From Chitinophagales bacterium (lineage in GTDB: Bacteria; Bacteroidota; Bacteroidia; Chitinophagales; JADJOU01): a stretch of 64,000 nucleotides of DNA. This document shows, in pieces, positions 1-64,000 of this stretch. The stretch covers positions 1 to 64,000 of the forward strand of contig JAEUUY010000010.1 of assembly GCA_016787225.1 (NCBI GenBank), read 5' to 3'. The notes below the pieces were generated by a model, which was not told the origin of the DNA, did not search any database, and worked only from the letters and a program-made list of their open reading frames with translations. Within the stretch, counting starts at the first letter, position 1, and each line of letters opens with the position of its first letter. The position numbers were made by a program, and so were the translations under genes.

Positions 1-1
1 A

Positions 2-106
2 GACTCAAATGAGTATCAGGAAATAATTAAAAAAAATAAAATACATTATATCAATAAAACAATTGAGAAATATAAAATTGCAAAAGACTGTATACTAGCT
101 AATTGA
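2..106 (+). CDS. possible 3' end of a gene cut by the window edge
   Basis: An open frame of 34 codons runs in from the left edge and stops with TGA at 104-106. The peptide is rich in Lys, Ile and Asn, as expected for this genome, and ends KDCILAN. It is too short to assign to a family. It could be chance, because the region is AT-rich but has few stops in this frame only. Confidence 0.3.
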   Translation, partial: DSNEYQEIIKKNKIHYINKTIEKYKIAKDCILAN

Positions 107-119
107 GGGGTAGTTAGAT

Positions 120-275
120 AGAATTCCGCATTAGAAAATGCAGAATCGATTAAGAATTTGTTGCAATCCCGTACGTACGGGATTGAAACAAATTCTAAAT
201 CGGGATAAACCCAACTAAATCATATAGTTCGCCACGCAGTGGCTTCTAATGATTAATTTGGGTTTAACTATATGT
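120..275. repeat. cluster of palindromes and nested hairpins
   Basis: The core is a 22 bp perfect palindrome centred between 174 and 175 (CAATCCCGTAC and its complement). With one mismatch the arms extend to 154-174 and 175-195. A small hairpin (GCATT/AATGC) lies at 128-141. A second imperfect stem pairs 207-222 with 250-265, with a GCCAC/GTGGC hairpin (231-243) in its loop. CATATAGTT (221-229) is also complementary to AACTATATG (266-274). The packing of independent inverted repeats suggests a small non-coding mobile or REP-like element, or its remnant. No gene is evident in 107-442. Confidence 0.55.
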
Positions 276-401
276 ATGACAATAGTATAGAATCCTACAC
301 TAGAAACACATGGCTGCATTTCTGGTTGAAGCGGAAAACAAATCTCAAAATACTGGAGAGCATTCTATAATCTACTCATAAGGATTACGATAAAGTACAT
401 A

Positions 402-446
402 AGTGGTGAGGATATTATTGTAAATACCCTCACCACTATTTTTTAC
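402..446. terminator. hairpin with T-run between the left edge and the PKD/Kazal gene
   Basis: A 10 bp perfect stem (AGTGGTGAGG at 402-411 with its complement at 428-437, 16-nt loop) is followed on the plus strand by a T-rich run at 439-445. The minus-strand gene ends at 443, so the hairpin also sits directly downstream of that gene. The plus orientation is the better intrinsic terminator, because the minus side lacks a T-run. Confidence 0.5.
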
Positions 447-3400
447 TCTTTTACTATTTTCAAGCTTGTAGCTTGATCGTTTTGATTTATGTTCAGAATA
501 TAGATACCTGAAGGTAATTCTCCAAAATCAATTTCCTCGTTGATCTCACCGGAAGAATAGTTTTTCTCCGTTGATAGTTTAACTTGCTTGCCATTTATAG
601 AGTATATAGAATAACTTATTCTTGTTTCCTTATCTAATATTACTTGGATTTTTACCTTATCGCTTGTAGGATTGGGAAATACAGCGATATTCATATCATT
701 TCCAATATTCTGAATTCCATTCGTAGTTTTTAATACTATGGTATGGACTGTTGTATTGGTTATGACAGGGTCGTTAAAGTCGAAATAAATTTCTGCAGTA
801 TTTTTTAATATGGCACCTATGGGTTGATTATTTGCCAGATTAACACTATATCCAATAAATCCTTGACTAGCTTCGTAGTCAGTACCACTATCTGGGAGCA
901 TTATATTTTCAAATTCAAAAAATACTCTACCATTATCATTGAAATGAGTTACATATTTATGAGAGGCTTCATTTATTATGAAACTATTAAAATCGAATTT
1001 TGGATCTATTTGATCTTCGATGACTACAGTGTGTGCAGGAGCAGTTCCTGTATTTTGGAAGCGTATATGATAATCGATAGTTTTAGTATCAGGGTCAATC
1101 TCCTCAGCCTGAGCTGCTGTTTTATCATTAGGGTCCCAGCTGCCTACACAAGTATCCTTGATTGTTTTTGAGTTATTAGATAAGTTACAGTCATCATTGG
1201 TAGGTTCTATCCATACACTATCTATCACTATAGTGCCCAAGGCTAGTGAAACAGGAGTATGGAAGTAAGCGTGTTTATATCCCGAAGCGTATGGAAGTAG
1301 TTTAGGAATAGACCATGTGATAACATTTCCGCTCACTGTATAACTGGAACTTGTACTTGATTTTACAACTAGATTTGATAAGAAGCGATAATGGATTTTT
1401 ACATTATGTACAGCATGGGCAGTATTATTTTTATATGTAATGGTTTTCATTGATGTAAATCCAGGAGTAATATTCCAGTTTCTATGTATCGATACAGAGA
1501 GGTCTTGACATTTATTGGCTGTATCATAGAAATTATAATTACATGTTAATGGGCCAGTAGCATTGACCGTTATCTTTTTAGGAGATGCAGGGCATAGCTG
1601 ATCTAATCCCGAGAAATTAGATAGAACCTGTTCTACTTCATAATTTCCTTTTAAAACCCAAAATTCATAATATCCATTCGTATTGGTATATGTATACCTA
1701 ATCGGACTCGTATTTATTTTTATCTTAATGGATGGTAATGGTTGGTCTGAAGAATCGAATCCACAATTTCTATTAAGGTCATGATATACATAGCCACATA
1801 CCTTAGCCCAATCGGGGTCATTGCTGCAAGGTCCTGCAGTATATTGCTTCACCCCAGCTCTCGTGGCTTCGCATGAATTTAAATATGTTATTCCATTACA
1901 ACCGCATACAGCTTGAGTATAGCTTGGACACTTAGTACTTACTTTATTGATGTAACCACTATCAAAGCATGCATTCGAACTATTTACCTGAATGTAGCGA
2001 ACTATTGAATCCGTGCATTGGAAGGTACCAATAAATTTATTGATATACATAACTACTCGATAAAATCCTGGAAATGGATAGGTATATGTTGAATTAGGGG
2101 AAGTAGAACTGGCGCCATTTCCAAAGCTATAATTATACGTAACACTCGAGTCTATACAGCTTGAGGTATTGGTTAATGAAATGGTAAGACCTGATTTCGT
2201 ATAACTGTTATTAGCTTTGAAGCATCCACATGTACTTGTATTGACTGTGATACATTTCGTTATCGTTTTTGTGCAAGTAGTGCCAGTCAAAGCATCAAAT
2301 AATGTAATAGTGAGTGTTACAGAATATTTACCATTCTTCACAAAGGTATGACTAGGATTAGGTATATTGTAGGTTTGACCTGTACTAATTTTATAATTTA
2401 TTGACACGATAGTCGCATTCGTAGTATTGGTGGTATTAGTGAATTGATAGTTACCACCTGATACTATCCAATTGAAGTCAGGTTGAAATCGATTACATGG
2501 ATTCACATTAGTTACTTGTATGTACTTACAAATACTATCAATACAGTATAAATTATTGTGATTTAACCAACGCTTGGCTATCAAACAAACCTTGTAGGTG
2601 CCAGGATTTGTATAATGCGCTGTAGGATTTTTCTGAGTCGAAAAAGTTCCATTCCCGAAACTCCAAAGATAGGTGTACATTTGACCTGTCACTGGAGTAG
2701 TTTTATCCAAAAAGTTAACTGTACCTAAATTGGAATTCATTGTCCAATCGAAGTTTGCCTTGACATTACAAGGAATTTTACAATTGGTTACTGCTACTAA
2801 TTTTATAATAGAATCACAGCAAATTATATTTTGATTGGAGTCTCTCAGGCAATAGTAAAGTTTGACAGAATAAATACCATTCGCACTATATTTAATTTTA
2901 GGTTTGGCGATTATACTTTTTATTCCATTGCCAAAATCCCAATTAAAGGTAAGTATATATCCTGAGCTATTTGAATCGATACTAAAGTCTAAGGATGTAT
3001 CCGAAATTTTCCAATTGAAGTGACGAAACAGATTGCAAGGCGATGCTATAAAATAACTACAGTTGGATACACAGCCTGAACTATCTGTAACAGTGACATA
3101 ATATGTGCCGGGTAAAAATCTTTTGATGTATCGATTCGTATCTCCTCCTGACCACTTATAGGTATAAGGCGGAATCCCAAACTTGGGATTGCAAAACAGC
3201 GTATCTTTATTTTTAGTTATATCACATCTCAATTGACATGATACAAAACCTTGAGTATTGATCGTTATCGTATGCGATTTGATATGTTTAATACCGTTAG
3301 GCATGCAATCATAAGTTTCTATGATGACATACAGTTCAGCTTGAACTGTCTTGACCGTATCAAAACTAATCGTTCCAATTAATTTATTCGTATTCGTGCC

Positions 3401-4576
3401 AGAAATAACCATATTAAATCCTGTTAAGTCTGTAACGGTGGGTGTAGATATTACTTTGTATTTAATTTTCGAATTGGTATTCCCCAGTATATTGAAATAG
3501 ATTTTATTTCCTTTATTTTTACCTTTGATAGTATATACATAGCTCGAATCATAGGATGAGCATACGACATGCTTTACCGAATCTACCTTTAGGTTGCGAT
3601 TCATTCCTTGCGCTGTCGTTACCGCAAACTGAATATCCCGCGTTATATGACCTACTAATACTCGGCGATAACCACTAGGTTGGCTAGCATCTGCAATTGC
3701 TCGATACTCCATAGCTGCAATAGCATAGACAGCTGTTTGTTCAATACTAGGTGTTAACTTAATCTCTCCAGAGTTTGGATTAAACTTTACGCCAGATGTG
3801 GTGTACAAGAAATTTTGAGTTGTGAGTTGTGGGTTGAATGCAACAGTGCCATTATTGAGATTGATAACATCCGAAAAATTGATACCTGGATGATTGAATG
3901 GGGTGTAAAGACTAAATGCTATCGAATCTAAGACTATTTGTTTCCCATTGATCATGATATAATTAGGGTCAAAAGAATCAACACCCGCAGGGTTGTAAAC
4001 GTTCTCTTCTCCTTTGAATAAGTATTTAAACGGAATATTCGCAAAGGTTAAAGAATTATTGTTATAATCGGTATTCACCAAGGCTTGTAACCATGAATTT
4101 TCTCCTCCAGGATTTTGTATGGTAGTTATAGCATGATTTCTACAGCAACTCGTCCAGCCGATATAGGCATATCCTATATTCTTGCCTATGGTGTGATCCA
4201 CTTCGTAGACCCATTTTTCGACCCCCATGATATTAAGAATAGGTCCTTTTGGGCAATTGGTCGTAGGCGTGACAGCTACATCTGGCACCTTACATATTTG
4301 GCTTACTTCTTCTTTATACTTAAAGTTTAAGCTTACATTGTATTTCGTACTACTAGTACCTATTGTGACAATCTCATTTCCATAATCTATCCCAGCGCAG
4401 TCACGATATACCGTAAGTCTTATTCGATACCTTCCTGTGAGAGTATCCAATAATTGATAATTCAATTCGCCGCCCATTATATGGGTAGCATTTAAGCTAT
4501 TAGTCCACCCTACAAGTAGCATTAGGGAGAAAATGTAGCGTAGAAAATTGTTTCGATTGGTAAATGGTGTTTTCAT
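443..4576 (-). CDS. giant secreted PKD-repeat protein with Kazal domain and T9SS sorting signal
   Basis: A 1377-residue protein, predicted to be exported and then secreted or attached at the surface by T9SS. It starts with a signal peptide (about residues 12-30). After a long N-terminal region comes a SprB-like repeat (about 450-510, PYTYKWSGG then PGTYYVTVTDSSGC). Several PKD-like domains follow (about 515-865), recognisable from FDWxFGNG and TYxVCL-type strands. A Kazal-type cysteine cluster lies at about 868-917 (VCGCNGITYLNSCEA, ending AGPC). Next are a SdrD-B/carboxypeptidase-regulatory-like segment (VYHDLNRNCGFDSSD) and a conserved-repeat domain (SWDPNDK, FQNTGTAPAHTVVIEDQ). The C-terminus is a T9SS type A sorting domain (VFPNPTSDKVKI, LPSGIYILNI). 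It looks like an adhesin or structural surface protein; the Kazal domain could inhibit serine proteases. The domain order is seen in the sequence, the function is inferred. Confidence 0.85.
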   Translation of the reverse strand: MKTPFTNRNNFLRYIFSLMLLVGWTNSLNATHIMGGELNYQLLDTLTGRYRIRLTVYRDCAGIDYGNEIVTIGTSSTKYNVSLNFKYKEEVSQICKVPDVAVTPTTNCPKGPILNIMGVEKWVYEVDHTIGKNIGYAYIGWTSCCRNHAITTIQNPGGENSWLQALVNTDYNNNSLTFANIPFKYLFKGEENVYNPAGVDSFDPNYIMINGKQIVLDSIAFSLYTPFNHPGINFSDVINLNNGTVAFNPQLTTQNFLYTTSGVKFNPNSGEIKLTPSIEQTAVYAIAAMEYRAIADASQPSGYRRVLVGHITRDIQFAVTTAQGMNRNLKVDSVKHVVCSSYDSSYVYTIKGKNKGNKIYFNILGNTNSKIKYKVISTPTVTDLTGFNMVISGTNTNKLIGTISFDTVKTVQAELYVIIETYDCMPNGIKHIKSHTITINTQGFVSCQLRCDITKNKDTLFCNPKFGIPPYTYKWSGGDTNRYIKRFLPGTYYVTVTDSSGCVSNCSYFIASPCNLFRHFNWKISDTSLDFSIDSNSSGYILTFNWDFGNGIKSIIAKPKIKYSANGIYSVKLYYCLRDSNQNIICCDSIIKLVAVTNCKIPCNVKANFDWTMNSNLGTVNFLDKTTPVTGQMYTYLWSFGNGTFSTQKNPTAHYTNPGTYKVCLIAKRWLNHNNLYCIDSICKYIQVTNVNPCNRFQPDFNWIVSGGNYQFTNTTNTTNATIVSINYKISTGQTYNIPNPSHTFVKNGKYSVTLTITLFDALTGTTCTKTITKCITVNTSTCGCFKANNSYTKSGLTISLTNTSSCIDSSVTYNYSFGNGASSTSPNSTYTYPFPGFYRVVMYINKFIGTFQCTDSIVRYIQVNSSNACFDSGYINKVSTKCPSYTQAVCGCNGITYLNSCEATRAGVKQYTAGPCSNDPDWAKVCGYVYHDLNRNCGFDSSDQPLPSIKIKINTSPIRYTYTNTNGYYEFWVLKGNYEVEQVLSNFSGLDQLCPASPKKITVNATGPLTCNYNFYDTANKCQDLSVSIHRNWNITPGFTSMKTITYKNNTAHAVHNVKIHYRFLSNLVVKSSTSSSYTVSGNVITWSIPKLLPYASGYKHAYFHTPVSLALGTIVIDSVWIEPTNDDCNLSNNSKTIKDTCVGSWDPNDKTAAQAEEIDPDTKTIDYHIRFQNTGTAPAHTVVIEDQIDPKFDFNSFIINEASHKYVTHFNDNGRVFFEFENIMLPDSGTDYEASQGFIGYSVNLANNQPIGAILKNTAEIYFDFNDPVITNTTVHTIVLKTTNGIQNIGNDMNIAVFPNPTSDKVKIQVILDKETRISYSIYSINGKQVKLSTEKNYSSGEINEEIDFGELPSGIYILNINQNDQATSLKIVKE

Positions 4577-4614
4577 AATTATCTAATTTTACTAGTTAAT
4601 AATCTTTTATAATA

Positions 4615-4622
4615 CAAAAATA
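4615..4622 (-). promoter_or_regulatory. -7 box TATTTTTG for the PKD/Kazal gene
   Basis: On the minus strand this reads TATTTTTG, matching the Bacteroidota -7 consensus TAnnTTTG, 38 nt upstream of the start codon. No clear TTG -33 element is seen. Confidence 0.45.
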
Positions 4623-4798
4623 TAGAGATAATTATTAAATTTTAAAAGAAATTTCTTGATTTGTTAGATTGTTTTTAAGATAATAGTACTATTTATAATA
4701 TAAATATTGTTTAAATAATTTTGGAACTGACACTTATCGTCAGTATGCCAACATACAAGGAATTCAGGCAGTCTATTTATAGAATATTTTAATATTCA

Positions 4799-4829
4799 TT
4801 GGTATTAATTATTTAATTAATTATATTTG
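4799..4829 (+). promoter_or_regulatory. Bacteroidota-type promoter for the lipoprotein hydrolase
   Basis: TTG at 4799-4801, a 20 bp spacer, then TATATTTG at 4822-4829. Both elements and their spacing fit the Bacteroidota sigma-A consensus. The start codon is 80 nt further on. Confidence 0.6.
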
Positions 4830-4909
4830 CTAAGATAAGTTTATTAAAAGGCACAGAAAACCAAACTAGAAGTGCTAGGCTTTATTTCTGGACCAGGTAC
4901 GAAAAAAAT

Positions 4910-5749
4910 ATGAGATTATTAATTTTACTTTCAGTTATACTTTTTTCTTGCAATAAGGAGGACAATAAAGATACTCCTGTGCCGATAGCTTATCGAGAAA
5001 CTAAATCTATTTCTTACAATTCAGTTGGAGTGGATGTCGTAATAGACAAACCAGCAAAAAACGACTTAGATGTATTGCTTGTATTTCATGGAACAGTAGC
5101 TTCTGATAGTGCTATTCTGACCGCTGCCAATAATACTTTAGACAAATTCAAAGGAATTTTGGATAGAAATGATATGATGATTGTAAGCGTAGCATATCCA
5201 CAAGAATTTGTCTTGTTAGGTGATAATATTGTCAAATGTGAAGCTGCATTATTATGGCTGAAAAATAAAGCAAGTCAAGAATTAGGGATAACAGTTAAGA
5301 AAATATTCTTAGGAGGTCATTCCCAAGGAGGTTATATGGTGACTAGATTAAACACCATGCACCAGACCAATGGAGTTATAGCCAATGCGCCAGGTCCCTT
5401 GAATCTAGTTTATCGATGTCAACTAGAGGAAAATAGACAAATTCAACCCAGCGCCGTTTGCACTAAATTGAAAAACGTATATGGAACGACAGCAAGCAAT
5501 CCTAATCCTTATTTTCAAAGGTCCTTGTTAAATTTTACCAATGGGTTTCAATCTGACATTTTATTTGTTCAAGGCTTAAGCGACTCTCCTATACAGCTAT
5601 ATACTTGGCCTACTTTCAAACAAGATATACTTAACTGCACCAATTGTCAAAAAAGCCAGTTTGTAGAAATAGCAGGTGGAGAGCACGGCTCTTTGTTTGA
5701 AAGTCCGATAGGGAAAACTGAGTTTAATAAATTTATAAATAGTCATTGA
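4910..5749 (+). CDS. lipoprotein alpha/beta hydrolase
   Basis: A 279-residue protein with a short signal peptide ending in a lipobox (LFSC, Cys at about 14), so it is probably lipid-anchored in the envelope. The body has the alpha/beta-hydrolase pattern: VLLVFHG for the first strand and oxyanion turn, GGHSQGGYM as the nucleophile elbow with the catalytic Ser at about 141, a candidate acid in the GLSDSPIQ strand, and a late His in GGEHGSLF. The substrate cannot be told; the family includes esterases and feruloyl-esterase-like enzymes. It stands alone with its own promoter. The start was chosen because the ATG is immediately followed by the hydrophobic leader. Confidence 0.8.
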   Translation: MRLLILLSVILFSCNKEDNKDTPVPIAYRETKSISYNSVGVDVVIDKPAKNDLDVLLVFHGTVASDSAILTAANNTLDKFKGILDRNDMMIVSVAYPQEFVLLGDNIVKCEAALLWLKNKASQELGITVKKIFLGGHSQGGYMVTRLNTMHQTNGVIANAPGPLNLVYRCQLEENRQIQPSAVCTKLKNVYGTTASNPNPYFQRSLLNFTNGFQSDILFVQGLSDSPIQLYTWPTFKQDILNCTNCQKSQFVEIAGGEHGSLFESPIGKTEFNKFINSH

Positions 5750-5914
5750 TTTAGCTTATCGCTCACAGCAACTCATAAGGTAAGTGGTTATTTAAATTAT
5801 ACACCAAAAATCCATCGCTTTTCATTCCTATAAGCTTATTTTTGAGGTAAAATGAGTCTGCGATAGCTAATGGGAAATGAACTGGGGTCGGCTGATAAAC
5901 ACTGTAACTATATA

Positions 5915-6613
5915 ATGAACGAACTGAAAACTTCAATTGAAAATTTATACTCAACTTTCTCGACTTATCCAAATAAATCGACAATGGATGGTTGCCCTTG
6001 TTGCATATTAAATACGGATAAAGAAAAAATTCATTCAAAGCAATTAAGAGACCTAACAGAAGAAGACCTTTCAAGATACACAGCAAAAGCAATGACAACT
6101 TGGGGCGATGAAGATGACTATAAACATTATTTACCAAGGATATTTGAACTATTATCTACGACAGACTTTATCGTTTCGACATTTATAGTTTTAGGGAAAC
6201 TTGAATATGGAAATTGGAATACTTGGAAGGAAACCGAACAAACTGCAATCAAAAATTTCTTGTTTGCTTGGTGGGCAGAATTGGTAAAAAACAAAAAGTC
6301 ATTTGAACACGAAGCATTTATTGAAATAGTAAAACTAACAGATAATGTTGATGAATTACTTAAACATTGGATAATTGAATTCAACAATAATAGCTTTGCA
6401 AACTTTGTTGATTTTGTTTATTCATATTATAACGATTTGAACACCAAGAGAACTGAATTCAAAGAACTAAACATGGAAATTTGTGACAAGTTACTAATTT
6501 GGACTAACGATAATTCAAGTATTTTAGAAAAAGGCTTTTTTAAATATGCTGACAAAGACAAAGAATTTGCAGAAAAGATTTCTATTACACAATATATACT
6601 AAAACGAATATAA
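5915..6613 (+). CDS. hypothetical protein, isolated accessory gene
   Basis: About 232 residues, soluble, no signal peptide or membrane segment. I do not recognise the family. The N-terminus has a CPCC cysteine cluster (about residue 29) followed by charged helices, and there are aromatic-rich segments (FLFAWWAELV, FANFVDFVYSYYNDL). An in-frame ATG at 5870 would add 15 residues, but that extension reads like non-coding sequence, so the start MNELKTS at 5915 is preferred. The gene sits alone between unrelated neighbours, with short GC-richer motifs at both borders (around 5877-5897 and 6624-6640), which suggests acquisition as a cassette-like unit. Confidence 0.6.
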   Translation: MNELKTSIENLYSTFSTYPNKSTMDGCPCCILNTDKEKIHSKQLRDLTEEDLSRYTAKAMTTWGDEDDYKHYLPRIFELLSTTDFIVSTFIVLGKLEYGNWNTWKETEQTAIKNFLFAWWAELVKNKKSFEHEAFIEIVKLTDNVDELLKHWIIEFNNNSFANFVDFVYSYYNDLNTKRTEFKELNMEICDKLLIWTNDNSSILEKGFFKYADKDKEFAEKISITQYILKRI

Positions 6614-6743
6614 AAATAAAAAGTCGAACGCCCAGCAAGGATTCCTCTGTAAATCAATCTATCTAAAAAAAGGATTATATATTAGCTATTTCCTTTTGAA
6701 CAAAGAAATACTATTTTTTCCGCAAGTCAATATCTACCTTACC

Positions 6744-9700
6744 TTACCCCACCATTTCCTTCTCCAATCTCGCCAACTTTCTTCGTCTGATATTATGCTT
6801 CCACTTGCTGACGAGATAGAACATAACAGGCACCATGACCAAGGTTAAGACGGTCGCATAGGTCAAGCCAAAGATAATCGTCCATGCTAGCGGTCCCCAG
6901 AAGATAACATTGTCGCCTCCGAGGTAGATATGCGGATTCAAATCGGTAAGGAAGGTAAAGAAATTGAAGTTTAAACCGATAGCCAGAGGTATCAAGCCCA
7001 AGACTGCTGTCGTAGCTGTCAGGAGTACTGGTCGCAAACGTGAACGACCTGCCTCTACGATACAGATGACGAACTGATCCATAGGAATATCTTCGTGGGT
7101 CTCGACTCCCAGCTCTGATTTTTTCTTATCGAGTAGGAGGATAAAAAAGTCCATTAAGACGATACCATTTTTCACCACCACACCTACGAGCGATATGATA
7201 CCCATCATAGTCATGAGTACTACGAAGTCCATATTGGCAAAGGTCAAGCCGAAGAATACCCCTGAGAAACTCAAAAGCACCGTCGCCATGATGATAAAGG
7301 TCTTGGACGTCGAATTGAATTGTAATACAATAATCATAGTGACCCCGAATAAAGCTAGTAATAATGCACGATTCAAGAAGTCCTGATTTTTCTTCTGTTC
7401 TTCTTGCTCACCCGAAAATCCAAAATTCATCTTCGCAGGGAGTTTATAGACCTTGAGTTCATTCTTGATTTCTTGCATAATCTCATTGGCATTATAGCCA
7501 TCCAATAAATTAGAGTAAATGGTCATTATGCGATTTCCTGCCTTGTGATTGATTTGATTGAAGGTGAAAGTCTGCTCTGTCTTAGCCAAAGTAGCCATCG
7601 GGATTTGAATGATTTGACCATTCATCTGATTTCTAAATGTAATCGGCTGATTGAGGATAAGGCTCTCATCTTTTCGTTGATCTGCATTGAGGCGCATCAT
7701 AATTTTATAATTGTCATCGCCTTCTTTATATGTAGAAACTTCTTGTCCATATAAAGCTCTTCTTAAATTAAATCCTACAGCACCTGTTGAGGTCATTAAA
7801 TTTCCTGCAAGGGTTCTATCGATATTCATTTTGAGTTCAGATTTATCTTTATTGATATCCGTACTCAATTTCTCAATTCCAGGTATTTTTTTAGAATTGA
7901 TAAAATCGATAATTTTATTACTCTCGGCTAGCATGGCATCATAATCCTCGCCTTGCAGCTCTATACTTATAGGATATCCTACAGGTGGACCATTACTTTC
8001 TTTCTCTATGGTAATTTTGGCGCCAGGAATCGGTTTGATGTTAGCACGCAGTTCATTTAAAATCTCCTGCGTATTGACTCCTTTACGCTCTTTGAATTCT
8101 TGAAAGAGGACAGTTACTTTTCCTTTGAATGGAGTCTCAGAACTATTCCCCATATCCACTCTAGGATTTCCAGCGCCTTCACCTACTTGGGTTACTACCG
8201 ATTGAACTAAGAAATTAGGAGCTGGATTGACTTTTTTATATTTCTCCAATATACTCAGAACTTGCTTTTCTACTTGTCGTGTTGCATCATTCGTTTTTTC
8301 TATCGGTGTACCCTGCGGAAACTCTACATAGACAATATTTTGATTTGGAATGTTGTCGGGGAAAAACCAGACTTTTCGTGGAAATATTTTAAAAAATAAA
8401 ATAAATGAAAGAAACAATAACCACACTATAGAATAAAGTGAGATTTGCGGTCTCGAAAAAGAAAAATCACGTCGCTTAATCATCCAAAACAATGGAAGTA
8501 TCAGCAAACTAAAAAGTACAGTAAGAACCTTGGATTTATATCGTTTGTCTTCAAATAGCCAAGCTAATCTTCGAGCATACCAATTCTCAAAACGCGGGAA
8601 GTAATGATGCTGAAAAGTCTGTGTAGCATTAAATATATAATGATGATACAACCATAAAAATCCTACTATGATAAAACTCAAATGGGCTATCACTCTCAAT
8701 CCAGTAGCGAATGGAATAGGATTTTCTGTAAACATCTCAGCCTTTCCCATCCACCCAGGAATAGCGAAAAACACACCTATCAATAGTAGATAGCGAGTAT
8801 ATTTTTTCAAATTTTCATAAGAAATATTTTCATCTTTCAGTGCCATAAAGCCCCCTGTCATAGAAGCATTGATAATCATAGCTACAATAAGCGATGCTCC
8901 TAGTACAACCGATAAGGTCGCAGGGAAATAAATCATAAATTTACCCATAGTACCGGGCCATAAACCTAGAGGGAAGAAGGCTGCCAAGGTCGTGGCGGTA
9001 GAGGATATCACTGGCCAAGCTATTTCCCCAATACCGATTTTTGAAGCGGATATTCTATCCATACCCTTCTGCATATTCGCAAAGACATTGTCCACCACCA
9101 CGATACCATCGTCCACAAGCATACCTAATCCCATAACCAAAGCGAAGAGAACCATAGTATTGAGGGTAACACCATAAGCATCTAAAAAAGCAAATGCCAT
9201 CAACATGGAAAGCGGAATAGCCGAACCTACGAATAATGAATTTCGCAATCCCATAGTAAACATAAGCACTGCCATAACTAGGATAATTCCAAAGAGAATA
9301 TGATTGGATAATTCATCGACGGCATGTTCCACTCTCGAAGATTGGTCGCCGGTATATTCAATGGATATATCTCGAGGTATATCCGCTTTTTTTAGTGCTT
9401 CTATACGTTCTTTGACCTTTTCTATCGCATGAATCATATTGGTACCCGAGCGCTTTTTGATATTGATCATGACGACTTCTTTTCCTGACTCGCGAGCATA
9501 AGTCGTTCGCTCTTTTTCCTTAAATTGTACCTCAGCTATATCGCGCAATAGAACTGAACCTCCAAAAGATTTTACGACGATTTGATTGAGTTCATCGGGA
9601 TTGTCAAACTCTCCTATTACACGAATATTGGATTTCTTACCGCCATTTTCGATATTACCTCCAGATATAGTCATATTCTCGCCCTGCACAGCACGCTGCA

Positions 9701-10343
9701 CATCGTCAAAGCTGACAGCAGCACTCGCCATCTTGAATAAATCTAGTGCTATTTCTACCTCTTTGTCACCGACGCCGAGAATTTCTACTTTCTTAATCTC
9801 TGCAATATTCTCGACATCATCTTTAATAATTTTGGCATAGTCTTTCAGAGTCTGCGCAGGATAGTCACCTTTTAAATTGACATTTAGAATCGGGACTTCC
9901 TCTGCAATATTAATGTTAAATATTGTCGGCTCTACTTTACCGCCATTATCCATTTTAGGCCAGTCATTCGCAGCCTTGACCATATCGATTTCATCTTTGG
10001 TTTTTTGCTTGGCTAGTTCTACCGTATGCTTATCATCAAACTCGGCTACTATCAATGAAAAATCTTGGAATGAACTCGATGTGACCTTAGTTACTCCAGA
10101 CAAGTTCTTAATCTTCTTCTCAATAGGATCCGTAACTAATTTTTCCACGTCCTCAGCAGCATTGCCCGGATAGATAGATGAAATGAAAATTTTATTCTCG
10201 ATAATTTCTGGAAAATCCTCACGAGGCATGGTCACATAGGCTATGGTTCCCATTAGCACAATAGCAAAGGTGAGTATATAGACAGTCACTCTGTTCTCAA
10301 CAGCCCATGATGATATTCCGAATTCTTTTTGTTTGAAACTCAT
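6744..10343 (-). CDS. RND efflux transporter permease (AcrB/HAE1 type) with central insertion
   Basis: A 1199-residue inner-membrane pump component, driven by the proton gradient and working with the adaptor and TolC-type channel encoded upstream. The first transmembrane segment lies at about 16-37, followed by the periplasmic porter domain (FPEIIENK, TDPIEKKIKNLSGV). The proton-relay aspartates are present in VDDGIVVVDN (about 411-412), and the partner lysine in VVVKNGIVLMDF (about 1057). The protein is roughly 150 residues longer than usual. The extra length lies at about 500-670, between the two halves, and holds several additional hydrophobic segments (YLLLIGVFFAIPGW, LSFIIVGFLWLYHHYIF, VLFSLLILPLFWMI, LYSIVWLLFLSFILFF). 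The start MSFKQKEFGISSW fits the family. The substrate is unknown. Confidence 0.93.
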   Translation of the reverse strand: MSFKQKEFGISSWAVENRVTVYILTFAIVLMGTIAYVTMPREDFPEIIENKIFISSIYPGNAAEDVEKLVTDPIEKKIKNLSGVTKVTSSSFQDFSLIVAEFDDKHTVELAKQKTKDEIDMVKAANDWPKMDNGGKVEPTIFNINIAEEVPILNVNLKGDYPAQTLKDYAKIIKDDVENIAEIKKVEILGVGDKEVEIALDLFKMASAAVSFDDVQRAVQGENMTISGGNIENGGKKSNIRVIGEFDNPDELNQIVVKSFGGSVLLRDIAEVQFKEKERTTYARESGKEVVMINIKKRSGTNMIHAIEKVKERIEALKKADIPRDISIEYTGDQSSRVEHAVDELSNHILFGIILVMAVLMFTMGLRNSLFVGSAIPLSMLMAFAFLDAYGVTLNTMVLFALVMGLGMLVDDGIVVVDNVFANMQKGMDRISASKIGIGEIAWPVISSTATTLAAFFPLGLWPGTMGKFMIYFPATLSVVLGASLIVAMIINASMTGGFMALKDENISYENLKKYTRYLLLIGVFFAIPGWMGKAEMFTENPIPFATGLRVIAHLSFIIVGFLWLYHHYIFNATQTFQHHYFPRFENWYARRLAWLFEDKRYKSKVLTVLFSLLILPLFWMIKRRDFSFSRPQISLYSIVWLLFLSFILFFKIFPRKVWFFPDNIPNQNIVYVEFPQGTPIEKTNDATRQVEKQVLSILEKYKKVNPAPNFLVQSVVTQVGEGAGNPRVDMGNSSETPFKGKVTVLFQEFKERKGVNTQEILNELRANIKPIPGAKITIEKESNGPPVGYPISIELQGEDYDAMLAESNKIIDFINSKKIPGIEKLSTDINKDKSELKMNIDRTLAGNLMTSTGAVGFNLRRALYGQEVSTYKEGDDNYKIMMRLNADQRKDESLILNQPITFRNQMNGQIIQIPMATLAKTEQTFTFNQINHKAGNRIMTIYSNLLDGYNANEIMQEIKNELKVYKLPAKMNFGFSGEQEEQKKNQDFLNRALLLALFGVTMIIVLQFNSTSKTFIIMATVLLSFSGVFFGLTFANMDFVVLMTMMGIISLVGVVVKNGIVLMDFFILLLDKKKSELGVETHEDIPMDQFVICIVEAGRSRLRPVLLTATTAVLGLIPLAIGLNFNFFTFLTDLNPHIYLGGDNVIFWGPLAWTIIFGLTYATVLTLVMVPVMFYLVSKWKHNIRRRKLARLEKEMVG

Positions 10344-10366
10344 TTTTTTTACTTTTATTTTATATT

Positions 10367-10386
10367 CACCACATAGGACACATAGG
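10367..10386. repeat. left word-repeat flank of the GxxExxY gene
   Basis: CACCACATAGGACACATAGG carries two copies of the word CACATAGG. It is an imperfect inverted match to 10858-10878 on the other side of the GxxExxY gene. Confidence 0.6.
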
Positions 10387-10443
10387 TTTTGTATGGTTTG
10401 AATATTTATTATGAAAATTTTTTATTTTTTAATTTCTCTGTAA

Positions 10444-10857
10444 TTAACTATTAGGTAATGATTTGAAATATTCATTCACGAAAGTCTTCTGTCCCTCTTT
10501 AAAAATATTGTTACAATTGAAATTAATTAGTAGGCCTTTAGGTGCTTGTAATAATTTCATATAGGTGAGAAGCTGCGCTTCAAACATAGGAGTAAATTCG
10601 GTAACAGACTTCAACTCAACTACAATTAAATTCTCTATAAATAAATCACATCTAAATTCAACTTCAAGTTTCTTTTCTCTATAAACTATAGGGATAACAA
10701 ACTCTGTGTAAAAATTTATTTTTCTATGTCGTAACTCTTCAATTAAACATTTATGATAAATCGATTCAAGCAAGCCTCTTCCAAGAAATTTATGAACTTC
10801 TATTGCGCTACCAATAACTTCATAGGTTAAGTCATTAATATACTTCTTAGAAATCAT
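10444..10857 (-). CDS. GxxExxY family protein (PDDEXK_3-like)
   Basis: About 137 residues, with the name-giving motif GRGLLESIYHKCL at roughly residues 27-39 and a PD-(D/E)xK-like core: RCDLFIENLIVVELKS supplies the Asp and the ExK, followed by AQLLTYMKL. The family is widespread and often solitary; its biochemical role is not established, although a nuclease fold is predicted. It lies in the same direction between the adaptor and the pump of the efflux operon, where no such gene is expected, and it is bracketed by inverted CACATAGG-type repeats. A GTG at 10860 would extend the frame by one residue; the ATG at 10857 is preferred. Confidence 0.85.
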   Translation of the reverse strand: MISKKYINDLTYEVIGSAIEVHKFLGRGLLESIYHKCLIEELRHRKINFYTEFVIPIVYREKKLEVEFRCDLFIENLIVVELKSVTEFTPMFEAQLLTYMKLLQAPKGLLINFNCNNIFKEGQKTFVNEYFKSLPNS

Positions 10858-10878
10858 CACTATGTGATCTATGTGGTT
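10858..10878. repeat. right word-repeat flank of the GxxExxY gene
   Basis: CACTATGTGATCTATGTGGT is the inverted partner of 10367-10386: the words CTATGTG and CTATGTGGT are shared in opposite orientation. It abuts the start codon of the GxxExxY gene. Confidence 0.6.
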
Positions 10879-10890
10879 ATTTTCAGAATG

Positions 10891-12006
10891 CTAAAACTTC
10901 ACTGGAGTATTATCTACTACCGACTTATTGCCTTCTAAGATTATTTTATCACCTACATTCAAGCCTTGTAATACTTCTGTATTTTCTGAATTGGCCTGCC
11001 CTACTTGAATAATAGTCTTTGAAGCTACTGCATTATTTTTATTGATTTTTTTCAGGACATAAACATATTTCTCACCTTTTGCATTCGTTCCAATGGCTTT
11101 GTTAGGGACTGAAAGTGCATTCGCATTTTGATAATCTACTATATCCAATTTCGCACTCATATTTGTTTTAATCATATTATCGGCATTGGATAGGGGAATT
11201 TCTACCGCAAAAGTTCGGTTACTAGGATTAATAGCGCTCGATACACGAGCAACTCTGCTCTGCATGGTGCGATTTAGCGCAGGTATATACACGTTGACCA
11301 GAGTACCCACTTTGACTTTACTTATAAACTGCTCGGAAACATCAGCAGATACTTTCAGGTTACCTAAACTAACTAATTTCGCTATAGGCACACCCGGCGC
11401 TACAGCTTGTCCTGACTGGACTATCAGATTATCAATCGTACCTGAAAATGGAGCTTTCAATTTAGTTCGTGATAACTGCGATTGAATAGCAGATATACTT
11501 TTTTGCGCAGCTTCGTAAGCAGTCTTTGCTTGTAAATACTGTATCTCTGAACCTATTTTATATTCGTTCCACAATCTAGCTTGCTTATCAAAAGCTGTTT
11601 TTGCGAGATCCGCTTGAATCTGAGCTTGCTTGAGCTGAGAAGACATACCACCATCATTGATACTCGCCAGAACTTGTCCTTTACCTACACGCTGACCTTC
11701 ACTGACGGACCAAGTAATAGAACCAGCATATTCTGGATACAAAATAACATCCTGATCCGTACTGACACTAGACTGAATAGTTATCCCATGCTGAAAAGGC
11801 TGTGAGCTAATCGTATATGGTAGAATAGTTTCCGATTCCGATTTTTTCTCTAGCTTGGCTATTTCTTCATTGATTTTTTCTAACTTCACATGATAATCTG
11901 CAATTTCTTTGGTTATCTCACTGCGCTCTGCTCTTAATTTTTCTATATCCGACTTACATGAAAAAAGTAAGGACGCTACTAGGATAATGGTTAAATACTT
12001 GTTCAT
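10891..12006 (-). CDS. efflux RND periplasmic adaptor (membrane fusion protein), lipoprotein
   Basis: A 371-residue adaptor that bridges pump and outer-membrane channel. The lipobox LLFSC gives the lipidated Cys at about 17. A coiled-coil follows at about 22-60 (EITKEIADYHVKLEKINEEIAKLEKK), then a barrel-sandwich half (GSITWSVSEGQRVGKGQVLASI), the alpha-hairpin (about 118-180), the second lipoyl half (TKLKAPFSGTIDNLIVQSGQ) and the beta-barrel/membrane-proximal domains. It lies 21 bp after the TolC gene in the same operon. Confidence 0.9.
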   Translation of the reverse strand: MNKYLTIILVASLLFSCKSDIEKLRAERSEITKEIADYHVKLEKINEEIAKLEKKSESETILPYTISSQPFQHGITIQSSVSTDQDVILYPEYAGSITWSVSEGQRVGKGQVLASINDGGMSSQLKQAQIQADLAKTAFDKQARLWNEYKIGSEIQYLQAKTAYEAAQKSISAIQSQLSRTKLKAPFSGTIDNLIVQSGQAVAPGVPIAKLVSLGNLKVSADVSEQFISKVKVGTLVNVYIPALNRTMQSRVARVSSAINPSNRTFAVEIPLSNADNMIKTNMSAKLDIVDYQNANALSVPNKAIGTNAKGEKYVYVLKKINKNNAVASKTIIQVGQANSENTEVLQGLNVGDKIILEGNKSVVDNTPVKF

Positions 12007-12027
12007 ATTTTTAAATTTGATTTGAAA

Positions 12028-13344
12028 TTAAAATTTTCCTTGAATTTTTTTGAGGTCGATATGACTATTTAAAAGATTTAATTCTGACTGTAGAAGTTTT
12101 AAATATTGCTGGATACGCTCGTTTTGCGCATTAGCAAATTCGAAGCTACTGCCGACTCCTTCTTTATATTTCACCTGAGTTTTATGCTCTATTTTTTCTG
12201 AAAGTTTGAGAATGTCTTTTTGATTTTTAAATTCATTAATATTATTGCGAAGCGTCAATACGGTATTCATATTTTCTATTTTGAGAGAATTGTATAAATT
12301 TTGTTTATCCACTTCTGCTTTTTCCAAGGCTAGCTTGGCTTGGCTAATTTGACTCTTTCTCGTAAAACCATCAAAGATGGGTATATTGGCTTGAATACCG
12401 AAATTTCCGAAATTATACCATTTATTATTGAGAAAATTAAAGCGATTGCTGAATGAATTATATCCGTAGTTGGCAGCACCAAAAAGACTAGGTAACGCTG
12501 AATATCGCATTTGTTTCAGATCATATTTTTTCAATAATATAGCTTGGTCTGCGAGTTTAAACTCTAATCTATTTTCCAAATTTTCGATAAATGGACTTTG
12601 CTGAAAAGCCTCTTGCAGTATATGAGCTACATCTTCCGCTATCATCAAACTATCTTCCATTGGGAAACCCATATTGAGTTTCAAGGCAGAAATAGCTAAT
12701 TGATTTTGAGTTTCTAATACAGATATTGCATTTTCTATGGTCTTAACGTTGTATTGCAATCGCTCGACATCGAGTTCTTCTATCAAACCTTGTTTATAGA
12801 TTTTATTTGTTTGGTCATATAATTTTTCGATAACAAGTTTACTTTCTTTGAGTGATTTCAAGCTCTTTTTTGCTGCTACTGCTTGAAAATAGTTCTTGGA
12901 GATTAATACTTTGACATCACGCTCGCTCATTTTGACTTGTAGATTGGCAAGTTCCTTAATAGATGCGCGCGCCTGCACCCCCACGAGGTAGCGACCATCA
13001 AAGATAAGCTGCTGCAAACCTATATTGGCATTCATAGTATTGCTTATCCCAAACTGCACTGGAATCAATTGTCCTGGAGCACCGAAAGCATCGCCCGGTA
13101 TGACACTCGTAGGCACTATGAATTGATTTTGGTAGGCTATAGAACCGTTTATCTTTGGAAAACCTTGCGTCAAAACCTCTTGAGTTTTTTCATAGGTTAT
13201 TGATTTTTCCAATTGATTCTTTTGATGATTGTAGTTATGCTTTAGTGCATAATCAATAGCAGCTTCTACAGTAAACACACTTTGCTGAGCGTATAGACCG
13301 GGAAGTATAAAACTAGTAACTAGTAGTACAATTAATTTATTCAT
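12028..13344 (-). CDS. TolC family outer-membrane efflux protein
   Basis: A 438-residue outer-membrane channel subunit with a signal peptide (about 1-19, ending LYAQ). It has the two long alpha-helical repeats of the family, for example ALKHNYNHQKNQLEKSITYE near the N-terminus, AKLALEKAEVDKQNLYNSLK in the second half, and the late KYKEGVGSSFEFANAQNERI typical of the last helix. It follows the TetR gene by 3 bp and precedes the adaptor, so it is the outer part of this tripartite pump. Confidence 0.9.
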   Translation of the reverse strand: MNKLIVLLVTSFILPGLYAQQSVFTVEAAIDYALKHNYNHQKNQLEKSITYEKTQEVLTQGFPKINGSIAYQNQFIVPTSVIPGDAFGAPGQLIPVQFGISNTMNANIGLQQLIFDGRYLVGVQARASIKELANLQVKMSERDVKVLISKNYFQAVAAKKSLKSLKESKLVIEKLYDQTNKIYKQGLIEELDVERLQYNVKTIENAISVLETQNQLAISALKLNMGFPMEDSLMIAEDVAHILQEAFQQSPFIENLENRLEFKLADQAILLKKYDLKQMRYSALPSLFGAANYGYNSFSNRFNFLNNKWYNFGNFGIQANIPIFDGFTRKSQISQAKLALEKAEVDKQNLYNSLKIENMNTVLTLRNNINEFKNQKDILKLSEKIEHKTQVKYKEGVGSSFEFANAQNERIQQYLKLLQSELNLLNSHIDLKKIQGKF

Positions 13345-13347
13345 ATA

Positions 13348-13947
13348 TTATAACTCAAAATTTATTTTATCTAAATATTTAATTCCTTTAGGTGTACCAA
13401 TGCCATTAATGTGATAGTACATAAGTTCTTTTTCTAGTTCACCAAAGGATCGACTGCGCTGCTGTGCGAAAAAATCAACCATATTGAATATACTATGAAA
13501 ATATTGACTAGCTATAAACTCAACATCTATAGTACTTCTATAGAGACCTTCTTCCTGACCTCGCTGCATATTTTCTACAATGGTTTTTAAAACACAGGTC
13601 TTAAAAAAATCTTGCAATTTTTTCCAGCAATGGGGATAGTATTTCTGGATATCAGCCACGAAAATTGGTTTCATTTTGCGATGGGTCTCCATATCCATTT
13701 GATAAATCAACCTCAATTCGTCTATCGCATTCTTCGCTAAAGTTTTCACTCGATCTATTCCGCATGCGTGTTCTGAAATATGACTATCGATTTCACATTC
13801 GACTATTTCATCCTTACTGGTAAAATGAGCGTAAATGGTTTTCTTAGAAATACCTAGCGCAGTGGCGATATCGTCCATATTGACAGCCTTGATACCACGC
13901 TCAAAAAAAAGCGTCCTCGCTAGTTCTAAAATAGATTCTTTATTCAT
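13348..13947 (-). CDS. TetR/AcrR family transcriptional regulator
   Basis: 199 residues. The N-terminal helix-turn-helix is clear (MDDIATALGISKKTIYAHFTSKDEIVE, about 23-50; written in two overlapping parts it is MDDIATALGISKK and TIYAHFTSKDEIV). The C-terminal ligand/dimer domain is less conserved. As the first gene of the efflux operon it most likely represses its own promoter and the pump genes and is released by a pump substrate. The -7 box lies only 7 nt before the start codon, so the transcript is nearly leaderless. Confidence 0.9.
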   Translation of the reverse strand: MNKESILELARTLFFERGIKAVNMDDIATALGISKKTIYAHFTSKDEIVECEIDSHISEHACGIDRVKTLAKNAIDELRLIYQMDMETHRKMKPIFVADIQKYYPHCWKKLQDFFKTCVLKTIVENMQRGQEEGLYRSTIDVEFIASQYFHSIFNMVDFFAQQRSRSFGELEKELMYYHINGIGTPKGIKYLDKINFEL

Positions 13948-13954
13948 TCGGCTG

Positions 13955-13962
13955 CAAAGCTA
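13955..13962 (-). promoter_or_regulatory. -7 box TAGCTTTG of the efflux operon
   Basis: The minus strand reads TAGCTTTG, matching TAnnTTTG. Only 7 nt separate it from the tetR start codon, which implies a transcript with almost no 5' untranslated region. Confidence 0.45.
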
Positions 13963-14029
13963 AATAAAAAAATCTATGGAAACTGAAATAGTTTTTAAAG
14001 TTTCCTAAAATTTTATCGAGGCTTAACCC

Positions 14030-15829
14030 TTAAATAATTCCATTATTTAAAAAATCTATCAGAATTTTCGTACGCTGCACTCCTATAAGGCTTATAAGTT
14101 CTTCTTTATCTGCCTCTTTCATATTAGAAATAGACTTATACTTCTGAAGAAGTTTTGTCACAGTTGTCTTGCCTATTCCTTCGATATTATTAAGCGAGGA
14201 CTGAATCATTGCTTTAGAACGAAGCTGTCTGTGAAAACTCAAACCAAAGCGGTGCGCTTCATCACGCATCTGCTGAATTAGTTTAAGTGCGGGACTTTTT
14301 TTATCAATATACATGGGTATAGGATCGTCCTTAAAATAAATTTCCTCTAATTTCTTAGCTATACCGATTATAGTAACCTTAGACTCTAAACCCAAATCTT
14401 TTAACGATTCTAAGGCATGGCTTAGCTGACCTTTACCTCCATCTATCACTATTAACTGCGGTAGCGTTTCATTTTCTTCGACCATACGCTTATACCGACG
14501 AGTAACTATTTCTTTCATAGAAGCAAAATCATCTGGACCATCTACGGATTTGACATGGAAATGTCTATAATCTTTCTTTGCTGGTTTACCGTTCCGAAAT
14601 ACCACGCAGGCACTCACCGGATTGGTTCCCTGAATATTTGAATTATCAAAGCATTCGATATGAATAGGCAGTTGATTTAATCTGAGCTTATCTTGAAGTT
14701 CTTTCAATACATTAAATTCATTACGCTTCTTCTCAAACTTAGGATCGGAAAAGAGTGTCATAGCAAAACTTCGCGCATTGGTATAAGAAACATCCAGTAA
14801 TTTTTTCTTATCACCTAACAATGGTATGACTTGTTTTATTTTATGAGGCAATTCAGCTATTTCGAAAGGGATAACGACCTCTTCTATTTCTTTATATGTC
14901 AATAAAAACTGAGAAATAAATTGTTCCAAAACTTCCTTATTGTTTTCTTCAAGTTTTCGTTCAACCTCAAAACTCTTCGAACTTACTATAGTGCCATTCT
15001 CCACCCTGAGATAGTTCAAGATACATTTTGACACGGTTGTATATATATTCACTGCGAGAATATGATTCCATTTGGGATTAAATATGACAGACTTGGTTTC
15101 AAATTCACCCAATTTTTTTAATTTTTCCTTCCATTGCTCTGCTTCTTCGAATTTTAAACTTTCAGCAGTTTTCTCCATTTGAGCAGTCATATAATCTTTG
15201 ACCTGAGAAAATTTTCCCTTCAGTATATCTTTTATTTTTTTGATATTCTGAGCATAATCATCTTCTGATTGTTTGGCTTCACAAGGGGCTAAACAATTTC
15301 CAATATGATATTCTAAGCATGCGCGAAATTTCTTTTTACTGACATTTTCTTTTGACAAATTCAATGTGCATGTTCGAAGTGGAAAAAGAGCTGTTATGGT
15401 ATTAAAAATATCTTTTGCTGTAATCACAGATGTATATGGTCCTAGGTATTCAGAACCGTCTTTGTAGTACTTTCGGGTAAAAAAGATTCGTGGGAAGCGT
15501 TCATTTTTTATCACGATAAATGGATAGGTCTTATCATCTTTTAATCTAATATTATATTTAGGTTGATTTTCTTTTATTAAACTATTCTCCAAAATCAAAG
15601 CATCATTTTCATTAGGTACTATAGTCACTTCTATTCGAGCTATTTGTTTGACCATAAGCCTAATTCGAGAAGCTACTATTTTATTCTCTAGAAAATACTG
15701 AGACACGCGTTTCTTGATATTTTTCGCCTTACCTACATATAACCAATTTTCCTCCTCATCGAAATAGCGATATACTCCAGGTTGCTCTGGAAGAGTGTCG
15801 CGGATAGAAAGAAATTCGTCGAGATTCAT
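14030..15829 (-). CDS. uvrC: UvrABC system protein C (excinuclease subunit)
   Basis: A 599-residue nucleotide-excision-repair endonuclease that makes both incisions around a lesion with UvrB. Visible domains are the GIY-YIG nuclease at the N-terminus (PGVYRYF then WLYVGKAKNIKKRV), a cysteine cluster (CTLNL, ACLEYHIGNCLAPC) that probably binds an Fe-S cluster, the UVR/UvrB-binding motif (about 210-235), the RNase H-like 3' nuclease (IECFDNSN and VIDGGKGQL) and a C-terminal helix-hairpin-helix (IEGIGKTTVTKLL). Length is normal. It stands downstream of gldF but separated by about 100 bp. Confidence 0.97.
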   Translation of the reverse strand: MNLDEFLSIRDTLPEQPGVYRYFDEEENWLYVGKAKNIKKRVSQYFLENKIVASRIRLMVKQIARIEVTIVPNENDALILENSLIKENQPKYNIRLKDDKTYPFIVIKNERFPRIFFTRKYYKDGSEYLGPYTSVITAKDIFNTITALFPLRTCTLNLSKENVSKKKFRACLEYHIGNCLAPCEAKQSEDDYAQNIKKIKDILKGKFSQVKDYMTAQMEKTAESLKFEEAEQWKEKLKKLGEFETKSVIFNPKWNHILAVNIYTTVSKCILNYLRVENGTIVSSKSFEVERKLEENNKEVLEQFISQFLLTYKEIEEVVIPFEIAELPHKIKQVIPLLGDKKKLLDVSYTNARSFAMTLFSDPKFEKKRNEFNVLKELQDKLRLNQLPIHIECFDNSNIQGTNPVSACVVFRNGKPAKKDYRHFHVKSVDGPDDFASMKEIVTRRYKRMVEENETLPQLIVIDGGKGQLSHALESLKDLGLESKVTIIGIAKKLEEIYFKDDPIPMYIDKKSPALKLIQQMRDEAHRFGLSFHRQLRSKAMIQSSLNNIEGIGKTTVTKLLQKYKSISNMKEADKEELISLIGVQRTKILIDFLNNGII

Positions 15830-15933
15830 TCTAAAAGTTACTAGTTGAAAGTTTAAAGCTAGATGATGTTAAATTTATACTACAAAAATAAAACCAAGTT
15901 ACTTGTAACTTAGAACTTGAAACTATAGACTCA

Positions 15934-16665
15934 TTAAATCTTTCGTCTGTCTAACTGAAAATGCGTCAAATAAAGGAAAAAGAAACAAATTGAAATAAAA
16001 TATATCAAATCTCTAGTATCTAGTACTCCTCTCGAAATGCTATCATAGTGGTAGCTTATCCCTAGATTTTTGAGAAAGTATTCTAAATTACCTTCAAATA
16101 AACTAAATTTCGAAACCAAATCGAATCCCCAAAAAAACAGAGCGGATATAACTGCAGCGATTATAAATGCAACTATTTGATTAGCCGTAATGGCAGAACA
16201 AAAAAGTCCTATAGCACAAAACGCAGAAGCGAGAAGCACTAAACCAAAATAACTACCTATCACTCCTCCATTGTCAATATTGCCTTTTGGATAACCGAGC
16301 TGATAGATGGAAAAGTAATAAATCAAAGTAGGAATCAAGGCAACTAGAATAATGAAAAGGCTAGCTAAAAATTTTCCTAGTAAAATATCTCGATCCGTAA
16401 AAGGCTTGGTATATAACCACTCGAGCGTACCCATTTGCTTTTCTTCGCTAAACAATCTCATAGTAATAGCTGGAATAATGAATAAAAAAAGTATAGGAGC
16501 TAAGGTAAAAAATGACTCCAATGTGGCATAACCATATTCTAGAATATCATATTCAGGAAAAAACCATAAAACTAAGCCTGTAATGGTTATAAAAAAACCC
16601 ATAGCGAGAAAGCCTATCATGGATGAAAAAAAAGAATTGATTTCTCGAAGAAAAATTGCCTTCAT
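15934..16665 (-). CDS. gldF: gliding motility-associated ABC transporter permease GldF
   Basis: 243 residues, about six transmembrane segments, of the ABC-2 permease type. Typical features are the opening MKAIFLREINSFFSSMIGFL, the SEEKQMGTLEWLYTKPFTDRDI segment (here split as SEEKQMGTLEWL and YTKPFTDRDILLGK) and the last helix YFISICFFFLYLTHFQL. It overlaps the stop of gldA by one base, so the ATPase and permease are translationally coupled. In Flavobacterium johnsoniae GldA, GldF and GldG are assigned to one transporter; no gldG follows here. Confidence 0.87.
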   Translation of the reverse strand: MKAIFLREINSFFSSMIGFLAMGFFITITGLVLWFFPEYDILEYGYATLESFFTLAPILFLFIIPAITMRLFSEEKQMGTLEWLYTKPFTDRDILLGKFLASLFIILVALIPTLIYYFSIYQLGYPKGNIDNGGVIGSYFGLVLLASAFCAIGLFCSAITANQIVAFIIAAVISALFFWGFDLVSKFSLFEGNLEYFLKNLGISYHYDSISRGVLDTRDLIYFISICFFFLYLTHFQLDRRKI

Positions 16666-17576
16666 TACTTATTAGTTAATTCTTTAAATACACCTTCTAA
16701 ATCCTTTTCCTCTAGTTGCATGCCCACTATTGACCAATTCTTCTGAACAGCAAATTGGAAAACATCCTGACGGATATCAACCTTGGGATCATTAAGATAA
16801 ATACGATATAGCTTGTCTTTCACTAACTCTATCTTTCCAATATTCCTTACTTGTTTCAATTCTTCTATAGAAATATCACTGGCAAACTCAACAGTTAAGA
16901 TAGCTTCTTTTGAGCCCATTTTTCGCAAATTCGCAGTAGAATTATCCGCCACAATTTCACCTTTATTTATAATAATCACTCTTTCACACATGGCTTCTAC
17001 TTCCTGCATAATATGTGTAGATAGCAATACTGTTTTTTCCTTCCCTATCTTTACTATCAATTTTCTTATTTCGTCCAATTGATTAGGATCGAGACCAGAT
17101 GTCGGCTCGTCTAAAATCAATACCTCGGGATTATGAATAATAGCCTGTGCTATACCAACTCGCTGTTTATATCCCTTTGATAATTGATGAATTTTCTTAT
17201 CCTGTTCCTTAGTTAAACCTGTCATAGCTATCATCTCCTGAACTTTAGCCAAAGTATTTGGCAGATGAAATATCGTAGCTACATAATGCAAATATTCCTT
17301 GACGTACATATCCTTATAGAGAGGATTGGCTTCGGGCAAATACCCTACTCTCTTTTTTACCTCTAAAGGCGATTCGGCTATATCAAAGCCTGAAACGCGC
17401 GCAATACCAGATGTCTGGGGAATAAAGCCTGTTAAAATCTTCATTGTCGTAGATTTCCCTGCTCCGTTAGGTCCTAGAAAGCCGACAATATTCCCTTTTG
17501 GTATTTCAAAAGAAATATTATTAAGCGCTATCTGCTCATCGTATTTTTTTGTGAGATTTCTGACTTCAATAGACAT
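16665..17576 (-). CDS. gldA: ABC transporter ATP-binding protein GldA
   Basis: A 303-residue ATPase. Walker A GPNGAGKST is at about 35-43, the signature is LSKGYKQRVG, Walker B VLILDEPTSGLD is followed by the H-loop STH. The C-terminal extension after the ATPase core is typical of the GldA/NatA group. It begins right at the stop codon of the upstream guanylyltransferase and overlaps gldF by one base, giving a three-gene run. The GldA name rests on family resemblance and on the adjacent GldF-type permease. Confidence 0.87.
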   Translation of the reverse strand: MSIEVRNLTKKYDEQIALNNISFEIPKGNIVGFLGPNGAGKSTTMKILTGFIPQTSGIARVSGFDIAESPLEVKKRVGYLPEANPLYKDMYVKEYLHYVATIFHLPNTLAKVQEMIAMTGLTKEQDKKIHQLSKGYKQRVGIAQAIIHNPEVLILDEPTSGLDPNQLDEIRKLIVKIGKEKTVLLSTHIMQEVEAMCERVIIINKGEIVADNSTANLRKMGSKEAILTVEFASDISIEELKQVRNIGKIELVKDKLYRIYLNDPKVDIRQDVFQFAVQKNWSIVGMQLEEKDLEGVFKELTNK

Positions 17577-18662
17577 CTAGAGGAATTTATCAAGTTTATC
17601 TCTTTTTAAGTCGGTCGTAAAGTTTTTTACTTCTTGCTCTTTGTCTAATTTCAAAATCATCAAGGCGTCCTTAGTATCCACGATACATTTTCCCTCTATA
17701 CCTTGCACAATAACTAGTTTACCCTTAGGGGCCACTATCAGATTATTACTTGCGTCATAAATCTTTACTAAATTATTTGTTGTGGCATTTCCTAAATAAT
17801 CTTTATCTAGGGATTCATAAATCGACGACCAAGAACCTAAATCTGACCATTCGAAATCAGCAGGAATTACATAGACATCAGAAGCTTTTTCCATCAAACC
17901 ATAGTCAATAGATATGTTGTTAAATTGACTATAAACATTATTCATAGCCACAGACTCTCTGACAGTATTGATATCTGCTAAAATGCTTTGAATTAACTCT
18001 CCCATTTCTGGAAGATACCTCTCAAAATTCTTCATGAATGTCTGAATATTCCATACAAAAATTCCTGCATTCCATAAGAAATCTCCAGACTTCAGAAATG
18101 TTCTAGCTAGCTCTTCGCTTGGTTTTTCAGTAAACGTCTTTACCTTTTTAAATAGGTTCGATTCATCTTCTACATATTGAATGTATCCGTAGCCTGTTGC
18201 AGGTTTATTTGGCTTTATACCAATAGTTACTAATGCACTCTTTCGTTCAACAAAACTAAATGAATTTAAAACGATAGCTTCGAATTTCTTTTCGCCTAAT
18301 ATAATATGATCGGAAGGAGCTATAAGAATATTCGCCCTTGGATTAATTTTACCTATTTTATAACAGGCATAGCCAATGCATGGTGCTGTATTTTTTCTTT
18401 CAGGCTCCAAGATTAGATTTTCAGGACTCAAATGTTCTAGCTGCTCCATGACTAATCCATAATACTCAATAGTAGTCACTACGTATATATTCTCAGATGG
18501 CACCATGGTTTTGAATCGATCAAAAGTCGATTGAATCAAGGTTTTGCCTGTATTTAATACATCGAGAAATTGTTTGGGTTTCGCCACTCTGCTTTGAGGC
18601 CAAAATCTACTTCCTATGCCTCCCGCCAAAATGACTACATAATTATTGTTTTGCTTTTTCAA
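17577..18662 (-). CDS. mannose-1-phosphate guanylyltransferase
   Basis: 361 residues. It makes GDP-mannose from mannose-1-phosphate and GTP for surface polysaccharides and glycans. The nucleotidyltransferase signature ILAGGIGSRFWPQSR with PKQFL is at about 11-33, with SDHII, ATGYGYIQ and FLWNAGIFVW further on, and EWSDLGSW near the C-terminus. Unlike ManC fusions it has no isomerase domain. It is directly followed by gldA, so sugar-nucleotide supply and the ABC transporter genes are probably co-transcribed. Confidence 0.93.
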   Translation of the reverse strand: MKKQNNNYVVILAGGIGSRFWPQSRVAKPKQFLDVLNTGKTLIQSTFDRFKTMVPSENIYVVTTIEYYGLVMEQLEHLSPENLILEPERKNTAPCIGYACYKIGKINPRANILIAPSDHIILGEKKFEAIVLNSFSFVERKSALVTIGIKPNKPATGYGYIQYVEDESNLFKKVKTFTEKPSEELARTFLKSGDFLWNAGIFVWNIQTFMKNFERYLPEMGELIQSILADINTVRESVAMNNVYSQFNNISIDYGLMEKASDVYVIPADFEWSDLGSWSSIYESLDKDYLGNATTNNLVKIYDASNNLIVAPKGKLVIVQGIEGKCIVDTKDALMILKLDKEQEVKNFTTDLKRDKLDKFL

Positions 18663-18690
18663 TCTCTTTCTTCACTTTCTTTAAGAGTCA

Positions 18691-18698
18691 CAAATATA
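18691..18698 (-). promoter_or_regulatory. -7 box TATATTTG of the guanylyltransferase-gldA-gldF run
   Basis: The minus strand reads TATATTTG, 28 nt upstream of the start codon. No clear -33 element was found. Confidence 0.45.
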
Positions 18699-18740
18699 CA
18701 ACAGAAATTCTTATAATTTTGAAAAAGGAAAACTAAATAT

Positions 18741-18772
18741 ATAAAAAATGGAGACCAAATAGGTCTCCATTT
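18741..18772 (-). terminator. intrinsic terminator after the 639-residue T9SS protein
   Basis: An 11 bp perfect stem (18746-18756 with 18762-18772, 5-nt loop) is followed on the minus strand by a run of six T and then TATATA. It lies 28 bp past the stop codon of the minus gene that ends at 18800. Confidence 0.85.
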
Positions 18773-18799
18773 AATTTTCCTATTTTAAAATAACAAAGC

Positions 18800-20719
18800 T
18801 TACTGCTTATCTACAATAATCTTTTTAATCATGCGATCCCCTTTACTATCTATTTCTATAAAGTAGATTCCATTTGGCGCACCCGATAAATCAATATGCC
18901 CATCTTTATTCGACACTAATTTATCTGCAGTGACTACTTTGCCTAACATATCTGTAACTTTGTAGGATATGCTTGTATTCAAATCATTTTGAATAAACAC
19001 TTTACCATCACGGACTGGGTTAGGGTAGACTTGAATATCATTGTCTATATTGTTAGAAATAGAGGCTCCACAACCTGGGGCTGTGGCTGATTTAACTACA
19101 ATGGTCTTAGTAACAGGCCCAACATTACAAGCTCCAAAACTAGATGTAACATTTATCTGTACATTTCCAGCAGCAGGGAATTTATATCCTGTAGGAACCG
19201 TAGCTGTAGAAATCTGAGTAGCTCCATTTCTCCAAACATACTTCCAATCAAGTTTAGATGAACTATTCGTAAATGTAACATCTTTATTTACACATGGAGA
19301 AGCAGGATCTACTGAAAAGTCCATAACGTTCGTATCAGATGTATTTAAATTAACATTGGCTGTAGCGGTGACTGAACAAAAAGCATTTGATACTGTGACC
19401 GTATACGCACCTGAAGTAACTTTATTTGTAGTGGCGGTAGTTGAAGCTCCTTTACTCCATGCATAAGTTTTCGGAATTGTACCACCCCCAGTAACTGTAA
19501 CTGTTAAGTTTTGGTTGGTATCAGCACAACTTGTCAATGTTTTATTAGCCATTGTTGCAGACATTGAAAAAGACTCGATTACAGTAGTAGCAGTTTTAGG
19601 ATTGGAACCGTCAGTAACCGTAACGGTGTAGGTCACATTTGCGTTTCCTACAGTGGCTATTGGATTCGCTATGTTAGTAGCACTAAGACCTGTGGCAGGA
19701 GACCATGTATAAGTAACTGGCCCACTATAGCCTGTGGCAGTGACATTTAATTGAACTTGAGCATCTTTACAGACCTGCTGATAACTTTGGGCCTTAGTTA
19801 TACTAATATTTGGCTCTACTACAGCAGATATATAAGGATAAATTAGCCAATTTTGAACATAAAACTTCTTACAAGTCTCTGTTGTATTTAAATCGCCACT
19901 ATTCCATAAGGATAGTCTATAGGGATTACCAGTGGTAGGTTTTACAACATGTGATGAGTGCGAATATCCATAACTTGTTTGGAGAGCAAATCCGTCACCA
20001 TTAGTACCACAATTTGTGCTATAGGTGGCAATGCCTCTTACGTTGTTTTCTATATGTCCTACAAACTTAACTTTCACTAAAAACCCATTTCCTTTCGACA
20101 AGGTAGTTTGTTTTCTATACATATAGGTATCAATATCTGTAGCATTCTTTAAAATCACTGTATCAGAACTAGCCAATCTCACACCCGTGATATCTTGTTT
20201 GAAACCTGTACTAGGATTAACTCCATAATTGAACGAGTCTTCATAAACAAAAATATAAAGCGTGTCATCTTGAGAAGTATTGTTTCGTGTATAAATCAAT
20301 ACCGGATTTATAGAATCAATTGTAATAGTAGAACTATCAATATTAATATTTCTAATAACGTTATTATTGTCTAGGTAGGATAACTGCCAAAAACCTTGAA
20401 TAATGCCTACCGAATTAAAAGCAGCAGGGGTGTTAGGTAGGGTAAGCGTATCATACTTGCTATTGGTAGACCAACCATAACCTTTTTCAAAAATACCTTG
20501 ACTATATGATTTCTGTATACTATCACAAGTTGGGTAATTCATCATAAACTTCTCGGTGGAAGATCTTGGTTTTAATTGCTTTTTATAATTTTCATTAATC
20601 GCTAGCCTAGCTTTAATTTTTGCAATATCTAAGTCCGTCAAATTGCTTAAAGGCGGTAAATCCTGCCCAAAAACAGTCAAACTAATAAGGCTGATTGTTA
20701 AAAGTAAAATTTTCTTCAT
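18800..20719 (-). CDS. secreted protein with Ig/PKD-like repeats and T9SS sorting domain
   Basis: 639 residues. A signal peptide (about 1-18, ending TVFGQ) is followed by a unique N-terminal half of unknown function (about 20-300) that contains a CGTNGDGFALQTSYG segment. Repeated Ig/PKD-like domains follow (TYTWSPATGLSA, TYAWSKGASTTAT, WKYVWRNGATQIS). The T9SS type A sorting domain closes the protein (VYPNPVRDGKVFIQ, APNGIYFIEI). It is expected to pass the outer membrane by T9SS and to lose its tail on the way. It has its own terminator and -7 box, so it is monocistronic. Confidence 0.85.
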   Translation of the reverse strand: MKKILLLTISLISLTVFGQDLPPLSNLTDLDIAKIKARLAINENYKKQLKPRSSTEKFMMNYPTCDSIQKSYSQGIFEKGYGWSTNSKYDTLTLPNTPAAFNSVGIIQGFWQLSYLDNNNVIRNINIDSSTITIDSINPVLIYTRNNTSQDDTLYIFVYEDSFNYGVNPSTGFKQDITGVRLASSDTVILKNATDIDTYMYRKQTTLSKGNGFLVKVKFVGHIENNVRGIATYSTNCGTNGDGFALQTSYGYSHSSHVVKPTTGNPYRLSLWNSGDLNTTETCKKFYVQNWLIYPYISAVVEPNISITKAQSYQQVCKDAQVQLNVTATGYSGPVTYTWSPATGLSATNIANPIATVGNANVTYTVTVTDGSNPKTATTVIESFSMSATMANKTLTSCADTNQNLTVTVTGGGTIPKTYAWSKGASTTATTNKVTSGAYTVTVSNAFCSVTATANVNLNTSDTNVMDFSVDPASPCVNKDVTFTNSSSKLDWKYVWRNGATQISTATVPTGYKFPAAGNVQINVTSSFGACNVGPVTKTIVVKSATAPGCGASISNNIDNDIQVYPNPVRDGKVFIQNDLNTSISYKVTDMLGKVVTADKLVSNKDGHIDLSGAPNGIYFIEIDSKGDRMIKKIIVDKQ

Positions 20720-20748
20720 TTCTTATTTATTTTATTAAATGTAAAACG

Positions 20749-20756
20749 CAAATGTA
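20749..20756 (-). promoter_or_regulatory. -7 box TACATTTG of the 639-residue T9SS protein
   Basis: TACATTTG on the minus strand, 29 nt upstream of the start codon. Confidence 0.45.
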
Positions 20757-20789
20757 TGAATAATTATATTAAAAAAAGAGAGATTTTGT

Positions 20790-21341
20790 TTAAATTTTGT
20801 TGCAGAATCTACATCTAGGTTCGTACTCCCCTTTTTCTCCAAGTAAGATAGTAGAGTTGACCTTTACTAGTCTGTGGCTAAAAAGCGCTGGTTCTCCGCA
20901 TTGCATGCAGACAGCATGTACCTTATCGACCTCATCTGCGATAGCCATAAGTGCTGGCATTACTCCAAATGGTTTTCCCAGATAATCCATGTCTAAGCCT
21001 GCAATTACTATTCTTATTCCTTTGGCTGCCAATTTATTGCATACCTCTGGAAGATTCTCATCGAAAAACTGAGCCTCGTCAATACCGATAACATCTTTAT
21101 CTTCCCCAAGTAATAAGATAGATTCAGAGTTAGAAACTGCTAAAGAAGGTATTTTCTGATTCGAATGCGACACGACCTCACTTTCACTATATCGAGTATC
21201 TAATATGGGCTTGAAAATCTCCACCTGCTTTTTGGCTATTATAGCCCGATTCAATCTTCGAATTAACTCCTCTGTTTTACCAGAAAACATGGAACCACAA
21301 ATTACTTCTATTCTTCCATGAAAATTTCCGTTTCTTTGCAC
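20790..21341 (-). CDS. tdk: thymidine kinase
   Basis: 183 residues, type II thymidine kinase of the salvage pathway (thymidine + ATP to dTMP). P-loop [14 protein letters not shown] at about 16-29, Walker-B-like [11 protein letters not shown], the lid [15 protein letters not shown], and a zinc ribbon of four cysteines (CMQCG near 145 and CRFC at the C-terminus). Length is normal. Confidence 0.96.
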
Positions 21342-21384
21342 TAAATGAATATTTTAGAGCAATAATACAATAATTATCGAATCT

Positions 21385-22287
21385 ATGAGTAATAATTCTG
21401 AAATCTCAATTGACGATTTAATTAAAAGAATTTACAAGTCCTATGTAGAAATTAAAGTAGGTGAGTTTAGAGAAATAGATCGCGACCTGTTACTCAGTGA
21501 TATTGGACTATTGTACACGAGTATAAAAAATCTTTATCCATCGAATGAAATACCTGCCATTGAGTTTGATCTTAGTCAAAAAGCGCCTAGTATAGAAATT
21601 GAAAATAGTAAAACTAAATCAGATTTCAAAGCAGAATCTATTGATAAAAATGAAGATATCCGCGAAGGAATAGATGATTCAAAGAAAAATGTAAGCGTGG
21701 AAGAAAACCAAATTCCAACAAAAGAAGAAAAAACAACCGTAATTGATCTTTCTATATTTGAAGATGCTGAGCAATTGACAACAAATGAAACAATGGATTC
21801 GAACCTCGTTGATCGGAAATCTGACAATACGAGTAGTCCTGTTTTAAAAGGATTCCAATCAGAAGTTAAACCCACTGAACAAAAACTTCAAGACCTGCAA
21901 AGTGTGCCAAAAGTAGTCAATTTGGAATCTGAAAAAGAATCAATAAAAAAGGTTGAACTCAAATCTAATATAGAAGAGGTAATAGAGAATGATAAAAAGA
22001 GCAAAAGCGACATTATGGACTTTTTGCATCACGATGATAAAAAAACTACCCGAGACATTTATAGTTTTTTAGACTTGAATACACGTATAGGTTTGATAGA
22101 ACTATTTTTTAAGGGGAATTCTATGGAGTTAACAGAATGTCTTGTATGGCTAAATAAGCTCGATACCAAAGAGGCTTGTATGAAAGTTATAGATAAGTTT
22201 GCGGTGAGATTCGGCGTAGACAAAACGGAGGATATCTACAAACAGTTCGTAGGTCTAGTAGATAGAAAGCTAGATTACAGCAAATAA
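21385..22287 (+). CDS. hypothetical protein with long charged linker
   Basis: 300 residues. A folded N-terminus (about 1-60) is followed by a highly charged, probably disordered stretch (about 65-215, rich in Glu, Lys, Ser). A conserved-looking helical C-terminus (about 220-300) contains DLNTRIGLIELFFKGNSMEL and a repeat of leucine/aromatic positions. I recognise this only as a Bacteroidota-type conserved protein of unknown function. It is divergent from tdk with 43 bp between the start codons. Confidence 0.75.
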   Translation: MSNNSEISIDDLIKRIYKSYVEIKVGEFREIDRDLLLSDIGLLYTSIKNLYPSNEIPAIEFDLSQKAPSIEIENSKTKSDFKAESIDKNEDIREGIDDSKKNVSVEENQIPTKEEKTTVIDLSIFEDAEQLTTNETMDSNLVDRKSDNTSSPVLKGFQSEVKPTEQKLQDLQSVPKVVNLESEKESIKKVELKSNIEEVIENDKKSKSDIMDFLHHDDKKTTRDIYSFLDLNTRIGLIELFFKGNSMELTECLVWLNKLDTKEACMKVIDKFAVRFGVDKTEDIYKQFVGLVDRKLDYSK

Positions 22288-22290
22288 TAG

Positions 22291-23223
22291 CTAATGTTTA
22301 CTAGCTAGATAGCGTTCTGCTTCTAGCGCAGCCATACATCCAGTACCCGCAGCTGTAACTGCTTGTCTATAATTTCTATCCATGACATCCCCACAAGCGA
22401 ATACCCCTTCTACATTCGTTTTTGTAGTTCCAGGAATCACTTTTATATAGCCATCATTATCTGTTTCTACATATTTGGAGAATATCTGTGATTGTGGAGT
22501 ATGGCCTATAGCTACAAAGAATCCTGTAATCGGTATTTCTTGCAGACTGCCGTCTTTGGTGTTTTTTATTCTTACAGCTTCTACGACCTTATCGCCTAGA
22601 ATTTCATCCGTTTCACTATTCCAGTAAACTTTGATATTCGAAGTTCTTAATACGCGGTCTTGCATAATCTTACTTGCTCTCATTTGATCCCTTCGAATCA
22701 ACATATGCACGGTCGTACATAATTTTGAGAGATAAAGGGCCTCTTCACAGGCACTATCCCCTGCTCCCACAATAGCTACCTCCTGACCTCTATAAAAGAA
22801 GCCATCACAGACTGCGCAAGCAGAAACACCGCTGCCATTTAATCTTTGTTCAGAAGGAATCCCTAACCATTTGGCAGTAGCTCCAGTGGATATAATTACG
22901 GTCTGAGCCGATATCTCTTCACCTTTTTCATTTTTGCAAATATAAGGTGGTTTACCAGAAGAAAAATCTACCTCCGTAATTAACCCTGGTCGAATATCAG
23001 CATCAAATCGCTTAGCCTGATCATAAAGTTCTTTCATCATTTCTGGTCCTTGAATTCCATGAGGATAACCAGGAAAATTCTCCACTTCATTCGTTGTCAT
23101 TAACTGACCTCCAGGCTCAAGGCCTTGATACATTAATGGTTTTAAATTAGCCCTCGAAGCATAAATAGCAGCAGTATAACCAGCTGGACCTGAACCAATA
23201 ATTAAGCATTCCGTTTCTATCAT
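22291..23223 (-). CDS. trxB: thioredoxin-disulfide reductase
   Basis: 310 residues. An FAD- and NADPH-dependent flavoenzyme that reduces thioredoxin. FAD motif GSGPAGYTAA at about 8-17, redox pair CAVC at about 136-139, NADPH motif GAGDSACEEA, and GVFACGDVMDRNYRQA for the second FAD contact. Converges with the preceding plus gene, with only 3 bp between stops. Confidence 0.96.
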   Translation of the reverse strand: MIETECLIIGSGPAGYTAAIYASRANLKPLMYQGLEPGGQLMTTNEVENFPGYPHGIQGPEMMKELYDQAKRFDADIRPGLITEVDFSSGKPPYICKNEKGEEISAQTVIISTGATAKWLGIPSEQRLNGSGVSACAVCDGFFYRGQEVAIVGAGDSACEEALYLSKLCTTVHMLIRRDQMRASKIMQDRVLRTSNIKVYWNSETDEILGDKVVEAVRIKNTKDGSLQEIPITGFFVAIGHTPQSQIFSKYVETDNDGYIKVIPGTTKTNVEGVFACGDVMDRNYRQAVTAAGTGCMAALEAERYLASKH

Positions 23224-23325
23224 GATAAATATTTAATATAAATTGTTTTTAGTTTCGGTTTTTGAACAAACAAACCACGAAATTAGTTCGATATTAATTA
23301 TTTTTACGACAAGTTACAAACAGCT

Positions 23326-23829
23326 ATGTTGAAAAATCCAAATATTGGAGATCGAGTTAAATGGATAAATCAATCATGGAGAGGTACTATACTAGAACTC
23401 CAAGGGCAAAGAGCTAGAGTTCTATTGAATGATGGATTTGAAGAATGGGAACAAATTTCAAAATTAACCTCGGAAAACGAAATTATAGATTTAGATAAAA
23501 TTCATGATAGTAAAAATGAAATAACACATATTGAATCGAGACCTTTAAAGATTTCAGAGATAGACCTACATATTGAAAACCTTTTCGTTCATTGGAAAAA
23601 AATCCCAAAGGAAAAGATTTTAGAAATGCAAATTCAGGCATTTCAGGAAGAATTTCATGCATGTTATAGAAATTCAGATGAGCTTATAGTTATTCACGGC
23701 AAAGGAAGTGGAATTCTAAAAGAAAACATATTAAGAATACTTCAAGAACAAAAACAAATAAGTTATGAGGCTATGCAGGATGGTAAATATAAGCATGCAG
23801 CCATCAAGATTTGTTTTCATAAAACTTAA
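23326..23829 (+). CDS. small Smr-domain protein with N-terminal SH3-like segment (DUF2027-like)
   Basis: 167 residues. The N-terminus (about 1-50) reads as a small beta domain (GDRVKWINQSWRGTILELQG). After a linker, the Smr-type region begins at about 80 with EIDLHIENL and contains the hallmark VIHGKGSGILKENI and a C-terminal strand (YKHAAIKICFH). Smr domains bind or cut nucleic acids, including at stalled ribosomes; the role of this Bacteroidota form is not established. Confidence 0.82.
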   Translation: MLKNPNIGDRVKWINQSWRGTILELQGQRARVLLNDGFEEWEQISKLTSENEIIDLDKIHDSKNEITHIESRPLKISEIDLHIENLFVHWKKIPKEKILEMQIQAFQEEFHACYRNSDELIVIHGKGSGILKENILRILQEQKQISYEAMQDGKYKHAAIKICFHKT

Positions 23830-23933
23830 TGCTGAATTGTCTATTACGTAGTCAACTATTTGTGTGACCATGTTTTATGACTACTTCTTTTTATTTAAAC
23901 TATCTAATTAATTTATTGAAGAAAAATAATCTG

Positions 23934-23941
23934 TACCTTTG
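23934..23941 (+). promoter_or_regulatory. -7 box TACCTTTG of the DUF4340-like gene
   Basis: TACCTTTG, 45 nt upstream of the TTG start at 23987. A TTG at 23916-23918 would give a slightly short 15 bp spacer. Confidence 0.45.
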
Positions 23942-23986
23942 TTCCTATCAAGCAAGAATTGATCACATTATAAAATACAAGTCAAG

Positions 23987-25012
23987 TTGAAAAAAAATCT
24001 ATCCTTAATTATTGTAGTGCTGAGCTTAATAGGTGTATTAGCTTATCTTAAATACACAAAATCTAAATCAAATTTTGAAGAAACTGTATTTAATATATCC
24101 GATATCAGTACTATTGGACAAATAATTATAGCGGACAAGCAAGGTAATAAAACAGTAATTACAAAAACTGACAAAAAATGGAAGGTTAATGATAGTATTT
24201 ATGCTGATCACGATAAAATGATAATCTTGTTAAATACTCTAAATAAACTTCAAATTGAAATGCCCGTAGGCGACTCCATGAGAAAAATAGCCATTCAGGA
24301 TTTAAGAACATTAGGCAAGGAAATTAAAATTCTTGATAAAGAGGGGAATGAACTAAAAAACTTTTTTGTAGGTAGTCAAATGGGGAGTGGAAATAACATG
24401 ATATTGAGCGAAAATGGCATAGTTTCAGCTGATCCATATCTAGTGAGAATACCGGGAATTAAATCGATAGATTTGAAACACCGATTTCCTGCTAACCCGG
24501 ACGCATGGTATAGTAAAGAAGTGTTTTCTACACCCATTGATAAAATAAAAACAATCGTGGTAAACTTTCATGATCGACCACAATTTTCTTTTCGGCTGAC
24601 AAAAGATGAAGATCTAGTGAAAATAGACCCATTTATAGATTCTATAAAAATTAATAAACCATTGAATAAAGAACATGTTATCCAATTTCTCTTAGAGTTT
24701 GAATCCAAAAATTTTGAAGGGAGAATTAAGAATGACAGTGCTATAAACTATATCAAAAAAGCTAAACCTGACTATACAATAGAGATTGTAGATGTATTGA
24801 ATGAGAAACGTTTTATCCAAATTTTTAGAATGCCTTCTACTTTTAACAATATGGAACTAGATGTGGCAGTAGATGCCGCTGGGAAAAAACTTCCGTTTAA
24901 CATCAATAAATATTGGGCATATAATTCATACACGAAGGAATATGTAATCGCCCAGCATTATGTGTTTGGTCCAACTTTGGTGCCCTATAGTTATTTTTTT
25001 GAAGATAAATAA
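23987..25012 (+). CDS. DUF4340-like membrane-anchored protein
   Basis: 341 residues with one N-terminal transmembrane segment (about 4-24) and the rest presumably outside the inner membrane. The pattern VITKTDKKWKVNDSIYADHD with a following leucine-rich helix resembles DUF4340, which often accompanies GldG-type ABC transporter auxiliary proteins. The start is TTG at 23987, directly followed by Lys-Lys-Asn and the hydrophobic segment; no ATG fits as well. The gene stands alone 150 bp after the Smr gene. Confidence 0.7.
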   Translation: MKKNLSLIIVVLSLIGVLAYLKYTKSKSNFEETVFNISDISTIGQIIIADKQGNKTVITKTDKKWKVNDSIYADHDKMIILLNTLNKLQIEMPVGDSMRKIAIQDLRTLGKEIKILDKEGNELKNFFVGSQMGSGNNMILSENGIVSADPYLVRIPGIKSIDLKHRFPANPDAWYSKEVFSTPIDKIKTIVVNFHDRPQFSFRLTKDEDLVKIDPFIDSIKINKPLNKEHVIQFLLEFESKNFEGRIKNDSAINYIKKAKPDYTIEIVDVLNEKRFIQIFRMPSTFNNMELDVAVDAAGKKLPFNINKYWAYNSYTKEYVIAQHYVFGPTLVPYSYFFEDK

Positions 25013-25043
25013 TTGTTAAGATAAGGGATTATAATTCAGAACT

Positions 25044-25955
25044 TTATTTCTTGTAAACAATATTATCTGAATCCAATTCGATAATATTGAGATAAGTATC
25101 CATATCTGATTCAATACGATTCACTTCACCTGAACTATCAATATAGAATGGTTTATAACCCCAGTCCTGTAATAACTGATGAGCTTTTTTATGATTTATA
25201 TTACCTCTGTATGAGGCAGCAAATTCCATGACAATCAAAGGAGAATTCGTAGATATAAAAGACCGAAGACCCTTTAATACAGCGTATTCTGCTCCTTCTA
25301 CATCTATTTTTACTACACGAGGTATTACATCCAATGATTGAATCAAAGTATCTCCTTTCTTTCCTTCGATAACGTGTTTGATAATTTTACCCTTATCATA
25401 CCACTTTTGATTAGAATATTGTTCTAACTCAAAAGTGTTATATTCAGAATAATAAGTTGGGAACTCATAGAATTCAATTTTTTCATCTGAATCTGTCAAA
25501 GCGCAATGAAATAAATCGACATTACCTAAATCTTTACAATTGGTTTCTAGGACTTGATAGGTCTTCGTAGATGGCTCAATAGAATATACTTTGCCAGCCT
25601 CAAGTAAATGACTTGCTAGCATGGTGAAGTAACCGTAATGCGCACCTATATCTAGAAAACAACTATCATTTTTCAATTCATTCACCAAAAATATAGCTAA
25701 ACGTATCTCTGAATCATGTGTCTTACCACCTGATAAATAAATATCAATAGAAGCAGGTAGAACAATATGTATATTTTGACCCCAAAAGGTCTTAACAGAG
25801 GTTTTAAAAGTAAAATCGCCTAGTGATGGCAGCACTCGGGAATAGATAATGGAAATTAGGTAACGAATTGGATTATGCAAAAAACGATTTGCTTTAGAAG
25901 TTTCTGCGAAAGTTTTTATTCGCTTCAATTCAGAAATTAATTCTGCTCGATTCAT
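25044..25955 (-). CDS. FkbM family methyltransferase
   Basis: 303 residues. A class I SAM-binding core is visible from about 95 (CFLDIGAHYGYFTMLA, then VYSIEPSTKTYQVLETNC), with VVKIDVEGAEYAVLKG, the FkbM hallmark, at about 215-230. Members methylate sugars or other small hydroxyl-bearing groups, and this one probably modifies a surface glycan. It is the last gene of the rsmG-mtaB run, 23 bp after mtaB. Confidence 0.88.
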   Translation of the reverse strand: MNRAELISELKRIKTFAETSKANRFLHNPIRYLISIIYSRVLPSLGDFTFKTSVKTFWGQNIHIVLPASIDIYLSGGKTHDSEIRLAIFLVNELKNDSCFLDIGAHYGYFTMLASHLLEAGKVYSIEPSTKTYQVLETNCKDLGNVDLFHCALTDSDEKIEFYEFPTYYSEYNTFELEQYSNQKWYDKGKIIKHVIEGKKGDTLIQSLDVIPRVVKIDVEGAEYAVLKGLRSFISTNSPLIVMEFAASYRGNINHKKAHQLLQDWGYKPFYIDSSGEVNRIESDMDTYLNIIELDSDNIVYKK

Positions 25956-25978
25956 TGATTTTTTTTAAACAGAGTGAA

Positions 25979-27298
25979 TCAAATAAATCTACCTTCAGTA
26001 AATAAAAATGGACTCAACTTTTCTATTTGAAAGTTCGAAACTTTACCAACTTTAGATGCATCATAGTTTGTACGAACACGTATATAGTTATTAGTATATC
26101 CATTCATAAATCCATTATCGTTTTCATGCTCGAAAAGCACTGGGTAAAGACTACCTAAATGATCAGAATAAAATTTATTTTTCAATTTATCTGATAAAAT
26201 TCTCAAACGTTTATTGCGCGCTCTTCGAATCTCCATAGGTATAAAGGAATCTGATTTTACTGCTCTGGTATTGGCGCGCTCAGAATATGTAAACACGTGT
26301 AGGTATGATACTGGTAGAGATTGAATGAATATATAACTCTCCTCGAAAAATTCATCAGTTTCTTCTGGATAACCTACAATAACATCCACGCCTATACAGG
26401 CATGAGGCATCTTATCTTTGATATGCTCAATTTTATTGCGATAGAAATTTGAATCATATTTTCGCTGCATACTCACTAGCATAGCATCGGAGCCGCTTTG
26501 CAATGGTATATGAAAATGTGGCATGAATACATCGCTCTCTGCCACTAAGTCAATGATATCATTTGTCAATAAATTAGGTTCAATAGAAGAAACGCGCACA
26601 CGTATCCCCCTTCCTTTATAAGCCGTATCAATAGCCTTGACCAAATCAAAAAAAGTCTCATTTGTTCTTTTCTTACCATCTGTGGTTTTTCCAAAATCAC
26701 CTGTATTGACACCTGTTAACACTATCTCTTGTACACCAGTTTTTACAGCTTGATCAAAAACCAAAAGTGTCTTTTCGATAGATTGACTCCGACTTCTACC
26801 CCGCGCTAATGGGATAGTACAAAAGGTACAGAAATAATCGCAACCATCCTGCACTTTGAGAAACGTTCTCGTTCGATCTCCACTAGAAAAAGACGGCACA
26901 AACTCATTGATTTCTTTTATATCCTCTGCTTTAACTATGGCTGCACCTTTATCTATCTGATCAATATTTTCTAGCAAATTAAATTTCTCACTTGCGCCTA
27001 AAACCATATCTACACCTTCAATTTCAGCGATTTCTTTCGGTTTTAACTGAGCATAACAACCTATGATAATCACTTTAGAATCTGGTGCAGTTCTTTTAAT
27101 TTTCCGAACGATATATCGGCACTCCTTATCAGCATTTTCTGTCACTGAGCAGGTATTCACGACATAGACATCCGCTTGTTCACTGATATCGACACGCTGA
27201 AAACCTGCATCTATAGCTTCATTAGCGAGACTAGATGTTTCAGAGAAGTTTAGCTTACAGCCCAGCGTATGAAATGCTATTTTTTGTTGTGTACTCAT
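25979..27298 (-). CDS. mtaB: tRNA t6A37 methylthiotransferase MtaB
   Basis: 439 residues. A radical-SAM enzyme with two Fe-S clusters that converts t6A37 to ms2t6A37 in tRNA. The N-terminal UPF0004 domain has HTLGCKLNFSE, VVNTCSVT and IIGCYAQ, with cysteines for the auxiliary cluster. The radical-SAM CxxxCxxC is CDYFCTFC (about 152-159). TRAM-like C-terminus. The HTLGCKLN opening separates it from MiaB and RimO. It starts one base before the stop region of the DUF389-like gene, so the two are coupled. Confidence 0.94.
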   Translation of the reverse strand: MSTQQKIAFHTLGCKLNFSETSSLANEAIDAGFQRVDISEQADVYVVNTCSVTENADKECRYIVRKIKRTAPDSKVIIIGCYAQLKPKEIAEIEGVDMVLGASEKFNLLENIDQIDKGAAIVKAEDIKEINEFVPSFSSGDRTRTFLKVQDGCDYFCTFCTIPLARGRSRSQSIEKTLLVFDQAVKTGVQEIVLTGVNTGDFGKTTDGKKRTNETFFDLVKAIDTAYKGRGIRVRVSSIEPNLLTNDIIDLVAESDVFMPHFHIPLQSGSDAMLVSMQRKYDSNFYRNKIEHIKDKMPHACIGVDVIVGYPEETDEFFEESYIFIQSLPVSYLHVFTYSERANTRAVKSDSFIPMEIRRARNKRLRILSDKLKNKFYSDHLGSLYPVLFEHENDNGFMNGYTNNYIRVRTNYDASKVGKVSNFQIEKLSPFLFTEGRFI

Positions 27299-28240
27299 CT
27301 ATCTAAATTCTCTGTAATCAAAATGATAACCCTCTAGGTGGTACTTCTTTTTTAAATCAGCATCCTGACTTTTAGAAGGCTTATTCCCTGAATAATAAAT
27401 TATCACCTCTTTCATCCATTTATCTATTACAAAATTATGGACTGTAAAAGATTGCGATGCCAGCTCGTTCTCAATATAATTTTCAAGATTATACCTTGTA
27501 GTAGCCCTGGTCAGTTCAGTGGAACTAAAGTATAAGCCAAAAAGAAAACAAACTAATGTTGTCACGAAATAAATCCATTTAAATCGATTATTTTTGATGC
27601 CCTCTCTCGAGACTCTTGATAAATATAATAAGGTGGACAAGCCCATGAATAACAAAAGAAAAAGTAATTTATATCGAATGATTATTTCATAAATTGCTAC
27701 TCCGTCTCTCTGGATAAACATGACAGAGGAGGCAATAATCAATACTGGCCATTTGACTAGAAATTTCAATATCCAAATAATCATAGAAATTCGATGTGAA
27801 TTAAACAAGAATATAGAAATGGCTATTAGAAATACAGCCAAGTAGGTGGCTATATCTACCTCTGCCCAATTTCCAATTGTCTGAATATTATAGGTGAAAG
27901 GAGCAATGTAAAAATAAATGAGTCCTATAAGAAAGGTAACCAATCCACCAACAAAAATTTTTATCAAGGCTGCAATAACCAGGTCGCTTTTTCTCTTGTA
28001 AACACCAATGGTAAATTGTAGGAAAGAAAAAATAAATGGACTAATTAATAAACCGGAATAAATAACAAGAGGTTTATCAAAATTTAGACCTAGACAGACC
28101 AGTATAGCACTTAATACAACCATAAATAGTACTACAGATTTTTTTTCCTGCGAGCCAGAATAATAGGCAATGAGGTCATCTAAATTAGTCATCAAAACCA
28201 ATTTAGTTTCATAAAGATATTCTTTCAAATGTTCTGTCAT
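27299..28240 (-). CDS. DUF389-like integral membrane protein
   Basis: 313 residues with about seven to eight hydrophobic segments between residues 35 and 245 and a soluble C-terminal tail of about 65 residues. The opening membrane part (VVLSAILVCLGLNFDKPLVIYSGLLISPFI, here quoted as VVLSAILVCLGLN and YSGLLISPFI) resembles the DUF389 pattern of a Gly/Leu-rich helix followed by LISP. The transported or sensed molecule is unknown. It lies between rsmG (35 bp upstream) and mtaB (no gap). Confidence 0.65.
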   Translation of the reverse strand: MTEHLKEYLYETKLVLMTNLDDLIAYYSGSQEKKSVVLFMVVLSAILVCLGLNFDKPLVIYSGLLISPFIFSFLQFTIGVYKRKSDLVIAALIKIFVGGLVTFLIGLIYFYIAPFTYNIQTIGNWAEVDIATYLAVFLIAISIFLFNSHRISMIIWILKFLVKWPVLIIASSVMFIQRDGVAIYEIIIRYKLLFLLLFMGLSTLLYLSRVSREGIKNNRFKWIYFVTTLVCFLFGLYFSSTELTRATTRYNLENYIENELASQSFTVHNFVIDKWMKEVIIYYSGNKPSKSQDADLKKKYHLEGYHFDYREFR

Positions 28241-28275
28241 AATTTACTAGATTTAAGTCGTTTACTTAGCTTTTG

Positions 28276-28905
28276 TTATGAACTCGGTTTGACAAAGGTA
28301 ATCACCTTCGTTTCAAAAAAATCCTCTTTAAAATAATCCGAAATTGGTTTAATTTTTATTTTTCGCTTTGTTTCTTTAATTTCCTCTGTCAAGTCTCCGC
28401 CTTTCAAAGCTATCAATCCGTTATCAAGTTCATTAAAGGATATGGGGTGAATTTTCCCCCTAGACCACCTCAATAAATCAGACATAGGAGCTACCGCTCG
28501 AGTAACAATGAAATCAAACTGCAGTTTGATATCCTCTGCTCTCCCCCAGTGTGTTTTTACATTCTTCAAATCTAGTGTTTCAGCTACGCCGTCTATGACC
28601 TTTAATTTTTTCTGAATGGAATCTACTGCCAAAAATTTAGCCTCTGGAAACATAATGGCTAAAGGTATAGACGGGAATCCTCCACCAGCACCTAAATCCA
28701 TAATTAAAGTACCCTTTTTAAACTGAACAAACTTAGCTATAGCTAGCGAATGTAGAACATGATGCACATAAAAGTTATCAAAATCTTTACGTGAAACTAC
28801 ATTGATTTTATCATTCCATTCTTTATAAATGTTATAAAGCTGTTGATAAGCATCTTTCTGTCGTGGATTTAGTTGATTGAAATAGGCAAATACTCGCTCT
28901 AACAT
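28276..28905 (-). CDS. rsmG: 16S rRNA (guanine527-N7)-methyltransferase
   Basis: 209 residues. A SAM-dependent methyltransferase that modifies G527 of 16S rRNA. Motif I is DLGAGGGFPSIPLAIMFPEA (about 68-87), with VDSIQKKLKVIDGV after it and FIVTRAVAPM later. Start MLERVFAYFNQL fits the family length. First gene of a four-gene minus run (rsmG, DUF389-like, mtaB, fkbM-like), divergent from acpP. Confidence 0.95.
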   Translation of the reverse strand: MLERVFAYFNQLNPRQKDAYQQLYNIYKEWNDKINVVSRKDFDNFYVHHVLHSLAIAKFVQFKKGTLIMDLGAGGGFPSIPLAIMFPEAKFLAVDSIQKKLKVIDGVAETLDLKNVKTHWGRAEDIKLQFDFIVTRAVAPMSDLLRWSRGKIHPISFNELDNGLIALKGGDLTEEIKETKRKIKIKPISDYFKEDFFETKVITFVKPSS

Positions 28906-28933
28906 CTATTTTAAGCTTTTTTTCAATTTTAGG

Positions 28934-28963
28934 TTTGAAGAATTGCAAAAGTAGCTATCTTTG
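28934..28963 (+). promoter_or_regulatory. Bacteroidota-type promoter of acpP-fabF
   Basis: TTTG at 28934-28937, an 18 bp spacer, then TATCTTTG at 28956-28963. Both elements match consensus and lie 24 nt upstream of the acpP start. Confidence 0.7.
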
Positions 28964-28987
28964 CCGAAACTTTAAATAAAATAGAAA

Positions 28988-29233
28988 ATGTCAACAACAA
29001 ACATTGCAGAAAAAGTAACACAAATCATAGTAGATAAACTAGGATGTGATGAGACGCAAGTAAAGCCAGAAGCTAGCTTTACAACCGACTTGGGCGCAGA
29101 CAGTTTAGATATCGTTGAATTGGTTATGGAGTTTGAAAATCAGTTTGAAATGTCTATTCCAGACGATCAAGCTGAGAAAATTCAAACAGTAGGCGATGCT
29201 ATTAGCTTTATTGAGCAAGCTCAAAAAGCATAA
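28988..29233 (+). CDS. acpP: acyl carrier protein
   Basis: 81 residues, acidic, four-helix carrier of growing fatty acids. The phosphopantetheine attachment site is [10 protein letters not shown], with the Ser at about 38. It is followed 34 bp later by fabF in the same direction, the usual pairing. Confidence 0.98.
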
Positions 29234-29267
29234 CCCAATAGCTTAATAAAAAACAAAAAGCAAAGGT

Positions 29268-30512
29268 ATGCGAAGAGTTGTCATTACAGGTCTCGGAGCC
29301 GTGACACCTCTTGGTAATGATGTTGGCACCTTTTGGAATGCTCTAGTAGCTGGTACATCGGGTGCCAATTTAATTACCAAATTTGACACGACCCATTTTA
29401 AAACCAAGTTTGCATGTGAGTTGAAAAATTTCGACCCACTAATTTATATTGAAAAAAAAGAACTTAACAGACTAGATCCAGCAGCTGTTTATGCTATGGC
29501 TAGTGGCACACAAGCTGTCGAAGATAGTGGTATAATTTCTAGTTTTAATCCTGATAGAGTAGGCGTATTATGGTCGTCTGGAATAGGCGGAATATTGACT
29601 TTTGAGCAAGAAATATCCGCTTATGCTAAAGGCAATGGAACACCAAGATTTAATCCTTTCTTTATTCCTAAAATGATACCGGATATCAGTGCCGGTCATA
29701 TATCCATGAAATATGGATTCCGAGGTCCGAATTTCTCACCGGTCGCTGCATGTGCTTCATCAACGATAGCTATAGCAGATGCATTTATGTATATCAAATA
29801 TGGCAGAATTGATGCCTGTGTAGCTGGTGGTTCAGAAGCAGCTATTACGGAAGGTGGTATTGGAGGATTCAATGCCATGAAAGCGCTAAGTGAAAGAAAT
29901 GATGATTTTGCTACTGCTTCTCGACCATTTGATGCTACTAGAGATGGATTCGTCATGGGCGAAGGTGGTTGTGGACTCGTTTTGGAGGAATTAGAACACG
30001 CCTTAAAAAGAGGAGCAAAAATATATTGTGAAATAGTTGGTTCGGGCTTGACTGCTGATGCACATCACCTTACTGCTCCGCATCCAGAAGGCTTGGGAGC
30101 ATACAATGTGATGAAAAATGCAATAGAAGAAGCAGGATTGTCTGTAGAAGAAATCGATTATGTGAATGTGCATGGGACATCAACCCCGCTAGGAGACATA
30201 GCAGAGTTAAAGGCGATTAAACAACTTTTCGGTGATGCTGCATATAAGATGAATATCAGTTCTACGAAATCCCAAACAGGTCACCTTTTAGGAGCAGCAG
30301 GAGCCATAGAAGCTATCGCATGTATCAAATCTGTGCAGGAAGACATAATTCCACCGACGATTAATTTCACAACACCTGATGAGAATATAGATCAAAAATT
30401 GAACCTCACACTCAATACAGCTCAGAAGCGAACGGTAAATACTGCATTAAGCAATACCTTCGGATTCGGAGGACACAATGCTTCTGCTGTATTTAAGAAA
30501 TATAACGGATAA
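29268..30512 (+). CDS. fabF: beta-ketoacyl-ACP synthase II
   Basis: 414 residues. Condenses malonyl-ACP with acyl-ACP in fatty-acid elongation. Active-site Cys at about 162 in AACASSTIA, His in VNVHGTSTPLGD, and the second His in KSQTGHLLGAAGA; the closing NTFGFGGHNAS is typical. Co-transcribed with acpP and ended by the hairpin at 30604-30625. Confidence 0.97.
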   Translation: MRRVVITGLGAVTPLGNDVGTFWNALVAGTSGANLITKFDTTHFKTKFACELKNFDPLIYIEKKELNRLDPAAVYAMASGTQAVEDSGIISSFNPDRVGVLWSSGIGGILTFEQEISAYAKGNGTPRFNPFFIPKMIPDISAGHISMKYGFRGPNFSPVAACASSTIAIADAFMYIKYGRIDACVAGGSEAAITEGGIGGFNAMKALSERNDDFATASRPFDATRDGFVMGEGGCGLVLEELEHALKRGAKIYCEIVGSGLTADAHHLTAPHPEGLGAYNVMKNAIEEAGLSVEEIDYVNVHGTSTPLGDIAELKAIKQLFGDAAYKMNISSTKSQTGHLLGAAGAIEAIACIKSVQEDIIPPTINFTTPDENIDQKLNLTLNTAQKRTVNTALSNTFGFGGHNASAVFKKYNG

Positions 30513-30524
30513 TTACTTGATTTT

Positions 30525-30543
30525 AGTCAAAAGTTTTTTGACT
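30525..30543 (+). other. short hairpin just after fabF
   Basis: AGTCAAAA and TTTTGACT form an 8 bp stem with a 3-nt loop, 12 bp after the fabF stop. It has no T-run, so it may protect the 3' end of the transcript and is not itself a terminator. Confidence 0.4.
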
Positions 30544-30603
30544 ACATTACTCTTCCTTAAGGCCTTTATGGCAATACTGCCCACAAAATAAACAAACCAA
30601 ACG

Positions 30604-30630
30604 TCCCGATCTGAAAAGGTCGGGATTTTA
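30604..30630. terminator. shared terminator between fabF and pyrG
   Basis: TCCCGATC at 30604-30611 pairs with GGTCGGGA at 30618-30625 (8 bp with one G-T pair, 6-nt loop), followed by TTTTATTTA on the plus strand. It sits between two converging genes and touches the pyrG stop codon at 30628, and the minus side is also T-rich. It probably serves both directions. Confidence 0.75.
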
Positions 30631-32244
30631 TTTAGCCTTACCCTTTCGAACAAGAGCTGCCTCCACCAATCCCATAAACAATGGATGAGGATTTTCAGGT
30701 GTACTTTTTAATTCAGGGTGAAATTGTACTCCTATGAAGAATGGGTGATTTTCAAGTTCTACAATTTCTACTAGTCCTGTCTCTGGATTCTTACCGCTGG
30801 TCTTAAGTCCATTCTTATTAAGTAAATCAAGATATTCATTATTGAACTCATAGCGATGTCTATGACGCTCAGATATATGATGGGATCTATATATTCGGTA
30901 GGCGAGTGATTTTTTATCCTTAATAGCACAGTCATATGCCCCCAGTCGCATAGTGCCTCCCATGGCTATACGTGTTTTTTGCGATTCCATGATATCAATG
31001 ACTGGATTCTTAGTATTCTTATTGATTTCTATGGAATGAGCATCTTTTAATCCCAGCACATTGCGGGCGAATTCTACAATGCACATCTGCATACCAAGAC
31101 AGATACCAAAAAATGGAATATTATTTTCACGTACAAAGCGTATGGTTTCAATTTTACCGGTAATCGCACGCTCACCAAATCCTGGTGCGACCAATATACC
31201 ATGAAATTTGCCCAATATCTTTTTAGCGTTTTCGGCGGTTATCGTTTTGGAGTGTATCGGAACTACATTCACTCTCGTAGATTTAGCCGCACCAGCATGT
31301 ATAAAAGACTCAAATATACTTTTGTAAGCATCTTGCAATTCAATATACTTACCCACTAAGGCTATATTGACCTCATATTTTGGCTGTTTTAATTTATCGA
31401 GAAATTTAATCCATTTCTCCAGCTTAGGTTCTTTCTTGGATCTCACCTTCAATTTTTTCAAAACAACCTTATCTATGTTTTCACGCTGCATTTCAAGCGG
31501 AACATCATAAATCGTTTCCTTATCTATAGCTTGAATGACAGCAGATTCATCTACATTGCAAAATAGAGCCAATTTCCTTCTAATGTCCCTACTAAGCTCA
31601 TGTTCTGTTCTGCATATAAGGATATCAGGTTGTATACCAGATTCTAAAAGCATTTTAACAGAATGCTGAGTCGGTTTTGTTTTTAGTTCTTTTGCTGCCG
31701 ACAAATAAGGTATCAAGGTTAAATGACAAACAATAGCATTTTCCTTACCCATATCCCAGATAAACTGACGTACGGCTTCTATATAAGGTAATGACTCTAT
31801 ATCACCTACAGTACCTCCTAATTCGGTAATTATAAAGTCTAGTTTCTTACCTTTATTTGGTGCTGCAAATCTTCGCTTAATCTCGTCAGTAATATGTGGA
31901 ATTACCTGAACAGTCTTGCCCAGAAAATCTCCCTTTCTCTCCCTGTCTAGAACGGTCTGATAAATTCGACCAGTAGTTACATTATTGGCTTGTGAAGTCG
32001 GTGAATTGAGGAAACGCTCATAATGCCCTAAATCCAAATCTGTTTCCGCTCCATCTTCTGTCACATAACACTCGCCATGCTCATAAGGATTTAGTGTGCC
32101 TGGATCGACATTTAAATAAGGGTCAAATTTCTGAATGGTGACTTCGAAACCATGTTCCTGAAGAATTTTAGCTAATGAAGCTGCGAATATCCCTTTTCCT
32201 AAAGATGAAGTAACGCCTCCAGTGACGAATATATATTTTGTCAT
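30628..32244 (-). CDS. pyrG: CTP synthase
   Basis: 538 residues. Makes CTP from UTP, ATP and glutamine. N-terminal synthase domain opens with FVTGGVTSSLGKGIFAASLA and contains the DPYLNVDPGT segment. The class I glutamine amidotransferase domain has FFGICLGMQM with the catalytic Cys at about 382 and the C-terminal HPELKSTPENPHPLF for the His-Glu pair. Length is normal; single gene with its own -7 box. Confidence 0.98.
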   Translation of the reverse strand: MTKYIFVTGGVTSSLGKGIFAASLAKILQEHGFEVTIQKFDPYLNVDPGTLNPYEHGECYVTEDGAETDLDLGHYERFLNSPTSQANNVTTGRIYQTVLDRERKGDFLGKTVQVIPHITDEIKRRFAAPNKGKKLDFIITELGGTVGDIESLPYIEAVRQFIWDMGKENAIVCHLTLIPYLSAAKELKTKPTQHSVKMLLESGIQPDILICRTEHELSRDIRRKLALFCNVDESAVIQAIDKETIYDVPLEMQRENIDKVVLKKLKVRSKKEPKLEKWIKFLDKLKQPKYEVNIALVGKYIELQDAYKSIFESFIHAGAAKSTRVNVVPIHSKTITAENAKKILGKFHGILVAPGFGERAITGKIETIRFVRENNIPFFGICLGMQMCIVEFARNVLGLKDAHSIEINKNTKNPVIDIMESQKTRIAMGGTMRLGAYDCAIKDKKSLAYRIYRSHHISERHRHRYEFNNEYLDLLNKNGLKTSGKNPETGLVEIVELENHPFFIGVQFHPELKSTPENPHPLFMGLVEAALVRKGKAK

Positions 32245-32276
32245 GACCGTATAAGTGCTATAGTGAATACGGATGA

Positions 32277-32284
32277 CAAAGGTA
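32277..32284 (-). promoter_or_regulatory. -7 box TACCTTTG of pyrG
   Basis: TACCTTTG on the minus strand, 32 nt upstream of the pyrG start codon. Confidence 0.5.
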
Positions 32285-32368
32285 GTTGAAAAGAAATTAA
32301 TAGATTTTATTTTCTATGTATTGCTTAGCTGATAAAACCTAGAGTCAATAGAATCATTAAGTTTCAAA

Positions 32369-32397
32369 TTGCGTTTTATTTTTTTTACTTAAATTTG
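32369..32397 (+). promoter_or_regulatory. Bacteroidota-type promoter upstream of a short leader frame
   Basis: TTG at 32369-32371, an 18 bp spacer and TAAATTTG at 32390-32397. It lies 31 nt before a 19-codon frame (32429-32488) and 142 nt before the small lipoprotein gene. Confidence 0.6.
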
Positions 32398-32428
32398 CCC
32401 TATAGGCATTTTGCTATAAACATAGGAT

Positions 32429-32488
32429 ATGAGCATAGAAATATTCAAGCAACTTCTTCCCAAGGTATGGTTATTTTTATGCGAATAG
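32429..32488 (+). CDS. possible 19-residue leader peptide
   Basis: ATG at 32429 to TAG at 32486-32488, reading MSIEIFKQLLPKVWLFLCE. It starts just downstream of a good promoter and is followed by a TGCCTG/CAGGCA hairpin (32491-32509). It could be a leader peptide, the 5' remnant of a lost gene, or chance. Confidence 0.3.
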   Translation: MSIEIFKQLLPKVWLFLCE

Positions 32489-32490
32489 CC

Positions 32491-32509
32491 TGCCTGATGC
32501 AGACAGGCA
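32491..32509. repeat. TGCCTG/CAGGCA hairpin
   Basis: A 6 bp perfect stem with a 7-nt loop, locally GC-rich against an AT-rich background. It has no following T-run. Such short TGCCTG repeats are scattered in Bacteroidota intergenic regions. Confidence 0.45.
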
Positions 32510-32539
32510 TTTGACCAAATAAATATTTAAAATAGACAC

Positions 32540-33016
32540 ATGAGAAATTCAATATATAGTATCGCTGTAATTTTACTAGGTTTACTAGCATGTAAAAAAG
32601 ATGAACCCGCACCTGATTTAAGTTCTGTATGTGATAAGGGTGGAATATGGCTTGTGGACAAAAAAGATAGTTTCAACCCCAATCCTTCATTGGATACATT
32701 CTTGTTTAATCAAGGAGGGGGATATCATCGATTTATATATACCAATTCTGATGTCAATAGACTTCAAATCGATGTATTAACCAAACCTGATTCTGGTAAA
32801 ACTCTAATTTATAAAGCACTTTTTGTGCGCCAAATAAGTGGTAGCTATATTTCGGATCATTTTAATTATGCTAATATGAAAGATTCTGTACTCACTATTA
32901 CGAATAATGGTAACCACTATCTCATTAGTATAAATCCTGTCAAGGTCAGTATCGGGACATCACGAACCATTGAATTACGAGCTTGTAATATAAGAATGAA
33001 TGATGTCACTCCGTAA
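32540..33016 (+). CDS. small lipoprotein of unknown function
   Basis: 158 residues with a signal peptide and lipobox (LLGLLAC, Cys at about 18) followed by charged residues, so an envelope lipoprotein. The mature part looks like one beta-rich domain (GGYHRFIYTNSDVNRL, DSVLTITNNGNHYLISI). I do not recognise the family. The neighbouring ridA is 135 bp downstream. Confidence 0.7.
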   Translation: MRNSIYSIAVILLGLLACKKDEPAPDLSSVCDKGGIWLVDKKDSFNPNPSLDTFLFNQGGGYHRFIYTNSDVNRLQIDVLTKPDSGKTLIYKALFVRQISGSYISDHFNYANMKDSVLTITNNGNHYLISINPVKVSIGTSRTIELRACNIRMNDVTP

Positions 33017-33150
33017 AAATGAATGAACGATTGACCATGTCAGTTTTTATAAACTAGCTCACTGTAAACTATCTGAATTGACCAGGTGGTAAACGAACAA
33101 GCAATTAACAATCCTTTAAAATTATAATAAAAGAAACCAAGTTAATTATA

Positions 33151-33531
33151 ATGAAGCAAATTATCAATACCAAACATGCCCCAGCTGCTATAGGTCCATA
33201 TAGCCAAGCAGTATGGGCTGGAGATCTGTTATATACTAGTGGACAGGTTGCTCTCATTCCTGAAACTGGCGAAATGGACAACCTCAATCTCGAAACGGAA
33301 ACACACAGAGTCATGAAAAACTTGACTGCTTTACTCTCTGAGGCAGGACTTAGCTTCGAACATGTGATTAAAGCAAGTATTTTTATCAAGGATATGAATG
33401 ACTTTGCTAAAATCAATGAGATCTATGCCTCTTATCTCCAAGAACCTTACCCTGCTCGCGAAACTGTGGAGGTAGCTAGACTACCGAAAGATGCTCGGAT
33501 TGAAATAAGTGTAGTCGCTAGAAAATCTTAA
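33151..33531 (+). CDS. ridA: RidA family enamine/imine deaminase
   Basis: 126 residues, trimer-forming. Hydrolyses reactive enamines and imines made by PLP enzymes. Typical pattern: HAPAAIGPYSQAVWAGDLLY, YTSGQVALIPETGEM, and the conserved Arg near 105 in YPARETVEVARLPKDARIEI. Length is normal. Confidence 0.95.
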   Translation: MKQIINTKHAPAAIGPYSQAVWAGDLLYTSGQVALIPETGEMDNLNLETETHRVMKNLTALLSEAGLSFEHVIKASIFIKDMNDFAKINEIYASYLQEPYPARETVEVARLPKDARIEISVVARKS

Positions 33532-33610
33532 ACTGAGTTTCAAAATAGTTTCTACAATTATCAACCACCAAACACTGTGACTGCTCACCGAGACTACCAA
33601 CTTCATTAAA

Positions 33611-34762
33611 ATGTTTCAGTTTAAAGATATTATAGGACAGGATGAAGTCAAAACTTCTCTCATTGCCCAGGTAAATAGTGGCAAGCTGCATCATGCCCAT
33701 CTCTTTTTGGGTAAAATGGGCTATGGCACTTTTCAACTAGCAATGGCTTTTTTAAAATATATCTATTGTCAGGATAAACAAGAAGATGATAGCTGTGGAG
33801 AATGCGCTAACTGCATAAAGCTAAGTAAATTCAATCATATTGATATTCACTGTACCCTTCCCAGTTTTGATATCAATAACTTGAGTAGTGCCCTTATGCC
33901 CGAGTTTCGCGAAATAGTAGAAGAAAAAAAAGGCATGTTTGATTTAAAAGATTGGATGGATTTTCATAAAGAAAAGAACGCAAAAATACGAAGTGCCGAA
34001 TGTGATATCATACTGCATGATATGGGATTGTCCTCATACGAGGGTGGATATAAAACGCAGATAATATGGATGGCTGAAAGTTTAGAAAAGGATTCTAATA
34101 AAATATTGAAAATCCTGGAGGAGCCCAATCCGCAAACCTTATTTATTTTGATAGCAGAAAACTCTGACAGACTATTACCCACCATTCTTTCGCGCTGCAA
34201 TATCCATAAAATTTTACCTCTTAGAAATAAACAAATTCAGGACTATTTCATACACCAGCAGGGACAACAGGATACCGATACGCTCGAACGAGCTATCCAT
34301 TTTGCCGAAGGTGATATTATAGAATCAGAGCGCTATTTAGCAGATGAAGATAGTGAATTTCCTTTGGAACAAAACCTGATTAATTTCCTTCGTGGTCTGA
34401 TTAATTTCCATGAGCGAAAATTTGATAATATCAATAAAGCTATGAAACAAGCGGAAGTATTATCTGGACAATCAAAGTCCAATCAAAAGAAGTTTTTAGA
34501 ATATTTTCAATATTTTCTACGTCAGGTGATTATGATAAAAATAACTGGCAATTCCCAACTCAATGAATCTTTACTAAAAGCTGGTCATCACTTTGCTAAT
34601 TTACTGGATCTAGACCAAATAGAAGTCTGGAATCAGCTATTGGATAAATATCACTTCGCCATAGAAGGAAATGCGAATGTAAAAATAAGTTTTGTATCTT
34701 TGGCGATTGAATCAGGAAAGATTCAAAATAGAGAAGAATTTGAAAATTTTGTTAGTCAATAA
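33611..34762 (+). CDS. holB: DNA polymerase III delta' subunit-like clamp-loader protein
   Basis: 383 residues. N-terminal AAA-type domain (FKDIIGQDEVKTSLIAQVNS, AHLFLGKMGYGTFQLA) with a degenerate P-loop (GKMGYGT), as expected for the non-hydrolysing delta' subunit. A zinc module CGECANC is at about 61-67, and ILKILEEPNPQTLFILIAE with TILSRC (sensor region) follows. It precedes a RicT-like gene by 11 bp. Confidence 0.85.
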   Translation: MFQFKDIIGQDEVKTSLIAQVNSGKLHHAHLFLGKMGYGTFQLAMAFLKYIYCQDKQEDDSCGECANCIKLSKFNHIDIHCTLPSFDINNLSSALMPEFREIVEEKKGMFDLKDWMDFHKEKNAKIRSAECDIILHDMGLSSYEGGYKTQIIWMAESLEKDSNKILKILEEPNPQTLFILIAENSDRLLPTILSRCNIHKILPLRNKQIQDYFIHQQGQQDTDTLERAIHFAEGDIIESERYLADEDSEFPLEQNLINFLRGLINFHERKFDNINKAMKQAEVLSGQSKSNQKKFLEYFQYFLRQVIMIKITGNSQLNESLLKAGHHFANLLDLDQIEVWNQLLDKYHFAIEGNANVKISFVSLAIESGKIQNREEFENFVSQ

Positions 34763-34773
34763 TTATATATTGT

Positions 34774-36051
34774 ATGGGTTGTTCGAGTGGAGGTTGTAGT
34801 TCTGGTGGCTGTAGTACCGGCAGCTGCAATAAAAAAAATGTATTTGACTGGTTTTCCAATATCCAGTATGCTACAGGTATCGATGAATTTAATGTCGTAG
34901 AAATCTCATTTAAAGGAGGATCAAGAAAAGATTACTATATCAATGACAAGCGCATCGATCTGGTCAAAGGAGAATATGTATGCGTCGAAGGAAGCGGAGG
35001 CTATGATATAGGACAGGTATCCCTCAAAGGCGAGTTGGTCAAACTACAATTGAAGAAAAATAAAGTAGATACCACAAAAGAGCCCTTGTCTAAGATTCTC
35101 AGAAAAGCGAATGAAAAGGAATTAGCGACCATGGAGACCTTTCGCAAAAAGGAAATGGATGCTATGATCAAAGCCCGTCTAATAGCCCGTCAGCTCAATC
35201 TGGATATGAAAATCAGTGAGGTAGAATATCAGGCAGATGGCAAAAAAGCTATTTTCTATTTCATAGCAGACGATCGAGTAGATTTCAGAGAGCTTATCAA
35301 ACGCTATGTGGCAGAATATAAAATAAAAATTGAACTCAAGCATATTGGCGCTAGACAAGAAGCTGCTAGAATAGGAGGTATGGGAAGCTGTGGTCGAGAG
35401 CTTTGCTGCAGTACATGGTTAAATGAATTTCCATCAGTTACTACCAGTGCTGCGCGATATCAAAACATTTCTATAAATATAGAAAAACTCTCTGGACAGT
35501 GTGGAAGATTAAAATGTTGTCTGAACTATGAACTAGCGCAATACGTCGAAGCTACAAAAGAATTTCCTTCTAATATCAATGAAATCCAAACCGAGGAGGG
35601 CGTTGCTGTTATTCGCAAGACTGAAATTCTGAAAAGACAAGTGGTATTTGCCTATAAAAATGATCCTGCAAGTGATTTGTACAAACTGAGTTTACAAGAT
35701 GCCATGCATATCGTAGAGTTGAATAAGCGCGGACAGAAACCACAGAGTTTGTCGAGCATGGCCATCAAAGAAAAAGAGGATGAAAAAGTGAAAAAAGACG
35801 AAGACCTAGTAGGTCAGATTCAACTGAAAACACTGGAAAAGAAAAAACAAAATAACAAGAAAAAATCCAAGCATAAAGGTGGCAACACTCAGCAAAGTAG
35901 TAACGCAAATAAGCAGCAAACGAACAAAGAACAAAACCAAAACGTCAATAAACAACAAAACAACCCTCAGGATAATCAACAGATCAAACCGAAGACAAAT
36001 AACCAGAACAAGAAGAAAAAACATTTTAGAAAGCCCCCACCAAAAGAGTAA
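34774..36051 (+). CDS. PSP1/RicT-like protein
   Basis: 425 residues. A cysteine- and glycine-rich start (MGCSSGGCSSGGCSTGSC) is followed by the PSP1 core (about 90-260): FYFIADDRVDFRELIKRYV, IGARQEAARIGGMGSCGREL, LSGQCGRLKCCLNYE. The cysteines in CGRELCCS and CGRLKCC may hold an Fe-S cluster, as in RicT (YaaT) of Bacillus, where the Ric complex affects RNA processing. The C-terminal 90 residues are a Lys/Gln/Asn-rich disordered tail. It overlaps no neighbour; gldH starts 4 bp later. Confidence 0.9.
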   Translation: MGCSSGGCSSGGCSTGSCNKKNVFDWFSNIQYATGIDEFNVVEISFKGGSRKDYYINDKRIDLVKGEYVCVEGSGGYDIGQVSLKGELVKLQLKKNKVDTTKEPLSKILRKANEKELATMETFRKKEMDAMIKARLIARQLNLDMKISEVEYQADGKKAIFYFIADDRVDFRELIKRYVAEYKIKIELKHIGARQEAARIGGMGSCGRELCCSTWLNEFPSVTTSAARYQNISINIEKLSGQCGRLKCCLNYELAQYVEATKEFPSNINEIQTEEGVAVIRKTEILKRQVVFAYKNDPASDLYKLSLQDAMHIVELNKRGQKPQSLSSMAIKEKEDEKVKKDEDLVGQIQLKTLEKKKQNNKKKSKHKGGNTQQSSNANKQQTNKEQNQNVNKQQNNPQDNQQIKPKTNNQNKKKKHFRKPPPKE

Positions 36052-36055
36052 TATC

Positions 36056-36544
36056 ATGTTTAGGATTCTTGTAGCATTTTTTACATTGTGTGCGCTTATT
36101 GGTTGTGATACGAGTGTGGTATACGAAAAAAGCACACCCGTCAACACCTATGGATGGAGAATGACCGACAGCCTCCAATATGAAATCGATATTCAAGATT
36201 CTTCCCAGCGCTACGATCTATCGGTGGCTATAAGACATAGAGATGTCTATGACTATACCAATCTCTATGTAAAAATCATAACCATACTACCGAATGGAGA
36301 GGTAAAATCCGAGGTAGTATCACTCCCTTTATGCGATGAGTCTGGAAAATGGATGGGGAAATGTGCTGGAGATATTTGTTTTTCTAGAATTTTAATTCTC
36401 AAAAGGACCTATTTTCCTATAAAAGGAACTTATAGATTTTATATCATTCATGAAATGCGCCAAGAAAAATTAAAAAATATTCTGGATATGAGCCTAAGAC
36501 TCGAGAAATCTCCACCCAAAATATATACGGAAGATGAAGAATAG
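36056..36544 (+). CDS. gldH: gliding motility lipoprotein GldH
   Basis: 162 residues. Signal peptide with lipobox (CALIGC, Cys at about 14). The body shows the GldH pattern: WRMTDSLQYEIDIQDSSQRYDL, VAIRHRDVYDYTNLYV, and FPIKGTYRFYIIHEMRQEKLKNILDM (here cut as YRFYIIHEMRQ and LKNILDMSL). Required for gliding and T9SS function in Flavobacterium johnsoniae. An upstream frame extends to 35879 inside ricT, but the lipobox fixes the start at 36056. The gene order holB-ricT-gldH recurs in Bacteroidota. Confidence 0.9.
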   Translation: MFRILVAFFTLCALIGCDTSVVYEKSTPVNTYGWRMTDSLQYEIDIQDSSQRYDLSVAIRHRDVYDYTNLYVKIITILPNGEVKSEVVSLPLCDESGKWMGKCAGDICFSRILILKRTYFPIKGTYRFYIIHEMRQEKLKNILDMSLRLEKSPPKIYTEDEE

Positions 36545-37022
36545 AATAGGACTTCTTTTCCTTTCGACTATCCTTATGATCAATGCTTGTCAGGACTATT
36601 CGAAGACTCAGGTAATTCAGCATAGTGATTTTAAGGTAGCACTTCCGGGCTTTGTAAAACAAGAAGAACTAGCTGAAGACGCTGAGCTGGAATATGCCAA
36701 TCGATACCGAAACTTCTACGTCGTAGCTTTTATACTGAAAGATACCGTAGGTCGAGATAGTTTATGGACTCTAACGACAACAAGAATTTCTAAAGGTCTG
36801 CTGAATCCTGAGACAGATTCCTCCCATAAAAATGGATTTATAGAATCTAGGATCACAGGAAATTTCAAAGATGAAAAAGAAGCTATTTTCTACCGACAAA
36901 AATTGATTTATCAAAAAGGAAAAAGTTTATTGCTCACGGTCTGGACTAGAGGAAAAGAGCGCAATAAAAACTACGAAGGAGAGATGAACGATATTCTAAA
37001 CTCATTCAAACCCGTTCCGTGA
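36534..37022 (+). CDS. lipoprotein of unknown function downstream of gldH
   Basis: 162 residues, lipobox ILMINAC (Cys at about 19). The rest is beta-rich (FYVVAFILKDTV, SLLLTVWTRGKE) without a recognised motif. It overlaps gldH by 11 bp and the sigma-factor gene by 4 bp, so translation of the three genes is probably coupled. Confidence 0.75.
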   Translation: MKNRIGLLFLSTILMINACQDYSKTQVIQHSDFKVALPGFVKQEELAEDAELEYANRYRNFYVVAFILKDTVGRDSLWTLTTTRISKGLLNPETDSSHKNGFIESRITGNFKDEKEAIFYRQKLIYQKGKSLLLTVWTRGKERNKNYEGEMNDILNSFKPVP

Positions 37023-37576
37023 AGCTAGAGGACGATAAGATAGTAGCCATGTGCAAAGATGCCGCTCAGGTAGAACTGGGTATTCGGCATCTCATACATA
37101 AGTATAAGGAAAAACTTTACTGGCAGATCAAGCGCATTGTAGAACATCACGATGATACCGAAGAGGTCTTGCAGAATGTATGGATAAAAATATGGCAAAA
37201 TATAGCCGCTTTCAAAGGTGAAAGTGCCTTATCTACCTGGATTTATAGAATTACCTACAATGAATCTGTCTCCTATATACAGGGTCGAAAAAAACAAAAA
37301 CTAGCAGACTGGGAGACCTCCGAACCTATGATAGAGTCTCAGACAGAAGATAAGCTATTTAACAATGAAATCTATGATAGAGAAGAAGTCCTCAAAAGAA
37401 TAGAAACTGCCATTGAAAAACTGCCCCAGAAACAAAAACTTATTTTTCACTACCGATACAATGAAGAAATGCCTTATAACCAGATAGCGGAGATTACAGG
37501 CACTTCGGAAGGAGCACTCAAAGCCTCTTTCTACCATGCAGTCAAAAAAATAGAAGAATTTATTAAAAAGAATTAA
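37019..37576 (+). CDS. ECF-type RNA polymerase sigma factor
   Basis: 185 residues. Sigma region 2 is at about 25-85 (DTEEVLQNVWIKIWQNIAAF, STWIYRITYNESVSYIQGRK), and region 4 is at about 130-180 with the helix-turn-helix MPYNQIAEITGTSEGALKAS. The start is a GTG that overlaps the stop of the preceding lipoprotein gene (GTGA). Its likely regulators are the next two genes. Confidence 0.93.
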   Translation: MKLEDDKIVAMCKDAAQVELGIRHLIHKYKEKLYWQIKRIVEHHDDTEEVLQNVWIKIWQNIAAFKGESALSTWIYRITYNESVSYIQGRKKQKLADWETSEPMIESQTEDKLFNNEIYDREEVLKRIETAIEKLPQKQKLIFHYRYNEEMPYNQIAEITGTSEGALKASFYHAVKKIEEFIKKN

Positions 37577-37651
37577 ACCCAAGAGACTCGAAATTTATCT
37601 AATACTTGATAACAAACTAGATTAGAAGCACGGATGTAAAGAAAAAATGAG

Positions 37652-38089
37652 ATGAACCACGAATTAAAAAAAGAACTTGAAGAACTAAAGTCTCCATTAG
37701 CCATGATGGAAAAGCAATATTTTGCCCAGGCAAATGAGCTACCAAAGAACTATTTCGAAAGGATGGAAGATAGATTTTTTGAACGTTTAAAACAAGAAGA
37801 AGTACCGAGAGAGGCAAAACATATAACTATGTTTAATAACAAGCGATTCTCCTATGCTATAGCAGCTGTTTCGGCTTTTGCTATTCTTAGCCTAGGGATA
37901 CTGACTGTTATGAAATCTAGTGAACCTCAACTGAGTGAAAACGAAGTCAAGACCTATCTGGAAGAGGAAGGCGACTTCTTAGCCATAGAAATGCCGAGCA
38001 AAGTAGAGCAGTTCAACAAACTAAGTGAAAGTGAGATCCAAGACTATCTCTGCGAAGTAGAAGGCATGAGCTGTGGTCATTTGAATTAA
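37652..38089 (+). CDS. single-pass membrane protein, probable anti-sigma factor
   Basis: 145 residues. A cytoplasmic N-terminus (1-65), one transmembrane segment (about 66-87, YAIAAVSAFAILSLGIL) and a short acidic outer domain of about 55 residues. Size, topology and position directly after an ECF sigma gene fit an anti-sigma factor, although no conserved motif is visible. The residues FYERMEDRFFER-type segment (seen as NYFERMEDRFFERL) before the helix is typical of small Bacteroidota proteins in this place. Confidence 0.65.
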   Translation: MNHELKKELEELKSPLAMMEKQYFAQANELPKNYFERMEDRFFERLKQEEVPREAKHITMFNNKRFSYAIAAVSAFAILSLGILTVMKSSEPQLSENEVKTYLEEEGDFLAIEMPSKVEQFNKLSESEIQDYLCEVEGMSCGHLN

Positions 38090-38114
38090 TCCTTAAAATA
38101 AATTAAAAACTATA

Positions 38115-38122
38115 TATCTTTG
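38115..38122 (+). promoter_or_regulatory. -7 box TATCTTTG before the Spy-like gene
   Basis: TATCTTTG, 24 nt upstream of the start at 38147. It may allow separate transcription of the last gene of the sigma cluster. Confidence 0.4.
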
Positions 38123-38146
38123 AATCGATACATAACAAGAATAAAC

Positions 38147-38524
38147 ATGAAAAGAATACTTATAGCGTTCGGTTTTATTATTTGCGGGCTTAGTCTATCT
38201 GCCCAGAATGACAATGTGGCCAATGTAAGAAGAGATTTTATGACCAAAGAGCTTCAGCTCACCGCTAGTGAAGCTGATGCCTTTTTTCCAGTCTATAACG
38301 AATACATTCAGAAGAAAAAAGAAATTAGACGAGCTCTGAGACAAGAAGGTCGTAGCTCTGAAAAATCAGTAGATAAAATGATCGATATAGAGCAGGAACT
38401 TATCAATCTTCAACGTGAGTATCTGGAGAAATTCCGAAAAATCCTCCCAGAGAAAAAGGTAGTACAACTTCTCGAAGCCGAGAAAAAATTCAAAACCATG
38501 ATGGTACAGCAGCTGAGAGACTAG
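38147..38524 (+). CDS. Spy/CnrR-like periplasmic helical protein
   Basis: 125 residues. A signal peptide (about 1-20, ending SLSAQ) is followed by an all-helical, highly charged mature domain: LQLTASEADAFFPVYNEYIQ, then EQELINLQREYLEKFRKILP. This pattern (LTxxEAxxFxPxYNEY) is seen in periplasmic sensor or chaperone proteins of the Spy/CnrR/zinc-resistance type. An upstream in-frame ATG at 38120 is rejected because the signal peptide starts at 38147. Last gene of the sigma module, before the terminator. Confidence 0.75.
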   Translation: MKRILIAFGFIICGLSLSAQNDNVANVRRDFMTKELQLTASEADAFFPVYNEYIQKKKEIRRALRQEGRSSEKSVDKMIDIEQELINLQREYLEKFRKILPEKKVVQLLEAEKKFKTMMVQQLRD

Positions 38525-38582
38525 TCTCTGCGCAGTGCCTCTCCCCTTTTATTATATAGCTTTACTGCTGATATTTCGATAA

Positions 38583-38612
38583 GTATAAACTGAATGTTTA
38601 CACTTTTTTTTT
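38583..38612 (+). terminator. intrinsic terminator of the sigma-factor cluster
   Basis: GTATAAAC at 38583-38590 and GTTTACAC at 38596-38603 form an 8 bp stem with one mismatch and a 5-nt loop, directly followed by nine T at 38604-38612. Confidence 0.8.
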
Positions 38613-38664
38613 GCGCATAGCATGATAAAAATATTTTATACTGTGTGGAATTCTGTAATAGTCC

Positions 38665-38682
38665 TCCCGATAGCTATCGGGA
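38665..38682. repeat. 18 bp perfect palindrome TCCCGATAGCTATCGGGA
   Basis: A perfect palindrome in a non-coding stretch (38525-38813). The sequence type is a short dispersed palindrome I associate with Bacteroidota intergenic DNA. Nothing else in this gap looks coding. Confidence 0.6.
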
Positions 38683-38769
38683 CGCTAGGCTCCAATGGAC
38701 TAAACACAATTCACATGGGTATTTACCACTCTCTATATATAGTACACATAGGAGTATTTATATGTAAGA

Positions 38770-38798
38770 TTGGTATTACAGAATAATTGCTATTTTTG
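38770..38798 (+). promoter_or_regulatory. Bacteroidota-type promoter of the TPR lipoprotein gene
   Basis: TTG at 38770-38772, an 18 bp spacer and TATTTTTG at 38791-38798, 15 nt before the start at 38814. Confidence 0.65.
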
Positions 38799-38813
38799 TT
38801 CAAATTGAATATA

Positions 38814-39653
38814 ATGAAACATTTAGTCATTCTGCTTTCCATATTAGCTCTAAACGGTTGTGCCCAACCAAATCTAGTTTTTGACAAGCGATTTGTCGAA
38901 TGCGAAGACAAATGGGTTGCATTCAGTAAAGATGAAGAAGACACCTATACATATGGTTTCATTTATATTGATGCACAAGCTGGATTGACGTTTAACAAAG
39001 AAGGTAGATTCAAATATAATAAACTCAATGCTATAGAAGTTGAAAAAATAACAGGATCCAGTATCAAAGCAAGATTGAAACCTAATAACGTAAAGGTTGC
39101 TATAATACCATCAACTATATTTAAAGACTTACAAATAGAAGAGTATCCAGATTGGCTAAAATTTTACAAAACGGATACCGGCACTGTCAAAAGGCTCTAT
39201 AACTGGGGATATATGTATAATGGCTGGGGAGAATGTAAAAAAGCATTGAGCTTTTTGGAGAAAGCTAAAACACTGGAGCCCGAATATAAAGGCCTAAACG
39301 TAGAGTTAGCCTATTCATATAATTGCTTAAATCAATATGACAAAGCAGAAAAAGTTTTAGAATTGGATGTCATTAAATATCCACAGGACGCATATATCAA
39401 TAAAGAATATATCTATACCCTTTCAAAGAATCATCAAATAGACCTCGCTTGTCAGCATTTTTCTAAAACAAAAACAATATTAAAAGATAAACAGTATCAT
39501 GCGGAGAATTGCTATAATATCATGCAATACTATTATGAAAATAAGGACAAAATAAATTTTATAAAATGGTATAAAGAGCTCGAAAATTGGGAAATCACAA
39601 ATGAACTGATTAGAACCTATGCAGATAGTATGAAGAAAAATTTAGAAAAGTAA
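38814..39653 (+). CDS. lipoprotein with TPR-like repeats
   Basis: 279 residues. The signal peptide ends at a lipobox (LALNGC, Cys at about 16). The first 125 residues form a domain I do not recognise. From about 130 onward helical repeats of TPR type appear (LYNWGYMYNGWGECKKALSF, LNVELAYSYNCLNQYDKAEK). It is likely an envelope scaffold protein. The start was taken at the second Met of the frame because the lipobox fits there and the promoter ends just before it. Confidence 0.75.
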   Translation: MKHLVILLSILALNGCAQPNLVFDKRFVECEDKWVAFSKDEEDTYTYGFIYIDAQAGLTFNKEGRFKYNKLNAIEVEKITGSSIKARLKPNNVKVAIIPSTIFKDLQIEEYPDWLKFYKTDTGTVKRLYNWGYMYNGWGECKKALSFLEKAKTLEPEYKGLNVELAYSYNCLNQYDKAEKVLELDVIKYPQDAYINKEYIYTLSKNHQIDLACQHFSKTKTILKDKQYHAENCYNIMQYYYENKDKINFIKWYKELENWEITNELIRTYADSMKKNLEK

Positions 39654-39726
39654 AGTACTGAATTTTGCTCATATCGTCTATTGTTAACGCTTGATAAAAC
39701 TATCACTAACTATAATACACAATTTA

Positions 39727-40821
39727 ATGGAAAACATTTTTAAAGATTATGAAAAAACAATTAAGAAAAAACATAGTATTGCTTTTACACCTAACTATAA
39801 AGAAGAATTTAAAACGACCGTCAATAACACTCTTTTTGTTGCTATTGCAGAAATTGTCGTTGAAAAACTCGGCTGGGATTTAGTTTATAAAGATGATAAC
39901 AACATTGAAGCAAAGCGCAGCGAAAAAAGCATGGGAATGGAACGCTGGACAGAGGCTATATCAGCAAGTTATAATTTTGGGAATATACTGGTAAAAAGTG
40001 AGAGCCTGGGAAGTGAAGTTTGGGATCTTGGCCGAAATTCCAAAAGGGTAAAATTATTTATATATGCATTTGAGAAAACCTTAAAAAGCTTCGATAACGA
40101 ATCATTAAAAAAACTCGAAAAGGAAAATGAGAAAAAGAAGAACTGGGACGATTATGTTATTCCAGATAAATTACCAAACCCAGTTAAACCTAAAACTCCA
40201 AATATAATCATACCAATTATTGGAGGAATCATAGTTTCAATAATTCTTGGCTACATATTAGCTTTTGTTTCATTAAAAGGAATTTATGTTATTTTATTAT
40301 TTGAGTTTTTAGTTGCATCTATTATTGCATTTATAATGAAATTCTTAATAAAACTTTCAAATTATACCAACTTTGATATCTTACAATATTTACTGGCAGG
40401 AATGATCATTCTTATTTATTTTTTAAACCAGTATTTTCAATATGACATCGTTTTGAGTGAAAATAATTTTGATGGATTTTCATTTTTCGAGTTTATAAAA
40501 TTGAGAATGTCCCAAGGATTGACAATAAAGAATTTGAATACTGGTTGGTTTGGTTTAGTCATTAGCTGGTTAATACAATTAGGATTGACAGGTCTTTTCC
40601 TTTATTTAGGAATTGTCAGAGTATTGACACAATATGTTATTGAAAGAGTTCCTGGTGAAGTTATTGATTTTGCTTTTTATCATTTGATGAAAGATAAGAC
40701 AGAAGAAGAAATTAGAACAGAGCTAGCTAAAAAAGGTTGGTCAGATAGTATCAATCAGGATGAAGTATTCGAAGCGATTGTAGGACTACAGGATGCTACA
40801 GAAATAAATAGAATAAAATAA
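39727..40821 (+). CDS. hypothetical multi-pass membrane protein
   Basis: 364 residues. A soluble N-terminal domain of about 150 residues contains LFVAIAEIVVEKLGWDLVY and AKRSEKSMGMERWTEAISAS. Five or so hydrophobic segments follow between 160 and 315 (IIPIIGGIIVSIILGYIL, VILLFEFLVASIIAFIM, LLAGMIILIYFL, LIQLGLTGLFLYLGIV). The C-terminus is a helical soluble tail (KTEEEIRTELAKKGWSD). I do not recognise the family. The frame reaches upstream to 39691, but MENIFKDYEK at 39727 is the more natural start. Confidence 0.7.
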   Translation: MENIFKDYEKTIKKKHSIAFTPNYKEEFKTTVNNTLFVAIAEIVVEKLGWDLVYKDDNNIEAKRSEKSMGMERWTEAISASYNFGNILVKSESLGSEVWDLGRNSKRVKLFIYAFEKTLKSFDNESLKKLEKENEKKKNWDDYVIPDKLPNPVKPKTPNIIIPIIGGIIVSIILGYILAFVSLKGIYVILLFEFLVASIIAFIMKFLIKLSNYTNFDILQYLLAGMIILIYFLNQYFQYDIVLSENNFDGFSFFEFIKLRMSQGLTIKNLNTGWFGLVISWLIQLGLTGLFLYLGIVRVLTQYVIERVPGEVIDFAFYHLMKDKTEEEIRTELAKKGWSDSINQDEVFEAIVGLQDATEINRIK

Positions 40822-40879
40822 CAACAAAGTAGCCAGATCTAAATTAACAGACAATAATTAACATCTTAAAAAATAATCC

Positions 40880-41470
40880 ATGAAAAGAAATACCATTTTA
40901 TCTATTCTTATAATTGTGATAAATATCTGCTTAGGACAAACGAAGGATGCAAATAATTATATAATTTTTTATGAAGAATCAAATACTGCTATGTATTTCA
41001 AAATGGGTAACAGTGCCCATTTGGACTATTACCTTCCTGATAAAGTTAAATTTGGAGAATTTGAGTATTATGCAAAAATTAGACATTATACCTGGGGAAA
41101 AATAGATACCACCTACTATAGAGAAGATGATGAAAATTATTATCACTATGATCACAGGATAAATAAAGAATCTATTGTGTTGCCAAAAAAAGTTACCTTG
41201 GGTCAAAAATGGCTAGAAGCAGATAGCAGTTGGTGCTACGAGATTATAGGAATTGATAAGCAACTTCAAACCCCAGCAAGGAACTATGAAGACTTAATTG
41301 TAATTGAATGTATTCAACTGACAGGAAGAGATAAATTAAAGAGTAAGGAATACCATTTGCACTATGCCAATGGAATAGGACTAATTGGAAGTGAAACTAA
41401 TGGGAAATTAACCAGCTATTTAGCTGAGGTAAAAAAGAGCGCGAAAGAAGGAGAAAAAATAGGGAAGTAA
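40880..41470 (+). CDS. secreted protein of unknown function
   Basis: 196 residues with a signal peptide (about 1-19, ending ICLGQ). The mature part is beta-rich and aromatic (YYREDDENYYHYDHRI), with VTLGQKWLEADSSWCYEI near the middle. Not recognised. It follows the membrane protein by 58 bp in the same direction and converges on the metallophosphoesterase. Confidence 0.7.
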   Translation: MKRNTILSILIIVINICLGQTKDANNYIIFYEESNTAMYFKMGNSAHLDYYLPDKVKFGEFEYYAKIRHYTWGKIDTTYYREDDENYYHYDHRINKESIVLPKKVTLGQKWLEADSSWCYEIIGIDKQLQTPARNYEDLIVIECIQLTGRDKLKSKEYHLHYANGIGLIGSETNGKLTSYLAEVKKSAKEGEKIGK

Positions 41471-41558
41471 AAATCAGAAATCAATGATTCGCGAATTAGT
41501 CTCTATACTGATCAAAGAGATGAGAAACTCATTTATCTCGGAAGTATGACTTTTAAAT

Positions 41559-42815
41559 TCACGAACGACTTATAGAATCTACACTCACCAGCGTCAGCTC
41601 CGTAATCTCTGGTCGGATACCTACCCTACCAGGATAACCGATATAGCCAAAGCCACGGTTGACATAAATATGCTGATCGGCTTCAGAATACAGCCCAGCC
41701 CATTGTTTATAGAACCATTGTACAGGTGAGAATCGAAACCATTTATTTTCTACCCCAAACTGCATACCATGGGTATGTCCGCTAAGGGTGAGTTGAATAT
41801 CCTGATATTGCGCTCTCACTTGCGCATCCCAGTGGCTAGGATCATGAGAAAGAAGTATTTTAGTACCGATATTTTCTACCCCTTGATACGCTTTTTTCAA
41901 GTCACCCTGACGGGTAAAATGCATCTTGGCTCCCCAGTTCTCTACGCCTATCAAAGCTAGTTTTTCACCTTTGATATCGAGTATTCGGTTTTCATTGCAC
42001 AGCAAATCCCAATTCGTTTGCTTATGGTAATCTTTTAAGGTTTGGAAATTTTCTTCTTTAAATGCAGGTGTTTCCCATGGAATATAGTCGCCATAGTCAT
42101 GATTGCCTAGGATAGAAAACTGTCCGTATTTGGCTTTAATTTGCTGAAATACTTCTATAAAAGGTTCGTATTCGGAGGCTTTATTATTCACCAAATCTCC
42201 AGTGAAGAAAAATAAATCGGGCTTCAAAGAATTGATAAGGTCCACTGCATTTTTTAGTGGTGTCTTATCTGAAAAACTACCTGCATGAATATCGGACAAC
42301 TGAACAATTTTAAGACCTTCTAGTGCAGATGGCAAATTTTTGATAGGTACTCGAATCTTCCATATTTGGTAATCATGGGCTGTTTTAACCATACCGTGAA
42401 TAAATGCCAGAAAGGGTAAGCCTGCTACGCCTAGAAAAACGGAATCTAGAAATTGTCTGCGACTGGTATGTAATTCTTTACTCGGCTTGACTATGGTATT
42501 ATAAAGAAAACTCAAAAAACGAGTTCCGTCTTCTATTAGAAGAAATAGAACTAAAATCAGCTTGGAAACAAATATTCCCATGAAAATACCTGTCATAAAG
42601 CGAGTCACTGGCGTGCTATGTTCTCTGAAATTAAATATCAACGCAAGAATAAAATAAATAATCACAAAGGCTGTCAAGCCAAAATAAATGAAGTAAGCCA
42701 GATTTTTAGTTTTCTCCGAAGAGTTTTGAAAGGCTGCCCGCACAGCACTATAACCATAATAGTCTATGACTAGAGTGATAGCTAATATTATCCAAGGGAT
42801 TAAACTTCTAGTCAT
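41559..42815 (-). CDS. metallophosphoesterase with N-terminal membrane segments
   Basis: 418 residues. Three or four transmembrane helices occupy the first 120 residues. The calcineurin-like phosphoesterase domain follows, with all metal-binding motifs: QLSDIHAGSF, FFTGDLVN, ILGNHDYGDY, LLSHDP and LSGHTHGMQFG. The catalytic domain probably faces outside and may act on lipid or nucleotide phosphates, as YaeI-type enzymes do. Divergent from the M1 peptidase, with 26 bp between the chosen starts. Confidence 0.9.
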   Translation of the reverse strand: MTRSLIPWIILAITLVIDYYGYSAVRAAFQNSSEKTKNLAYFIYFGLTAFVIIYFILALIFNFREHSTPVTRFMTGIFMGIFVSKLILVLFLLIEDGTRFLSFLYNTIVKPSKELHTSRRQFLDSVFLGVAGLPFLAFIHGMVKTAHDYQIWKIRVPIKNLPSALEGLKIVQLSDIHAGSFSDKTPLKNAVDLINSLKPDLFFFTGDLVNNKASEYEPFIEVFQQIKAKYGQFSILGNHDYGDYIPWETPAFKEENFQTLKDYHKQTNWDLLCNENRILDIKGEKLALIGVENWGAKMHFTRQGDLKKAYQGVENIGTKILLSHDPSHWDAQVRAQYQDIQLTLSGHTHGMQFGVENKWFRFSPVQWFYKQWAGLYSEADQHIYVNRGFGYIGYPGRVGIRPEITELTLVSVDSISRS

Positions 42816-42841
42816 TATTTTTGAGAAATATAAAATCTGTT

Positions 42842-44509
42842 ATGAGTCAATATCCGATAAGAACATTCATCCTATTGCTTTGGTTTCAAATTTTACCATT
42901 ATTAGCATTCTGCCAGCTGCTCAAAGAAAAGAAGGAATACACGCGATATGATAGTTTACTAGGAACTATCACTCCTAGTCGTGCATATGACGTGACTCAT
43001 TATAAGCTCAGCCTGGATATCGATCTAGAAAAGAAAAAGATTTCGGGTAGTTCACGCATGGAGTTTATCAGCCAAGATAAAATGGATAGTCTGCAAATAG
43101 ATCTCTTCGATAATTATGAAGTACAGGAAATAACAATAGAAGGCATAGCTTGCAAATACCGAAGAGATAAGAATCACCTATATATAGCTACTAAAAATAT
43201 AATCAAAGAAAGCAACAGTTATACACTCAGCATCAAGTACCATGGCATTCCACCTGAGGCTAAAAGAGCGCCATGGGATGGAGGATTTGTATGGAAAAAA
43301 GATAGTTTGAATAGACACTGGGTAGGTGTAGCCTGCCAAGGATTGGGTGCTTCTAGTTGGTGGCCATGCAAAGACCATTGGTCTGATGAACCAGACAGAG
43401 GTATAGAAATAAGTCTCACAGTACCAGATTCATACAAAGCAGTCTCTAATGGAAAGCTTATTTCACAACAAAAACTACCCAATGGTAAGTCCGAATGGAA
43501 ATGGAAAGTGACTCAGCCCATAAATCTCTATGATGTGACCCTAAATATAGCACACTATAAAAGCATTAATCAGGTCTACACTTCAAAAGTCCATGGCAAA
43601 AATTTGAATATGGCATTTTGGGTTTTGGACTACAATCTGGAAAAAGCAAAAAAGCACTTCCAGCAGGTTATTCCTATGTTAGACTGCTACGAAGCAAAAT
43701 TAGGACCTTATCCGTTTTATGAAGACGGCTATCAATTAGTAGAGACGTCTTACCTCGGCATGGAGCACCAGAGTTGTGTAGCCTATGGCAATAAGTATTT
43801 CAGCGGTTATCTTGGCAATAAAAATTATACGGGAGGTCACGATTTTGACTATATCATTATTCATGAAACCGGACATGAATGGTTTGGCAATAACATCACT
43901 GCAGCGGATAATGCTGATATGTGGATACACGAAGCTCTCACTACATACGCAGAGAGTATATATGCGGAATGCGCCTATGGACCCGGTTCTGGGGACGCCT
44001 ATATGAACAATATGAAAAGACGCGTCAAAAATCTAAAGCCTATTCAGGGTGACTATGGAGTGGCCAAAGAAGGAGATGGTGACATGTATGCTAAAGGTGC
44101 TCTCTTCTTCCACACCCTCAAATATCAGATCAATAATGAGCAAGTGTGGAATTTTATATTGAAAGATATTGGCAAGACCTTTGGGAAACGCACCACAAAT
44201 TATCAAGATATCGTACAATATTTTAATAAGATAACGAAACGTCAACTGGACCCACTCTTTAGTGCCTATCTTCAATATGCCGATATCCCTCAAGTAAAAA
44301 AAGAAGAAATCAAAGCAACAGGAATCAAAACTATAACCTTGACACTGAGTCATGAACGAAAAGATCTCAGTCTGCGAATATATTATAAAGTAGATGGCAA
44401 AGAAAGTCAGGTTTTATTGGAAAATTCCAAACCATTTACTTTGAAAATGCCTTTAAATACTAATTTTGAATTAAATGAAGATAAAGTCTATTTTAAGTTT
44501 AAAGATTAG
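42842..44509 (+). CDS. M1 family metallopeptidase (aminopeptidase N-like), secreted
   Basis: About 555 residues. Signal peptide (about 1-22, ending LAFCQ), so exported. The N-terminal beta domain has YDVTHYKLSLDIDLEKKKIS. The zinc site is HETGHEWFGN with the third ligand Glu in MWIHEALTTYAE, which fits HExxH-x18-E. The substrate-binding loop before it is LGMEHQSCVAYGN. It lacks the large C-terminal domain of E. coli PepN. A TTG at 42821 would extend the frame by seven residues; ATG 42842 next to the hydrophobic leader is preferred. Confidence 0.9.
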   Translation: MSQYPIRTFILLLWFQILPLLAFCQLLKEKKEYTRYDSLLGTITPSRAYDVTHYKLSLDIDLEKKKISGSSRMEFISQDKMDSLQIDLFDNYEVQEITIEGIACKYRRDKNHLYIATKNIIKESNSYTLSIKYHGIPPEAKRAPWDGGFVWKKDSLNRHWVGVACQGLGASSWWPCKDHWSDEPDRGIEISLTVPDSYKAVSNGKLISQQKLPNGKSEWKWKVTQPINLYDVTLNIAHYKSINQVYTSKVHGKNLNMAFWVLDYNLEKAKKHFQQVIPMLDCYEAKLGPYPFYEDGYQLVETSYLGMEHQSCVAYGNKYFSGYLGNKNYTGGHDFDYIIIHETGHEWFGNNITAADNADMWIHEALTTYAESIYAECAYGPGSGDAYMNNMKRRVKNLKPIQGDYGVAKEGDGDMYAKGALFFHTLKYQINNEQVWNFILKDIGKTFGKRTTNYQDIVQYFNKITKRQLDPLFSAYLQYADIPQVKKEEIKATGIKTITLTLSHERKDLSLRIYYKVDGKESQVLLENSKPFTLKMPLNTNFELNEDKVYFKFKD

Positions 44510-44578
44510 AAGCAATTTAGATACAATTGATTCTTTTTCTTACACTTAGGATGCGTAATAAATATAAAAAAAAACATG

Positions 44579-44586
44579 TACATTTG
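44579..44586 (+). promoter_or_regulatory. -7 box TACATTTG of accD
   Basis: TACATTTG, 19 nt before the accD start. No clear -33 element. Confidence 0.5.
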
Positions 44587-44605
44587 CATCTATAAAACGT
44601 GAGAT

Positions 44606-45487
44606 ATGGAATTTGAATATCAAGAAAATACGGAAAAGACAAAATGGTGGCAGCGCCTCAAGAAAAATATCAATACAGAGACGACCGATAAGCTAGAGAC
44701 TCCCGATGGTGTATGGTATAGTTGTAAAAAGTGTCGTGCGACCATTCCATTCAAAGACTATGAAAATAATCTCTGGTGCTGCACGAAATGTCAAGCAACT
44801 GGTCGAATTGGTTCTGAAGAATATTTCTCTATTTTCTTTGATGATAATCAAGTAGAGGTTTTATTTGAAAATATTGTAGCGTCCGATAAGCTAGAATTTG
44901 TCGATGAAAAACCTTATCCTGTGAGATTAAAGTCAGCTATAAAAAATACTGGTCTGACCGAAGCAATACGTGTAGGTATAGGTAAAATCGATAGCATCAG
45001 TACCGTCATAGCCTGTATGGATTTTGCCTTTATCGGTGGCTCTATGGGTTCGGTCGTCGGTGAGCGAATAGCTAAGGGAATAGATAAGGCTATTGAAACG
45101 AAATCAGCTTTTATGATTATTTCTAAATCAGGTGGCGCACGTATGATGGAGAGTGCCTTTTCGCTTATGCAAATGGCTAAAACCTCCGCAAAATTGACTC
45201 AATTGGCTGCGGCTAAGCTGCCATATATTTCATTTATGACCGACCCTACTACAGGTGGTGTTTCTGCTAGCTATGCCATGTTAGGCGATATCAATATTGC
45301 TGAACCTGGAGCCTTGATAGGATTCGCAGGACCACGAGTCGTAAAAGAAACGATTAAAAAAGAGCTTCCCAAAGGATTTCAAATGTCAGAATCTTTGCTG
45401 GAAAATGGTTTTTTAGATTTCATATCTGAGCGAAAAGATTTGAAGGACAAGGTAGCTAAATCGCTCAAATTCTTCATGCATAAATAA
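44606..45487 (+). CDS. accD: acetyl-CoA carboxylase carboxyltransferase subunit beta
   Basis: 293 residues. Works with AccA (51771-50791) to move the carboxyl group from biotin to acetyl-CoA, the first step of fatty-acid synthesis. An N-terminal zinc ribbon (CKKCRAT and CCTKCQA) is at about 39-62. The crotonase-like core has FAFIGGSMGSVVGERI, ISKSGGARMMESAFSLMQMA and TDPTTGGVSASYAMLGD. Length is normal. A thioredoxin-like gene follows by 6 bp. Confidence 0.97.
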   Translation: MEFEYQENTEKTKWWQRLKKNINTETTDKLETPDGVWYSCKKCRATIPFKDYENNLWCCTKCQATGRIGSEEYFSIFFDDNQVEVLFENIVASDKLEFVDEKPYPVRLKSAIKNTGLTEAIRVGIGKIDSISTVIACMDFAFIGGSMGSVVGERIAKGIDKAIETKSAFMIISKSGGARMMESAFSLMQMAKTSAKLTQLAAAKLPYISFMTDPTTGGVSASYAMLGDINIAEPGALIGFAGPRVVKETIKKELPKGFQMSESLLENGFLDFISERKDLKDKVAKSLKFFMHK

Positions 45488-45493
45488 AAGGAA

Positions 45494-45952
45494 TTGAAAA
45501 AATTGCTTTTCATAATTGCCCTGCTTATCGGTCTAGGGTATTTGGGTTATTATTACTACTATATTCCATATTTCGACAACAATCAAATGGGAATTACAGA
45601 TATGCAAGGGCAACGAGTGAAATTTCCTCAAGACCAGCCCTATATCCTTTGTTATATTCAAACCTGGTGCAAAGACTGTGTAGCAGAGACTCCTTGCCTT
45701 ATGGATTTTAGCAAAAAACAAAATATTCCTATCTATTTTGTAACGGACGAAGACACCATTTTACTCAAAAAATATCGCTCTAAATTCGACTATGAATTAC
45801 CCATTTATCTCACGAAAACGAGATTAAAAGAAAAGGGGATACTTCTATTTCCGACTGCCTTTTTTTATGGGAAAAGTAATGAACTACTCTATAATAAAAT
45901 GGAGAGAATCGATAGTTTGGAATTGGCTAATTATTTAGGGAAATTAAAATAG
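45494..45952 (+). CDS. membrane-anchored thioredoxin-like protein
   Basis: 152 residues. One N-terminal transmembrane segment (about 3-25), then a thioredoxin fold outside the membrane. The redox-active pair is WCKDC at about 58-62, with a cis-Pro loop candidate in LLFPTAFFYG. It resembles TlpA/ResA-type thiol reductases, which act in cytochrome maturation or disulfide repair. Start is TTG at 45494, 6 bp after accD. Confidence 0.8.
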   Translation: MKKLLFIIALLIGLGYLGYYYYYIPYFDNNQMGITDMQGQRVKFPQDQPYILCYIQTWCKDCVAETPCLMDFSKKQNIPIYFVTDEDTILLKKYRSKFDYELPIYLTKTRLKEKGILLFPTAFFYGKSNELLYNKMERIDSLELANYLGKLK

Positions 45953-45994
45953 GTAGTGGTCAGAGAACTGTGGATAGTTGAAAGTGAATAATAA

Positions 45995-47047
45995 ATGAAG
46001 AATATACGAACCCTCGATAAGACTGAACTCACAACTGCGCTCGAAGCCATGGGAGAGAAAGGGTTTCGTGCCAAGCAAATCTATCAATGGCTGTGGAAGT
46101 CACGTGTATTAGACTTTGCACACATGAAAAACATAGGGAAGGAATTGCAAGCAAAACTTAAAGAAAATTTCTTCGCTCCAGAAACTAAAGTAAGCCATTT
46201 TCAGCAGAGCCAAGACGGTACAATCAAAGTAGGTTTTGAAACCTATGATAAGGAGACGATTGAGGGTGTCATTATTCCTTCTGAGGAAAGAATCACGGCT
46301 TGTATTTCATCTCAGGTAGGTTGCAGTCTGAGTTGTACCTTCTGTGCTACAGGTTTTCTGCCTCGCAAGCGAAATTTGTTTGCTTTTGAGATTTATGATC
46401 AGGTTTATCTATTAAATGAACTTGCACTCAAATATTACAGCAAACCTTTGACTAATATCGTCTATATGGGCATGGGAGAGCCTCTCCTAAATTACGATGA
46501 AGTGGTTAAGAGTTTTCATGTATTGAATAGCGAAGAAGAAGGACTGGGCATAGGTGCTAAGCGAATCACCATCTCTACTTCAGGCATAGTGCGTAATATT
46601 AAAAGACTAGCCGATGAGGGATTGAAAATAAATCTAGCACTCTCACTCCATGCCGCTACGAATGAAAAACGAACGGCTATCATGGATATCAATAAGAGTA
46701 ATCCATTGGAAGAGTTAATGAAAATACTCACTTATTTCTATGAGAAGACACACAATAAAATCACCTATGAATATATCTTGCTAGGACAATATAATGATAG
46801 TGAAGAAGACGCTCATAATCTAGCTAAACTCTGCAAAGATTTCCCCGTCTATGTCAATCTGATAGAATATAATCTCGTAGCTGAAACGCCTTATATCAAG
46901 TCGAAAAAGGAGCGTAGAGATAAATTCTTGCAAACCCTTCGCAACCAAGGAGTACAGTCCAAGGTGCGCAAAAGCCGCGGCAAAGATATTGACGCGGCGT
47001 GTGGACAGTTAGCGAATAAGATTGTGAAAATGGATATTAATTTATAA
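45995..47047 (+). CDS. rlmN: dual-specificity 23S rRNA/tRNA methyltransferase RlmN
   Basis: 350 residues. A radical-SAM enzyme that makes 2-methyladenosine at A2503 of 23S rRNA and at position 37 of some tRNAs. Radical-SAM site CSLSCTFC at about 110-117, GMGEPLLNY for the SAM-binding loop, SLHAATNEKR, and the C-terminal catalytic Cys in DIDAACGQLA (about 338). The N-terminal helical domain is FRAKQIYQWLWKSR. Confidence 0.97.
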   Translation: MKNIRTLDKTELTTALEAMGEKGFRAKQIYQWLWKSRVLDFAHMKNIGKELQAKLKENFFAPETKVSHFQQSQDGTIKVGFETYDKETIEGVIIPSEERITACISSQVGCSLSCTFCATGFLPRKRNLFAFEIYDQVYLLNELALKYYSKPLTNIVYMGMGEPLLNYDEVVKSFHVLNSEEEGLGIGAKRITISTSGIVRNIKRLADEGLKINLALSLHAATNEKRTAIMDINKSNPLEELMKILTYFYEKTHNKITYEYILLGQYNDSEEDAHNLAKLCKDFPVYVNLIEYNLVAETPYIKSKKERRDKFLQTLRNQGVQSKVRKSRGKDIDAACGQLANKIVKMDINL

Positions 47048-47065
47048 GAGTTCTGAGTAATTTTC

Positions 47066-47647
47066 TTATAGCTCTTTCAATAAATTAATCAATTTGCTAA
47101 AAGTTTCTTCATCTAATGCCATTGGAAATTTTAGGAACAAATCAAATTCATTAACTTCTAATATTAAGTCTTTGTATGGTAACATATTGGTTACCCTATT
47201 AGAATTTAGAAAATTGTATAACGCCATTTCATTGTTGGAATGGATATAAAACTGCTTAGAGAATTTTGGATTTTCTTTGAATTTGAGTTCCGTTGGATTG
47301 AAAAAATCATTGATACTATCTTCAAATGTTTGGGGTCTAATAAAAATTCTTGCAAAATTTGTTGTTAGTTTTTTAAATCCCACTAAGTGAAGCCCGTTTC
47401 CTATGCTGTTCCTTCTTCCTGTATTGATATTGCTTTGCAAATAACTTAGTAATATGTATGCGTCTTTAGTTTGATTTACTTGAAATACACATTCAATATA
47501 GTTTAGGTTATAACCATCAAATATTACTAAATTTTGAGTCTCATCATAAAGTAAATTTTCTTGACTTTCTAATAAATTTATTTCTGTGACTTTTTCAGTA
47601 TAGTTGTTACGGATTTTTGTCAATATTTCTAATTCTTCCTCTGACAT
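47066..47647 (-). CDS. hypothetical protein downstream of the fur-like gene
   Basis: 193 residues, soluble, no recognised motif. Phe and Asn are frequent (DSINDFFNPTELKF, NFLNSNRVTNMLPY), and it ends in a helical tail. The open frame reaches up into the Fur gene (47719), but the first 24 codons there duplicate the Fur C-terminal region, so the Met at 47647 is chosen. It may be an accessory gene without link to its neighbours. Confidence 0.65.
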   Translation of the reverse strand: MSEEELEILTKIRNNYTEKVTEINLLESQENLLYDETQNLVIFDGYNLNYIECVFQVNQTKDAYILLSYLQSNINTGRRNSIGNGLHLVGFKKLTTNFARIFIRPQTFEDSINDFFNPTELKFKENPKFSKQFYIHSNNEMALYNFLNSNRVTNMLPYKDLILEVNEFDLFLKFPMALDEETFSKLINLLKEL

Positions 47648-47672
47648 AAACCACAGTTTTGAAATAAAACAG

Positions 47673-48149
47673 TTATACTTTTCTTTTACCCTTGCACCCC
47701 TTATCCCCACATACGCCATAGAGGTATAGCTGATGGGAATTGATTTCTACATTTAAAACTTCTTCGAGTGATTTCTTGATTTGATAGAGACGTGGGTCAC
47801 AGAATTCTATGATTTTCTTGCACTCTTGACAGATAAAATGGTCATGTTGCTTGAATCCATATGCCTTCTCATAGATAGAAGTATTGTTATTGAGATAATG
47901 TCTGGTGATAATGCCACACTCTAAAAACAACTCTAGAGAGTTATAGACCGTAGCCTTACTGACATTAAACTGATTTTTATCTACTGCATGAAATAAATCT
48001 TCTGCCCCAAAATGATCATTTCGGTCATAAATGAGTTTCAAGAGATAATTTCGCTCAGGAGTACGTCGAAGTTTCTTTAGAACAATATAGTCTTCTAATA
48101 TCTTAGAAGCCTTGTCAAATAATTCTTGAATATTCTTATTGGAAGACAC
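47673..48149 (-). CDS. Fur family metal-responsive repressor
   Basis: 158 residues. N-terminal winged helix (TPERNYLLKLIYDRNDHFGA, NVSKATVYNSLELFLECGII), then the metal-binding dimer domain with HDHFICQECKKIIEF (C-x2-C) and a second cysteine pair near the end (YGVCGDKGC). It could be Fur, PerR or Zur; the sequence alone does not say which metal. It starts one base before the stop codon of the 382-residue secreted protein gene. Confidence 0.92.
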   Translation of the reverse strand: MSSNKNIQELFDKASKILEDYIVLKKLRRTPERNYLLKLIYDRNDHFGAEDLFHAVDKNQFNVSKATVYNSLELFLECGIITRHYLNNNTSIYEKAYGFKQHDHFICQECKKIIEFCDPRLYQIKKSLEEVLNVEINSHQLYLYGVCGDKGCKGKRKV

Positions 48150-49298
48150 CTATTGCGTAGCGATTTTCTTGGACACAACTTCCGACTCTGTCATGACATG
48201 GACTATTCCTATACCAGTCCAATGAGACAAGGATAGATAGGAATCATTTAGAGTCACATTCTTTTCTTGCAGTTTCTTGCCTTCCATTGAATACACGGAT
48301 ACTCTTGCTATTTGTCCAGGATTCAAATTTCTAACTTCTATTCTACCATTTACTAGATCAAAGTCTAGGTTTGAGGTATTAGACGACCGAATCTGATTCG
48401 TGATAACTCCATTCTTTGTTCTATATCGGTAGCTGACAGTCTGGTATTTTCCAGTAGAATCTACAGTCGCATTGACTATTTCTTGCCGAAAATTTGGCGA
48501 ATAGAAGGTGTGGGTGGTAATATTGAGTGCATTTATTGGCAACTGTCCTCCCAAAAATGGAGTTAAGTCTTGGCTAATTGGTAATTCAAAAGCTCCCAAT
48601 TTAGCCTTGGCATAAAGCATAATTTTAGGTGTACCACTTATAATCCTTACAATTTTTATCACATCAATATTATTATCGACAGGTGTTTTAATTTTACCGC
48701 TACCTTCTGCTTTGAGATTCAGGTTAAGTTTTATTTCTACTCCTATTGAATCTACTATTAACTGAGATCCAGGAGGTAGACCTGGCAGCATACCTTGGAG
48801 CATAGAATCAATATTGAAGCCTTGAAATAAGGTTTTGGGAATTGTAATTTTGACTTCATCGCTACTTGTCACATTCGTGGTATTTGTCATCGGGAAACTA
48901 GAATACTTCATTGTGCCTTTAAGGTTCATAGGTCCTATACCAGGTATAGGCATTTGTTGTTGAAGTTGCCCGATAGATATCAAAAATAAATCATTGCCAC
49001 TCTTTTTGAAAAAAACGGTAGCTTGGTCATTATCATCTTCTGTCAATTTCAGGTTAGAGTTAGGATACTCGACTGTCTTATCATTAGCGACATAGCGTAT
49101 AACCGTCGTATCATTCTGTGTCAAGTCTGAAAAATCATATACCCCTCCAATAATAGGCTTAGGAGTATAAAGTTGATTATGGACACCATAGGTAAACACA
49201 TCGCCTATGGTAGGTATATGGGTGGCAGGAATCGTGATTTGTGCATTGAAATCAATAGAAATACAAACCGATACAATATAAATTATTAATCTTTTCAC
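48150..49298 (-). CDS. secreted protein with T9SS-type C-terminal domain
   Basis: 382 residues. Signal peptide (about 1-19, ending DFNAQ). The body is beta-rich and of unknown function, with a Gly/Pro/Leu-rich segment (LQGMLPGLPPGSQLI). The last 70 residues resemble a T9SS type A sorting domain (VRNLNPGQIARVSVYSMEGKKL, quoted as ARVSVYSMEGKKL, and a final VVSKKIAT), although the usual PNP motif is absent. The fur-like gene follows directly. Confidence 0.75.
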   Translation of the reverse strand: MKRLIIYIVSVCISIDFNAQITIPATHIPTIGDVFTYGVHNQLYTPKPIIGGVYDFSDLTQNDTTVIRYVANDKTVEYPNSNLKLTEDDNDQATVFFKKSGNDLFLISIGQLQQQMPIPGIGPMNLKGTMKYSSFPMTNTTNVTSSDEVKITIPKTLFQGFNIDSMLQGMLPGLPPGSQLIVDSIGVEIKLNLNLKAEGSGKIKTPVDNNIDVIKIVRIISGTPKIMLYAKAKLGAFELPISQDLTPFLGGQLPINALNITTHTFYSPNFRQEIVNATVDSTGKYQTVSYRYRTKNGVITNQIRSSNTSNLDFDLVNGRIEVRNLNPGQIARVSVYSMEGKKLQEKNVTLNDSYLSLSHWTGIGIVHVMTESEVVSKKIATQ

Positions 49299-49324
49299 AG
49301 GAAAAATTTAAGAATTACTATCTA

Positions 49325-49332
49325 CAAAGATA
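49325..49332 (-). promoter_or_regulatory. -7 box TATCTTTG of the 382-residue secreted protein gene
   Basis: TATCTTTG on the minus strand, 26 nt before the start codon. It may also serve the fur-like gene, which follows without a gap. Confidence 0.5.
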
Positions 49333-49383
49333 AGAAATTAATGGAAAAAATTCTAACTAAAGAATATAAGAGAACTTTGACAA

Positions 49384-50262
49384 CTAAATCTGTATAAGTT
49401 GTTTCTTAATTTTCTCTCTAAGCGATTCAGAGGCATTTACCAGTGGCAAACGAACGGCATCTGAGGTGATATTCTGTAGGCTAAGAGCGGATTTAATTCC
49501 AACTGGGTTGCCTTCTTCGAATATAGAATCTATAATTTCAGATAGTTTAAACTGAATAGCTGTAGCCTCTTTAAACTCACCATTTAATCCATGATTGATC
49601 ATAGTTGAAAATTCTTTCGGCAATAAATTCGCTATTACCGATATACAACCGTCCATTCCAAATGATAGCTGTGGGACTACTAAATTATCATCACCGCTTA
49701 AAACGATAAAATCTTTCGGCTTGTTCTTGACTAATTTCATGCACTGGTCTATGTTGCCACTAGCTTCCTTGACTGCTACAATTTTATCAACCTCTCTAGC
49801 CAATTTCAAGGTAGTTTCTGGTAACATATTAGAAGAAGTACGACCCGGAACGTTATAGAGTACGATAGGCAATGGTGAAGCCTTGGCAATAGCTTTATAA
49901 TGCTGATAAATTCCTTCTTGAGTTGGCTTATTATAATATGGGCTAGCACTCAGTATAAAGCGATATCCGGTCAGATCTGAATTATTCATTTCATCAATAA
50001 CCTGCTGCGTATTATTACCTCCAAAACCTGCGATAAGATTTACCTTATCTGCCGCAATTTCTGCTACAAATCGAAGTATTTCCGCTTTTTCATCTTTCGT
50101 CAGTGTAGGTGTCTCTCCAGTTGTACCTAATACAATTAAGGAGTTCACTCCACCTTTGATACAGTGATTAACAAGTTTTTTTAACGCCTGATAATCTACT
50201 GCATTCTCTTTATCAAAAGGAGTTACTAATGCTACTCCTGTACCTCTTAATTGACTGCTCAT
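49384..50262 (-). CDS. dapA: 4-hydroxy-tetrahydrodipicolinate synthase
   Basis: 292 residues. Condenses pyruvate and aspartate semialdehyde in the lysine/diaminopimelate pathway. A TIM barrel with LGTTGETPTL, VLYNVPGRTSSNM (Tyr of the catalytic triad) and the Schiff-base Lys in IVAVKEASGNI (about 161). It overlaps the stop of the upstream gene by 4 bp. Confidence 0.97.
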   Translation of the reverse strand: MSSQLRGTGVALVTPFDKENAVDYQALKKLVNHCIKGGVNSLIVLGTTGETPTLTKDEKAEILRFVAEIAADKVNLIAGFGGNNTQQVIDEMNNSDLTGYRFILSASPYYNKPTQEGIYQHYKAIAKASPLPIVLYNVPGRTSSNMLPETTLKLAREVDKIVAVKEASGNIDQCMKLVKNKPKDFIVLSGDDNLVVPQLSFGMDGCISVIANLLPKEFSTMINHGLNGEFKEATAIQFKLSEIIDSIFEEGNPVGIKSALSLQNITSDAVRLPLVNASESLREKIKKQLIQI

Positions 50263-50783
50263 CGCGTTCTTATTGAAATTATAAAATCCATTAATACCTT
50301 GACTATATCTTTCCTACCTTTTACCTTGGAAGTTCCTAATATAATATCAAAAAGTATTGGTTCTTGATTGTAGTTGACCCCAAGTCTCAATTTTGATTTT
50401 GAGGCTGCAAATATAACATTAAGCGGAGAGTTTAAATCATTAAAAAAACCCAAAAGTAGGTCGAAATCTTTTGCAGCAAAGTCAAATAATTGTTGCTTAG
50501 TAGGATATCCATACCAATTCAAATCTTTTCTACTAAACAAAAAAGGTTCATACTTCTTTTCATCAGAATTGATGAATCCAAAAACTGAGATCGTTTTCCC
50601 TTCTTGTTTCAATTTGTTTTCAAGATCTCTAACCGTAGTAATCATTTCATAATCTGAAGCATCATAGGCTATACCTATCGTTTTCATGTTAGAAAAATCC
50701 TGAAGTAAGAGATTTTTTCTGACATGTAAGCAATCTTCTTTTAATCGCTTAAAGAAGAAGTAATTTTTAATATCTTGTAACAT
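50259..50783 (-). CDS. conserved hypothetical protein (DUF6913-like) upstream of dapA
   Basis: 174 residues, soluble, alpha/beta. It contains MKTIGIAYDASDYEMITTVR, FGFINSDEKKYEPFLFSRKD and DFDLLLGFFNDLNSPLNVIF. I associate this pattern with a Bacteroidota-specific family next to dapA; the function is unknown. The start at 50783 avoids the overlap with accA that an upstream Met (50810) would create. Coupled to dapA by a 4 bp overlap. Confidence 0.75.
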   Translation of the reverse strand: MLQDIKNYFFFKRLKEDCLHVRKNLLLQDFSNMKTIGIAYDASDYEMITTVRDLENKLKQEGKTISVFGFINSDEKKYEPFLFSRKDLNWYGYPTKQQLFDFAAKDFDLLLGFFNDLNSPLNVIFAASKSKLRLGVNYNQEPILFDIILGTSKVKGRKDIVKVLMDFIISIRTR

Positions 50784-50790
50784 GAATTCT

Positions 50791-51771
50791 TTAACCCGCC
50801 TCCACAGCACTGCTCATAGCGCTATACTTTTCTATTCTAGTATTGATGCGTTGCTCTGAAGTTAGTTTAGTTAATTCTGCTAGATTTTCGATGATATGAT
50901 TTTTCAATCTTACCGCCATCTCGCTAGGATTATAATGCGCACCACCAGCAGGTTCAGGTACTATACCATCGATCAATTTATTTTTCAAATTATCTGCAGG
51001 AGTAAGTTTGAGAGCTTCTGCGGCTCTTTCTTTGTGTTCCCAGCTTCTCCATAAAATACTGGAACAAGATTCAGGTGAAATCACGGTAAACCATGTATTC
51101 TCCAGCATAAATACTTTATCTCCTACACCAATACCCAGAGCACCTCCCGATGCGCCTTCACCTATGATATAACATAAAATAGGAACTTGCAACTGCGCCA
51201 TTTCAAATAGATTTCGGGCGATAGCCTCAGCCTGTCCTCTATCTTCTGCCTCAATACCAGGAAACGCACCTGGAGTATCTATTAAAGTTACAACAGGAAT
51301 GTTAAATTTCTCCGCCATTTTCATTGCTCGGAGAGCCTTGCGATAGCCCTCTGGATAAGGCATGCCGAAATTTCTATACTGTCGCATTTTGGTATTCACT
51401 CCCTTCTGGTGCCCTATAAGCATAACCGATTGTCCATTGATTTGAGTCATTCTGCAAACGATGGCTTTATCATCTTTTACATTTCTATCTCCATGAATTT
51501 CTATACCATAATCTGCTATGTTGTCCATATAATAAAGAGCATAGGGACGATTCGGATGCCGAGAAAGCTGAACCTTCTGCCATGTGGTCAATCCTTGAGT
51601 TACTCTTAACTTTTCTGCTTCCAGATTTTCTTTGAGCAGATTTATCTTATCACTGAGGTCAATATTGGACTTCTTCTCCATCGCCTGCATTTCTTCTATC
51701 TGCTCTTGAATTTTCTGAATAGGAGCTTCAAAATCTAGATACTGAATTGGCAAACTTTCATTACTCGTCAT
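50791..51771 (-). CDS. accA: acetyl-CoA carboxylase carboxyltransferase subunit alpha
   Basis: 326 residues, partner of AccD. Crotonase-like fold with IEIHGDRNVKDDKAIVCRM, VTLIDTPGAFPGIEAEDRGQ, EGASGGALGIGVGDKVFML and a PESCSSILWR segment. The N-terminal coiled segment (KIQEQIEEMQAMEKKSN) is normal for the family. First gene of accA-DUF6913-dapA. Confidence 0.97.
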   Translation of the reverse strand: MTSNESLPIQYLDFEAPIQKIQEQIEEMQAMEKKSNIDLSDKINLLKENLEAEKLRVTQGLTTWQKVQLSRHPNRPYALYYMDNIADYGIEIHGDRNVKDDKAIVCRMTQINGQSVMLIGHQKGVNTKMRQYRNFGMPYPEGYRKALRAMKMAEKFNIPVVTLIDTPGAFPGIEAEDRGQAEAIARNLFEMAQLQVPILCYIIGEGASGGALGIGVGDKVFMLENTWFTVISPESCSSILWRSWEHKERAAEALKLTPADNLKNKLIDGIVPEPAGGAHYNPSEMAVRLKNHIIENLAELTKLTSEQRINTRIEKYSAMSSAVEAG

Positions 51772-51793
51772 AATCTTAATAATTTATTAATGG

Positions 51794-51801
51794 CAAATGT
51801 A
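51794..51801 (-). promoter_or_regulatory. -7 box TACATTTG of accA
   Basis: TACATTTG on the minus strand, 22 nt before the accA start; the same box sequence precedes accD. Confidence 0.5.
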
Positions 51802-51859
51802 TGTTAAAAGTAAATAAATTGGCTTATACAATAGAAATTTTTAGGGTATTATGTCATAT

Positions 51860-52705
51860 TTATTTAATATTCAATAATTCATATTGAATGCCAGTTAATT
51901 TAGCTACAGCTCCTACTGATGGCATATTGTAGAAGTTCTTCCTAACCCATTCATAATGATTGCTTGATTTATCTAATAAGTCAAGTGAGGCTTTATGATT
52001 TCTCTGAACCTGTTGTAGTAAACTAAACATCTTTTGCCCAGTATTATCTTTCATAAATAATCTGGTGACGGCATCCATATTGTCCTTGCGATAATCTATT
52101 TGATTATCGCTTGACATTCTAGTGCCAGACTTTTCTATAATTTCTGATTTAATGTTTTCTATATATTGATATGCATCTTGTATGTCATGGCTGTACAATG
52201 ATAAATCCTGTTTTTGATTTTTCGTTAATAAAATCTTATTGAGATAGTCGAAACTTCCTATAACATCACTAGTTGGTTTATATGCCATAACAACCACAAG
52301 AAAGCAAAATAGAAGTATCCCAAAGAACCCATAATAGCTTTCTTTAAAATTGTTATTAGATTTTTTAGCCTGATAAATGGCGTAAAACAAAAGTGAAGGA
52401 AAAATAAGTGACGCGATACCTACGATACACATTTCACTAGCTCCAGGCCAATGCATAATCTTAAATAAAACTCCTAGTATAGACACACAAGTAGAAAAAA
52501 TTAAACTAAAGTAGGCAAACTTTCCAAAAAAATTGGGCGTATCCTTTATTCGAACTATGAAATAGAATGGAATAATAAAAATAACGGTCCCTAAGCCTGC
52601 TATGACCATTTCATTTGCTCCTGGCCAGTGCATAATTTTAAACAATGTGCCAAACAAGACCATGACCATTGTCATATAAGAAGCTAAGGGCAAAAATCTA
52701 CGCAT
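51860..52705 (-). CDS. GldL-repeat/GldM-like fusion membrane protein
   Basis: 281 residues. Two near-identical transmembrane hairpins lie in tandem, each carrying FKIMHWPGA followed by NEM or SEM (residues 22-33 and 81-92). This is the membrane motif type of GldL. Predicted helices are at about 6-26, 34-52, 63-84, 92-112 and a fifth at 124-142. The remaining 140 residues are helical and resemble the first periplasmic part of GldM, ending EWVRKNFYNMPSVGAVAKLT. No acidic residue is seen inside the second or fourth helix, where GldL of the T9SS motor has its essential Glu. It follows etfA by 33 bp. The fusion reading is inferred from motif resemblance. Confidence 0.7.
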   Translation of the reverse strand: MRRFLPLASYMTMVMVLFGTLFKIMHWPGANEMVIAGLGTVIFIIPFYFIVRIKDTPNFFGKFAYFSLIFSTCVSILGVLFKIMHWPGASEMCIVGIASLIFPSLLFYAIYQAKKSNNNFKESYYGFFGILLFCFLVVVMAYKPTSDVIGSFDYLNKILLTKNQKQDLSLYSHDIQDAYQYIENIKSEIIEKSGTRMSSDNQIDYRKDNMDAVTRLFMKDNTGQKMFSLLQQVQRNHKASLDLLDKSSNHYEWVRKNFYNMPSVGAVAKLTGIQYELLNIK

Positions 52706-52738
52706 AAGAAATAATAAAAAATTAAAATTGGTATTTGA

Positions 52739-53695
52739 CTACCCCTTCAACTTCCTCAATGCCTCATTCAATTTTGGCATTACTTCAAAGGCATCACCCA
52801 CGATACCATAGTCTGCAGCCTTAAAGAAAGGAGCTTCTGGGTCGGTGTTGATAACCACAATTGTTTTTGAACTGGATACACCTGCTAAATGCTGTATCGC
52901 ACCTGAGATACCTACTGCGATATAAAGATTCGGTGAAATAGCCAGACCTGTTTGACCTACATGCTCGTGGTGAGGACGCCAGTGAACATCTGCTACCGCA
53001 CGACTGCATGCTGTGGCTGCACCCAAGATTTTAGCACAATCTTCTATCATACCCCAGTTTTCAGGCCCTTTCAAGCCTCTACCTGCAGATACTACAAGCT
53101 CAGCTTCACTTAAAGGTATGTCTCCTGACACAAGCTCGCTCTTAATATATTTCGTAGAGAAATCAGAGTCCGATACAGCGGTCGCAGAAGCTATCACTTC
53201 GCAGTTTGTTGGATTTTTCTCAGCTGGGATAGAATTAGAAGCTAGAGATACTATTTTCTTTTCGGTATGTATTTTATAATTCGCTACTGCCTTGCCCGAA
53301 AACACATTTTTACTAATTACAAAACCATCGGAAGTTTCAGCCAAGGCATTCGCACCATTGACGAGACCAGCTTGTAATCTTACTGAAAGTCGAGGAGCCA
53401 AAGCCTTGCCATTTTGATTAAAAGGAAGCACCAATATACTACCACCATTGGCATTGAATATTTCTCCTATCGCTTTTGCAAAGGCTTTGCTGTCAAAATG
53501 ATTGAATTTCGAATCAGTAACTTGAAATAATTTGGCGACACCATATTCTCCTACTACACTACTATCACAGGCAGTGAGACAAATTGCCCCAACGGTGCTA
53601 TTCATTTTATCTGCCAATTTTCTTCCATAGGTCAATACTTCCAATGAAGATTTCTTGATTTGACCATTGACTGCTTCTATATATACTATAACCAT
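52739..53695 (-). CDS. etfA: electron transfer flavoprotein subunit alpha
   Basis: 318 residues. Carries FAD and passes electrons from acyl-CoA dehydrogenases to the quinone pool. The C-terminal FAD domain is clear: VSAGRGLKGPENW, ATACSRAVADVHWRPHHEHV, GQTGLAISPNLYIAVGISGA, and the closing GIVGDAFEVMPKL. Follows etfB by 38 bp in one operon. Confidence 0.96.
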   Translation of the reverse strand: MVIVYIEAVNGQIKKSSLEVLTYGRKLADKMNSTVGAICLTACDSSVVGEYGVAKLFQVTDSKFNHFDSKAFAKAIGEIFNANGGSILVLPFNQNGKALAPRLSVRLQAGLVNGANALAETSDGFVISKNVFSGKAVANYKIHTEKKIVSLASNSIPAEKNPTNCEVIASATAVSDSDFSTKYIKSELVSGDIPLSEAELVVSAGRGLKGPENWGMIEDCAKILGAATACSRAVADVHWRPHHEHVGQTGLAISPNLYIAVGISGAIQHLAGVSSSKTIVVINTDPEAPFFKAADYGIVGDAFEVMPKLNEALRKLKG

Positions 53696-53733
53696 AACTT
53701 AATTTTGAATAATGAATTCTTAAATTTTAACAT

Positions 53734-54480
53734 CTATATGACCTTTGCTTCCTCATGGAGTGCTTTCACCAAGGCATCTACCTCATCTACCGAAAATAAT
53801 TTCACCGCAGATTTTGGTTTTGGTTCTTCAAATCTTTGCACAGATACTAAGGTATCACCAGCTTGTGCAGGGATTTTTGCCAAAGGCTTGGTCTTGGACG
53901 TCATGATACCTTTCATATTGGGCAATCGTTGCTCAGCTAAACCTTTTTGAGCTGAAATTACAAATGGTGTTGATACCTCTACTACCTCTTCGCCACCTTC
54001 TACTTCTCTATTGAGTGTAGCGGTATTGCCATTCATATCCCACTTCGATACTTGCGATACAAAGGCACAATCCATAAATTCTGCTATCATGCCTCCCACT
54101 GAAAAACTATTGTAATCGATGGTTTCCTTTCCAGTTACTACGATTTCATAACCATTCGACTTTGCATAATTTGCTATTTCTTTAGCTACATAATAAGGCT
54201 CTAAATCTTCTGCAGATTCTATCAATACAGCATCATCAGCGCCTATAGCTAATGCCTTCCTTAAATATTGGTCATTATCAGCTGCTCCCACATTGATAAC
54301 GGTTACTTTTCCGCTACCTGCTGCTTCTTTTAGCTCGAGTGCACGCACAAGAGCATACCATTCATCAGTAGGATTGAGTATATAGGTGACTCCATCGCCA
54401 GCAAACTTGGTGTTGTTGTCTTTGAATGCTATCTTAGCCGTGGTGTCCGGCACTTTGCTTACGCATACTAAAAAGTTCAT
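53734..54480 (-). CDS. etfB: electron transfer flavoprotein subunit beta
   Basis: 248 residues. Binds AMP and pairs with EtfA. It starts NFLVCVSKVPDTTAKIAF and has ILNPTDEWYALVRALELKE, AIGADDAVLIESAE, VVTGKETIDYNSFSVGGMIA and the signature-like EVVEVSTPFVISAQKGLAEQ. First gene of the etfBA pair. Confidence 0.96.
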   Translation of the reverse strand: MNFLVCVSKVPDTTAKIAFKDNNTKFAGDGVTYILNPTDEWYALVRALELKEAAGSGKVTVINVGAADNDQYLRKALAIGADDAVLIESAEDLEPYYVAKEIANYAKSNGYEIVVTGKETIDYNSFSVGGMIAEFMDCAFVSQVSKWDMNGNTATLNREVEGGEEVVEVSTPFVISAQKGLAEQRLPNMKGIMTSKTKPLAKIPAQAGDTLVSVQRFEEPKPKSAVKLFSVDEVDALVKALHEEAKVI

Positions 54481-54568
54481 TTTAATTATTAATTTTGAAT
54501 TTTAAATTTTGAATATTTCGATTTTACTTTATTAATATTAAGAATTAATAATTTAAAATTAAAAATTC

Positions 54569-55279
54569 CTAGCCCATATTATGAAAAACAGCCTGCACAT
54601 CTTCATCCTCCTCCAATCTTTCGATTAGTTTTTCTACATCCGCTTTTTGTTCATCTGTCAAATCCTCTTTATAATTCATAGGCACACGTTCCTTCTCTGC
54701 GGTTGTTATAGCTATACCCATACTATCCAGTGCTTGTTGCATTTTTCCGAAGTCCGTAAAACCAACTTGAATATAGGTCTCACCTTCTTCTGTCCCTATT
54801 TCTTCTAAGCCAAAATCTATTAGCTCAAGTTCTAGTTCTTCTAAATCGCGACCTGCTAAATCCACTGTGAAAAAAGCCTTGTGTTCAAACATAAATTCTA
54901 CCGAACCACTATTACCTAACGCACCACCACATTTGTTAAAATGAGACCGCACATTAGCTACGGTTCTATTTGTATTATCTGTTGCGGTTTCTACTAGAAA
55001 TGCGATACCATGTGGACCAAAACCTTCATATAGCACTTCTGCGAAGTCTTTTTCATCCTTTCCCAATGCTTTTTTAATAGCGCGCTCCACATTATCTTTG
55101 GGCATATTCGCTGCTTTGGCATTTTGAATTGCTATACGCAGGCGGGTATTGGTTGTAGGATCACCTCCACCGCTCTTGACTGCCATTACTATTTCCTTAC
55201 CTATTCTGGTAAAAGCTACTGCCATTTTGCTCCACCGAGCCATTTTAGCTGCTTTTCTATATTCAAATGCGCGTCCCAT
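54569..55279 (-). CDS. yebC: YebC/PmpR family protein
   Basis: 236 residues. Small three-domain protein; members are described as transcription regulators and, more recently, as helpers of ribosomes stalled at proline runs. Typical pattern: MGRAFEYRKAAKMARWSKMA, NMPKDNVERAIKKALG, VLYEGFGPHGIAFLVETATD and NKCGGALGNSGSVEFMF. Length is normal. Confidence 0.96.
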   Translation of the reverse strand: MGRAFEYRKAAKMARWSKMAVAFTRIGKEIVMAVKSGGGDPTTNTRLRIAIQNAKAANMPKDNVERAIKKALGKDEKDFAEVLYEGFGPHGIAFLVETATDNTNRTVANVRSHFNKCGGALGNSGSVEFMFEHKAFFTVDLAGRDLEELELELIDFGLEEIGTEEGETYIQVGFTDFGKMQQALDSMGIAITTAEKERVPMNYKEDLTDEQKADVEKLIERLEEDEDVQAVFHNMG

Positions 55280-55318
55280 TGCTTAATATACTTAAATATC
55301 TATTGGTTTTAAGGAAGG

Positions 55319-55326
55319 CAAATTTA
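55319..55326 (-). promoter_or_regulatory. -7 box TAAATTTG of yebC
   Basis: TAAATTTG on the minus strand, 39 nt before the yebC start. Confidence 0.45.
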
Positions 55327-55379
55327 AGAGAAAAAAATTATTCCTAGCTTTAAGTAATCCTAAATTTCTGAAACACCAA

Positions 55380-56093
55380 TTATTTCTTCCAGTCGACCAC
55401 TTTTATGATAACCGAAAAACCATTTTCTGGTTTATCCCAACCATTGGTAGGAGTTTGTTTAGCTAATACATGTTTTTCAGCATGAATCAATCCTATATTT
55501 TTAGCATAGACTTCAAAAAAATGAGTCTTCTCTATAGCATTACTATCCAAATGTTGAAGAACAGTCACGGTATTGTCAAAATTAAATCCAGAAACTTGTT
55601 TTGATTGAAAAATGTCCATATATCTATAGTTCCATTCTCCATATATTTTATTGACTGAAGTGTCAATGTATTTATTGCCTTTCCATGACATACTTGACTT
55701 TATAGGTGATTGTAACTTCGTAAATCGAAGATTGTTTTCGTTTTTAGTTACTTCGTCCTTAAGGGGCTGCATGGAGATATTTCTAAGAAATGCCCAAGGT
55801 TCCGAAGGTGTTTTTCGAAATAATACTTTTATTTTATACTGATATGGCAGACCGAATCCATGGAGTGTATCTTCGATCCATTCTCGTATATAATAAGTTG
55901 TCCCTGTTACAATTGGAGCAGGGTCTAATGAACTTTTAACATAATGAAAAGAGTCAACCTTATAATCAACCCAGTGACCGATAGTTTTAGGAAAATAATC
56001 TTGGTAAGAAACCTCGTTTTCTGGAGGAACACTATCTAACTGCTTCTGACAAGATGATAGCCATAAAAGCAAGAGAATCAAAAAGACTCTCAT
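55380..56093 (-). CDS. lipoprotein of unknown function
   Basis: 237 residues from the Met at 56093 (an upstream Met at 56105 is possible). Lipobox WLSSC at about 12-16. The mature domain is beta-rich (YYIREWIEDTLHGFGLPYQY, SGFNFDNTVTVLQHLDSN) and ends VIIKVVDWKK. I do not recognise it beyond a Bacteroidota envelope lipoprotein. A 39-residue lipoprotein gene lies just upstream in the same direction. Confidence 0.72.
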   Translation of the reverse strand: MRVFLILLLLWLSSCQKQLDSVPPENEVSYQDYFPKTIGHWVDYKVDSFHYVKSSLDPAPIVTGTTYYIREWIEDTLHGFGLPYQYKIKVLFRKTPSEPWAFLRNISMQPLKDEVTKNENNLRFTKLQSPIKSSMSWKGNKYIDTSVNKIYGEWNYRYMDIFQSKQVSGFNFDNTVTVLQHLDSNAIEKTHFFEVYAKNIGLIHAEKHVLAKQTPTNGWDKPENGFSVIIKVVDWKK

Positions 56094-56122
56094 GAATAGC
56101 AACATAGAATTTATGAATGAGT

Positions 56123-56242
56123 CTATGCGTTTTGAGAGCTATTGACTGTATCTGCCTTTGAATAAGCAGGACAAGTCTTGCTTCTACAAGCAGAAGCAGT
56201 CAATAATACCACGATAGCAAATAAAAACAATACCTTCTTCAT
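56123..56242 (-). CDS. small 39-residue lipoprotein
   Basis: ATG at 56242 to TAG at 56123. A complete lipoprotein signal (MKKVLFLFAIVVLLTASAC, Cys at 19) is followed by only 20 residues, RSKTCPAYSKADT and a short polar tail. Similar tiny lipoproteins with a CPAYS-type segment occur in Bacteroidota. It lies 29 bp upstream of the 237-residue lipoprotein gene and may be co-transcribed. Confidence 0.7.
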   Translation of the reverse strand: MKKVLFLFAIVVLLTASACRSKTCPAYSKADTVNSSQNA

Positions 56243-56408
56243 CTGTTATATATTTTATAATCGGGACTACAAATTTTGTAACCACCTTTTAATTTAGGAA
56301 ACGAAAATAAGGCATTTTTAGTATCTAGCTAAACAATTTTTGAAAACGACAAATTTTAGCGAGAATATGCACTATATTTATCCACAAATTAATTAAAACA
56401 AAAGTCCA

Positions 56409-57773
56409 TTGGCAAAAATAAAAAAAGCTTTTTTCTGCACGAATTGTGGTAATGAATCCCCAAAATGGATAGGTCGCTGCCCAGGGTGCAATGAATGGAA
56501 TACCTATGTGGAAGAAATTATTTCCAAAGAAAATTCTAATCCTAATCAGTCCACGTTTAAAGATTTCTCGGTAAAAACGAAGCCAGTAAAACTCGAAGAA
56601 GTTAAACAAAATGATATATCTCGTTTCTATTCGGATGATCCAGAATTCAATCGAGTTCTCGGAGGTGGCATAGTTCCCGGATCTATTGTTCTCATAGGGG
56701 GTGAACCAGGGATAGGAAAATCCACGCTTCTTCTTCAAATTGCGCTCTCCCTCAAAGATTTGAAAATTCTATATGTATCTGGTGAAGAAAGTGTAGAACA
56801 AATCAAAATGCGAGCGGATAGAATTCAAGCAAAAAATGAAAATCTATACCTATTTTCGGAGACTTGCACACAGACCATTTTTGACCAGGTAAAATCACTC
56901 GAACCCAATTTAATCATTATAGACTCCATTCAGACAGTTTATTCACAACATATACTATCAGCATCGGGCAGTATATCTCAGGTAAGAGAATGTGCTGGAG
57001 AGTTTCAGCGACTAGCCAAAGAGACTAATATACCTGTCATTCTGATAGGTCATATTAATAAAGAAGGAGAAATAGCAGGACCAAAGTTGCTAGAGCACAT
57101 TGTAGATACCGTTTTGCAATTTGAAGGAGATAGAAACTATACACATAGGCTGCTGCGAACGATTAAGAATCGCTTCGGTTCTGCCTTAGAGCTAGGTGTA
57201 TATGAAATGAAATCCGATGGATTGCAACCCGTTATCAATCCATCGGATATTCTATTGGGCAATAGAGATGAAGCTCTCAGCGGGGTAGCTATAGCCTCTA
57301 CCATGGAGGGAATGCGCCCATTGATGATAGAAGTACAAGCACTGGTAGCCAATGCTGTCTATGGCAATCCTCAGCGTAGCTCCATTGGCTTTGATACGCG
57401 ACGATTGAATATGCTCCTAGCTATTCTAGAAAAGCGCGGAGGCTTTCAATTATCGAATAAGGATGTATTTCTCAATCTAGCAGGAGGCATCAAAGTGAGC
57501 GATCCTGCCCTGGATTTAGCTGTTTTAGCAGCCATCATTTCCTCCTATAAAGACGAAGAAATATCAAGCAATACGGCTTTTTGTGCTGAAGTAGGACTCA
57601 GTGGAGAAATACGAGCTGTTTCCCGCATAGAGCAGCGCATAGCCGAAGCCGAAAAATTGGGTTTTGAGAAAATATTTATCTCCAAATATAACGCCAAACT
57701 TCCCAAGGATAAATTTACTATCAAAATCGTCCAAGTAGGCAAGATTAGTGAGGTTTATGGGGTTTTGTTTTAG
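56409..57773 (+). CDS. radA: DNA repair protein RadA
   Basis: 454 residues. A RecA-like ATPase that drives branch migration in recombinational repair. N-terminal zinc finger with cysteines at 10, 13, 23 and 26 (CTNCGNESPKWIGRCPGC), Walker A GGEPGIGKST at about 97, the RadA-specific KNRFG at about 253, and a Lon-like C-terminal domain (DPALDLAVLAAIISSY, AEVGLSGEIRAV). Start is TTG at 56409; the family begins MAKxKxxFxC, which fits exactly. Confidence 0.97.
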   Translation: MAKIKKAFFCTNCGNESPKWIGRCPGCNEWNTYVEEIISKENSNPNQSTFKDFSVKTKPVKLEEVKQNDISRFYSDDPEFNRVLGGGIVPGSIVLIGGEPGIGKSTLLLQIALSLKDLKILYVSGEESVEQIKMRADRIQAKNENLYLFSETCTQTIFDQVKSLEPNLIIIDSIQTVYSQHILSASGSISQVRECAGEFQRLAKETNIPVILIGHINKEGEIAGPKLLEHIVDTVLQFEGDRNYTHRLLRTIKNRFGSALELGVYEMKSDGLQPVINPSDILLGNRDEALSGVAIASTMEGMRPLMIEVQALVANAVYGNPQRSSIGFDTRRLNMLLAILEKRGGFQLSNKDVFLNLAGGIKVSDPALDLAVLAAIISSYKDEEISSNTAFCAEVGLSGEIRAVSRIEQRIAEAEKLGFEKIFISKYNAKLPKDKFTIKIVQVGKISEVYGVLF

Positions 57774-57780
57774 CTGGATT

Positions 57781-57800
57781 TTAACCGCAAAGGCGCAAAG
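57781..57800. repeat. solo word repeat TTAACCGCAAAGGCGCAAAG
   Basis: Two copies of the word CGCAAAG in a non-coding gap just after radA. It belongs to the same class of short word repeats as those flanking the GxxExxY gene at 10367-10878. Confidence 0.5.
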
Positions 57801-57835
57801 TATTATGGATAGTTTGAAAAGCATGACCTTCTAGT

Positions 57836-58859
57836 TTATTTGAAACAACTATCGACTACCTCATAATTTAAAGTCTGTGTCATAATAACTCTTTCACCTG
57901 AAGCACGGATACCTTCAAACTTTACTTGGTGACTATAAAAGCCAAGTTGTCTAGGGCATTTAAACTTATAATAGTAAACATTTAAATCATAAAAGTCTTT
58001 TTGTAATCTTCCATTTATAAATAGTTTATCTATCATTAATTCATAGTTATCTGCTTTAATAATTACCTCATTATAGCTTCCGGGCAATGCTCTAGTGTTT
58101 TTTACTATTGCTATGTGTTGTGTGGAATGATAACTGCCAAAACCTACCTAGCCTAATTGATTTATAATATAGCTTGAGTAGATATTATAAATTGTCATAT
58201 TGGCAATGTATAGTCTATTTACTATAGTTAAATAATTAAGAGGACTAGTTTGTTGGTAATGAGAAGTAATAATTTGCTTGGCGTTAAACTCACTAAGGCT
58301 ATCAATTCGTTTTATTTCTAAACTATATCTATCTATAACATTTTCTGAAATTTTATCCTTATTTGTAATCAGTATTTTATTGTAGTTTTGATTTATAAGG
58401 TCAACTATGGCGTTTATTTCTTCATCTATACTCTCGATATCATTTTGAGATATTTTATTCAGAAAGAACTTAGGTTTACCATAAGCATTAAACCTAAGCT
58501 TTCCAAGTTTTTCTGCACGATACTTTATATGATTAATGGCATCATTTATTTTATTATTTTCTTGTCTCAGTTGATTAAAAATCGGTGCATATATATCTAA
58601 CTTAACACTCTTATACCTATTGTTTTTTTGCAGCCTCTATAGAAGATTCAGCAATATAATCCATTTGTTTCAAAGCATTAATTTGCATTAAGTCCAAATT
58701 AGACTCTTTTATAAAACTATTATATTCCTCAACATCATTTCTATATTGACATTGAAGGAAAAGCAAAGGAAAAATAGAAACAAAGAATCTCACAATACTA
58801 TAATGCAAAAATGAAGTAAATATTTTACACCTAAGTTTAAATGAAACCATCATACACAA
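57836..58859 (-). pseudogene. decayed GldM-like gene with frameshift and internal stop
   Basis: One coding sequence of about 340 codons can be rebuilt across two lesions. The first part (from 58859) gives a hydrophobic leader ending LLFLQC and helices up to IAESSIEAAKK. A run of seven A (minus strand) at 58623-58629 then shifts the frame; with six A the reading continues NNRYKSVKLDIYAPIFNQLR and on to YSSYIINQLG. An in-frame TAG at 58148-58150 follows. Beyond it the same frame goes on with VGFGSYHSTQHIAIVKNTRA and a beta-domain ending LNYEVVDSCFK. The helical first half and the following Ig-like domain resemble the periplasmic domains of GldM. It overlaps the ATPase stop by 10 bp. The GldM assignment is tentative. 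Confidence 0.6.
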
Positions 58860-59971
58860 AACTCCATATAGTTTTCTTTAGTGATTACTTTGGTTTCTCC
58901 GATGGGATAGGCATTGGTAAACGTCTTAGAGAAACGTGCCTTTTGCATCGAACTCCACTTAAATTCATAGGCATTGAGTAACCCATTTTGTTCTTCGACA
59001 TAGTCTATTTCTTGTTGGTCTTTCGTGCGCCAGAAATATTTATTCAAATAATTTTTCGTATAATGATTGTACTTCATTCGCTCCATGACGATAAAATTTT
59101 CCCAAAGCTTCCCTATATCTTGTCTTCCTTCTAATATTTGAAAATTAGAAATAAGCGCATTGCGAACACCATTATCATAGAAATAAATTTTCTTCGAAAG
59201 TTTTAATTCATTTCTCAAGTTTCTATTCAAAGAATTCAATCGGAAAATAACAAATGATTTTTCTAATAAATTTATGTAAGATTCGACAGTTTTACTATCA
59301 AGACCTACCAAATTTCCTAGCTCATTGTATGACACTTCTGCTCCGATTTGAAATGCGAGGGCTTGGAGTAAAGTCACTAATTTCTCCGGCTTCTTGATGC
59401 TATCTAGCATTAGAATATCTCTAAACAAATAGCTATCCGCTAATAATTTGAGCATTTCTTTTTCATTGCCCTGTTTTGTCACAATCTCTGGATACATGCC
59501 ATAAACGAGTCTATTGGATAGCATCCGCTGCTCCTCTATCTCACTGGTATGCGCCACCATCTCTGAGGTAGAGAGTGGGAATAAATACATTTCTATTTTT
59601 CTACCCGTTAAGGGCTCGCTCGTTTTATTATTTAATTCAAAGGCAGAAGAACCTGTAACAATTAATTGTACATCTGGATAGGTATCATAAAGCAATTTCA
59701 ATCCAATACCAATATTTTCAATTTTCTGAGCCTCGTCGATCACCACGAGTTTGCTATTTCCTATTAAGGACTTGAGTGATGTGGAGCTAGGTTTTTTAAA
59801 TCGCTCGTGGATATCATATTCATCTCCATTGAGCCATAAGCTATTTTTTGTTTTGCTCACTAGGTCTTTCAACAAAGTCGTTTTACCTGTTTGCCGAGCA
59901 CCTAAAAGCATAATGACTTTTCGTTTATACAAACTATCATTTAATTGTTTGACGGCATTTCTTTCAACCAT
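58850..59971 (-). CDS. AAA ATPase of the AAA_14/DUF4143 type
   Basis: 373 residues. N-terminal P-loop LLGARQTGKTTLLKDL at about 21-36, Walker B KLVVIDEAQKIENIG, and sensor VTGSSAFELNNK. The C-terminal DUF4143 region has YNELGNLVGLDSKTVESYIN (a helix-turn-helix-like stretch), LNSLNRNLRNELKLSKKIYF and the PD-(D/E)xK-like FWRTKDQQEIDYVEEQNG with YEFKW. Such genes are common, scattered and of unknown role. Upstream lies an array of long stem-loop repeats. Confidence 0.9.
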   Translation of the reverse strand: MVERNAVKQLNDSLYKRKVIMLLGARQTGKTTLLKDLVSKTKNSLWLNGDEYDIHERFKKPSSTSLKSLIGNSKLVVIDEAQKIENIGIGLKLLYDTYPDVQLIVTGSSAFELNNKTSEPLTGRKIEMYLFPLSTSEMVAHTSEIEEQRMLSNRLVYGMYPEIVTKQGNEKEMLKLLADSYLFRDILMLDSIKKPEKLVTLLQALAFQIGAEVSYNELGNLVGLDSKTVESYINLLEKSFVIFRLNSLNRNLRNELKLSKKIYFYDNGVRNALISNFQILEGRQDIGKLWENFIVMERMKYNHYTKNYLNKYFWRTKDQQEIDYVEEQNGLLNAYEFKWSSMQKARFSKTFTNAYPIGETKVITKENYMEFCV

Positions 59972-60000
59972 AACTAAATTTCAATATGTAAAAATACATA

Positions 60001-60345
60001 CTTTTTCGATTGTATTCCGAAATAGTTGACTCTTTTTTGGATTACAATCGAAAAAAGAACGAAAACCAAAACCTTGGAGGGAAAATAAAGCTATATAAAT
60101 AAATGAATATCAATATTCAATATCATTTTATCCAACTTTTTGGATTATATTCCGAAATAGTTGATACTTTTTTAGATTACATTCCAAAAAAGTAAGAGAT
60201 AAATATCTTGGAGGAAAAATAAAGTTACATATTTAATTGAATACCAATAGTTAATATCATATAATCCGACTTTTTGGATTATATTCCGAAATAGTTGACT
60301 CTTTTTTGGATTACATTCTAAAAAAGACGAACATAAATATTCCTC
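60001..60345. repeat. 2.5 tandem copies of a 134-135 bp stem-loop repeat
   Basis: Unit starts are at 60001, 60136 and 60270; the third copy breaks off near 60345. Each unit opens with CTTTTT(C/G)GATT and a TATTCCGAAATAGTTGA core and then holds a second CTTTTTT(G/A)GATTACA arm. In the first copy 60001-60018 and 60039-60056 pair over 18 bp with one mismatch. Copies two and three keep a shorter CTTTTTTxGA/TCxAAAAAAG stem. The rest of each unit is AT-rich with a conserved CTTGGAGG stretch in copies one and two. It fills the 382 bp gap between the ATPase start and the DUF885 gene stop. Confidence 0.85.
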
Positions 60346-60353
60346 AAATCAGA

Positions 60354-62108
60354 TTACAATCTCCCAAACATCTCCTTGACATATTTCATAGGGGGTGCTC
60401 CGAAGCTGAGTAATCTATCATTAAACGCTTTAAGATTGAATTGAGCGCCCATTTGTTTTTTAACTTCTTCTCGGAAAGTATATATTTCATTGAAGCCTGT
60501 AAAGTAAGAACATAGCTGTACCTGAGTCAGCTTGGCTCGTCTCCACTTACCTTCTGCCTCAGATTTTTCTTGAAAAGCCTCCACTTGCATCAGATGCATA
60601 GCTTGCTCTTCGGTCATTTCCTTAGTATGAATACTAATATCCAAAATAGTATTGCAGACCCCGCGCAAGTGAAACTTATAATACATCAACCACATTTCAT
60701 CGGACATTTCGGTTTGATTGATACTTGTATTTTTATCCCATCCTTCTTCCATCATTAGGCGTTCGGCATAGAGCGCCCAACCTTCTATGAATGCCCCATT
60801 CTGCAAAAGATTTTGAATAATCGACGGTGATTTATTCGCATGAATTAGTTGTACATAATGACCTGGAATAGCTTCGTGAATATTTAAAATTTGAAGGGTG
60901 AACTGATTGTATTCTCTTAAGAAACTTTCTGCTGCTTCCGGTGAATAAAATGCTAAACTGCCTACATTATAATAGGTATTTGCGTTTTTAGCATAAGGAC
61001 CAGGGCTCGATATACTAGCACCTGCTACACCCGCCATCCAAGCTGGTTCTTTACGCACGACCAATGGCTTAGAGGCATCCATAGTTACTAAATCTTTCTC
61101 TACTATAAATTGATTTAAGATAGGGATTTGACGCTCTATTTCCCTTTGAAAATCTTCCCGCTTTACATGCTGGAGTGCGACCTTGTCGATTACCATCTTG
61201 ATGCGTTTTAATGAATCTGCTTCTAATGGGGTATTAGGTAAATACTTATCCCATAAACGGGTGGCGATAGCAAACATTTCCGTCTGCAAGGACTCTTTTC
61301 TCTGACTAGCTATTTGAAACATTTCATCGGATGAGAAAGAAGAAGCTATGTCCAAATTGAACTTTTTTTCATACAATTTTTTACCTAATCGAAAACTTTT
61401 AGCTTTGCGTTTACCAGACTCCATTTCAGACTTTAGATTTTCCAAATGGGAGATAAAACCTTGTATCGCTTTTGAGGCTATTCCTAAAAAGGTAGTATCT
61501 GCATTTTTTCGGTTATAAAATTCACGAATTTCTCCATACTGAAGCATATCTATCGTACCTGTCAGCTGCTGAATAGCCAACGAGGTATGTTCTAAGGTCG
61601 GTTCTGTTAAATTTCTTTTCGCTGCCTCGAAATAAGCTGGAGTTTTAGCTAAAAATTTATCTAAATTGCCAATGATCGCATTGGAGTCTTCTTTGTTTTG
61701 TGTAATTTCAAAAAGAGTTCCTCCAAAATTGTATTGAGAGGCGTCCCAAGTATAGGATTTATATTCATTGATAGCATAATCCGTGCCTTCTAGCATATTT
61801 TTTATCAGTAAATAATCTGTTTTATTCATAGGAGACAAAGAATCATAAATAAAATCCTTTAATGAATCTAAGTAGCGCGCTGCAAAAGCTAAATCTGATT
61901 TTCTATTAGCCTCATCTGGAATTGGTAACACACTATCATATTTGTGATAACCCACACCCTTTGCCCAATTGGGATATTGCTTCCACATATCATCGACCAT
62001 GCGCAGTTTGAAGGATTCGAATTCCGAATTTCCTTTCTTAGATTGCTGACAAGAGGATAGCGAAACAAGTAATATAAGAAGGAGGGCTGAATAAAATGAT
62101 TTTATCAT
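60354..62108 (-). CDS. DUF885 family lipoprotein, probable metallopeptidase
   Basis: 584 residues. Lipobox LLVSLSSC gives the lipidated Cys at about 20. DUF885 proteins are thermolysin-like: the zinc motif HEAIPGHYVQ is at about 410, with the further Glu in FIEGWALYAERLMMEEGW. The length is usual for the family. Substrates are unknown; some relatives are thought to be peptidases of the periplasm. No clear promoter box was seen. Confidence 0.9.
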   Translation of the reverse strand: MIKSFYSALLLILLVSLSSCQQSKKGNSEFESFKLRMVDDMWKQYPNWAKGVGYHKYDSVLPIPDEANRKSDLAFAARYLDSLKDFIYDSLSPMNKTDYLLIKNMLEGTDYAINEYKSYTWDASQYNFGGTLFEITQNKEDSNAIIGNLDKFLAKTPAYFEAAKRNLTEPTLEHTSLAIQQLTGTIDMLQYGEIREFYNRKNADTTFLGIASKAIQGFISHLENLKSEMESGKRKAKSFRLGKKLYEKKFNLDIASSFSSDEMFQIASQRKESLQTEMFAIATRLWDKYLPNTPLEADSLKRIKMVIDKVALQHVKREDFQREIERQIPILNQFIVEKDLVTMDASKPLVVRKEPAWMAGVAGASISSPGPYAKNANTYYNVGSLAFYSPEAAESFLREYNQFTLQILNIHEAIPGHYVQLIHANKSPSIIQNLLQNGAFIEGWALYAERLMMEEGWDKNTSINQTEMSDEMWLMYYKFHLRGVCNTILDISIHTKEMTEEQAMHLMQVEAFQEKSEAEGKWRRAKLTQVQLCSYFTGFNEIYTFREEVKKQMGAQFNLKAFNDRLLSFGAPPMKYVKEMFGRL

Positions 62109-62170
62109 AAGAATAAATTAGAAAGTAAAAATAATTCTTAATTGAAAATATTTAACCATAATAATTTATT

Positions 62171-62197
62171 TAGCCACAAAGGCACTAAGTCACAAAG
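62171..62197. repeat. solo word repeat TAGCCACAAAGGCACTAAG plus TCACAAAG
   Basis: Words CACAAAGG, CACTAAG and CACAAAG in tandem in a non-coding gap, in the same style as the repeats at 10367 and 57781. Nothing else in 62109-62333 looks coding. Confidence 0.5.
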
Positions 62198-62230
62198 AAA
62201 ATTATACTGAAAAATATTTGTCTTTATTCA

Positions 62231-62238
62231 TAAATTTG
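62231..62238 (+). promoter_or_regulatory. -7 box TAAATTTG upstream of the glycosylasparaginase gene
   Basis: TAAATTTG, 95 nt before the chosen start at 62334. No well-spaced -33 element. Confidence 0.35.
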
Positions 62239-62333
62239 ATGATTTTGTTGGAATTCATATTTGCTTCGCAGGAGTGACAAAAAAAGAACAATTTCAAACT
62301 AATTACTTTAAATTTGAATTAGAAACTTTCTTT

Positions 62334-63374
62334 ATGAATCGACGTCAATTAGTCAAAACGTTATCTTTATCAGGTATGACATTTTCATTTTTCAAAACGG
62401 GCTGGGCTAGTAATTTAAAAACGACCAGTAAGCCTATAGTATTGAGCACTTGGTACAATCAGCGAGAAGCTAATATCGATGCTTGGTCAATTCTTTCGAA
62501 AAATGGAAACGCACTCGATGCTGTCGAAAAAGGTGTAATGAATGCAGAAAATGACATGAACAACTGCTGCGTAGGTCTGGGAGGCAATCCTGATAGGACA
62601 GGTATCGTGACACTAGATGCTTGTATCATGAATGAAAAATTTGAAATTGGCGCAGTAGGTGCCTTAGAGAGAATCAAACATCCTATTTCCGTGGCGCGCG
62701 CTGTGATGGAAAAATCTCCTCATGTGATGTTGGTAGGAGTAGGGGCTCAAGAATTTGCCTTGTCTCAAGGTTTTTCGTTAGAAGATGGTAAACTGAGTGA
62801 CCATGCTGCTAAGGCTTTTGAGGATTGGGAAAAACGAAATGCGTTTGACCATAAAAATATAGAAAACAAGAAAGTGGAGTTTATCACCAAGCCAGATAGA
62901 GAACAAGAGAAACGTAAAACTATGAAAGCCGATGAGTTCAATCACGACACCATAGGGATGATAGCTATGGATGGTTATGGGAACTTGAGTGGTGCATGCA
63001 CCACCAGTGGTATGGGATTTAAAATGCGTGGACGACTAGGTGATTCTCCTATAATAGGTGCTGGTCTATATGTAGATAATGAAGTAGGAGCTGCTACCGC
63101 AACAGGTCATGGAGAGGAAGTGATACGTATCTGCGGCAGTCACTTAGTAGTAGAATTTATGCGCCAAGGCTTGAGTCCAGAACTTGCCTGTAAAAAAGCT
63201 GTTGAACGAATCCTTAAACGTACTCCAAGAAAACTAGAGGACTTACAAATAGGTTTCATCGCACTCAATAAACATGGAGAGTTTGGAGCTTATGCCTTAC
63301 AGAAAGGATTTGACTTTGCTGTGAAGTCGGAGGAATTAGATAATACGAAGTTTGATAGTAAGTTTTTGATTTAA
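62334..63374 (+). CDS. N4-(beta-N-acetylglucosaminyl)-L-asparaginase (glycosylasparaginase)
   Basis: 346 residues. An Ntn-hydrolase that splits the GlcNAc-Asn bond of N-glycans after cutting itself before a Thr. The N-terminus MNRRQLVKTLSLSGMTF with a following hydrophobic stretch looks like a Tat signal (NRRQLVK), so the enzyme is probably exported folded. The self-cleavage site is FNHDTIGMIAMD with the nucleophile Thr at about 205. CTTSGMGFKMRGRLGDSPII and GAGLYVDNEVGAATATGHGE (each 20 residues) are family hallmarks. A GTG at 62274 would add 20 residues; the twin-arginine start at 62334 is preferred. Confidence 0.92.
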   Translation: MNRRQLVKTLSLSGMTFSFFKTGWASNLKTTSKPIVLSTWYNQREANIDAWSILSKNGNALDAVEKGVMNAENDMNNCCVGLGGNPDRTGIVTLDACIMNEKFEIGAVGALERIKHPISVARAVMEKSPHVMLVGVGAQEFALSQGFSLEDGKLSDHAAKAFEDWEKRNAFDHKNIENKKVEFITKPDREQEKRKTMKADEFNHDTIGMIAMDGYGNLSGACTTSGMGFKMRGRLGDSPIIGAGLYVDNEVGAATATGHGEEVIRICGSHLVVEFMRQGLSPELACKKAVERILKRTPRKLEDLQIGFIALNKHGEFGAYALQKGFDFAVKSEELDNTKFDSKFLI

Positions 63375-63469
63375 ATAATTTTAATTGAAATGAAATTTAT
63401 ATAGTTCGTGATGACACGAACTTTGACAAAAGAGAGAAAAAAAATAAATATCATAAGAAACTAAATACT

Positions 63470-63489
63470 TATCTTTGGCGTTAGTAACG
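63470..63489 (+). promoter_or_regulatory. -7 box and operator-like palindrome of the higBA pair
   Basis: TATCTTTG at 63470-63477 is followed by the perfect inverted repeat CGTTA-G-TAACG at 63479-63489, 8 bp before the toxin start. Antitoxins of this class repress their own promoter by binding such repeats, so this is the likely HigA operator. Confidence 0.55.
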
Positions 63490-63497
63490 TACAAGAT

Positions 63498-63779
63498 ATG
63501 ATAATTTCATTTGGAAATAAGGAGACTGAAAAAATCTGGAATGGTTTAGTATCAAAGAAACTACCAATAGAAATTCAAGAAATCGCTAGAAGAAAATTAA
63601 GAATGATAAACAACTCAATAGATATAAATGATTTAAAAATTCCTCCAGCGAACAAGCTAGAAAAGCTAAAAGGCAGTTGGAAAGATTATTATAGTATAAG
63701 GATAAACAATCAATGGAGAATTATCTTTAAATGGACGAATGGAAATGCAAGTGAAGTTGAAATTATAGATTACCATTAA
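63498..63779 (+). CDS. higB: HigB-type toxin of a type II toxin-antitoxin system
   Basis: 93 residues, RelE/HigB fold. Such toxins cut mRNA on the ribosome. Pattern: FGNKETEKIWNGL, QEIARRKLRMINNSIDINDL, PPANKLEKLKGSWKDYYSIR and INNQWRIIFKW near the C-terminus, which carries the conserved Arg residues. Toxin-first order with the antitoxin 12 bp downstream is the HigBA arrangement. Confidence 0.93.
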   Translation: MIISFGNKETEKIWNGLVSKKLPIEIQEIARRKLRMINNSIDINDLKIPPANKLEKLKGSWKDYYSIRINNQWRIIFKWTNGNASEVEIIDYH

Positions 63780-63791
63780 AATAAATTGAAT

Positions 63792-64000
63792 ATGAAAAAG
63801 TTACGAAACATAAGTCCAGGCGAGATATTATTAAAAGAATTTTTAATTCCTATGGAAATTTCGCAGTATAGATTATCCAAAGATTTATCCATACCACAAA
63901 CTAGAGTCTCTGAAATTGTCAAAGGGAATAGGCGTATTACAGCGGATACCGCACTTCGATTGAGTGCATACTTTGGAAACTCCGCAAAATTTTGGTTAGG
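63792..64000 (+). CDS. higA: HigA-type antitoxin, cut by the window edge
   Basis: The first 69 codons are visible. An XRE-type helix-turn-helix runs through YRLSKDLSIPQTRVSEIVKG and NRRITADTALRLSAYFGNSA, followed by KFWLG, a clear HigA pattern. It binds and blocks HigB and represses the operon. The 3' end lies outside the window. Confidence 0.92.
   Translation, partial: MKKLRNISPGEILLKEFLIPMEISQYRLSKDLSIPQTRVSEIVKGNRRITADTALRLSAYFGNSAKFWL

Follow-up and report, generated by a model that had tools for sequence, protein, structure and literature searches.

In an RND efflux operon of a Chitinophagales genome, a single small gene of the GxxExxY family, bracketed by short inverted words, separates the adaptor gene from the pump gene. 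This arrangement raises the question of whether the gene and its flanks form a unit that is inserted as a whole, and of whether the encoded protein acts on the words at its own ends. In the window, by which we mean the entire 64,000-nucleotide stretch of DNA that was analysed, the operon is ordered tetR, tolC-like, RND adaptor, GxxExxY and RND pump, with all genes on the minus strand:

6744 to 10343, minus strand: RND pump (ACR_tran), downstream of the insert
10344 to 10890, minus strand: 547-bp stretch from the adaptor stop to the pump start, containing the insert; five related species have a short spacer here
10367 to 10386, plus strand: CACCACATAGGACACATAGG, the outer tandem words 3' of the gene, with a word period of 9
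10444 to 10860, minus strand: GxxExxY/PDDEXK_3 gene, 138 aa from the GTG at 10860 or 137 aa from the ATG at 10857, with GxxExxY at residue 29, D72, E82-x-K84 and Q96xxxY100
10860 to 10877, minus strand: outer tandem words on the 5' side, CTATGTGATCTATGTGGT, inverted and directly adjoining the start codon
10891 to 12006, minus strand: RND adaptor (membrane fusion protein), upstream of the insert
12028 to 13344, minus strand: outer membrane efflux protein (tolC-like), host operon
13348 to 13947, minus strand: TetR-type regulator, host operon

The two-word arms of this pair (10368-10385 and 10860-10877, 18 nt each and 474 nt apart) are complementary at 16 of 18 positions (89%), which confirms the first-pass annotation in its observation that inverted words surround exactly one gene at the adaptor-pump junction of a tetR-tolC-adaptor-pump operon. 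Across the 64-kb window, CTATGTGNYCTATGTGG has two exact matches, both at the GxxExxY flanks, and three matches when up to 3 mismatches are allowed, compared with 0.57 expected from shuffles. Among the 62 window ORFs of at least 80 aa, the flanking inverted repeat of the GxxExxY gene ranks second, the first-ranked being simple A/T-rich sequence. Elsewhere in the window, a 56-nt near-perfect palindrome (CGATTAAGAATTTGTTGCAATCCCGTACGTACGGGATTGAAACAAATTCTAAATCG) occupies intergenic positions 147-202 near the start, and a HigB-like toxin gene (PF05015) lies at 63498-63779 near the end. In addition, a tandem array of 134-bp units (60000-60335), which hold the inverted words TTTTTnGATTnnATTCCGAAATAG and CTTTTTTGGATTACAnTC, is found immediately upstream of an AAA_14/DUF4143 ATPase gene (58850-59971, minus strand), which is possibly another gene with private repeats.

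Insertion of the gene together with its words

To compare occupied and empty sites, the adaptor gene was located in related genomes and its junction with the pump gene was then inspected. In four congeners and one confamilial species this junction is a short spacer that holds neither the gene nor CACATAG words, which rules out the words as an old component of the RND operon. The intergenic sequence at the window junction is too diverged among relatives to place the exact ends of the insert. A Pedobacter copy of the element lies between two operon genes that are joined directly in six aligned species, and an Elizabethkingia copy has an empty site in three Elizabethkingia species at 92-93% identity; the words are absent from these empty sites too. 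At the Elizabethkingia site the sequence just beyond the words also differs between species, so that the exact ends were not located there. Relative to the operons of its relatives, the gene is inserted together with its words, and the earlier proposal that GxxExxY and its flanks entered as a unit is supported by the empty RND junctions of the five species and by the Pedobacter and Elizabethkingia sites. None of these empty sites has the words, and the gene is also found outside the RND operon elsewhere; both outcomes go against the refutations that the first-pass annotation had named. A target duplication was sought at the Elizabethkingia and Pedobacter sites and none was found, the flanks being too different or the elements common to all species, which counts against the mobile-element reading developed below.

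The window GxxExxY protein is 76% identical to a protein of Elizabethkingia occulta, compared with 72% identity of the RND adaptor in the nearest congener, indicating that the insert has a history different from that of its surroundings. Carriage by plasmids or phages was rejected as an explanation, given that relatives occur in only 8 of 72,556 plasmid records and in 2 phage records, both from one virus.

A predicted nuclease and the words of its branch

The window gene is a clear member of the TIGR04256/PF13366 (PDDEXK_3) family, with profile matches of 130 bits to TIGR04256 (cut-off 35, E 5.2e-38) and 128.9 bits to PF13366 (cut-off 22, E 1.6e-37), the latter being the sole Pfam family matched at E ≤ 0.001. 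In the open literature searched, where three papers name the family, we found no function described for GxxExxY, TIGR04256 or PF13366 proteins. Residues G29, E32, Y35, D72, E82, K84, Q96 and Y100 are invariant in 39 aligned relatives, and this pattern is that of a PD-(D/E)XK nuclease, QxxxY being a motif found in enzymes of the RecB/Cas4 type. Consistent with this, a structure model of the window protein (mean pLDDT 94.8) has as its top solved-fold match the Cas4 protein SSO0001 (PDB 4ic1; Foldseek E 2.5e-4, VIA Z 8.3 over 101 residues), which shares the D, ExK and QxxxY residue pattern, and the weak profile matches of the protein are likewise to Cas4, with Cas4 family thresholds weakly touched. 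The window protein differs from Cas4/RecB enzymes in being much smaller (138 aa) and in having a locus that is not CRISPR. The PD-(D/E)XK-like core proposed at first reading is therefore supported by the modelled fold and the invariant residues, and the GxxExxY protein is predicted to be a RecB/Cas4-type nuclease.

The words that accompany this protein were followed in 80 relatives of 59-76% identity, which were chosen by protein similarity alone and span Flavobacterium, Chryseobacterium, Pedobacter, Cyclobacteriaceae, Ignavibacteriaceae, an Acidobacteria MAG and others. CACATAG upstream with its inverse downstream was found in 63 of the 80, and on at least one side in 74. These elements usually end in ACCACATAGnnACATAG; their words recur with a period of 8 in 121 cases and of 9 in 27. 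On the protein tree the CACATAG label requires 16 changes, compared with 40 or more in each of 200 shuffles, and it is absent from all proteins distant from the window protein. The other two GxxExxY genes of the source genome are flanked by different words, CACGAATTCACGAATTT and CACGGAATTCACAGAA. A second branch of 29 loci, chosen by protein only (at least 61% identical to the L080 protein), has GTCnGAA or tandem nGATT words in the flanks of 24 loci, 14 of which have them on both sides, whereas CACATAG on both sides occurs in 0 of 29. Each protein branch thus appears to have its own word set, a fit seen in two branches.

A broader set of 68 GxxExxY genes was picked by Pfam profile, regardless of flanks, with 52 neighbouring genes as controls. 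Inverted-repeat scores of at least 13 between the two flanks were obtained for 47% of the GxxExxY genes and for 0 of the 52 neighbours, and for 0.3% of shuffles. Flank pairs taken across loci reached this score in 1.7% of cases, indicating that the repeats in this mixed set are mostly private to their locus; among near relatives, 57% of mismatched flank pairs share repeats. Five loci have hairpin-like ends, and at two of the loci analysed (L141 and L176) the hairpin at one end directly repeats the hairpin at the other, their loops being almost identical, a possible hint of a folded substrate. A search of the open literature returned no publication on the words or on their link to GxxExxY; the word sequences themselves matched only two papers, on unrelated animal topics.

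Gene-free elements and their co-occurrence with the protein

The same words also occur away from the gene. In the source genome, eight of the nine occurrences of ACATAGnnnCATAG form four inverted pairs, 133-148 bp apart, with no gene between them. This pattern is present in 29 of 30 genomes holding a relative, where forward copies number as many as 60 and reverse copies as many as 62; the reversed control pattern gave 0-4 copies per strand in those genomes. In one of them (G082), by our count from the site list, a reverse partner lies 105-215 bp further on for 17 of the 21 forward sites. An alignment of twenty copies from two Flavobacterium species shows discrete elements about 145 bp long, with a single longer one; their conservation ends at the words and their flanks are unrelated. 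An internal motif of these elements, GGCGTTTCAC, also lies next to the gene in 18 of 49 Flavobacterium gene elements (0.02 expected per locus; 0 of 61 elsewhere), which ties the gene-free form to the gene-bearing form. An Rfam search of the gene-free elements gave no match. The sole Rfam match in those loci is an unrelated TPP riboswitch (RF00059) at L254 10626-10723.

The source genome provides a less simple picture, in that three of its five gene-free copies are nested in a larger MITE, which spans about 340 bp and whose ends resemble AGGGTCTGCTGAAAAACT:

1366-1702 of locus L004, contig C5: MITE copy
1461-1797 of locus L008, contig C20: MITE copy
about 1317-1690 of locus L012, contig C31: MITE copy

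The ends of this unrelated MITE are different from the words, and from the alignment we read a 5-6-bp target duplication at two copies. These three copies were thus spread by another transposase, which counts against our main reading and weakens the case for movement in trans that the gene-free copies of the source genome could make. Only the word-to-word part is common to a fourth copy (L010), which supports the word pair as the unit. Also to be set against our reading, the gene-free elements of Elizabethkingia are mostly old and common to several species; in Elizabethkingia occulta (L250, L253, L254 and L259) they form local tandem arrays whose copy number varies between species at the same junctions.

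Dispersed words and protein occur together across 150 Flavobacterium species. Genomes with a cognate protein, defined as at least 62% identical, hold a median of 35 word sites (32 genomes), compared with a median of 0.5 in the 30 genomes that yielded no GxxExxY protein, and a control pattern gave about 1 site in both groups. Flavobacterium species are not independent data points, so that p-values overstate the case; the effect is large. Nine Flavobacterium genomes have at least 20 word sites and lack the cognate gene, which counts against the main reading: either these genomes lost the gene before the repeats, or they are evidence against a strict link. Genes of the cognate type number one or two per genome among the matches listed, and the GxxExxY family as a whole is present in 38 of 60 related genomes, frequently in several copies.

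Candidate mechanism, alternatives and known systems

Taken together, we consider it probable that the insert is a one-gene mobile element, composed of tandem words, the GxxExxY gene and inverted tandem words, in which a small RecB/Cas4-type PD-(D/E)XK nuclease recognises the branch-specific words at its own ends, and that the gene-free elements with the same ends are its REPIN-like or MITE-like passengers. In such a model, the nuclease would bind the tandem 8-9-nt words at both ends, perhaps upon pairing of the inverted ends or their folding into hairpins, and would then cut at the words, after which host repair or replication would finish copying or joining. The need for host functions, which arises because a lone nuclease cannot join DNA, weighs against the model. 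The first-pass annotation had suggested an enzyme that acts on its flanks. The match of branch to words, the gene-free elements co-occurring with the protein, and a predicted fold and residues that fit a nuclease support this indirectly; from these we infer that the words are bound and cut by the nuclease, which would also move the gene-free elements.

An ordinary transposon, with the words as terminal inverted repeats and GxxExxY as a cut-and-paste transposase that possibly duplicates TTAA, would equally have inverted ends, empty sites and gene-free derivatives with the same ends. TTAA stands immediately outside both ends in 35 of 59 copies, compared with a background of about 5% per end, and could represent a duplicated target or else belong to the end itself. 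However, TTAA is absent from the ends of the window element, no duplication was found at the resolved empty sites, and the one or two cognate-type genes per genome among the matches listed are unlike a multiplying insertion sequence. We regard this alternative as unlikely. Somewhat less likely still is a domesticated nuclease whose words serve to regulate the gene or nearby transcription, as binding sites or as RNA hairpins, the dispersed words being regulatory or nucleoid sites and movement being rare and incidental. Flavobacterium orthologues are under strong purifying selection (dN/dS 0.02-0.11), which also speaks for the main reading and indicates that the protein is kept for what it does, and CACATAG-type genes are co-directional with both neighbours at 56 of 74 loci, compared with 52 of 101 control triples. 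In Kaistella and Chryseobacterium (L119, L121, L123 and L132) the cognate gene is retained at a site common to them, its end words having decayed, and the two such genomes counted have almost no dispersed words. Against domestication, the words appear and vanish along with the gene, and the gene-free elements occur dispersed, as discrete units whose flanks are unrelated. Homing of the gene into a pre-existing palindromic word pair that served as its cutting site would draw on known PD-(D/E)XK homing enzymes and on the gene-free word pairs of the same genomes, but we reject it as very improbable, since the empty RND junctions of five species and the Pedobacter and Elizabethkingia sites, which come from related genomes rather than close strains, have no word pair.

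The mobile nuclease element that we favour can be placed beside several known systems. We know of no cognate flanking words for Rpn/YhgA-like nucleases. Those proteins resemble GxxExxY in being a nuclease family tied to DNA mobility and formerly annotated as transposases (PF04754; PMC5350276), but they form a separate Pfam family that the window protein, a PF13366 member, does not match. Like MITEs, the gene-free elements are short and dispersed with inverted ends; they differ in that their presumed partner is a nuclease rather than a DDE transposase, and in that no target duplication was found. The closest parallel is REPIN/RAYT, in which a low-copy gene with flanking repeats accompanies dispersed inverted pairs, with several families per genome and lateral spread combined with local persistence (PMC3116915; PMC3733652), and for which REPtrons and TIRtrons have been described (PMC3733652). 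GxxExxY genes are similarly low-copy and repeat-flanked, their repeats are dispersed as inverted pairs, several word families share one genome, and lateral spread goes with local persistence. In contrast, RAYTs, or REP-associated tyrosine transposases, are of the HUH, IS200-like type, whereas GxxExxY has a predicted PD-(D/E)XK fold, the window protein lacks an HUH (H-hydrophobic-H) motif, and the GxxExxY repeats are tandem 8-9-nt words. By this analogy, the best reading is that the GxxExxY system works like REPIN/RAYT yet is not a member of it, its enzyme having an unrelated fold. More tentatively, and with slightly less than even confidence, we envisage a REPIN-like system in which a Cas4/RecB-type nuclease, rather than an HUH, DDE or recombinase enzyme, reads the tandem 8-9-nt words through a widely diversified code of branches and words that allows several orthogonal systems within one genome.

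These observations suggest a type of mobile DNA without earlier description in the open literature searched, whose enzyme would read words. For the widespread GxxExxY/PDDEXK_3 family, the match between branch and words supplies a testable substrate. If our reading is true, it would account for one class of the intergenic repeats of Bacteroidota and would represent a second, unrelated solution to the puzzle posed by REPIN/RAYT, namely how a low-copy enzyme and dispersed repeats persist jointly. The word code would then be readable through swaps of proteins and words.
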